A stretch of 33,442 bases of DNA from an uncultured Lentisphaerota bacterium (GTDB taxonomy: Bacteria > Verrucomicrobiota > Kiritimatiellia > RFP12 > UBA1067). Below, piece after piece: positions 1-33,442 of this stretch. The stretch covers positions 1 to 33,442 of the forward strand of contig ONRL01000080.1 of assembly GCA_900320225.1 (NCBI GenBank), read 5' to 3'. The notes under the pieces were generated by a model. That model did not search any database and had not been told where the DNA came from. It was given only the letters and a program-made list of their open reading frames with translations. The translations under genes were made by a program, and so were the position numbers. Position 1 is the first letter of the stretch, and each line of letters opens with the position of its first letter.

Positions 1-171
1 ACGCACCGCGCCCACGCAAGTTACCGCGTGATGACGCCCTGCATGGCGATGGGCGAAGCCGTGGGCGTGGCGGCCGCGCTCGCGGCGAAGCGCGGCATCG
101 CGCCCCGCGACATGCCGGCTGCGGACATCCGCGCCGAACTCTCCCGCCGCGGCGTCCGACTGGAGGGTTGA
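1..171 (+). CDS. FAD-dependent oxidoreductase, C-terminal fragment
   Basis: The window opens inside this gene. The frame starting at base 1 is open and ends with TGA at 169-171, giving 56 residues. The segment HASYRVMTPCMAMGEAVGVA followed by an Ala-rich helix resembles the C-terminal FAD-binding end of the FAD-dependent oxidoreductase family common in PVC and Bacteroidetes genomes (PF12831 type). In that family a conserved R-V-M-x-x-C-M-A-x-G-x-A-x-G helix contacts the cofactor. The tail (DIRAELSRRGVRLEG) fits the usual final helix. The substrate cannot be judged from this fragment. A perfect 12-base palindrome, TTGATGCATCAA, overlaps the stop codon (168-179). It is too short to call a terminator. 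Confidence 0.7.
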   Translation, partial: THRAHASYRVMTPCMAMGEAVGVAAALAAKRGIAPRDMPAADIRAELSRRGVRLEG

Positions 172-225
172 TGCATCAAGGGGCGTATTCCCGATAGACG
201 CGATGATGCAAGAGAGGGTGGATGG

Positions 226-294
226 GAGACCAGAGACCAGAGGCCTGAGACCTGCGGAGACACCTCAGGTCTCAAGTCTCAGGTCTCATGTCAC
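226..294. repeat. Inverted array of GAGACNN heptamers, upstream copy
   Basis: This stretch fills most of the 203-base gap before the LamG gene. Four heptamers (GAGACCA, GAGACCA, GAGGCCT, GAGACCT) are followed by GCGGAGACAC. The inverted heptamers AGGTCTC, AAGTCTC, AGGTCTC and ATGTCAC follow. TGAGACCT (246-253) can pair with AGGTCTCA at 267-274 or 281-288. The outer flanks GAGGGTGG (left) and CACCCTCC (right) are nearly complementary. A longer copy of the same design lies downstream of the same gene at 3134-3242. Function is unknown. A hairpin, a terminator or the boundary of a mobile cassette are all possible. Confidence 0.85.
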
Positions 295-315
295 CCTCCG
301 CCCCGCTTTTCATCC

Positions 316-344
316 TTGCGGGAGCGGAGATGTTATGGTATGAT
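316..344 (+). promoter_or_regulatory. Promoter of the LamG-repeat gene
   Basis: TTGCGG (316-321), a 17-base spacer and TATGAT (339-344) make a sigma-70-like promoter. TGG directly before the -10 gives an extended -10. Transcription would start near 351, leaving a leader of about 24 bases that carries GAGGAG ahead of the ATG at 375. Confidence 0.6.
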
Positions 345-374
345 TTTCACATCTTTTCAAAGAGGAGCAGTGAA

Positions 375-3089
375 ATGAAAATGGGTAGCATGTTCAGGCG
401 CCAGGTTTTCTACACCTTGTCTTTCGCCGCCGCGTGGGCGGCGGTCTCGTCGGGGCTCGTCGGGCAATGGGACGGTCTCGAGAACGCCGGCGCGGGGCTG
501 CATGACTCCACCACGAACTACTGGACGGACCTGACGGGACAGACGGGCGACTTCGCGCTGTTCACCAGCGTCGCGTCCTTCACGGCCGACGGCCTCAAGA
601 AGAACGCCCAAGGCATCGTGGCGACGAACGTGACCGCCACTGCGCGGACGGACGTGCGCACGATCGAGGTGGTCGTCTCCGGCGCGCCGTCGTCGGGCTG
701 GGTGAATGCGCTGCTCATTTCGGAGAACCAGACGGTGACGTTCAGCAACGACAGAAGCGGGTATCGCGAATGTTTCTTCGACTTCCAGAAGTTTGGCTGG
801 CAGACGACCCAGAAGCCGGCGCAGGAAACGCTGACCGTGACATACAGTTCGGCCACGGCCGCGTCCAGCTACTACCAGAACGGCGCGAAGCCGGAAGGAA
901 CCAAGAAAACAAACTACTGGAGCAAGCCGAAGAATACGTCTGCGATGCATATTGGCGGGCGCAGCGGTTACAACACCGGCGGCGACTGGACGACGACAGG
1001 TTACACGATCCACGCGATTCGTCTGTACAGCCGCGTGCTCACGCAGGCAGAAATCAGGCGGCACGCGATGATCGACCAGATCCGGTTCTTCGGCGCGCCG
1101 GCCGAACTCATGCCGTCAGACAGCAAATGCGCGCTGACCGCCACGGCGGGAACGGGCGGCATGGTGGCGGTCGACGACGTCGATGCGTCGCCGGACGCGA
1201 CGGCGAAGATGGAGTTCACGTTCTCGCATGACGTGTTTCCGGTCGCCCTGCGCGCGGTTCCGCTGCCGGGCTGGAAGTTCTCGGGCTGGACCGGCGACTT
1301 CTCGTGCGTGATCGAAGGAGCGGCCTCGACGCCTGTGATCGTCGTCGCTACCGGTTGCGGACGCGCCTACCAGGCGGCCTTCGAGCGTGATCCGGACAAC
1401 CCGGAAATCCCCTACGTGACGGACGGCCTTGTCGGCCGTTGGGACGGACTCGAGAACGCGGGCGAGGGAATCCACGATTCGGCCGCCAACCGCTGGGTTG
1501 ACCTGTCTGGACAGGGCGGCGACTTCATCCGGCTGTCCAGCGCGGCGTCCTTTACAGAGACGGGCCTGAGGAAGAAAGCGGCCGGCGTGTGTGCGACGAA
1601 CCTCGTGGCGCACACCGACGTGCTGACGATCGAAAGCGCCGTCTCGGACGTGCCGTCTTCGGGATGGGTCAATGCGGTGTTCCTTGGAAAAGACCAGACT
1701 GTGACGTTCCGCAACGAATCCGGCAACAAGCGCCAGTTCTTCTTCGACACCGACCACCTCAAGTGGAACATGACGGGCCAGCCCAATGAACTGACGGTGG
1801 CGGTCATCTACACGCTGAATGGCAACGCGCCGCAAGGACAATCGTTCTATTTGGACGGGGCGGCACCGCAAAACGGTTTGGTCTATGGCAACGACATGTA
1901 TTGGAATGGCGCGGCACACGTGAACACGTGGATTGGCGGGCGACTGAACAACTTGGACAAGAACGACGCCCAGACCTCCGGCTATACCGTCCATGCGCTG
2001 CGCTTCTACAACCGGGCGCTCAGCGCAGGGGAGGTCGCGTACAACGCGGCGGTGGACAAGTTGCGCTTCCGCGGCCTGCGCAAGGAGGGCTTTGTCTACC
2101 GTCTCGTGGACGGCAACGTACAGTGCCAGCTTCGCGGGTGGATGGACGGACTGGGCGGAACGATCAGCATGGAGGGCGGCGCGGCGGTGACAGATCGCGT
2201 CGAGACCGCGTGGGTGACGTTCGGCACGGCGCAGTCCGCCACCTTAACGGCAACGCCGAAGAAGGGCTGGACATTCTTGGGCTGGATGGGCGATACCGAC
2301 GCCATCGTCTCCGGCACGGCGAGCGACACAACGGTGAGCGTGAGCGCGACGCATGGCGTGGCGTTGCAGGCGGTGTTCACGCGGACGGCGAAGTACGTGC
2401 AGGACGGCTTGGTCGGGTTCTGGGATTCCCTGGAGAACGCGGGATTCGGGTGCTTCGACGCAAATGCTTCCGCCTGGAAGGACCTGACGGGCGTCAGCGG
2501 CGACTTCCTCGTCAACAGCGCCTCGGGCGTGTTCGAGACGAACGCGCTCTACAAGCTCCGCCGGGGGCGCATGGCCTTCAATGCCAAGCGCCGCACGGAC
2601 GTCCGCACGGTCGAGGCGGTCGTTTCGTCACTCCCGAAGGATGTCTGGGCTGTCGCGGCGTTCGTCAGTTTCAAGCAACACATCACCATCAGGGATCTGC
2701 CGAGTGAATCGAAGCGCCAGTTCTTCTTCGACCGTGAGACTTCTGACGCCGGCCATTTCGGCTGGCAGACGACCGAGCGTCCGGAACAGCTGACGGTCGC
2801 GTTGCTGAGCGAGTCGGCGACGTCGGCCGTGGATTTCTTCGTCAACGGAGCCAAGCCGGAAGGTTCGGCGTACGGCAACTGGTGGGGCGATTCGCCCAAC
2901 AGCGTGATGGCGATCGGCGCGCGCGGTCCCGTGTCCGGCGGCGACACCTTGGCCGTCGGTTACCGTGTCCACGCGGTCCGCTTCTACAACCGCCAGCTGA
3001 CGGAGAGTGAAATCAGACGCAACGCGCGCCAGGACGCGATCCGCTACTTCGGCCAGCCCGAGCCCGGCATGACGCTCATCGTCCGGTAG
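375..3089 (+). CDS. Secreted protein with three LamG-like domains and two bacterial-repeat domains
   Basis: The protein has 904 residues. The ATG at 375 is chosen because GAGGAG precedes it and a Sec-type signal follows at once (MKMGSMFRRQ, then a hydrophobic stretch ending near AAVSS). The mature protein is modular. LamG/concanavalin-like domains begin near residues 26, 349 and 677, each opening with a version of DGLVGxWDxLENAG and closing with a VHAxRFYNRxLTxxEI segment. Between them, near residues 251-340 and 583-675, are InlB/bacterial-repeat-like domains with the hallmark GWxFxGWxGD. LamG domains usually bind glycans or proteins, so an extracellular adhesive or substrate-binding role is inferred. 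No catalytic domain, membrane anchor or sorting signal is visible at the C-terminus. The gene stands alone between two inverted heptamer arrays. An earlier in-frame ATG at 288 lies upstream of the promoter -10 and is rejected. Confidence 0.8.
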   Translation: MKMGSMFRRQVFYTLSFAAAWAAVSSGLVGQWDGLENAGAGLHDSTTNYWTDLTGQTGDFALFTSVASFTADGLKKNAQGIVATNVTATARTDVRTIEVVVSGAPSSGWVNALLISENQTVTFSNDRSGYRECFFDFQKFGWQTTQKPAQETLTVTYSSATAASSYYQNGAKPEGTKKTNYWSKPKNTSAMHIGGRSGYNTGGDWTTTGYTIHAIRLYSRVLTQAEIRRHAMIDQIRFFGAPAELMPSDSKCALTATAGTGGMVAVDDVDASPDATAKMEFTFSHDVFPVALRAVPLPGWKFSGWTGDFSCVIEGAASTPVIVVATGCGRAYQAAFERDPDNPEIPYVTDGLVGRWDGLENAGEGIHDSAANRWVDLSGQGGDFIRLSSAASFTETGLRKKAAGVCATNLVAHTDVLTIESAVSDVPSSGWVNAVFLGKDQTVTFRNESGNKRQFFFDTDHLKWNMTGQPNELTVAVIYTLNGNAPQGQSFYLDGAAPQNGLVYGNDMYWNGAAHVNTWIGGRLNNLDKNDAQTSGYTVHALRFYNRALSAGEVAYNAAVDKLRFRGLRKEGFVYRLVDGNVQCQLRGWMDGLGGTISMEGGAAVTDRVETAWVTFGTAQSATLTATPKKGWTFLGWMGDTDAIVSGTASDTTVSVSATHGVALQAVFTRTAKYVQDGLVGFWDSLENAGFGCFDANASAWKDLTGVSGDFLVNSASGVFETNALYKLRRGRMAFNAKRRTDVRTVEAVVSSLPKDVWAVAAFVSFKQHITIRDLPSESKRQFFFDRETSDAGHFGWQTTERPEQLTVALLSESATSAVDFFVNGAKPEGSAYGNWWGDSPNSVMAIGARGPVSGGDTLAVGYRVHAVRFYNRQLTESEIRRNARQDAIRYFGQPEPGMTLIVR

Positions 3090-3133
3090 GCGAAGGTTGC
3101 GAACCGGCCCAGTTGCGCGAGCGAGGGTGGGGG

Positions 3134-3242
3134 GAGACCTGAGACATGAGACCCGAGACTTGCGGAGACATTGAGACACCAGGTCTCATGTCTCAGGTCT
3201 CAAGTCCCCCCGGCAGGTCTCGGGTCTCAGGTCTCATGTCAC
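3134..3242. repeat. Inverted array of GAGACNN heptamers, downstream copy
   Basis: Left-arm heptamers GAGACCT, GAGACAT, GAGACCC and GAGACTT are followed by GCGGAGACAT. The right-arm heptamers AGGTCTC, ATGTCTC and AGGTCTC follow, then a second right-arm series after CCCCCCGGC. The left arm GAGACCTGAGACATGAGACC (3134-3153) is perfectly complementary to 3182-3201, a 20-bp stem with a 28-base loop. The order of units matches the copy at 226-294. A stem of this size after a stop codon could act as a transcription barrier, but no T-run follows it. Confidence 0.88.
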
Positions 3243-3317
3243 CCCCTCTCCACCTCGCCAGCGGCGGGCCAAGCGCGCGTATCTTGCATGTTTTCTGATT
3301 AAAAATCCGGGCAGAGG

Positions 3318-3346
3318 TTCTGAAATCACCTTAAATGTGGTATAAT
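3318..3346 (+). promoter_or_regulatory. Promoter of ychF
   Basis: A perfect TATAAT at 3341-3346 is preceded by TGG (extended -10). A poor -35 (TTCTGA, 3318-3323) lies 17 bases upstream. The context AATGTGGTATAATTT is nearly the same as at the lpxA promoter. The expected start near 3353 leaves a short leader with AAGGAG before the ATG at 3372. Confidence 0.7.
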
Positions 3347-3371
3347 TTCCGTTGTCAGAAGAAGGAGAGAA

Positions 3372-4496
3372 ATGAGTCTTTCAGTCGGAATCGTCGGATT
3401 GCCCAACGTCGGCAAGTCCACTTTGTTCAACGCGCTCACGAAGCGGCAGCAGGCGGCGGCGGAGAACTACCCGTTCTGCACGATCGAGCCGAACTCGGCC
3501 ATCGTGGAGGTGCAGGACCCGCGTCTCGAGGCGCTCGCGGCGATCGCGCACCCGCAGCAGATCATCCGCGCGACGGTCGAGTTCACGGACATCGCCGGCC
3601 TCGTGAAGGGCGCCTCGAAGGGCGAGGGCCTCGGCAACAAGTTCCTCGCGAACATCCGCGAGTGCGACGCGATCCTCCACGTCGTGCGCTGTTTCGAGAA
3701 CGACGACATCATCCACGTGCAGGAGGGCGGGAACAAGTCCGCCCCCATCGACCCCGCGGGCGACGCGGAGGTGATCGAGACGGAGCTCATCCTCGCCGAC
3801 ATGGAGCAGCTCCAGAAGCGCCACGACAAGACGAAGAAGGAGGCGCAGAGCGACCCGAAGAAGCGTCCCGAGTTCGACGCGATGACCGCGCTCCTCGCCC
3901 ACCTCGCGGACGGCAAGCCCGTGCGCACGTTCCCGCGCGCCGAGGGTGACCCCATCCTGCCCGTCCTCCGCGACCTCCACTTCCTCACGGACAAGAAGAC
4001 GATCTACTGCGCGAACGTGGCGGAGGACGACCTCGCCGACCCGTCCGCCAACCCGCACGTCGCCGCGCTCAAGGCGTATGCGGACGCGCAGGGCTGCGAG
4101 ATGGTGACCATCTGCGCGCAGATGGAGGCGGACCTCGCCGGACTCTCCGACGCCGAGGCGAAGGAGTTCCTCTCCAGCTACGGCCTCACGGAAAGCTCGC
4201 TCGACCGCACGATCAAGCTCGCCTACCACACGCTCGGCCTCGCGAGCTTCCTCACGGCCGGCCCGAAGGAGGTGCGCGCCTGGACGTTCCGCCGTGGCTG
4301 GAAGGCGCCGCAGTGCGCGGGCGTGATCCACACGGATTTCGAGAAGGGCTTCATCCGCGCGCAGGTGATTTCGTTCGACGACTACGTCAAGCACAATGGC
4401 GAGGCGGGCGCGCGCGCCGCCGGCGCGTTGCGTCCCGAAGGACGCGACTACGAAATGCAGGACGGCGACGTCGTCGAGTTCATGTTCAGCAAATAG
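3372..4496 (+). CDS. ychF: Redox-regulated ATPase YchF (OLA1 family)
   Basis: The protein has 374 residues, close to the usual length of about 363. It is a cytoplasmic Obg-like P-loop NTPase of the YchF/OLA1 family, which prefers ATP over GTP and binds ribosomes. Visible motifs are the P-loop GLPNVGKST (residues 9-17), a G3-type DIAGLVKGASKGEGLGN, the family segment NIRECDAILHVVRCF, and the ATP-specificity site written as NVAE instead of NKxD. The C-terminal TGS domain contains GVIHTDFEKGFIRAQVI and ends with DGDVVEFMF. The start is fixed by AAGGAG 6-10 bases upstream. It is the first gene of a tight run with the PAS protein, pseudouridine synthase and helicase that follow. Confidence 0.97.
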   Translation: MSLSVGIVGLPNVGKSTLFNALTKRQQAAAENYPFCTIEPNSAIVEVQDPRLEALAAIAHPQQIIRATVEFTDIAGLVKGASKGEGLGNKFLANIRECDAILHVVRCFENDDIIHVQEGGNKSAPIDPAGDAEVIETELILADMEQLQKRHDKTKKEAQSDPKKRPEFDAMTALLAHLADGKPVRTFPRAEGDPILPVLRDLHFLTDKKTIYCANVAEDDLADPSANPHVAALKAYADAQGCEMVTICAQMEADLAGLSDAEAKEFLSSYGLTESSLDRTIKLAYHTLGLASFLTAGPKEVRAWTFRRGWKAPQCAGVIHTDFEKGFIRAQVISFDDYVKHNGEAGARAAGALRPEGRDYEMQDGDVVEFMFSK

Positions 4497-4507
4497 GAGG
4501 GGAATCC

Positions 4508-5221
4508 ATGTCAGGCGTCAACACGATGAAAGACCACCGCTCGCTGTTCCGTCAGCTCCTGACGGGCATGTACGACGCGGTGCTGATCACGGATCCCAAC
4601 GGCCACCTGCTGGAGATCAACCCCCGGGCGAAGGAGTTCTTCCAGTACGAGACCGACGAGGTGATCGACCGCCCGATCGGCCTGTTCATCCCGGGCGTCA
4701 CGCCCACGATCGTGCAACGCATCCGCGCGGGACTCGACCAGGCCCGCCACATGATGCTCGACGCGAACTGCCTGCGCAAGGACCAGACCGCGTTCGCCGC
4801 CGAGGTGACGGTGTCGGTGATCGACCTCCTGGACCCCGGTGATCTCGTGTTCACGATCCGCAACACCGAGCGTCGCCGCCGTCAGCTTGACCACTTCCGC
4901 ACGAAGGAGAACGCCGCCGACGTGTCGCAGGCCGCGCTGTTCGCCTGCCAGCCCGACGGGCGCTTCCGCTGGGTGAACCAGTCGTTCCTCGATACGTTCG
5001 GCTACGCCGAGGAATCGGAGGTCACGAAGCTGTCCTTCGCGGACGTTCTCGCGGACGAGCCACTCCAGCCGCTGTTCGCGCAGGCCTACGCCGGCGAGCC
5101 CGGCGCCATCTGCCTGCACGCCGAGGGCGAAGAGGAGTCCGAGGACGTGGAGGTGCGCCTCGCGCCCGACGTCCATGGCAAGAAGATCACCGGAGTCGTT
5201 GGCTCCGTCATCCGGGTGTAA
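4508..5221 (+). CDS. Tandem PAS-domain protein without an output domain
   Basis: The protein has 237 residues and is soluble. The ATG at 4508 is preceded by a strong AGGAGGGG. Two PAS domains are visible. The first (about residues 10-120) contains GMYDAVLITDPNGHLLEINP, then FFQYETDEVIDRPIGLFIP. The second (about 130-235) contains CQPDGRFRWVNQSFLDTFGY. The first ends in a typical PAC-like FTIRNTERRRRQ segment. No kinase, GGDEF, HTH or transmembrane segment follows, so it must act through a partner or as a ligand or redox sensor. It lies 11 bases after ychF and 2 bases before the pseudouridine synthase gene, so co-transcription is very likely. Its role is unknown. Confidence 0.85.
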   Translation: MSGVNTMKDHRSLFRQLLTGMYDAVLITDPNGHLLEINPRAKEFFQYETDEVIDRPIGLFIPGVTPTIVQRIRAGLDQARHMMLDANCLRKDQTAFAAEVTVSVIDLLDPGDLVFTIRNTERRRRQLDHFRTKENAADVSQAALFACQPDGRFRWVNQSFLDTFGYAEESEVTKLSFADVLADEPLQPLFAQAYAGEPGAICLHAEGEEESEDVEVRLAPDVHGKKITGVVGSVIRV

Positions 5222-5223
5222 CG

Positions 5224-6216
5224 ATGCGCCAACCTCCCCGTAAACCGCGCCCATCCGCCCCCCGTCCCGCCGGGCCGCGTCCTCCCGCGGCGCCGCGCGC
5301 CCCGCGCTACGCCGCGAACGTCGAGGTGCTCCTCGTCAACAAGGCGGACGCCAACAAGCCGCTCCAGGACTTCCTTGCCGCGCGCCTCGGCCTTTCGCGC
5401 CGGGCGGCCAAGGCCATCATTGACGGACGCAGCGTGTGGGTGAACCGCCGTTGCGTGTGGATTGCGCACCACGCCCTCAAGACCGGCGACGCCGTGGAGA
5501 TCCCCCGCGCCGTCATCTCCGCCGCCAAACGCCAGAAGGGCTCAGACGTGCCGCAGAAGCTCCCCGCCGAATCGACGCCCGAGCGCCGTCATGTGCGCGT
5601 ACTTGTGGATACGGAATTCTACGTCGTGGCGGACAAGCCCGCCGGTATCGTTTCCTGCGACGACCCGCGCAGCGTGGAGGCCATCCTCCGCGCCCAGCTG
5701 AACGAGCCGACGCTCCAGGCCGTCCACCGGCTCGACCGCGACACGACCGGCTGCCTCCTCTTCGCGAAGAACTACCAGGCGTACCTCGCCGCGGTGGAGG
5801 TGTTCAAGACGCACCGCGTGGCGAAGACCTACTTCGCCATCGTTGCGGGGCGCTTCGAGCACGCGCACTTCACGGTCGACGCGCCGCTCGACGGCGAGCG
5901 GGCGCTCTCGCACGTCTCGCGCGAGGCGGCGGGTCCCGACGCGTCCTTCCTGCGCGTCCGCATCGAGACGGGCCGCACGAACCAGATCCGCCGTCACCTT
6001 TCAAGTATCCGCTATCCCGTGCTGGGGGACCGCACGTTCGGTCTCAAGAGCGCGCGCGACCCGCGTCTCATGGCCGTGCCGCGCCAGATGCTCCACGCCG
6101 CCTCGCTCACCCTGCCCGACCCGATGGTGAAGGGCGGTGAAATCAAGGCTCACTCCCCGCTCCCGGCCGACTTCCGCTCCACCCTCAAGCTCTTCGGCAT
6201 GGGCAAGCGCGGATGA
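5224..6216 (+). CDS. RluA-family pseudouridine synthase
   Basis: The protein has 330 residues. It should convert specific uridines of rRNA or tRNA to pseudouridine. The N-terminus is a basic Pro/Arg-rich tail of about 30 residues, probably an RNA-binding extension. An S4-like domain follows (about residues 40-100, LQDFLAARLGLSRRAAKAII...VWVNRR). The catalytic domain carries the family signature HRLDRDTTG with the presumed catalytic aspartate at residue 171. Further motifs are VAKTYFAIVAG and RIETGRTNQIRRHL. The RluA/RluC/RluD subgroup and the exact target cannot be decided from sequence alone. The gene starts 2 bases after the PAS protein and overlaps the helicase gene by 4 bases (ATGATGA junction), indicating translational coupling. 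Confidence 0.92.
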   Translation: MRQPPRKPRPSAPRPAGPRPPAAPRAPRYAANVEVLLVNKADANKPLQDFLAARLGLSRRAAKAIIDGRSVWVNRRCVWIAHHALKTGDAVEIPRAVISAAKRQKGSDVPQKLPAESTPERRHVRVLVDTEFYVVADKPAGIVSCDDPRSVEAILRAQLNEPTLQAVHRLDRDTTGCLLFAKNYQAYLAAVEVFKTHRVAKTYFAIVAGRFEHAHFTVDAPLDGERALSHVSREAAGPDASFLRVRIETGRTNQIRRHLSSIRYPVLGDRTFGLKSARDPRLMAVPRQMLHAASLTLPDPMVKGGEIKAHSPLPADFRSTLKLFGMGKRG

Positions 6217-8579
6217 TGAACCTCGCGTTGTTCATGGACGACCCGAACTGGGCCGCGTTCATTCCCGACTTGAAGTCGGGCGGGCCGAAGTGCCGCATGC
6301 CCACGCACGAGGACTGCTCGCCGATCGACCCCGACGCCGCGGCACGGCACCTCCAGCCCGGCGGCACGCTCGGCGGCATGGACGGGTACGAGTCGCGTCC
6401 CGGCCAGCTCGACATGCTCCGCGCCGTCGTACGCGCGTTCAACAACCGCGAGCACCTCATGGTCGAGGCGGGCACGGGCGTCGGGAAGTCGCTCGCGTAC
6501 CTCGTGCCGTCCGTCCTCTGGAGCTACACGAACGACACGCCTGTCGTTCTCTCCACCAACACGCGCAACCTCCAGAGCCAGCTCATCGCCCAGGACCTCC
6601 CGCGCGCCGCGCAGGTGCTCGGCGACGACGCGAAGAACTTTCGCGCGGCCGTGCTGAAGGGACGCTCGAACTACCTCTGCCTCCGCGCCCTCGAGGAGAT
6701 CATGCAGGGCGGCTGGTTCGCGCTCGACGAGGAGGAGAAGCCCGAGTTCGAGTATCTCGTGGAGTGGCTGCACCGTACGGAGGACGGCGATCTCGACGAC
6801 CTCGGCGCGGAGGTGTTGCGTCCGAGGCTCATGTGCCCGGGCGAGGACTGCATGGGGCGTTCCTGCCGCTACGCGGGGAAGTGCTTCATCGCGAAGGCGC
6901 GCGCACGGGCGTTGCGCGCCCACGTGGTCGTGGCGAACCACGCACTTGTGCTCGCAGAGGCGACGAGCAACGGCAACGGCATCCTTCCGCCCTACGGACG
7001 GCTCGTCTTCGACGAGGCGCACAACCTCGAGGACGTCGCCACCGAGTTCTTCTCCTATGAGCTGTCGCGTCCCGTGCTCCTCCAGATGATGGGACGGCTC
7101 GTGCGCACCTCGCGGTCGCGGCGCGGCGGCATCGGGCGTAAGCGCGGCGTGATCGGCACGATCGAGCGCCAGTTGCAGAAAGGCGACCTCGCGCATTCCC
7201 CGCGCGCCGAGGAAATCCGCGAGCTCTGCATGCGCGCGCAAGTGCAGAGCCGTTTCGCGATCAAGGCGGGGGACGATCTCTTCGACGTGCTGGGGCGCCT
7301 CTTCTCCCCCGCGCCCGGCGCGTCCGTGCTGCGTTACCGCTGCATCGCGCCGCCGGGGTTCGCGGTGGACGACCCGAAGGCGCCGCGCACGCGCCAGTAT
7401 TCGCTGCACGGCCTGTTCGCGGACTACACGTCCGTCCAGTGGGACGAGGAGGCGCTCGCCGTGGCGAGCAACCGTTTTGAGGACGCGCTCGCGCGTCTTC
7501 AGGGCATCCTCGTGGATCTCGCGACGGCGCTTCAGTTCGCCTCTGGCGCGGACGAGTTGCCCCTCTTCGGCGACCTGGCCGCGCAGGCGCAGGGCCTCGC
7601 CCAGTCCTTCAACGATTTCATCTACGAGTCGCGCTTCGTGCTGGCCGCGTCCGACCCCGCGCGCGTCTACTGGGCCGAACGGCGCGCGGGCGATCCGAAG
7701 AAGAAACTCGCGCCGTACGTCTGCCTCACCGCCGCGCCGCTGAGCATTGCGAACGAGATGAAGAAGCACTTCTACGACACGAAGGATTCCGTGATCCTCT
7801 GTTCCGCCACCTTGCGCGTGGGCGACCGCTTCGACTACATGGGCAAGCGTCTCGGCTTCGCGCTCTGCGAGCCCACGCGCGTGAAGGCGCTCGTCGCGGC
7901 GTCGCCGTTCGACTACTTCCGCCAGGCGCTCGTGATGGCCGCGGACTGCCTGCCCGATCCGTCCGACCGCGACTCGGGCTACGTGGCGAAGCTCGCGCCG
8001 TTTCTCGTGGACCTCTTCACGGCGGTCCGCGGACGCGGCCTCGTGCTCTTCACCGCCTACGAGATGATGCGCGAGACGGCGCGCCTCGTGCGGGAGGAGC
8101 TTGCCGCCTCGGACATCGAGTTCCTCGTGCAGGGGGACGGCCTCTCGCGCGAGGAGATGGTCGCGCGGCTCAAGCGGGCGGCGCGTCCGGACGCGGAGCG
8201 TCCCGTGGTGCTGTTCGGCGCGCAGTCGTTCTGGGAAGGGGTGGACGTGCCCGGCGAGGCGCTGTCGTGCGTGGTGATCGCGCGCCTGCCGTTCCCGCAG
8301 GTGGGCGAGCCCATCGTGGAGGCGCGCAGCGAGAAGATCACGGAAGAGGGTGGCAGTTCTTTCCGCGACTACATGATCCCGGAGGCCGTGATCCGTTTCC
8401 GACAGGGGTTCGGACGCCTTGTGCGCACGAAGTCCGACCGCGGCGTGGTGGTGGTGGCGGACCCGCGCATCGTCTCGAAGAACTACGGTCCGCTCTTCCG
8501 CCGCGCGCTCGCGGCGTCCGTCCACGCCGTTTCGTCCCTGCCTGAGATCGTCTCCCGCGCCGCGGAGTTCTTCGACTAG
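6213..8579 (+). CDS. dinG: DinG-type ATP-dependent DNA helicase (XPD-like, Fe-S)
   Basis: The protein has 788 residues and belongs to superfamily 2. Motif I is EAGTGVGKS (residues 85-93), the Walker B box is DEAH (267-270), and the late motifs are ILCSATLR, FWEGVDVPG and QGFGRLVRT. Five cysteines lie between motifs I and II (C156, C208, C213, C218, C224). Four of them probably hold the 4Fe-4S cluster typical of DinG/XPD helicases. The family unwinds DNA 5'-3' and resolves R-loops and other structures. GYESRPGQLDML matches the Q-motif region that normally lies close to the N-terminus. The first 45 residues are poorly conserved in appearance and include a palindrome-encoded stretch (IPDLKSGGP). 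The start overlaps the preceding stop codon. Confidence 0.92.
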   Translation: MMNLALFMDDPNWAAFIPDLKSGGPKCRMPTHEDCSPIDPDAAARHLQPGGTLGGMDGYESRPGQLDMLRAVVRAFNNREHLMVEAGTGVGKSLAYLVPSVLWSYTNDTPVVLSTNTRNLQSQLIAQDLPRAAQVLGDDAKNFRAAVLKGRSNYLCLRALEEIMQGGWFALDEEEKPEFEYLVEWLHRTEDGDLDDLGAEVLRPRLMCPGEDCMGRSCRYAGKCFIAKARARALRAHVVVANHALVLAEATSNGNGILPPYGRLVFDEAHNLEDVATEFFSYELSRPVLLQMMGRLVRTSRSRRGGIGRKRGVIGTIERQLQKGDLAHSPRAEEIRELCMRAQVQSRFAIKAGDDLFDVLGRLFSPAPGASVLRYRCIAPPGFAVDDPKAPRTRQYSLHGLFADYTSVQWDEEALAVASNRFEDALARLQGILVDLATALQFASGADELPLFGDLAAQAQGLAQSFNDFIYESRFVLAASDPARVYWAERRAGDPKKKLAPYVCLTAAPLSIANEMKKHFYDTKDSVILCSATLRVGDRFDYMGKRLGFALCEPTRVKALVAASPFDYFRQALVMAADCLPDPSDRDSGYVAKLAPFLVDLFTAVRGRGLVLFTAYEMMRETARLVREELAASDIEFLVQGDGLSREEMVARLKRAARPDAERPVVLFGAQSFWEGVDVPGEALSCVVIARLPFPQVGEPIVEARSEKITEEGGSSFRDYMIPEAVIRFRQGFGRLVRTKSDRGVVVVADPRIVSKNYGPLFRRALAASVHAVSSLPEIVSRAAEFFD
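6264..6280. repeat. Small perfect hairpin inside the helicase gene
   Basis: CCCGACT (6264-6270), the loop TGA and AGTCGGG (6274-6280) form a perfect 7-bp hairpin, followed by CGGGCC. It encodes about residues 17-24 in the variable N-terminal extension of the helicase. Its stem is unrelated in sequence to the other palindromic elements in the window. It may belong to another family or be a chance palindrome. Confidence 0.5.
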
Positions 8580-8587
8580 GAGAAGCC

Positions 8588-9935
8588 ATGTTCGCCGTCC
8601 GTTCCTACATGCTCGACATCAGCCGCGACAAGGTGCCCACGATGGGCACGCTCAAGCAGCTCGTGGAGATCCTCGAGAAGTTCAACTACAACCAGCTCCA
8701 GCTCTACACGGACCGTGTGGAAGGACGCCTCGCCGATGACGGCGAGCGAGGTCCGCGAGCTCGACCTCTTCTGCGCGATGCACGGCATCGACCTCGTGCC
8801 GAACCAGAACTCGTTCGGACACCTCGAGCGCTGGCTCGTGCGTCCCGAGTACAACCACCTCGCGGAGCTGCCGCACGGTGGTGCGCCGCTGCCGTGGGGC
8901 GGATTTAAGAAGGATCCCACCACGCTCTGCCCCACGGACCCCGCGTCGCTCGAATTTCTCGCGGGGCTCTACGATGAGCTGCTGCCGAACTTCGAGTCGC
9001 GTCTCTTCAACATCGGCTGCGACGAGACGTTCGACCTCCTTGGCGAGGGACGCAGCGCGGCGGCCGTGAAGGAGAAGGGCGAGGGGCGCGTCTACCTCGA
9101 GTTCCTCCTGAAGGTTGCGGAGCTCGTGCGGAAACATGGGAAGCGTCCGATGTTCTGGGGTGACGTGATTCTGCGCCATCCCGAGCTCGTGCCGGAGCTG
9201 CCGAAGGACCTCATCGCGCTCGACTGGGGGTACGAGGGCAACCACCCGTTCATGGACGAGGCGGCGAAGTTCGCGGCGGCCGGACTCGACTTCTACGTCT
9301 GCCCCGGCACGAGCAGCTGGAACTCGCTCGCGGGCCGCGTGGAGAACATGCGCGAGAACATGATCGCAGCCGAGCGCGCGGGGCACCTCCACGGCGCGAA
9401 GGGGTTTATGGTCACGGACTGGGGCGACGGCGGGCACTGGCAGCCGCTCGCGGCGTCCCTGCCGGGCCTCATCCTCGGCGGCAACCTCGCGTTCACGGGG
9501 GCGTCCGCCGCGAAGATGGACCTCGAGGACGCGCTCGACGCCGTGATGGGCGTGCCGCTCGGCGGCACGTTGCTGCGTCTTGGCACGCTCTACCTGCGCG
9601 GCGGCGCGCTGCGCGCGAACGCGAGCGAGCTCTTCCGCATTCTCGCGAACGACCGCGGCTATTCGCGCCACCCGGGCCTTACGGATCCCGTTCTCGCCGA
9701 AATCTCCTCCATCGCCGAGGGCTGCCGGCACGACGCGGCGCGGTTCGCGGGCGGGGCCTATCCGAACGTGTGGGCGCAGGAGATCATGTACATGGCGAAC
9801 CTCGTGGACGCGGCGTGCAACCGGCGCGACGAAAAGCGGCTCCGCTTCCTCCGCGAGGAGCACGGCCGCGTGTGGCGCCTCCGCAACCGCGAGGGCGGCC
9901 GCGCCGACTCCCTCGCCCGCCTCCCCCGCTTCTGA
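8588..9935 (+). pseudogene. GH20-family beta-N-acetylhexosaminidase-like gene, frame disrupted near its start
   Basis: Frame 1 runs from the ATG at 8588 with MFAVRSYMLDISRDKVPTMG and ends usefully at LQLYT (8710). Homology then resumes in another frame at 8715 with VWKDASPMTASEVRELDLFC and runs to the stop at 9935 (about 406 residues). In GH20-like proteins the LQLYT strand is normally followed by about 11 residues (E-H-x-F-x-Y-x-x-H-E-x) before VW. Only 4 bases are present here, so about 29 nt seem to be missing and the frame shifts. The catalytic Asp-Glu pair is intact (FNIGCDETFDL), as are NQNSFGH and WGD. The usual N-terminal domain and signal peptide are absent, so the protein would be cytoplasmic. 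It sits 9 bases after dinG. It may be a genuine pseudogene or an assembly deletion. Confidence 0.75.
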
Positions 9936-9966
9936 GCCTCGAAACGAAAACAGAAAGGTGAAAACG

Positions 9967-10998
9967 ATGAGAAAAGACATTTTGTGTGTGCTGCTCGCGG
10001 GTGCGGGTCTGCTGGCCGCGTCTGCGAAACAGACCGAGCCGGACCCCAGTTGGACGAGAATCCTCGTGCAGGTGAAGTCCACGCTCGACGGCACGTTGCA
10101 GCCATGCTACTTCTGGGCGCCGGATGAGTCGAAGACGAACGCCGTGCCGCTGATCGTGGGGCTCCACACCTGGAGCGCCGACTACCGGCAGACATCCCAC
10201 TATGCGACCGTGCTCAAGTATGCGCGCGCGAAGGGCTGGGCGATGGTGGGCCCGAACTTCCGCGGGCCGAACAAGACGCCGCCCGCCTGCGGCGGCGACC
10301 CGGCGGTGCAGGACATCGTCGACGCCGTGAACTACGCGAAGGCGCACGTCAAGATCGACCCGGCGCGCGTGTACATCGTCGGCGGTTCCGGCGGCGGGCA
10401 CATGACGCTTCTCATGCTGGGACGCCATCCCGAGATCTTCGCGGCAGGGGCGGCGTTCTGTCCGATCACCGACCTCGCGCGCTGGCACGCCGACTCGCTG
10501 CTCGTCCATCCCGGACGCGGCAAGCACTACGCGAAGATGCTCGAGGGGGCGTGCGGCGGCACGCCCGCCGAGAAGCCGGAGGAGTACGCGCACCGCTCGC
10601 CGCTCACGTGGCTCGACCGCGCGCGGAAGGCGGGCGTGGGCGCGTACATCGTCACGGGCATCCACGACGGCTGGAAGGGGTCTGTCCCCGTCGGGTTCAA
10701 CGCGCTCGCCAACCCCGAGGACCGCGTGGGCGAGGCGGACATCGCCGCCGTCGAGGAGACGCAGCAGGTGCCGGCGGCGCTGGCGTACGATGGCCCCAAG
10801 GACCCGTTCTACTCCGAACGCATGCGCATCCACTTCCGCCGCACGTCGGCGAACGTGCGCTTCACACTGATGGAAGGCGGACACGGCGGCAACTTCGCCG
10901 CGGGACTCGACTTCCTCTCGCGCCAGGTGAAGGGACGTCCGACGGATTTCTCCCTTCCGTCGGCGGGCAAGGGTCGCGAGGAGGCGCTGGGGAAGTAG
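9967..10998 (+). CDS. Secreted alpha/beta-hydrolase (S9 / carbohydrate-esterase type)
   Basis: The protein has 343 residues and a Sec signal (MRKDILCVLLAGAGLLAASA). The fold and motifs are those of prolyl-oligopeptidase-like alpha/beta hydrolases. The nucleophile elbow GGSGGG places Ser at residue 141, a likely acid Asp is at 234 (GIHDGW), and the catalytic His is at 306 (GGHGGN). GPNFRGPN and DAVNYAKAHVKIDPARVYIV are also characteristic. Related proteins in polysaccharide-degrading bacteria are usually esterases removing acyl groups from glycans, or peptidases. The substrate is not visible. The ATG at 9967 is preceded by GAAAGGTG. It lies between two glycosidase genes in the same direction, so a role in glycan breakdown is inferred. 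Confidence 0.8.
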   Translation: MRKDILCVLLAGAGLLAASAKQTEPDPSWTRILVQVKSTLDGTLQPCYFWAPDESKTNAVPLIVGLHTWSADYRQTSHYATVLKYARAKGWAMVGPNFRGPNKTPPACGGDPAVQDIVDAVNYAKAHVKIDPARVYIVGGSGGGHMTLLMLGRHPEIFAAGAAFCPITDLARWHADSLLVHPGRGKHYAKMLEGACGGTPAEKPEEYAHRSPLTWLDRARKAGVGAYIVTGIHDGWKGSVPVGFNALANPEDRVGEADIAAVEETQQVPAALAYDGPKDPFYSERMRIHFRRTSANVRFTLMEGGHGGNFAAGLDFLSRQVKGRPTDFSLPSAGKGREEALGK

Positions 10999-11049
10999 TG
11001 ATGTCGGGAAAGACGATCGTCAGGAACTTAAATCGAAAGGAACTCTGAA

Positions 11050-13653
11050 ATGAAGAAATTCGTTGCAACCGTCGCGGCCGTTGCGGTCGGGACGCTGATG
11101 GCCGGAGACGACGGGATGTTCCCGTTCGTGCCCTCGTACGACGCGCCGAACAACGTGGTGAACATGAGCCACCTGCTGGAGGCGCCCGCCGGGAAGCACG
11201 GGCGCATCCGCGTGAAGGACGGGCACTTCGTGAACGACAGGGGGCGTGTGCGCTTGCACGCGACGAACCTCACCGGCCCCGCCAACTTCCCCACGCACGA
11301 GGAGGCGGAGCGCCTCGCCGCGCGTCTCGCCCGCTTCGGAATCAACTGCGTGCGCCTCCACTACTTCGACAGCTCCTACGGCACGTTCATGCTGCCGCAC
11401 GAGCAGGGCATCCTCACGGAGGACTTCCGCACGCGGCGGCAGTTCGACGCCGAGCGGCGCGACCGCCAGGACTACCTGATCGCGCAGTTCAAGAAGCGCG
11501 GCATCTACGTGAACGTGAACCTGCACGTGGCGCGCACGCTCGACGCGCGTGACGGCTTCGCGCCCGGCACGCCGTGGGCGAACAAGGGCGCGGACCAGTT
11601 CGACCCGCGCATCATCGAGATGGAGAAGGAGTACGCGCGCGAGCTGCTCTCGCACGTGAACCCCTACACGGGGATGAGCTACCTCAAGGACCCCGTGGTG
11701 GCCGTGGTGGAGCTCAACAACGAGGACGCGCTCTGGCGCGAGTACCTGAATGGCGCGATGGACCGTCTCGGCGAGCCGTACGCCACCGTGTTCCGCAACC
11801 AGTGGAACGACTGGCTCCTCAAGAAGTACGGCGGCAACGAGAAGATGCAGGCGGCGTGGAAGCAGCAGATGCAGCCGCTCGGCGACGAAATGATCGTCGA
11901 GGGGAAGTTCGACGGCGTGGTGGCGCCGGACGGAAAGACGTGGATCCTCGACAAGGGAAGCGCGCAGGCGAAGGTCGGCGCCGTCGAGGGCGCGCTGCGC
12001 GTGACGGTGACGCAGAAGGGCAACGAATATTTCCCCAAGCTCTATCGCCGCGTCGTCGTGAAGAAGGACACGCCCTACACGGTGTCGTTCCGCATCCGGC
12101 GCGTGAAGGGGGCGGCGGGCGAGGTGGGCTTCGCCGTCGCGGACAGGCGGAAGGGCTGGTCGTCGCTCGGCGTCCTCACGCGTTTCGAGCCGACGACGAA
12201 ATGGTCTGAGCACGCGTTCACGTTCTACGCCGGCGACACGGTGGAGAAGGCCGAGATCCAGTTCACGCGCTTCGGCGAGGGGACGTACGAGATTGACGAT
12301 CTCTCGTTCAGGACGGGCGGCAAGTCGCTGGACATCTCCGGCCTTTCGCCGGAGAAGGGCGAGATTCCGATCGTGACGTCGCGCGGGTGCGCGGCCCCCG
12401 CGATGACGCGCGACTTCTACCAGTTCCTCTGCGACACGGAGCACGCCTACTGGACAGGCATGCGCGACTACCTCCAGAAGGAGCTGGGCCTTGAGGCGCC
12501 CGTCTCCGCCACGCAGCTCGGCTACTCGCCACCGCACCTGCAGGCGGAGATGGACTACGTAGACAACCACGCCTACTGGTGCCACCCGAGCGTGAACAAG
12601 AACTGGTCGATCCGCAACAAGGCGATGGTGAACGCGCGCGGCGGCTGCATCCTCGGCCTCGCGGGCCAGCGCGTGGCGGGCAAGCCCTACACGATCAGCG
12701 AGTACAACCATCCGTATCCGATCTACTACGGCGCGGAAGGCCAGCCGATGCTGCGCGCGTACGGCGCGCTGCAGGGCTGGGACGGCGTGTTCGAGTATTC
12801 CTACAACAACCGCCAGAACGCGGAGCCCGACCACAACGAGTACTTCTTCAGCATCGCGGCGCGCACGGACGTGCTCGCGCACTTCCCCGCCTGTGCGGCG
12901 ATCTACCTGCGCGGCGACGTGAAGGAGAGCGCCACGAAGATCGTGGCGAACCTGCCCTACGCGGAATACTTCGACCGGCTCGTGAAGCAGCGCGCGGTGA
13001 GCCAGGGCATTGCGCAGGCGTCCGGCGGCAAGCTGCCGGCGGAGCTGGGCCTCGTGCACCAGGTGGCCGTGGACGTGACGGGAGGGTCGCGCTCCGTCGC
13101 GACCGCAGAAGCACCGAAAGCCGTCATCGTAAGCGACACGGGCGAGCTCACGTGGAACTGCGAGATTCCCGGGGCGGGCGTGTGGACGGTCAACACGCCG
13201 AACACGAAACTCTTCACGGGGTTCCCGAAGGGACGCACGTTCGACCTTGGCGGCGTGAAGCTGGCGGTGGGCGAGACGAAGCTCGGCTGGGCGACCATCT
13301 CGCTCACGTCGCATGATGCGACGGGCTTCGGCGAGAAGGGGCGTGCGGCGCGCATCCTCCTCGCGGCGACGGGGCTTTGCCACAACGGCGGCGCGAAGTT
13401 CACGGATCACGGCAACGGCACGATTTCCTGCCGCGATGCGGACTGGGGCCACGAGAAGACGGTGAACGAGGGCGTTCCCGCCACGATCACCTTGCCCGCG
13501 CCGGCGGCGCAGACGACCTGCCGCGCACTCGACGAGCGCGGCGAGCCGAAGTCCGACGTGCCCGTGACGGCTGACGCGGACGGACACGCCGTCATTGCGA
13601 TCGGTCCTGCCTGGCGGACCGTTTGGTATGAACTCGTGGTCAAGGAAAACTAG
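11050..13653 (+). CDS. Secreted clan GH-A-like glycoside hydrolase with an inserted carbohydrate-binding domain
   Basis: The protein has 867 residues with a signal peptide (MKKFVATVAAVAVGTLMAG). A TIM-barrel opening is visible: LHATNLTGPANFP, then RFGINCVRLHYFDS and GIYVNVNLHV. The likely acid/base Glu is E225 (VELNNED) and the likely nucleophile is E551 (TISEYNHP), as in GH5-like clan GH-A enzymes. Between these two, around residues 300-425, is a beta-rich segment resembling a CBM4/9-type module (YTVSFRIRRVKG, ending YEIDDLSFR). The C-terminal 250 residues look like beta-sandwich domains. The family and substrate cannot be assigned. AAAGGA precedes the ATG by 8 bases. A palindromic element is embedded near residues 677-686. 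Confidence 0.8.
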   Translation: MKKFVATVAAVAVGTLMAGDDGMFPFVPSYDAPNNVVNMSHLLEAPAGKHGRIRVKDGHFVNDRGRVRLHATNLTGPANFPTHEEAERLAARLARFGINCVRLHYFDSSYGTFMLPHEQGILTEDFRTRRQFDAERRDRQDYLIAQFKKRGIYVNVNLHVARTLDARDGFAPGTPWANKGADQFDPRIIEMEKEYARELLSHVNPYTGMSYLKDPVVAVVELNNEDALWREYLNGAMDRLGEPYATVFRNQWNDWLLKKYGGNEKMQAAWKQQMQPLGDEMIVEGKFDGVVAPDGKTWILDKGSAQAKVGAVEGALRVTVTQKGNEYFPKLYRRVVVKKDTPYTVSFRIRRVKGAAGEVGFAVADRRKGWSSLGVLTRFEPTTKWSEHAFTFYAGDTVEKAEIQFTRFGEGTYEIDDLSFRTGGKSLDISGLSPEKGEIPIVTSRGCAAPAMTRDFYQFLCDTEHAYWTGMRDYLQKELGLEAPVSATQLGYSPPHLQAEMDYVDNHAYWCHPSVNKNWSIRNKAMVNARGGCILGLAGQRVAGKPYTISEYNHPYPIYYGAEGQPMLRAYGALQGWDGVFEYSYNNRQNAEPDHNEYFFSIAARTDVLAHFPACAAIYLRGDVKESATKIVANLPYAEYFDRLVKQRAVSQGIAQASGGKLPAELGLVHQVAVDVTGGSRSVATAEAPKAVIVSDTGELTWNCEIPGAGVWTVNTPNTKLFTGFPKGRTFDLGGVKLAVGETKLGWATISLTSHDATGFGEKGRAARILLAATGLCHNGGAKFTDHGNGTISCRDADWGHEKTVNEGVPATITLPAPAAQTTCRALDERGEPKSDVPVTADADGHAVIAIGPAWRTVWYELVVKEN
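13080..13105. repeat. Intragenic palindromic element, copy A
   Basis: GGGAGGGTCGCG, the loop CTCCGT and CGCGACCG are seen on the + strand. The stem GGTCGCG (13085-13091) pairs with CGCGACC (13098-13104). It differs at only a few loop positions from the element at 25505-25530. It is read in frame in the GH-A-like glycosidase as TGGSRSVATAE and does not break the gene. Confidence 0.75.
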
Positions 13654-13708
13654 GCGCGTCGCCTGCGGGCGGAAAAGGCAAGAATCTGAAAGGCAGAAGG
13701 AGAACGAA

Positions 13709-14542
13709 ATGTCAGAATGCAACCATGATTGCGCGTCCTGCGCGTCGAAGAAAGATGGCAGCTGCAACGGCGAGAAACAGGCCGGATTCGCCGCACCGGC
13801 GAACGCGCGTTCGCACGTGGCGCGCGTGATCGCGGTGATGAGCGGCAAGGGCGGCGTGGGCAAGAGCCTCGTGACGGAGCTGCTTGCCGTGCAGGCGCAG
13901 AAACGCGGACTCAAGGTGGCGGTTCTCGACGCCGACATCACGGGACCGTCGATTCCCACCGCCTTCGGCGTGAAGGATCGGGCGATGTCGGACGGCGAGG
14001 GCATTCTCCCGTGCCGGAGTGCGAGCGGCATCGCGCTCATGAGCCTCAATTTTCTCGTGGAGAACCCCGCCGATCCCGTCGTGTGGCGCGGCCCCGTGAT
14101 CGCGGGCGCCGTGAAGCAGTTCTGGAGCGACGTCGCGTGGGGAGACGTGGACGTGATGTTCGTGGACCTGCCGCCGGGGACGGGCGACGTGCCGCTGACC
14201 GTGTTCCAGAGCCTGCCCGTCACGGGCGCGGTGGTGGTGACTTCGCCGCAGGACCTCGTGTCGCTCATCGTCGAGAAGGCGGTGCGCATGGCGGGGATGA
14301 TGGACGTGCCGGTGCTTGGCCTCGTGGAGAACATGAGCGTGTTCCGCTGTCCGGATTGCGGCGCGGAACACCGCATCTTCGGGCCGAGCCGCGCGGGCGA
14401 ACTGGCGTCCCGCCACGGCATCGCCGCCGTCGCTGCGTTGCCGATCGACCCGGAATACGCGAAAGCCGTCGACCTCGGCGCCGTCGAGAAGCTCGACGCC
14501 CCGTCCCTCGACGTGATCCTCGACGCCGTCCTCGCCCCGTAA
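13709..14542 (+). CDS. mrp: Mrp/NBP35-family Fe-S cluster carrier ATPase
   Basis: The protein has 277 residues and is cytoplasmic. It belongs to the MinD/Mrp class of deviant Walker ATPases that carry and transfer Fe-S clusters. It shows the deviant P-loop SGKGGVGKS (residues 45-53), LDADITGPSIP, the family hallmark VDLPPGTGDVPLT, and a CPDC pair (C214, C217) that in homologues bridges a cluster between two subunits. The N-terminus carries a further cysteine cluster (C4, C8, C11, C19), as in NBP35-like and many anaerobe Mrp proteins. Start: AAGGAG lies 8 bases before ATG 13709. It is 55 bases after the glycosidase gene and 67 bases before the ABC ATPase. No functional link to either is evident. 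Confidence 0.92.
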   Translation: MSECNHDCASCASKKDGSCNGEKQAGFAAPANARSHVARVIAVMSGKGGVGKSLVTELLAVQAQKRGLKVAVLDADITGPSIPTAFGVKDRAMSDGEGILPCRSASGIALMSLNFLVENPADPVVWRGPVIAGAVKQFWSDVAWGDVDVMFVDLPPGTGDVPLTVFQSLPVTGAVVVTSPQDLVSLIVEKAVRMAGMMDVPVLGLVENMSVFRCPDCGAEHRIFGPSRAGELASRHGIAAVAALPIDPEYAKAVDLGAVEKLDAPSLDVILDAVLAP

Positions 14543-14609
14543 AAGGGCGTGAACATTTCGGGCGCGGCGTGCGTTTCATCTTCAAAAGGAATCTGAAAGG
14601 ATGGTTGGA

Positions 14610-15338
14610 ATGGACGCATTGAAAGCGACTGGGCTCTGCCGGGCGTACGGCACGGGCAAGTTGAAGACGCAGGTGCTGGACGGGTTTGACCTGACGCTCG
14701 CCCCCGGCGCCTTCGAGGTGCTGATGGGACCGTCCGGCAGCGGCAAGTCCACGTTCCTCCACGTCGCGGCCGGTTTGCTGGCGGCGGACGCGGGGGCGGT
14801 CGAGATCGGCGGCACGGTCGTGACGGCGCTCGGCGACGGCGCGGCCGCGAAATTCCGCCGCCGCCACGTGGGCGTGGTGTTCCAGTCCTTCAACCTCGTG
14901 GACACGCTCGACGTGGCCGCGAACATCGAACTGCCCGTGCGGCTCGACCACGGCAAGCCGGATGCGGCGCGCCTCGCCGCGCTTATTGCGAAACTCAACC
15001 TTGCGGGATTGGAAGCCCGCCTTCCCGACGAGCTTTCCGGCGGCGAACGCCAGCGCGTGGCCATCGCCCGCGCGCTCTACATGGCGCCGGACGTGATTCT
15101 TGCCGACGAGCCCACGGGCAACCTCGACGTGGCCGCCGCGAAGTCGTTCTGCGACCTCCTCCGCGCCGTCCACGCGGACGAGCGGAGCGCCATCCTCCTC
15201 GTCACCCACGACCCCGTGGTGGCGGCTGCGGCGGACCGCGTCCACTTCCTCAAGAACGGCAAGATCGCCGCCTCCCACGACACGCCCGGCCACGACCCCG
15301 CCGAGATCTCCCGCCTCTATCTGGAGACCTACAAATGA
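14610..15338 (+). CDS. ABC transporter ATP-binding protein (LolD/MacB type)
   Basis: The protein has 242 residues from ATG 14610. AAAGGA lies 8 bases upstream, the same spacing as the glycosidase gene. An in-frame ATG at 14601 would add three residues and is possible. All ABC motifs are present: Walker A GPSGSGKST, the Q-loop VVFQSFNLVDTLDVAANI, the signature LSGGERQRVAIARAL, Walker B VILADEPTGNLD and the H-loop VTHD. The best match is to the group that powers FtsX-type permeases (LolCDE lipoprotein release, MacB or BceA systems). Its stop overlaps the start of the permease gene by 4 bases (ATGA), so the two are translated together and form one transporter. Confidence 0.93.
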   Translation: MDALKATGLCRAYGTGKLKTQVLDGFDLTLAPGAFEVLMGPSGSGKSTFLHVAAGLLAADAGAVEIGGTVVTALGDGAAAKFRRRHVGVVFQSFNLVDTLDVAANIELPVRLDHGKPDAARLAALIAKLNLAGLEARLPDELSGGERQRVAIARALYMAPDVILADEPTGNLDVAAAKSFCDLLRAVHADERSAILLVTHDPVVAAAADRVHFLKNGKIAASHDTPGHDPAEISRLYLETYK

Positions 15339-17716
15339 TTCTCCGCCTGATGTTGCGCGGGCTGAGGCGCGGCAAGGCACGATTCCTGTGCGCCGTCCTC
15401 GGCATCGCCGCCGCCGTCGGGGCGGTCGTGTTCACGTTCTCCCTCACGGCGACGAACGCCGCGCAGGCCCCCGCGCTTGCAAAGCGCGCCACGGCGCCGT
15501 GGGCGGCCTGGCGGTTTGACGGGGGGGGAGGGCGAAGCGGCGCGAGCGCCGCTTCCCCGAGGCGTGCGGATTTGGCACTTGAGGTGGTGGGGATGACCAT
15601 CGACTACCGGCCCGGCGGGCGCGTCTTGCAGGGGCCACCCATGCGTGCCGTGGTGGCCGCCGCGCCCAAGGAGAATCCCTACGGCTGCACGCAGCTCGTG
15701 GAAGGGCGGTGGCCGGATGCGGCGTCGTCCGCCTGCGAGGTCGTCTGCACGAAGAACACGCTCGTGCGGTTCGGGCGCGGCGTGCCGCCGCCGGTGGGGA
15801 CGGACGTCAAGTTCGTGGGCGAGAAGGGCACGCTCACGGCGAAGGTCGTGGGGTACCTCGCGGAGGCGAAATTGCCGCTTGGCTGGCCGGGCGTGTTTGC
15901 CAATCCGGCCGCGTTCGCGGTGTTGAAGGATGAAACGCACGGCAGGATCGCGTTCTGGAAGACGGTGCCGGATCGCGCGCCGCCGGACATGCTCACGGCC
16001 GAGTCCGAACAGGTCGTGCGCGCCTTCACGGGAGACGAGGCGCGGCGGATGGACTATGCGCGCCCGCTCCTCTTCGCCGCGGCCATCCTCACGGCGCTGT
16101 GTCTGCTCGTCAATTCCCTGCTCCTCGCGGTGGAGTCGAACCGGCGCGTGCTGGCGACGCTCCGCACGGTGGGGCTCACGCGCGGCGGCGTGGTGGCGCT
16201 CGTGACGGTCGAGTCGCTGTTCGCGACGGGCGTCGGCTGGCTGTTGGGATGCCTCGGGGGATGCGTCGCCCTGATGCTTTTCGTGGCGGCCGATTCCGTG
16301 TCGTTTCCCGTTGGGCCGACTTTTGCGTGGGGCGTGATGGGCGTGGCGGGCGTGCTGGCGCTCGTTGTCGCGTTCGTCGCCGTTCTCTTCGCGCTTCGTC
16401 CCGCGCTCACGGTGCGTCCGCTCGACGCGCAGGACGCGCGTCCGCACCGCCGCCGGCGCGGCATGGCGATTGCCTTCGGATGCGGGTTCGGCGCGTTCGT
16501 GGCGGTGGAGGTGTGGGGCGCGTCGCTCATGCGCGCGTTCGTGCCGTCGGAGGAGTGGCCGGACGCCATCGTGTCCATCCTGCCGGAGGGCGTGAGTTCG
16601 TTCGACGTCGAGAAGCTCCGCGCCATTCCCGGCGTGAAGCGCATTTCGGAGTTGGTGCCGCTGCAGTTGAATTTCGACCCGGAGGAGCCGATGGAGATGC
16701 CGGGTGGCGGCCGCGCGGGAGCGCGGCCCTCCCGCGGTGGGCCGGGGGGCGGCGGTCGCGCGGGCGCGCGGCCCTCCCGGAATGCGCTGTTCCTCGCGGC
16801 GGAGTGGCTGCCGCAGTTCAAGTTCATCGAAGGCACGTGGGAGGAGGCGACGAACGCGATCTTCCGCACCGATGCCTGCGTGATCACGGAGATGATGTCG
16901 CGGGCGCGGAAGCTCCACAAGGGCGACAAGCTGCGCGTGGCGATGGGGGGGCGCGGACCGAAGATCCCGGTCGAGGTGCCGATCGCCGGCGTCGTGGACC
17001 TCAACTGGCACATGGTGACGAGCCGCGGACTCGTACGCGGACTCAACCGCGCGCCGGTCATGACGGACGGCCCCGTGTTCGTGTCGTTTGACACGGCGGA
17101 GTCCCTTGACGCGCGTCCGGCGCAGATGGTGAAGATGACGCACCTCTGGGTGGAATACGAGCCGGAGTTCCTGAAGGAGAAGGGCGTGTTCCCCGCCGGA
17201 CGGGAGGTCGAGAAGGCCATTGCGCATGCGTTGGGCCTCGATCCGTCGAATCCCAACAATCCTGCGACAGTGCGCCTGCACGCACGCGACGAAATCGCGG
17301 ACGGCACGCTCGCGCACGGGTCGGACGTCATCGGCCAGGCGGCGCGGGTGCCGTTCATCTTCCTCGCCATCCTCGCCATCGGCTTCATCGCGATGCTCGT
17401 GGCGGATGCCGACGCGACGAAGCGCGAGTTCGCCGTGCTGCGCGCGGTGGGCGCCACGAAGGGACAGCTGACGCTGCGCCTCGCGCGCGGCGCGTTGCGC
17501 ACGGCCTTCTGGGGCATCGTGTGCGGGTTGCCCGTGGGCGCGCTCGCCGGATGGCTGTTTTCCTTCAGCACCGGCGCGGTGTGGCCCGGGCTGCCGCACT
17601 ATTTCGTGTTGCCCGTGCGCGTGGTGCTGGAGGGCGCGGCCGGCGCCGTCGTGTTCGCCCTCGCCTTTGCGCTGCCGGCCGCGCACGTCATCGTGCGCCG
17701 CGCGGCGCGCCGTTAG
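15335..17716 (+). CDS. FtsX/MacB-type ABC transporter permease with embedded palindromic elements
   Basis: The protein has 793 residues. It has one N-terminal membrane helix (about residues 10-33) followed by a large extracytoplasmic domain. Three helices follow near 245-350, with a fifth after RRRRGMAIAF and a second extracytoplasmic domain. Three last helices are near 665-790 (VPFIFLAILAIGFIAMLVAD, the segment after ALRTAFWG, and the final Ala-rich helix). This is the duplicated FtsX layout with about eight membrane segments. Helices after VLATLRTVGLTRG and FAVLRAVGATKG carry the typical FtsX coupling sequence. With the upstream ATPase it should move lipids, lipoproteins or peptides across the inner membrane. 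Three palindromic elements are read in frame in its extracytoplasmic parts, producing G/R/A/P-rich inserts. Confidence 0.88.
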   Translation: MILRLMLRGLRRGKARFLCAVLGIAAAVGAVVFTFSLTATNAAQAPALAKRATAPWAAWRFDGGGGRSGASAASPRRADLALEVVGMTIDYRPGGRVLQGPPMRAVVAAAPKENPYGCTQLVEGRWPDAASSACEVVCTKNTLVRFGRGVPPPVGTDVKFVGEKGTLTAKVVGYLAEAKLPLGWPGVFANPAAFAVLKDETHGRIAFWKTVPDRAPPDMLTAESEQVVRAFTGDEARRMDYARPLLFAAAILTALCLLVNSLLLAVESNRRVLATLRTVGLTRGGVVALVTVESLFATGVGWLLGCLGGCVALMLFVAADSVSFPVGPTFAWGVMGVAGVLALVVAFVAVLFALRPALTVRPLDAQDARPHRRRRGMAIAFGCGFGAFVAVEVWGASLMRAFVPSEEWPDAIVSILPEGVSSFDVEKLRAIPGVKRISELVPLQLNFDPEEPMEMPGGGRAGARPSRGGPGGGGRAGARPSRNALFLAAEWLPQFKFIEGTWEEATNAIFRTDACVITEMMSRARKLHKGDKLRVAMGGRGPKIPVEVPIAGVVDLNWHMVTSRGLVRGLNRAPVMTDGPVFVSFDTAESLDARPAQMVKMTHLWVEYEPEFLKEKGVFPAGREVEKAIAHALGLDPSNPNNPATVRLHARDEIADGTLAHGSDVIGQAARVPFIFLAILAIGFIAMLVADADATKREFAVLRAVGATKGQLTLRLARGALRTAFWGIVCGLPVGALAGWLFSFSTGAVWPGLPHYFVLPVRVVLEGAAGAVVFALAFALPAAHVIVRRAARR
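15526..15559. repeat. Intragenic palindromic element, variant F
   Basis: After GGGAGGGC comes a perfect 9-bp stem, GAAGCGGCG (15534-15542) and CGCCGCTTC (15547-15555), with loop CGAG, then CCCG. The GGGAGGG start matches copies A and B but the stem is different. In the permease it encodes a Gly/Ser/Ala/Arg-rich loop (GGGGRSGASAASPRR) just after the first membrane helix. Confidence 0.65.
16708..16734. repeat. Intragenic palindromic element, copy D (tandem partner of E)
   Basis: GGCCGCGC-GGGA-GCGCGGCC is followed by CTCCCG. It is a perfect 8-bp stem. Compared with the murD copy, T-A in the stem is replaced by C-G on both sides, a paired change. It is read in the permease as GRAGARPSR. Confidence 0.8.
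16753..16779. repeat. Intragenic palindromic element, copy E (tandem partner of D)
   Basis: GGTCGCGC-GGGC-GCGCGGCC is followed by CTCCCG, in the same orientation and reading frame as copy D and 18 bases after it. It again encodes GRAGARPSR. One stem position is a G-T type mismatch, so this copy is intermediate between the two perfect stem versions. Confidence 0.8.
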
Positions 17717-17759
17717 CGCCCGGGGTGACGCGAATCGCCCTAAATCGCTTCCGCAGGAC

Positions 17760-17784
17760 CGCGCAATGTGGTATACTTTGCGCG
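17760..17784 (+). promoter_or_regulatory. lpxA operon promoter inside an inverted repeat
   Basis: The extended -10 TGG-TATACT (TATACT at 17772-17777) is flanked by a perfect 7-bp inverted repeat, CGCGCAA (17760-17766) and TTGCGCG (17778-17784). No good -35 is seen (TTCCGC at the expected place). Transcription would begin near 17784, and AGGAAAGG precedes the lpxA ATG. The symmetric flanks could be an operator. Confidence 0.6.
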
Positions 17785-17805
17785 TGACCAGGAAAGGATA
17801 CGAGA

Positions 17806-18588
17806 ATGGCGATACAGATTCATCCCACGGCACTCGTGGACAAGAACGCCCAGCTGGGCGAAGACGTTGAGATCGGGCCCTACGCGAGCGTGGGACCGGA
17901 CGTGAAGATCGGCGCGCGCACGGTGGTGCAGCAGGGCGCGATCCTGCGCGGGCACTCGACGATCGGCGAAGACTGCCAGATATTCCCGTATGCCTGCATC
18001 GGCATGAAGACGCAGGACCTCAAGTACAAGGACGGCTCCGTCTCGTACGTGGAGATCGGCAACCGCACCGTGATCCGCGAGTTCGCCACCGTGCACCTCG
18101 GCACGAAGGACGGCGAGAAGACGATCATCGGCGACGACTGTCTCTTCATGGCCTACTGCCACGCAGCGCACGGCGTCATCCTCGGCAACCACGTAATCTG
18201 CTCGAACTCCGTGCAGCTCGCGGGCGACGTGCACATCCAGGACTGGGCGATCGTGGGCGGCTGCGCGGCGGCGCATCAGTTCTGCTCGATCGGGCGCCAC
18301 GCGATGGTGGGCGGCATGACGAAGATCCGCCAGGACGTGCCGCCGTTCATGCTCTGCGACATGGTGGACGGCGGGATGAAGATCATCGGCCCGAACGTGG
18401 TGGGCCTCACGCGCCGCGGTTTCTCGCGCGACGTGATCACCGCGCTCAAGGAGGCGTTCCGCTTCATCTACCACAGCGGCCTCAACCGTTCCCAGGCGCT
18501 TGAGCGCGTGGAGAACGACGTGGAGCCGATCGACGAAGTGAAGGAGCTCGTGGCCTTCTACCGCAACTCCACGCGCGGAGTCTGCTGA
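17806..18588 (+). CDS. lpxA: Acyl-ACP--UDP-N-acetylglucosamine O-acyltransferase
   Basis: The protein has 260 residues, the standard length. It catalyses the first step of lipid A synthesis, transfer of a 3-hydroxyacyl chain from ACP to UDP-GlcNAc. The N-terminal two thirds consist of hexapeptide repeats of a left-handed beta-helix (IHPTALVDKNAQLGEDVEIG and following). The catalytic His is probably residue 122 in CHAAHGVILGN. GGCAAAHQFCSIGRHAMVGG matches the substrate-binding loop, and the C-terminal helical domain (GFSRDVITALKEAFRFIY) is present. It implies an LPS-type outer membrane. It heads an operon with murF, murD, a LysM lipoprotein and ftsW, overlapping murF by one base. The usual partners lpxD, fabZ and lpxB are not here. 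Confidence 0.96.
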   Translation: MAIQIHPTALVDKNAQLGEDVEIGPYASVGPDVKIGARTVVQQGAILRGHSTIGEDCQIFPYACIGMKTQDLKYKDGSVSYVEIGNRTVIREFATVHLGTKDGEKTIIGDDCLFMAYCHAAHGVILGNHVICSNSVQLAGDVHIQDWAIVGGCAAAHQFCSIGRHAMVGGMTKIRQDVPPFMLCDMVDGGMKIIGPNVVGLTRRGFSRDVITALKEAFRFIYHSGLNRSQALERVENDVEPIDEVKELVAFYRNSTRGVC

Positions 18589-19760
18589 TGCCGGCTTTCA
18601 GCGGAGCCACGCTCGACTCGCGGAAGGTGAAGCCGGGCATGCTGTTCGTCGCGGTGAAGGGCGAGCGCTTGGACGGGCACGATTTCATCCCGCAGGCGCG
18701 CGCGGCCGGCGCGGCGGGGATCGTCGACGGACGCGAGGAGCTCGCGCGCGTCGCCGCCGAGTACCGCCGCACGCTGAAGGCGAAGGTGATCGGCATCACC
18801 GGCAGCGCGGGCAAGACGACCACGAAGGAACTCGTGGCCGCGTTCCTCCGCGCGGGCGGTTTCCGCGTGCACGCCACGGAGGGCAACTTCAACAACGACC
18901 TCGGCCTGCCGCTCACGATCCTCAACTGCCCGCCGGACGCGGAGTTCCTCGTCGTCGAGATGGGCACGAACCATCCCGGCGAGATCGCCTACCTCGTGGA
19001 CATCGCGCGCCCCGACGCGGGCGTGATCTCGTCCATCGGCACGGCGCACATTGAGTTCTTCAAGACGCAGGACGGCATCGCGGACGAGAAGGGCACGCTC
19101 TTCGCGCGGCTGCCGCCGGACGGCTTCGCGGTGGTGGGCGTGAACAACGACCGCTACGAACGTCTGCGCGCGATGAGCGCCGCGCGCGTCGTCGCCGTCG
19201 ATCCGTCCGACGAAGTCGGCGCGCGCCTCGCGTCCGCGCTCGCGCCGCGTCTCCCCGGCGCGCACAACGTGTCGAACGCGCGCCTCGCGGCCGCGTGCGC
19301 GGGCGAGTTCGGCGTGCCGCTCGACCGCTGCGTCGCGGCGCTCGAGGACTTCGCGCTGCCGGGCGACCGCTGGCGCGTGACGGAACGCGACGGCGTCACG
19401 TACGTGAACGACTGCTACAACGCGAACCCCACGTCGATGATCGCCGCGCTCGAGACGTTCGCGGCGATGCCGTGCGCGGGCCGTCGCGTGGCCGTGCTCG
19501 GCGACATGTTCGAACTCGGCGCGCAGAGCGGCGAGCTGCACGCGCGCGTGCTGGCGCGCGCGGCGGAGTTGCCGCTCGACGCGGTATTCGCGGTGGGCGA
19601 GGCGATGGCGGCGGCGTGTGCGGCGGTCGCGGGGCGACCGCCCTGCCGGGTGGCGGATGCCGCGGCGGCGAAGGCGGAGCTCGCCGCATTTGTTCGTGCG
19701 GGCGACGCGGTGCTGCTCAAGGCGTCGCATGGCATGCACCTGGAGGCGGTGCTCGCATGA
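18588..19760 (+). CDS. murF: UDP-N-acetylmuramoyl-tripeptide--D-alanyl-D-alanine ligase
   Basis: The protein has 390 residues, shorter than the usual 450. It adds D-Ala-D-Ala to the peptidoglycan precursor in the cytoplasm. Motifs: TLDSRKVKPGMLFVAVKGER, the ATP-binding GITGSAGKTTTKE, the MurF hallmark NFNNDLGLPLTIL, EMGTNHPGEI, NDCYNANPTSM and LGDMFELG. The protein begins about 20 residues late relative to the family, entering directly at the uridine-binding domain, so that first strand is missing or very reduced. It overlaps lpxA by 1 base and murD by 4 bases. A perfect hairpin (19622-19642) is embedded near residues 345-352 in the C-terminal domain. Confidence 0.94.
   Translation: MPAFSGATLDSRKVKPGMLFVAVKGERLDGHDFIPQARAAGAAGIVDGREELARVAAEYRRTLKAKVIGITGSAGKTTTKELVAAFLRAGGFRVHATEGNFNNDLGLPLTILNCPPDAEFLVVEMGTNHPGEIAYLVDIARPDAGVISSIGTAHIEFFKTQDGIADEKGTLFARLPPDGFAVVGVNNDRYERLRAMSAARVVAVDPSDEVGARLASALAPRLPGAHNVSNARLAAACAGEFGVPLDRCVAALEDFALPGDRWRVTERDGVTYVNDCYNANPTSMIAALETFAAMPCAGRRVAVLGDMFELGAQSGELHARVLARAAELPLDAVFAVGEAMAAACAAVAGRPPCRVADAAAAKAELAAFVRAGDAVLLKASHGMHLEAVLA
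19622..19642. repeat. Intragenic palindromic element, variant G
   Basis: GGCGGTCGC (19622-19630), the loop GGG and GCGACCGCC (19634-19642) form a perfect 9-bp hairpin followed by CTGCCGG. The GGTCGC/GCGACC core is shared with the main element family, but loop and tail differ. It encodes AVAGRPPCRV in MurF. Confidence 0.55.
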
Positions 19761-20974
19761 ACGCGCTCGTGTTCGGCGCGGGGAAAAGCGGCGCGGCGGC
19801 GGCGGAGCTGCTGCGGCGCGTCGACTTCGGTCGCGCAGGAGCGCGACCCTCCCGCGCGGGGCAAGGCGAGGTGCGCGTGCTCGACGGCGGCGACGCGTAT
19901 CCGGACGGCACGTGGGACCTCGCGGTGACGAGTCCGGGCGTGCCGCTCACGCACCCGTGGCAGGTCGCGGCGCGCGCGGCGGGCGTGCCGGTGATCAGCG
20001 AACTTGAGCTTGGCGCGCGCCACTTCGCGGGGAAGATGCTCGCGGTGACGGGCTCGAAGGGAAAGAGCTCCGTGGTGAAGCTCGTCGCGGACGGACTCAA
20101 CGCGGCGGGCGTGACGGCCGTCGCGTGCGGCAACTACGGCACGCCGCTCTGCGAGGTGGCGCTCATGGAGCCGCAGCCCGCGTGGGCCGTGGTGGAGGTG
20201 TCGAGCTTCCAGATGGAGACCACGCACCCCGAGCATTTCCGTCCCGTGGCCGCCGCGATCCTCAACCTGCAGGAGGACCATCTCGACCGGCACGGCAGCG
20301 TGGAGGCGTATCACGCGCTCAAGCGCAAGATGCTCGAAGGGGCCGCGCGCGCCGTCGCCGCGGCGCGCGCGTGGGACGACTGCCTCGCGGGCTCGTATTT
20401 CGACAACGACGTGCTGCGGCCCAACGGCGAGGTGGCGGCGGCGCTCATGGACGCCGCGGGGTTGCCGCGCGACGCCATCGCGCGCGCCTTCGCGACCTTC
20501 GTGCCGCTTGCGCACCGGATGCAGAAAGTAGCGGACATAAAGGGCGTTTCGTACATCGACGACTCGAAGGCGACGTCGCTTGCGGCGCTCGCGGCGGGCG
20601 TGCGGATGGCGCAGGGCGCGCGTTCCGAGCCGTCGGTGCGCCTGATCGCCGGCGGACTCGCAAAAGGGGATTCTCCAAATTCTGTAATTCCGTACTTGCG
20701 TTCCGGGGTCAAAAAAGTGTATCTTATAGGGCGTTGCGCAGACCAGCTCTTCGATGCGTGGCGGGAAACCGTTCCGTGCGAGGTCTGCGGGACGCTCGAC
20801 CGGGCGGTCGAGAGGTCCCGGCGTGATGCGTGCGAAGGCGAGACGGTGCTCCTCTCGCCGGGCACGGCAAGTTTCGATCAATTTAACAGCTACGGGGCCC
20901 GCGGCGACGCATTCGCCTCCTTCGTCAGGTCGAAGGGGACGTGCGGCGAGGCGGAAACCAAAAAACGAGGATGA
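19757..20974 (+). CDS. murD: UDP-N-acetylmuramoyl-L-alanine--D-glutamate ligase
   Basis: The protein has 405 residues. It adds D-Glu to UDP-MurNAc-L-Ala. The N-terminal Rossmann-like start is FGAGKSGAAAAELL, the ATP site is VTGSKGKSS (Lys where many homologues have Asn), then EVSSFQMET, NLQEDHLDRHGS, DDSKATSLAAL and a C-terminal SPGTASFDQFNSYGARGDAF, all MurD hallmarks. The segment between the first helix and second strand contains an extra stretch (DFGRAGARPSRAGQGE) encoded by a palindromic element. Homologues have only a short turn there. The codons around 20663-20735 are unusually AT-rich and rare for this gene. The start overlaps murF by 4 bases, and the stop lies 4 bases before the LysM lipoprotein gene. 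Confidence 0.94.
   Translation: MNALVFGAGKSGAAAAELLRRVDFGRAGARPSRAGQGEVRVLDGGDAYPDGTWDLAVTSPGVPLTHPWQVAARAAGVPVISELELGARHFAGKMLAVTGSKGKSSVVKLVADGLNAAGVTAVACGNYGTPLCEVALMEPQPAWAVVEVSSFQMETTHPEHFRPVAAAILNLQEDHLDRHGSVEAYHALKRKMLEGAARAVAAARAWDDCLAGSYFDNDVLRPNGEVAAALMDAAGLPRDAIARAFATFVPLAHRMQKVADIKGVSYIDDSKATSLAALAAGVRMAQGARSEPSVRLIAGGLAKGDSPNSVIPYLRSGVKKVYLIGRCADQLFDAWRETVPCEVCGTLDRAVERSRRDACEGETVLLSPGTASFDQFNSYGARGDAFASFVRSKGTCGEAETKKRG
19828..19853. repeat. Intragenic palindromic element, copy C
   Basis: GGTCGCGC-AGGA-GCGCGACC is followed by CTCCC. The 26 bases are the exact reverse complement of 25505-25530. In murD it is read as GRAGARPSR, the same frame as the two permease copies. Confidence 0.88.
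20696..20725 (+). promoter_or_regulatory. Possible internal promoter within murD
   Basis: TTGCGT (20696-20701), an 18-base spacer and TATCTT (20720-20725) lie in an AT-rich patch of an otherwise GC-rich gene. It could drive the LysM lipoprotein and ftsW genes, whose first start codon is about 250 bases downstream. It is supported only by composition and box similarity. Confidence 0.3.
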
Positions 20975-20978
20975 AAAA

Positions 20979-22289
20979 ATGAAGGCGCAAAAACTCGGAC
21001 TGGTTCTGGGTATCAACATGGTGGCGGCCTGCCTGATAATTCAGGGTTGCGCGGCTCCCAATTCAGAGAAGTACAAGAAGAGGGGTGGCTCTGCCCCCAC
21101 GACGATGGGACCGGAAACTTCCGGTTATCCTTCTTCGTCGGCGAACAAGCCGGTCATCACGGTCAAGTCGACAGCTCCGCGTACGGAGCCTGTCGTTGCG
21201 TCCGTGGAGGAGCCGCCGGTCGCACCTCCTCCGTCGGCCGAGCCCGCGCCGTCTGCCGTTTCGACGGTCAAGCAGTTGCCTCCCACTCCGTCGAAGACTC
21301 CGAAGGCGAAGCCCGCCGCCGCACCTGCGCCCGCCGCCGCGCCGGCTCCTGCCGTCGCCGCCGCGCCGGTCGTCGAGTACGTCGTGAAGCCGGGTGACAC
21401 GCTCTTCCTGATCAGCAAGCGCACGAACTATCGTCAGGCCGCAATCCTTGCCGCGAATCCGGGTTTGGACGCGAACCGCATCCGCGTAGGCCAGAAGATC
21501 AAGCTGCCGGGCGCCGTCTCCGCGCCGGCGACTGCCGTCGCCAAGGCCGCCGCGCCGGAGGCGAAGTCCGCCGCGAAGGACGGCAAGGTGCTGCCCGCCG
21601 CCGCGCCGGCTCCTGCCGCCGCGAATACGAAGGCGCCCGTCAAGACGAAGAGCAGTTTCGTGGCGTACGAGGGGCCGACGAAGGACTACACCGTGAAGTC
21701 GGGGGATTCGCTCGGCAAGATCGCCATGGAGTACGGCATCTCCATCCGTGCGCTCAAAGCGCTCAACGGCCTGCAGAAGGACAACCTCCGTTTGGGCCAG
21801 AAGCTGAAGGTCCCGACTGAGAAGCAGACGGCTGCGAAGGCCGCCGCGAAGCCGGCCGCCGCGAAGCCGGCCGCCGCGAAGCCGGCTGCCGCGAAGGCCG
21901 ACACCGCGAAAGCTCCCGCGAAGGCGGACGACGCCGCGAAGGACGCCCCTGCGAAGGCGGACGACGCCGCGAAGGAGGAGCCTGCCGTGAAGGATGCCGC
22001 CGCACCCGCCCCCGCTGCGGTCGAGAAGCCCGCCGACGCCGAGAAGCCCGCCGATGCCGTGAAGGCCGACGAGGCCGCCGCGAAGCCCGCCGAGGCCGCC
22101 GCGCCGGAGGCCACGGTCCCGGCGCCCACCTACACGGTCAAGGAAGGCGACGACCTCGTCTCCATCGCGATCGCATACGGCATCAGCCCGAGCGCGCTCA
22201 TGGACATCAACGACCTCAAGCCGACGGACGAGATCAAGCCCGGCCAGGTCCTGAAACTTCCGGCGAACGCCAAGGCGAGCGTCCAGTAA
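20979..22289 (+). CDS. Lipoprotein with three LysM domains
   Basis: The protein has 436 residues. The N-terminus MKAQKLGLVLGINMVAACLI ends in the lipobox IIQGC, so it should be lipidated at that Cys and anchored in a membrane. Three LysM peptidoglycan-binding domains are visible: EYVVKPGDTLFLISKR, DYTVKSGDSLGKIAMEYGIS and TYTVKEGDDLVSIAIAYGIS. The last one ends at the C-terminus. The linkers are rich in Ala, Pro and Lys and contain DNA-level tandem repeats. No peptidase or amidase domain is present, so a structural or scaffold role linking membrane and wall is inferred. Start: the ATG at 20979 has GAGG upstream and follows murD by 4 bases. Its position between murD and ftsW suggests a role in wall growth or division. 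Confidence 0.88.
   Translation: MKAQKLGLVLGINMVAACLIIQGCAAPNSEKYKKRGGSAPTTMGPETSGYPSSSANKPVITVKSTAPRTEPVVASVEEPPVAPPPSAEPAPSAVSTVKQLPPTPSKTPKAKPAAAPAPAAAPAPAVAAAPVVEYVVKPGDTLFLISKRTNYRQAAILAANPGLDANRIRVGQKIKLPGAVSAPATAVAKAAAPEAKSAAKDGKVLPAAAPAPAAANTKAPVKTKSSFVAYEGPTKDYTVKSGDSLGKIAMEYGISIRALKALNGLQKDNLRLGQKLKVPTEKQTAAKAAAKPAAAKPAAAKPAAAKADTAKAPAKADDAAKDAPAKADDAAKEEPAVKDAAAPAPAAVEKPADAEKPADAVKADEAAAKPAEAAAPEATVPAPTYTVKEGDDLVSIAIAYGISPSALMDINDLKPTDEIKPGQVLKLPANAKASVQ
21840..21983 (+). repeat. Tandem repeats in the LysM-protein linker
   Basis: Four 15-base units of the type GCCGCCGCGAAGCCG (21840-21899, last one diverged) encode repeated AAAKP. They are followed by two 33-base units (21918-21950 and 21951-21983) beginning GCGAAGGCGGACGACGCC and encoding AKADDAAK-type repeats. 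Slippage here would change linker length in frame, since both unit lengths are multiples of three. Confidence 0.85.
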
Positions 22290-22302
22290 AGCGGCGTGCT
22301 CC

Positions 22303-23466
22303 GTGCGCTGGACGCTGACCATCCTGGGAGTCTCCGTTCTCATTCTGCTGGGCGGCGGCTTCGTGTTGCTGGCGTCCGCGGGTGAGGAGACGGGGCGCAC
22401 GCTCTACCACAGCGCCGGCTACTTCGTCACGCACCAGGCCATTTGGCTGTGCGTGGCGATGGTTTTTATGTTCGCGGCGACGTTCTTCGACTATCACAAT
22501 TGGCGGCGCTATCCCTACTTGACGATCATCCTGTACGCAGTGGTCGTCGCCCTGATGGTCGCCGTCCTGTTCGCGCCCGAGACGAAGGGGTCGCATCGCT
22601 GGCTGCGTCTCGTGGGGCCCGTGCGCCTCCAGCCCAGCGAGCTGGCGAAAATCTTCGTGGTCATCTCCGTCGCCGTGTTCCTCGACGGGGCCGGCTGGCG
22701 CATTGAGAAGTTCTGGAAGGGGGCCGTGCCTGCCGTGATGATCGTCGGCGTGCTGATGGGCCTTGCGGTCGCCGAGCCGGACTTCGGGGCCACGATGGTC
22801 ATCGGCCTCGCGGGCGGCATGCTCTGCCTGATTGGCGGCATGCGTTTCCTCCACATGCTGTTCATGGGTGGCGGGGGACTGCTCGCCGTCGGCACCTTGC
22901 TGGCGTTCAACCCGAACCGCATGCGCCGGTTGGGCGCGTGGTTGCCCGAACCCGTCCTGTCGTTTCTCGGCCTGCCGCCGCCGACGGGGGACGACCCGGC
23001 GGCGTACCAGCTCAACCAGGCGCTTGTCGCCATCAGCCGCGGCGGTCCCTTCGGCGTGGGCTACACGAAGTCGATGCAGAAGAAGTTCTACTTGCCCGAG
23101 GCCCACACCGATTTCATCTTTGCGATCGGCGCGGAGGAGCTGGGGCTCTTCTTTTCGCTGGGCCTGCTCGTGCTCTTCACGGCGGTCTTCATCTGCGGCA
23201 TCCGCATCGCGTTGCGCGCGCCGGATCGCCTCGGCCGTTTGCTCGCCTTCGGCATGACGTTCCTCATCTTCTTCCAGGTGCTGTTCAACATCGGCGTCGT
23301 CACGGGCTGCCTGCCCACGAAGGGCCTCGCGCTGCCGTTCATCAGCTACGGCGGCACGAACCTCATGTCGTCGTTGATCGCCGTGGGCATACTTTTTAAC
23401 ATTGGACGACAAATTGAGTTGCCAAAACCACGTCCAAGGAGTACAATATCCCCCGTTTTTTCGTAA
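22303..23466 (+). CDS. ftsW: FtsW/RodA/SpoVE-family peptidoglycan polymerase
   Basis: The protein has 387 residues with about ten membrane helices. SEDS proteins polymerise glycan strands from lipid II. Diagnostic stretches are GSHRWLRLVGPVRLQPSELA, VAEPDFGATMVI, AYQLNQALVAISRGG, YLPEAHTDFIFAIGAEELG, LPTKGLALPFISYGG and the following Asn-Leu. These suit FtsW better than RodA, and the mur-gene neighbourhood agrees, but the split is not certain from sequence alone. The start is GTG at 22303, 13 bases after the LysM gene, with only a weak ribosome-binding site, consistent with translational coupling. The 3' end of the gene is AT-rich because it overlaps the serC promoter. Confidence 0.93.
   Translation: MRWTLTILGVSVLILLGGGFVLLASAGEETGRTLYHSAGYFVTHQAIWLCVAMVFMFAATFFDYHNWRRYPYLTIILYAVVVALMVAVLFAPETKGSHRWLRLVGPVRLQPSELAKIFVVISVAVFLDGAGWRIEKFWKGAVPAVMIVGVLMGLAVAEPDFGATMVIGLAGGMLCLIGGMRFLHMLFMGGGGLLAVGTLLAFNPNRMRRLGAWLPEPVLSFLGLPPPTGDDPAAYQLNQALVAISRGGPFGVGYTKSMQKKFYLPEAHTDFIFAIGAEELGLFFSLGLLVLFTAVFICGIRIALRAPDRLGRLLAFGMTFLIFFQVLFNIGVVTGCLPTKGLALPFISYGGTNLMSSLIAVGILFNIGRQIELPKPRPRSTISPVFS
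23419..23447 (+). promoter_or_regulatory. serC promoter inside the end of ftsW
   Basis: TTGCCA (23419-23424), a 17-base spacer and TACAAT (23442-23447) lie in the last coding bases of ftsW. Transcription would start near 23454, leaving a leader of about 30 bases with AAGGA before the serC ATG at 23485. Confidence 0.65.
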
Positions 23467-23484
23467 CCAAGTAAGGAACAAAAA

Positions 23485-24482
23485 ATGTCTCGAGTCTATA
23501 ATTTCTCGGCTGGTCCGGCCGTATTGCCCCTTGAGGTCCTGCAGGATGCGCAGAAGGATCTCGTGGATTACAAGGGCTGCGGCATGTCCGTGATGGAGAT
23601 GTCCCACCGCGGCAAGGACTACGACGCCATCCACCAGGAGGCGATCGCCACGTTCAAGGAACTCTGCGGTTTGGGCGACGACTGGTCGGTGTGCTTCATC
23701 CAGGGCGGCGCGTCGATGCAGTTCGCGATGATCCCGATGAACTTCCTCGGCAAGGACCAGTCCGCCGACTACGCCAACCAGGGCACGTGGTCGAACAAGC
23801 CGACGACGAGTTCAAGTGGACGCCCGGCGCGGTCTACAGCCACGTCTGCACGAACGAGACGATTTCGGGCGCCGAGCTGAAGGTCATCCCGAATTCCGGC
23901 TCGCCGCTCATCGGCGACATGTCGAGCGACATCCTCTCCTGCGAGCGCGACTACTCGAAGTTCGCGATGTTCTACGCGGGCGCGCAGAAGAACCTCGGCC
24001 CGTCCGGCATGGCCGTGGTGGCGATCCGCAAGGAGTTCGCCGAGAAGGGCTCCACCACGATCCCCACGATGCTGCAGTACCGCACGTACGTGGACGAGAA
24101 CTCGCTCTACAACACGCCGCCCACCTGGGGCATCTACATCTTCGGCGAGACCATGAAGTGGGTCAAGAAGATGGGCAAGGAGAACCTCTTCAAGCTCAAC
24201 GCCGAGAAGGCGAAGAAGATCTACGACGTCATCGACGGCTCGGGCTTCTACCGCGGCACGGCGCTGAAGGAGTACCGCTCGAACATGAACGTGACGTGGC
24301 GCCTGCCCACCGAGGAACTGGAGGCCCAGTTCATCAAGGAGGCCGCCGCCGCCGGCATGAAGTCGCTCAAGGGGCACCGCTCCGTGGGCGGCATCCGCGC
24401 GTCGATCTACAACGCCTTCCCGATGGCCGGCGTGGACTGCCTCGTCGACTTCATGAAGGAGTTCGAGAAGAAGAACGGCTAA
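23485..24482 (+). pseudogene. serC: Phosphoserine aminotransferase gene with an internal frame-breaking deletion
   Basis: SerC is a PLP enzyme making phosphoserine for serine synthesis. The first part (MSRVYNFSAGPAVLPLEV to GTWSNK, residues 1-105) ends its homology at 23799. The rest resumes in another frame at 23802 with DDEFKWTPGAVYSHVCTNET and runs to the stop. The PLP-lysine region YAGAQKNLGPSG and the C-terminal GHRSVGGIRASIYNA are intact. Normal SerC has about 26 further residues between W-x-x-K and this point (the AIKEAK helix and following strand), so about 80 nt appear to be missing. Adding these would give about 357 residues, the usual size. It has its own promoter and ribosome-binding site. 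It is either a real null mutation or an assembly deletion. Confidence 0.85.
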
Positions 24483-24492
24483 TCCGTTCGCG

Positions 24493-25476
24493 CTAAAACA
24501 CTCGGTTGCAGATTTCCGCCGCGCTGTTGAGGCAGCTGCGGTGGTCGCTGGGGGTTTTTGCAACCGGGAAGCGGATTCCCGCATAGTCGAGTTTGTGGTG
24601 GTTTGATCCCGAGATGTAGCGGAAGCCGAGCTTCTCCAGCGCCGCGATCGTCGCGTCGTCGATGAAGGAGCCGGCGTCCTTCATGACCTGCTTCACCTCG
24701 TCGCGGCGGCGGGCAAGTTCGCCCGAGCAGGCGTTCGCGCAGAGGATCGCCTCGAGGATCCGCGCGCGCCGGTCGCGTCCGCCCGCATCGGCGGCGCGTT
24801 GCGCGTCCGCAAGCGCCTCCAGGAGGTGCTCGCGGATCTCTCCGGTGAATTTCTCGGAGACGCCGTCGGGCTTGTCCAGCAGCACGGTGGAGGAGAGCGA
24901 CGTGCGCTGCGCCTCGACGAGCAGCGCCTGGAGCCGCGCGATCTCGCGGTCCTTGGTGGCGACCTCTTCCATCAGCGCGTCATCCACCTTCGGCGCGGAC
25001 CGCTCGTTTTCAAGCGCGGCCTTCGTCTGGTTCAGTTTCTCCTTCAGTTTCTCCAGCTCCCCATCCGCCCTCGCTCTTGCCTGCGCGAGTTCGTCCTGTG
25101 CCTGCTTGAGTTCCTCCTGCGCCCGCGCGAGTGATTCCTTCGCTTCGGCCGCGTCGAGGGCGAGGGCGTCGATGACGGCCTGCCTCTCCTCAAGTTCGGC
25201 GTTGAGGGCGTCGCGTTCGGCGGCGAAGGCGTCTTCGGCCTGTTCGGCGCGCACGCGGGCGACCGTGCCGGGCGTGACGACGGTGGTGCGGCGCGGCGGG
25301 GCTTTCTGACGCTGTGCGGAAGGCGTGCCGAGAAGCGACGAGAAATAGTCCGTTGAGCTGGTGGCACCGGCGAGTTGCCGGTCTTCTGGGGCCTGTTCGG
25401 GTTCAGGCGGCGGTGGCTCGGGTTCGGCGGGTCGGAACTTCTTGAGTTGCGAAAGGTCTGTGAAGGTGTTGCCCAT
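24493..25476 (-). CDS. Coiled-coil protein of unknown function
   Basis: The protein has 327 residues from the ATG at 25476, which has GAGGA 8 bases upstream. An in-frame ATG at 25491 lacks such a site. The first 65 residues are Pro/Glu-rich and probably disordered (PAEPEPPPPEPEQAPEDRQL). Residues about 70-190 are a long coiled coil with many Ala, Glu, Lys and Gln heptads. The last 115 residues form a compact, conserved-looking domain: FTGEIREHLLEALADAQRAA, then RRARILEAILCANACSGEL, then a terminal segment with SGSNHHKLDYAGIRFPVAKT and SDHRSCLNSAAEICN. I do not recognise this domain. The His/Lys and GIRFPVAKT pattern is vaguely like small RNA-binding folds such as HicA, but this is weak. It converges on serC with 10 bases between stops. 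The small membrane protein gene lies just upstream on the same strand. Confidence 0.75.
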   Translation of the reverse strand: MGNTFTDLSQLKKFRPAEPEPPPPEPEQAPEDRQLAGATSSTDYFSSLLGTPSAQRQKAPPRRTTVVTPGTVARVRAEQAEDAFAAERDALNAELEERQAVIDALALDAAEAKESLARAQEELKQAQDELAQARARADGELEKLKEKLNQTKAALENERSAPKVDDALMEEVATKDREIARLQALLVEAQRTSLSSTVLLDKPDGVSEKFTGEIREHLLEALADAQRAADAGGRDRRARILEAILCANACSGELARRRDEVKQVMKDAGSFIDDATIAALEKLGFRYISGSNHHKLDYAGIRFPVAKTPSDHRSCLNSAAEICNRVF

Positions 25477-25500
25477 GGTGGATGTCCTCATGTGAAGCTT

Positions 25501-25794
25501 CTACGGGAGGGTCGCGCTCCTGCGCGACCGCCGCGCGTAGTGGAAGTAGAGCGCGAGGTCGGTGGCGACGAGCGCGGTGTCGGCGAGATACACCCAGGTG
25601 ACCCAGCTGCGGTCGCTGATCAAGTGGCTCGCGATGCCGAAGAGGTAGCCGGCGATCACGATGATCTCGAACATGGGGCTCTTGCCGTCCACGCGCTTGG
25701 CGCGGACGGTCTTGGCGATGGCGAACGGCCAGGAGAAGCCGAAGCAGAAGAGCATCGCGAACTCGAGGATGCGTGGCAGGATGTCTGGATTCAT
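25501..25794 (-). CDS. Small membrane protein, possibly PQ-loop-like
   Basis: The protein has 97 residues. Three hydrophobic helices are visible: ILEFAMLFCFGFSWPFAIAK, then FEIIVIAGYLFGIASHLI, then WVYLADTALVATDLALYFHY. The motif GFSWPFAIAKTVRAKRVDGK resembles the first repeat of small PQ-loop-like proteins found in many bacteria, whose role is generally unknown. The last residues, RRSRRSATLP, and the approach to the stop codon are encoded by palindromic element B, so the natural C-terminus was probably extended or replaced by its insertion. It lies 24 bases upstream of the coiled-coil gene on the same strand and is divergent from the DUF6259-like gene. The two minus-strand genes are probably one transcript. 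Confidence 0.75.
   Translation of the reverse strand: MNPDILPRILEFAMLFCFGFSWPFAIAKTVRAKRVDGKSPMFEIIVIAGYLFGIASHLISDRSWVTWVYLADTALVATDLALYFHYARRSRRSATLP
25505..25530. repeat. Palindromic element, copy B
   Basis: GGGAGGGTCGCGCTCC followed by TGCGCGACCG is the exact reverse complement of the murD copy (19828-19853). It lies at the 3' end of the small membrane-protein gene, with the stop codon (CTA on the + strand at 25501-25503) immediately outside it. Confidence 0.88.
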
Positions 25795-25826
25795 GTATTG
25801 TTGCGCCTTGTTGCCGAACGGCGGAT

Positions 25827-25855
25827 AGTATGGCGCATTCGCCGTGGAAAGTCAA
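25827..25855 (-). promoter_or_regulatory. Promoter of the two minus-strand genes
   Basis: On the minus strand, TTGACT (25850-25855), a 17-base spacer and CATACT (25827-25832) precede the membrane-protein start at 25794. TACTAT (25825-25830) is an alternative -10 at a less favourable spacing. It lies back to back with the promoter of the DUF6259-like gene. Confidence 0.5.
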
Positions 25856-25868
25856 GTGCGCGGACATC

Positions 25869-25897
25869 TTGCGCGCGGGCGGAAGTTCGGGTATAAT
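25869..25897 (+). promoter_or_regulatory. Promoter of the DUF6259-like gene, near-leaderless
   Basis: TTGCGC (25869-25874), a 17-base spacer and a perfect TATAAT (25892-25897) precede the chosen ATG at 25905 by only 7 bases. Transcription should therefore start at or next to the ATG, with no room for a ribosome-binding site. Confidence 0.65.
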
Positions 25898-25904
25898 GTG
25901 CGGC

Positions 25905-28511
25905 ATGAAATCTTCAGCAATTTGGATGGCCGCCGCGGCGCTTGCGCCGTGGGCGGCTGGTGCGGTCGAGGTGTCGGGCGCGTCGCTCACGGCGACGCTT
26001 GACGAGCAGGCGAAGGGCGCGGTGACGCGTCTCGTGACGGCGCACGGCGCGGAGCTCGCGCCGGCGCACGGCGCGACGCCCCTGTTCCGGCTCAAGCTTA
26101 CGCGGTCGGACGACTTCACGAAGAGCGTGGTGGTGTCGGCGGACGACGCGGAGACGTGCACGCTCGAGGAGGGCGCGAAGGGCGCGGCGCGGTTCGTCTA
26201 CGGCGGTTTCAAGGAGGGCGCGATGTTCGTGGCCTGTACGGCGCAGGGCGGCGGCGCGCACGTGCGCTGGCGGATCTCCGTGCAGACCGCGCCCGGCTGG
26301 GCGCTGGAGGAGACGGAGTTCCCGCGCCTGCTCGTGTCGCCCGTCCTCGGCAGCGACGGCGGCGACGACCGGTTCGTGCTCGGCACGGCGAAGGGCGGCG
26401 TCACGCACAACCCCGGCGCGCGGAACGTCGGCTGGCAGGTCGGCGCGCAGCAGCCCGGCCCGCTTGTGGCGCAGTTCGCGACGGTCTACGACGACCGCGC
26501 GGGGCTCTATTTCGCTGCGGAGGACGCCGCCGGCTACACCAAGTACATCGGCGTGGCGCGCGAGAAGGACGGCCTCGCGGTGTTCAGCCGCCGGGTCGGT
26601 TTCGACGAGGGGAACGTGGAGCAGGCGTACGACGTCGTGAGCGGCGGCTTCGAGGGCACGGTGGCCGATTCCTGCACGTGGCACGACGCGGCCGACCTCT
26701 ACAAGTCGTGGGCCGTGAAGCAGAAATGGTGCGAGAAGACGTTCGAGCAGCGCGATGACGTGCCGGCGTGGATGCGCGACGCACCCGCGATGGTGCGGTT
26801 CGGGCGCGAGTGGATCGAACATCCGGACAACATCCGCGCGTGGATGCAGAACTACTGGAAGCGCGAGTTCGTGCCGTCCCCGCTCGTGGTGGCGTTCTGG
26901 GGCTGGGAGAAGCACGGCTACTGGGTCACACCGGACTATTTCCCGGTCCACGGCGGCAACGACGCGTTCGCGGCGCTCGTCTCCGACCTCCACGCCGAGG
27001 GGGGACACTCCTTCCCGTGGCCGTCCGGCTACCACTGGACGCGCATGTACGACAAGCGTGCGGACGGCTCGTTCGTCTGGGACGACCGCGAGCGCTTCGA
27101 GCGGATCGGCCACCCCCACGCCGTGTTCAACCGCGACGGCAAGCGCTACGTGCGCACGCCCAGCTGGCTGCGCGGGGGAGACTGCGCCTGCATGTGCGGC
27201 GGCGACCCGTGGACGCGCGACTGGTGGAACAACTACATCTGCAGCCCGCTTTCGATGCTTGGCTGCGAGATGATCCAGGTGGACCAGGTGGTGGGCGGGC
27301 GCTTCCCGCCCTGCTGGAGCCGCGCGCATCCCCACGAGCCCGGCGACGGCAAGTGGAAGACGGACGCGTTCCTCGAGCAGCTCGTCACGATGCGCGAGAC
27401 GATGCGCACGAACGGCGCGCCCGACGCCGTGGTGTGCGTGGAGGAGCCGAACGAGAACTACAACCACATCGTGGGCATCCAGGACTACCGCGACTGCGAG
27501 TGCGGGGCGGACGAGTGGGCGAGCGTGTTCAACTACCTCTACCACGAGTACCTGCCCTGTTTCCAGTCCAACCCCCGCCGCGGCAACCGCGTGTGGCAGG
27601 CGCACGAGGCGGCGGACGGGCAGATCCCGTTCCTCTCGCCGTCGCTCTCCGATCTCGGCGGCAGCCACGCCGCGCTCGTGAACGGCGACTTCGAGGTGGT
27701 TTCCGGCGAGGCGAAGTTCGCGGGATGGGAGAAGCTGAACGGATACAACGGGGCCGTCTGGAACGGACGCGCCTATGCGGACCGCGAGACCGTGCACGAC
27801 GGCGCGTGCTCCATCCGCCTCGAGTCGACGAAGGCCGAGACGGCCGTGCAGGTGTCCCAGAACGTGCTCGTGGACGACGCGGCCTTCTCAACGGGCCGCA
27901 CGTACCGTCTGAGCGCCTGGCTGAAGACGAAGGAGGGGTCGCAGCCCAACGCGGTGAACATGTGCTTCCTCGGCGCGTCGCACAAGTCCGCGCGCGGCGG
28001 CGGCTCGCTGAAGTTCCCGGCGCCGGAGGCCGGCTGGCAGCGCGTCTCGCACGAGTTCACCGTGCCGCCCGGCGCCACGTACCTGCGCATCATGATGCAC
28101 CTGAACGGCAACGCGGTGTGCTGGGTGGACGGCATGGCGATCGAGGAGGTGCTTCCGGACGGCGGCACGCGGACCGTGGAACTCTCGGGCCGCGGCGCAT
28201 ACGACGACTTCATGCGCCGCTGGGTGGCCTACTACCACGGTGAGGGGCGCGCGTGGCTCGCGTTCGGGCGGCAGGTGAAGCCGCCGCGCGTCGTCTGCGC
28301 CTCCCTGCCCTACGAAATCTCGCTCTACGGAGGGCGGAAATTCAGCGGGACGCGTCCGGTCGTGTTCTGCAACGCCTACGTGGCGGCGGACGGACGCAAG
28401 GCGATCGTGCTCGTGAACGCCACGGCGCAGCCGCAGCCGGTCGACCTCTACAAGGGCGGCCAGCGCGTGTCGCTCACGCTCGCCGCCGACGAGATCCGTC
28501 TCCTAAAATGA
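25905..28511 (+). CDS. Secreted DUF6259-like glycoside hydrolase with a CBM4/9-like module
   Basis: The protein has 868 residues. The ATG at 25905 opens a signal peptide (MKSSAIWMAAAALAPWAAGA). Upstream in-frame ATGs, down to 25773, lie before or within the promoter. Residues about 24-270 are a beta-rich domain. A catalytic-looking barrel follows (WHDAADLYKSWAVKQKWC, VAFWGWEKHGYWVTPDYFP, MIQVDQVVGG, VCVEEPNENYNHIVGIQDY). This pattern suits the DUF6259 family found in PVC and Bacteroidetes glycan degraders. Possible acidic catalytic residues are in QVDQ and VEEPNE, but I cannot assign them. Residues about 605-760 resemble a CBM4/9-type module (LVNGDFEVVSGEAKFAGWEK, VCWVDGMAIEEV), followed by a C-terminal beta domain. 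It is monocistronic by position. Confidence 0.75.
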   Translation: MKSSAIWMAAAALAPWAAGAVEVSGASLTATLDEQAKGAVTRLVTAHGAELAPAHGATPLFRLKLTRSDDFTKSVVVSADDAETCTLEEGAKGAARFVYGGFKEGAMFVACTAQGGGAHVRWRISVQTAPGWALEETEFPRLLVSPVLGSDGGDDRFVLGTAKGGVTHNPGARNVGWQVGAQQPGPLVAQFATVYDDRAGLYFAAEDAAGYTKYIGVAREKDGLAVFSRRVGFDEGNVEQAYDVVSGGFEGTVADSCTWHDAADLYKSWAVKQKWCEKTFEQRDDVPAWMRDAPAMVRFGREWIEHPDNIRAWMQNYWKREFVPSPLVVAFWGWEKHGYWVTPDYFPVHGGNDAFAALVSDLHAEGGHSFPWPSGYHWTRMYDKRADGSFVWDDRERFERIGHPHAVFNRDGKRYVRTPSWLRGGDCACMCGGDPWTRDWWNNYICSPLSMLGCEMIQVDQVVGGRFPPCWSRAHPHEPGDGKWKTDAFLEQLVTMRETMRTNGAPDAVVCVEEPNENYNHIVGIQDYRDCECGADEWASVFNYLYHEYLPCFQSNPRRGNRVWQAHEAADGQIPFLSPSLSDLGGSHAALVNGDFEVVSGEAKFAGWEKLNGYNGAVWNGRAYADRETVHDGACSIRLESTKAETAVQVSQNVLVDDAAFSTGRTYRLSAWLKTKEGSQPNAVNMCFLGASHKSARGGGSLKFPAPEAGWQRVSHEFTVPPGATYLRIMMHLNGNAVCWVDGMAIEEVLPDGGTRTVELSGRGAYDDFMRRWVAYYHGEGRAWLAFGRQVKPPRVVCASLPYEISLYGGRKFSGTRPVVFCNAYVAADGRKAIVLVNATAQPQPVDLYKGGQRVSLTLAADEIRLLK

Positions 28512-28523
28512 CGATTCGCGCGG

Positions 28524-28559
28524 TTTGTCATTGACAAATCATCCGCGATTCGGTAATAT
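28524..28559 (+). promoter_or_regulatory. nusA operon promoter with overlapping palindrome
   Basis: This is the best promoter in the window: consensus TTGACA (28531-28536), a 17-base spacer and TAATAT (28554-28559). A perfect palindrome, TTTGTCA-T-TGACAAA (28524-28538), covers the -35 box and is a candidate operator. CGCGG (28519-28523) and CCGCG (28543-28547) add a second, offset layer of symmetry. Confidence 0.75.
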
Positions 28560-28571
28560 TAGCCTCGTTCA

Positions 28572-28613
28572 CGGTGGTTCAGCGGAATCACCGAAACGGT
28601 TTTATTGTTTTTT
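28572..28613 (+). promoter_or_regulatory. nusA leader hairpin followed by a T-rich tract
   Basis: CGGTGGTTC (28572-28580), the loop AGCG and GAATCACCG (28585-28593) form a 9-bp stem with one G-U pair. AAACGG and TTTTATTGTTTTTT follow. A second small stem, ACCG-AAA-CGGT (28590-28600), abuts the T tract and overlaps the first, so the two exclude each other. The layout suggests transcriptional attenuation in the roughly 70-base leader. Confidence 0.45.
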
Positions 28614-28634
28614 GACAAGAATAGGAGCGACAAG

Positions 28635-29924
28635 ATGGCCATGAATAGCGAATTGGCGGCAATTGTAAGCTACATCGAGCGCGAGCGCGGTGTGGAGCGC
28701 GAAGACGTATTGACCGCGATTGAAGGTGCCATCAAGCAGGCCGCCAGTCACAATCCCGGCGTGACGAACGACTTGCGCGTCGTCATCAACCGGAAGGACC
28801 TGTCCCTGCACGTCTACGACACGATGGTGGTGTCGAACGAGGAGACGGGCACGGGCTTCATCTCCCTTGCGCGGGCGCGCCGCATCAAGCCGGACGCCGT
28901 GGAGGGCGAGGCGATCGAGATCGAGATGCCGGCCGCGCGTCTTGGACGCATCGCGGCGCAGACATCGCGTCAGATGATCATGCAGAAGATCCGCGACATC
29001 GAGCGGACCAACGTCTACACAGACTTCAAGAACCGTATCGGCGAGATTGTCTCCGGCACGGTGAGCGCCGTCAACCGCCGCGACCTGTACGTGTTCGTGG
29101 GCAAGACCGAGATGCTGCTGCCGGGCAAGGAGCGCATCCCCACGGAGGAGTTCGCGGTGGGGGACTCGATCCGCGCCATCGTGCACAGCGTGAAGCCGGA
29201 CGCGAACGGCCCGGCCGTGACGCTCAGCCGCGCCTCCGCCGAATTCGTGCGCACGCTCTTCCGCCTTGAGGTGGGGGAGATTTCCGACGGCGTGGTGGAG
29301 ATCATGGGCATCGCGCGCGACCCCGGCTACCGCACGAAGCTCGCGGTGCGCACGCTCGACGAGAAGGTGGACCCCGTGGGCGCCTGCGTGGGGTTGAAGG
29401 GCGCGCGCGTGCGCAACATCGTGCGCGAACTCAACGGCGAGAAGATCGACATCGTGCGTTGGAACGCGGACATCAAGCATTACGTGGCGCAGGCGCTCGC
29501 CCCGGCGAAGCTCGAGAGCGTGGAGGTGGACCCCGACGGCGGCAACACGGTGCACGTGACCGTGGCGCCCGACCAGTACTCCCTCGCGATCGGCAAGCGC
29601 GGGCAGAACGTGCGCCTCACCTCGAAGCTCACGGGCTGGCACGTGGACGTGACGAAGGCGATCGCGCTGGCGAGCTTCGAGGACCAGAAGGCGGAGGCGA
29701 TCAAGACGCTGGCGGACATGTTCTCCGTCTCGACGGCCATCGCGACGAAGCTTGCGGACGCGGGCTTCCTGACGGTCGAGGGCATCGTCGAGAGCGACGA
29801 GGAAGGGTTTGTCGCGGCGACGGGCCTCGACGAGGTCACCGCCAAGGGACTCTACGCGGCGGCCCAGGCCGTCGCCGAGCTCACGGGCGTCACGGCGTCC
29901 GCGCAGGCGGAGGAAGAGGAGTAA
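28635..29924 (+). CDS. nusA: Transcription termination/antitermination factor NusA
   Basis: The protein has 429 residues. It binds RNA polymerase and nascent RNA, modulating pausing, termination and antitermination. The order of domains is standard. The N-terminal polymerase-binding domain is about residues 1-130. The S1 domain is about 135-200 (IGEIVSGTVSAVNRRDLYVF). The two KH domains run to about 345 (VGLKGARVRNIVRELNGEKI and LAIGKRGQNVRLTSKLTGW). A C-terminal helical segment with a helix-hairpin-helix repeat (SVSTAIATKLADAGFLTVEG) is followed by an acidic tail. The ATG at 28635 is chosen because AGGAG lies 7 bases before it. A second ATG two codons on is less well placed. It heads the operon, but rimP, which usually precedes nusA, is absent. 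Confidence 0.97.
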   Translation: MAMNSELAAIVSYIERERGVEREDVLTAIEGAIKQAASHNPGVTNDLRVVINRKDLSLHVYDTMVVSNEETGTGFISLARARRIKPDAVEGEAIEIEMPAARLGRIAAQTSRQMIMQKIRDIERTNVYTDFKNRIGEIVSGTVSAVNRRDLYVFVGKTEMLLPGKERIPTEEFAVGDSIRAIVHSVKPDANGPAVTLSRASAEFVRTLFRLEVGEISDGVVEIMGIARDPGYRTKLAVRTLDEKVDPVGACVGLKGARVRNIVRELNGEKIDIVRWNADIKHYVAQALAPAKLESVEVDPDGGNTVHVTVAPDQYSLAIGKRGQNVRLTSKLTGWHVDVTKAIALASFEDQKAEAIKTLADMFSVSTAIATKLADAGFLTVEGIVESDEEGFVAATGLDEVTAKGLYAAAQAVAELTGVTASAQAEEEE

Positions 29925-29929
29925 GCTAG

Positions 29930-32521
29930 ATGAGAGTCTACGAGTTCGCGAAAGAGAAGGGCATTACGTCCGCCGCGGTCATGAGACTGGCCGAGGCGAG
30001 CGGCGTGGAGGTTTACTCCGCCCTGTCCCAGCTGGAGGCGGGCGATGTCGAGACGCTGAATCGCCGCTTCCTGCGCGAGGACGCCGCCGGCCTGAAGGCC
30101 GAGGCGGCGACCGTGGCGGAACGCCGCCGCGCGAAAGCCGCGAAAGCGGCCGCCGCGCGGGCCGAGAAGGACAAGGCGCAGGCTGCGGCGCTCGAGGGCG
30201 CCCGGCAGCGCGCGATCGCCGCGCACAACGGCCTGCCGGCTCCCGTTTCCAAGCCCGAACCGCCGCCCGCGCCGAAGAAGAAGGAACCCGCGCTGGAAAT
30301 CGGCGCCACGTTGCCGGAAATGCCGAAGGTGTCGATCCAGGTCTCGGAGCCGGAAGAGCGGGAGGAGGCGGACGACGAGGAGGACGACGACGAGGTCGAC
30401 GCGCGCGACTACCTGCACGGCAAGGATCTGCGGGCGCGCCCGGCCGCGAAGCCGAAGAAGGAGAAGGAGCCGAAGAAGGAGAAGGAGCAGCAGAAGCCGC
30501 AGACCGCCCCGAAGCAGCAGGCGTCCAAGAAGGCGCCCCCGCCGCCGAAGCCCGCGCCTGCGGCTCCGCCGCCGAAGTCCGTGAAGCCGCCCAAGCCCGT
30601 CACGCGCGTGGGCGGAACCCGCGCCGGGTTCTCGTCTGTCTCGATGCGCACCGCGCGCACGATGGCGCCCACGATCTCCACGATCTCCGCCGGCACGCCT
30701 CCGCCCCCGCCGAAGCCTTCCATCTCCCTCTCCGTCTCGACGCGCGAGATCTCCATCCGCGGCGCCGTGGTGGTCAAGGAGCTCGCGCTCAAGCTGGGCA
30801 TACGCCCGAACCGCCTGATCGCGGACCTCATGCAGCTCAAGGTGCTCGCCTCGATCAACCAGCGCGTGGAGCCCGACGTGGCCACGAAGGTCGCGCAGAA
30901 GTACGGCTACCGCGTGAACATCGAGCATGCCCGCGACGCCGCGAACAAGAAGCCCGTCCTCAAGGCCATCGACGCCGACGACGAGATTCCGCAGGACAAG
31001 CCCGAGCAGATGCAGCCGCGTCCGCCGGTCGTCACGTTCCTCGGCCACGTCGACCACGGCAAGACCACGCTCATGGACTACATCCGCCACACGAAGGTGG
31101 CGGCGGGCGAGGCCGGCGGCATCACGCAGCAGATCTCCGCCTACCAGGTGGACGTGCAGGGCCGCAAGATCACGTTCCTCGACACGCCCGGCCACGCCGC
31201 GTTCAACGCGATGCGCCAGCGCGGCGCGCAGCTCACGGACATCGCCGTGATCATCATCGCCGCCGACGACGGCATCATGCCGCAGACCGAGGAGGCGATC
31301 AAGTTCGCCCGCCAGGCCGGCGTGCAGATCATGGTGGCCATCACGAAGTGCGACAAGCCCACCGCCAACCCCGAGCGCGTGAAGCAGATGCTCCAGAAGC
31401 AGGGTCTCACCCCCGAGGAATGGGGCGGCGACATCGTGTGCTGCGCCGTCTCCGGCATCACGGGCGACGGCGTGGACCAGCTCCTCGAGATGATCCTCCT
31501 CCAGGCGGACGTCCTCGAGCTGACAGCCAACCCGTCCCGCCGCGCGAACGGCTACGTGGTGGAGGCCGAGCTCGAACAGGGCTTCGGCCCCACGGCGATC
31601 CTGCTCGTCACGGGCGGCACGCTGAAGGTGGGCGACGCGATCCTCATCGGCGAGCATTTCGGCAAGGTGCGCTCGCTCATCGACGACCACGGCCGCCGCA
31701 TCCGCGAGGCGCCGCCCGCCACGCCCGTCAAGTGCACGGGCCTCTCCGGCGTGCCCGAGGCCGGCGCGGAATTCCGCGTGATGCTCGACGAGAAGCGCGC
31801 GCGCACGCTCGCCGAGCAGGCCGCGCAGGCCCGCAAGGAACAGGAGCTTTCGCAGACGAAGGCCGTCTCGTTCGACGACCTCCTCAGCAAGATGGACGCC
31901 AACGAGAAGCGCGAGCTCAGCGTGGTGGTGAAGTCCGACACGCAGGGATCCCTCGAGGCGATCGTCGAGGCGCTCAACAACATCAAGAGCGAGAAGGTCT
32001 CCCTCAAGGTGATCGCCACCGGCACCGGCAACGTGTCGCTCACGGACGTGAAGACCGCCTCCGCCGGCAAGGCGGTGATCGTGGGCTTCGACGTGGGCTG
32101 CGATTCCGGCGTGCAGCAGCAGGCCCGCCACGACGGCGTGCGCATCAACTCCTTCCGCATCATCTACGAGCTGATCGACCACGTCAAGAAGTGCATGCTC
32201 GACCTCCTGCCGCCCGAGTACCGCGAGTCCATCAAGGGACACGCCACGATCAAGGCCGTCTACGACATCGGCAAGGTCGGCAAGATCGCCGGTTCCCAGA
32301 TGCTCGACGGCTCCCTCATCGCCTCCGCCCGCTACCGCGTGCTGCGCGGCAAGGAGAAGGTGTGGGAGGGCAAGCTCCAGACGCTGCGCCACTTCAAGGA
32401 CGAGGTCAAGGAAGTCACGGGCCAGCAGGAGTGCGGCGTGTGCTTCGCGGGCTTCGAGGAGTTCGCCGTGGGCGACACGATCGAGTGCTTCGTCATGGAA
32501 GAGCTGCCGAGGACGCTCTGA
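29930..32521 (+). CDS. infB: Translation initiation factor IF-2
   Basis: The protein has 863 residues. It is the GTPase that places initiator tRNA on the ribosome. An IF2_N domain (MRVYEFAKEKGITSAAVMRL) is followed by a long Lys/Pro/Ala/Glu-rich linker to about residue 260. A second IF2_N-like module follows (LALKLGIRPNRLIADLMQLK). The G domain begins at residue 372 (GHVDHGKTT), with AGGITQQISAY, DTPGH, and TKCD at 472-475, where NKxD is usual. Domains 2-4 follow, with the C-terminal initiator-tRNA-binding part ending near ECFVMEELPR. The start is 5 bases after the nusA stop, with GAGGAG in the end of nusA as ribosome-binding site. Its stop overlaps the rbfA start by one base. Confidence 0.97.
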   Translation: MRVYEFAKEKGITSAAVMRLAEASGVEVYSALSQLEAGDVETLNRRFLREDAAGLKAEAATVAERRRAKAAKAAAARAEKDKAQAAALEGARQRAIAAHNGLPAPVSKPEPPPAPKKKEPALEIGATLPEMPKVSIQVSEPEEREEADDEEDDDEVDARDYLHGKDLRARPAAKPKKEKEPKKEKEQQKPQTAPKQQASKKAPPPPKPAPAAPPPKSVKPPKPVTRVGGTRAGFSSVSMRTARTMAPTISTISAGTPPPPPKPSISLSVSTREISIRGAVVVKELALKLGIRPNRLIADLMQLKVLASINQRVEPDVATKVAQKYGYRVNIEHARDAANKKPVLKAIDADDEIPQDKPEQMQPRPPVVTFLGHVDHGKTTLMDYIRHTKVAAGEAGGITQQISAYQVDVQGRKITFLDTPGHAAFNAMRQRGAQLTDIAVIIIAADDGIMPQTEEAIKFARQAGVQIMVAITKCDKPTANPERVKQMLQKQGLTPEEWGGDIVCCAVSGITGDGVDQLLEMILLQADVLELTANPSRRANGYVVEAELEQGFGPTAILLVTGGTLKVGDAILIGEHFGKVRSLIDDHGRRIREAPPATPVKCTGLSGVPEAGAEFRVMLDEKRARTLAEQAAQARKEQELSQTKAVSFDDLLSKMDANEKRELSVVVKSDTQGSLEAIVEALNNIKSEKVSLKVIATGTGNVSLTDVKTASAGKAVIVGFDVGCDSGVQQQARHDGVRINSFRIIYELIDHVKKCMLDLLPPEYRESIKGHATIKAVYDIGKVGKIAGSQMLDGSLIASARYRVLRGKEKVWEGKLQTLRHFKDEVKEVTGQQECGVCFAGFEEFAVGDTIECFVMEELPRTL

Positions 32522-32880
32522 TGCCCGTCAACCGCCTAGAGCGCGTCAACGCGCTGCTGAAGCGCGTGATCGGCGAGGCCGTGTTCCGCGTGATGCAGAC
32601 GGACGACGTGAGCCCCGGCCTGATCACCGTGACGGGCGTCACGTGCGGCAAGGACCTGCGCAACGCGACCGTGCACGTGAGCGTGTTCGGCGACGAGGCT
32701 CTCCAGAAGCGCGCGCTCGGGCATCTCGTCCACCACGAGCGCGAATTCCAGCAGATCGTCAACCGCGAGGTGCGCCTGAAGTTCACCCCGCAGCTGCGCT
32801 TCGTGCTCGACCATTCCCTCGAGAAGGGCGACGAGACGCTCGCCATCATCAGCCAGCTGGAGGCGAATGGCCAGGCTTGA
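32521..32880 (+). CDS. rbfA: 30S ribosome-binding factor RbfA
   Basis: The protein has 119 residues, the standard size. It is a small KH-like protein that assists late maturation of the 30S subunit and 16S rRNA 5'-end processing. Recognisable features are the N-terminal RLERVNALLKRVIGEAVFRV, the strand LITVTGVTCGKDLRNATVHV and the C-terminal VRLKFTPQLRFVLDHSLEKG, all typical. Its ATG shares a base with the infB stop, and its last 14 bases overlap the truB start. The whole operon is therefore translationally coupled. Position in nusA-infB-rbfA-truB is the conserved bacterial order. Confidence 0.94.
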   Translation: MPVNRLERVNALLKRVIGEAVFRVMQTDDVSPGLITVTGVTCGKDLRNATVHVSVFGDEALQKRALGHLVHHEREFQQIVNREVRLKFTPQLRFVLDHSLEKGDETLAIISQLEANGQA

Positions 32881-33442
32881 TTCCATCGCGATGCTGGCCG
32901 AGCTCGACGGCGCCGTGCTAGTCGACAAGCCCGCGAACATGGCCTCCCACGACGTGGTGAAGGTCGTGAAGCAACATTTCAACCTCGTGAAGGCCGGCCA
33001 CGGCGGCACCCTCGAGCCGAACGCCACCGGACTCTTCGTCCTGCTCGTGGGCGACGGCACGCGCCTCGCGGCCGACCTCATGGGCCGCGACCGCGCCTTC
33101 ACGGCCACGATCCGCCTCGGACGCGTCACGGACACGCAGGACCACGAGGGCCGCACGCTCGCCGAATCCCCGTTCGACGGCGTCGCGCGCGAGGCGCTTG
33201 ACGCGGCCCTGCCGGAGTTCCGCGGCGACATCTTCCAGACGCCGCCTGCCTTCAGCACGATCAAGATGACGGGCCATCCCGGCTACGACATCGTCGAGAC
33301 GCCCGCCGACGAGCGCACGGCGCGCCTCGTGCACGTCTACCGTCTCGCCGTCACCGAATTCGCCCCGCCGCTCGTCACGTTCGACCTCCTCTGCACGAAG
33401 GGCGTGTGCGTGCGCGCGCTCGCGCACGACATCGGCGCGGCG
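32867..33442 (+). CDS. truB: tRNA pseudouridine-55 synthase TruB (cut by the window edge), catalytic Asp replaced
   Basis: At least 192 residues are present and the gene continues past the window. TruB makes pseudouridine 55 in the T loop of tRNA. The N-terminal motif AVLVDKPANMASHDVV, the core GHGGTLEPNATGLFVLLVGD, and TPPAFSTIKMTGHPGYD mark the family. The expected core is G-T-L-D-P-x-A-T-G, with the Asp being the catalytic nucleophile. Here codon 33014-33016 is GAG, so residue 50 is Glu. The other motifs look intact, including RALAHDIG near the cut end. The ATG at 32867 lies inside the end of rbfA. The Asp-to-Glu change would be expected to impair or abolish activity, unless this is a base-call error (GAC to GAG) or a lineage trait. 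Confidence 0.9.
   Translation, partial: MARLDSIAMLAELDGAVLVDKPANMASHDVVKVVKQHFNLVKAGHGGTLEPNATGLFVLLVGDGTRLAADLMGRDRAFTATIRLGRVTDTQDHEGRTLAESPFDGVAREALDAALPEFRGDIFQTPPAFSTIKMTGHPGYDIVETPADERTARLVHVYRLAVTEFAPPLVTFDLLCTKGVCVRALAHDIGAA

Follow-up and report, generated by a model that had tools for sequence, protein, structure and literature searches.

What are the two palindromes that are read in frame in an ABC permease gene, and how would they have come to lie there? The gene (15335..17716, + strand; positions are those of the window, the whole 33,442 nt stretch that was analysed) encodes a MacB/FtsX-type permease (Pfam MacB_PCD, E 7e-8; FtsX, E 3e-20) whose homologues were from Kiritimatiellae genomes of rumen and omasum, which places the window in that group. 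Both hairpins of the earlier note were confirmed, at 16708..16733 (+) and 16753..16778 (+), 45 nt apart and in frame, each read GGRAGARPSR. The first is of C-G type (CGGCCGCGCGGGAGCGCGGCCCTCCC) and matches exactly the 26-mer defined below; the second carries a T-G pair (CGGTCGCGCGGGCGCGCGGCCCTCCC).

The element was defined from a profile of 78 tailed copies, with at most 2 mismatches in the core. It is the 26-mer CGG[T/C/A]CGCGC[A/G]GGAGCGCG[A/G/T]CC-CTCCC, laid out as a C, a 20-nt hairpin and CTCCC, with sharp boundaries on either side of which the profile abruptly falls to a weak base preference. On the opposite strand a GGGAG tag precedes a hairpin of 8 bp with a 4-base loop; the element is thus a hairpin repeat of 20-40 nt with a conserved tag at its 5' foot, as REPs are. 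None of its six reading frames holds a stop codon.

At up to 3 mismatches the window gave 11 matches against 1.9 expected in shuffles, and requiring the CTCCC tail left five real copies; a look-alike at 12376 without the tail was not counted. Besides the permease pair, a T-A type copy at 19828..19853 (+) lies in murD (19757..20974, +; TIGR01087, E 1.5e-90, above that model's cut-off) and is read FGRAGARPSR. A copy with the variant stem GGTCGCGACGGAGCGCGACC (13080..13105, -; 1 mismatch to the 26-mer) contributes TGGSRSVATA to the sense frame of an ORF for a large protein (11050..13653, +), previously taken for a glycosidase, which shows only a carbohydrate-binding domain (PF02018, E 1.8e-8). 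The last copy, T-A type and exact (25505..25530, -), belongs to what had been called a membrane-protein gene, a small hydrophobic ORF of 97 aa (25501..25794, -; no Pfam match), but it is not internal: it forms the C-terminus and supplies RRSRRSATLP, the residues just ahead of the stop. Other repeats were also seen in the window: direct repeats GACACCTCAGGTCTCAAGTCTCAGGTCTCATGTC at 259-296, 3173-3210 and 3207-3244, on both sides of ORF 288-3089, and long degenerate Ala/Lys/Pro-rich repeats in an ORF at 21276-22289.

The earlier note had proposed a palindromic family spread through the genome, and held that few copies, or conservation of the peptide segments in homologues from distant phyla, would speak against mobility. 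The whole genome that contains the window (G000; 5.21 Mb, 351 contigs) gave 541 matches, and the reversed pattern 42. The family pattern GGGAGGGNCGC-N8-GCGNCC was matched exactly 524 times in G000, 357 and 413 times in the congeners G003 and G004, and 397 times in G023, which belongs to another genus of the same family; these genomes thus hold well over the 100 copies per genome looked for in a REP. The pattern was matched in 31 of 59 genomes (range 0 to 524 copies), being few or absent in many, and its reversal gave almost no matches. The proposed family stands, in frame in genes and variable between relatives. Chance hairpins, or nothing more than GC-rich coding sequence of low complexity, might be suspected from the 64% GC of sampled G000 and from the glycine-rich permease loop, but 136 of 166 sampled copies are exact to the 26-mer outside its variable positions, the reversed pattern is far rarer and orthologous sites are empty, and we regard this explanation as refuted.

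One stem pair varies among three types, T-A, C-G and A-T, and it is Watson-Crick in 159 of the 166 copies against 59 in shuffles. The paired T-A to C-G change first noticed in the window is thus real, with the qualification that the second permease hairpin is a T-G wobble and that A-T is a third type. The T-A and A-T types form the left arm and the right arm, respectively, of an inverted pair around a transposase gene described below, and the C-G type is a third set of copies in G000, so the change is a difference between subfamilies. Since the three types represent few subfamilies, two of them the arms of one REPIN, a single change within G000 is weak evidence for selection on the fold, which had been suggested from it. 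Comparison between species serves that suggestion better: among 13 distinct hairpins from transposase-linked loci and G000, six of the eight stem pairs have changed on both sides while 98% of cells are paired. Stems that differ wholesale between species and yet stay paired argue strongly for the predicted fold. The GGGAG tag is invariant in the 13 hairpins, which were picked by a tag search, so that its presence is tested and not its exclusiveness; it falls outside the GTAG superfamily of tags (GTAG, GYAG, GYRG, GTRG, GTMG).

Genes were called with a home-made codon model, under which the coding fraction is 82%. In about 0.98 Mb of G000, on contigs partly chosen for carrying copies, 111 of 166 copies are interior, lying 60 nt or more within a gene; of the others, 51 fall between genes and 4 at gene ends. 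By a common hairpin definition, interior copies number 119/191 in G000, 34/64 in G004 and 3/70 in G023 (about 0.35 Mb each for the latter two); the extragenic location expected of REPs is thus found in G023 and not in G000. The interior copies of G000 form 57 clusters, of which 26 were compared with relatives after joining the flanks; in at least 24 of these, by our own reading of the alignments, the relatives align in frame across the joined flanks. The genes concerned include tsaD, rsmA, proS, murD, a LacZ-type galactosidase, a TadA-type ATPase and the transposase gene itself. MurD, TsaD, RsmA and ProS are cytoplasmic enzymes, so inserts also occur outside the extracytoplasmic loops in which the first reading of the permease had placed them.

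Several sites are empty in relatives. The murD insert adds 39 nt net (13 residues) in a short stretch near the N-terminus and is absent from 13 relatives; by alignment the insertion is clean and private to G000. Permease site 1 holds a copy in most of the genus but none in G005 or G006; the copy at site 2 is private to G000 among the homologues aligned. The second ground named against mobility is thus not borne out by murD and the permease. The proS insertion site is also used in relatives, by related hairpins of each relative's own type, which indicates that some insertion sites are old. No target duplication could be fixed from the empty sites, because most insertion loops differ otherwise too in relatives, and for the neighbours of the other window elements no syntenic DNA match was found in named congener contigs. 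In orthologues of the gene at 12534-14030 of G000 contig C184, the same loops collect unrelated short repeats, L218 and L224 having other repeat-coded stretches (TANHESR, THNSQL) at the REP loop.

A candidate mobiliser was found in G000 as one short RAYT gene, an HUH/Tyr REP-associated transposase (G000:C293; locus L147, 6265-7176). Inverted pairs, GGGAG-hairpin...hairpin-CTCCC, lie on both of its flanks, and two further inverted pairs are embedded in the coding frame, in the stretch that separates the HUH motif from the Tyr motif. RAYT homologues with flanking GGGAG hairpins were found in G003, G004, G009, G011, G013, G018, G023 and G032; in some of them one side is lost at contig ends, and the two copies seen in G018 are in the same orientation. 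The RAYT gene of G032 is uninterrupted. The stems go with the genome: GGTCGCAATTTATTGCGACC in G003, GGTCGCGCTCCGTCGCGACC in G009 and G032, GGGGCAAGCGTCTGCTTGCCC in G018, and a form with a 5-base loop in G011 and G013. Membership of the RAYT family was supported by the HxH and Tyr, which are invariant, by a best NCBIfam match to NF047646 (REP-associated tyrosine transposase; E 1e-18 to 1e-22) with bit scores around the cut-off of 80 (G003 just above at 80.1, G032 at 74 and G000 at 68 below it), and by a best PDB match to TnpA_REP (4er8, E 6e-6); the G000 protein scores under the Pfam threshold. The three best Pfam Y1 transposases in G000 (C277, C294, C276) were considered as mobilisers and set aside, none being flanked by the element on both sides. 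One of these genes, on C277, has a different palindrome, clustered as GGCAGCGCAAGCGCTGCC-TTCAGGAC beside and inside the gene (L031 1080-1300, 2230-2340), and is probably part of a second RAYT/REP system. That on C294, a 384-aa Y1 transposase frame, has three flanking copies of the palindrome GCAAAACAGGTCTGACCTGTTTTGC (L032 1289-1315, 2521-2545, 2570-2600) and resembles the TIR-flanked tyrosine transposases (PMC3733652).

The association bears on the likeness to Rickettsia palindromic elements that had been put forward. An element of that type, unrelated to RAYT and moved by something else, would have the same effect, in-frame palindromes in essential genes of many kinds, and CGTC repeats, including the intragenic ones of R. 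conorii, are described as having no transposase link (PMC3733652). Such an identity is contradicted by the repeats that flank RAYT in nine genomes, the stems corresponding to the genome in which they lie, and we consider it very improbable; the element belongs instead to a RAYT-linked REP/REPIN family. Within the genus RAYT presence and copy number are weakly associated (p 0.04), and no close RAYT was found in G005, which has 169 copies, perhaps through an assembly gap. That the RAYT moves the element is an inference.

Taken as a full explanation, the element is very probably a REP, single or in an inverted pair (REPIN), that is non-autonomous and mobilised by one chromosomal RAYT. The transposase would recognise the single-stranded GGGAG-hairpin, its HUH/Tyr site would cut at a nearby CT dinucleotide, and the cut REP or REPIN would be inserted elsewhere. 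For GTAG REPs cleavage at CT is published and is set by the last two bases of the tag (PMC8266576). As the 26-mer is stop-free in six frames, an insertion with a net length that is a multiple of three merely adds a loop, which would then be translated.

Frame is where a second account has to be weighed. The interior copies are without stops, and two frames, GGSRSCAT and DAQERVPP, account for 82 of the 111 (p about 2e-10 when counted by cluster; 0.002 for single elements). Same-strand neighbours are spaced by a multiple of three in 29 of 30 cases inside genes against 3 of 10 in intergenic arrays. Selection on the reading frame is the simple reading of both biases. Alternatively, insertion in genes would be part of the system, the RAYT/REPIN unit being intrinsically frame-preserving, diversifying protein loops and kept as useful. 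This would suit the inverted-pair spacing, which has the same phase inside and outside genes, and the occupation of some sites across the genus. It would also suit the clusters with an A-T arm, 31/37 of which are interior in G000, about as random placement predicts (coding fraction 0.82), while the others are depleted (27/59; p 0.0002); loss of the insertions that shift the frame should have removed about two thirds. Against it, tandem copies outside genes do not keep to multiples of three in their spacing, so that the phase within genes looks selected; the GGGAG family of G023 is almost wholly extragenic, and any benefit of loop inserts is hypothetical. We hold it to be unlikely. The wider proposal, that in one Kiritimatiellae genus an intrinsically frame-preserving RAYT/REPIN left spacers for coding sequence, inserting without regard to genes and placing translated, hairpin-coded loops genome-wide in essential proteins including its own transposase, is somewhat less so, though still doubtful, and recent REPIN spread is preferred to a special mechanism that preserves frame. 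Under recent spread, the placement of the A-T clusters would reflect a current REPIN type that spread in this genus almost irrespective of genes and has not yet been purged from them; selection would have removed insertions that shift the frame and peptides that are poorly tolerated, so that the remaining inserts are in frame, biased in frame and placed in tolerant loops.

REPs are usually regarded as spacer DNA. Here the same GGGAG repeats are placed very differently in two genera of one family, 3/70 in genes in G023, which has both RAYT and tag and yet keeps its repeats almost wholly extragenic, against more than half. That contrast, with the private murD insertion, opens two questions to study: what excludes REPs from genes, and how proteins gain new segments from mobile DNA.

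The element agrees with the REP/RAYT definition except in tag and location. Like the systems of E. coli, Pseudomonas and Stenotrophomonas (PMC2817692, PMC3116915, PMC8266576), it consists of short tagged hairpins in hundreds of copies and inverted pairs, with RAYT flanked by inverted copies and stems specific to the RAYT's genome; cutting of GTAG REPs by RAYT was established in vitro (PMC8266576). Its tag is GGGAG where theirs is GTAG or GTGG, although some Pseudomonas REPs have GGAG right before the stem, after a GTRG start (PMC2817692). It differs further from known RAYT REPs in being mostly intragenic, in having copies inside the RAYT gene and in its Kiritimatiellae host. Rickettsia palindromic elements, the CGTC repeats of R. 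conorii, are likewise in-frame palindromic inserts in many unrelated genes, but they are not tied to a transposase (PMC3733652) and have another sequence, tag and host, whereas the present element is RAYT-associated. Most REPs are intergenic, against a coding majority in G000; intragenic copies, most abundant in Opitutus terrae and R. conorii, have been accepted as REPs even though the name describes an extragenic location (PMC3733652). No account of this element's family, GGGAG tag or host was found in the open-access literature; what is new is the intragenic majority, the presence of insertions within the RAYT's own gene and the difference from one genus to another. Rumen Kiritimatiellae are added to the hosts in which RAYT and REPs are associated, with a tag that is not among the published GTAG variants. 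Among the closest known systems are the intragenic GTAG repeats of O. terrae, a member, as is G000, of the wider PVC group, in which REPs and dimers with a different tag are likewise read as peptides, sometimes twice per gene (PMC3733652).
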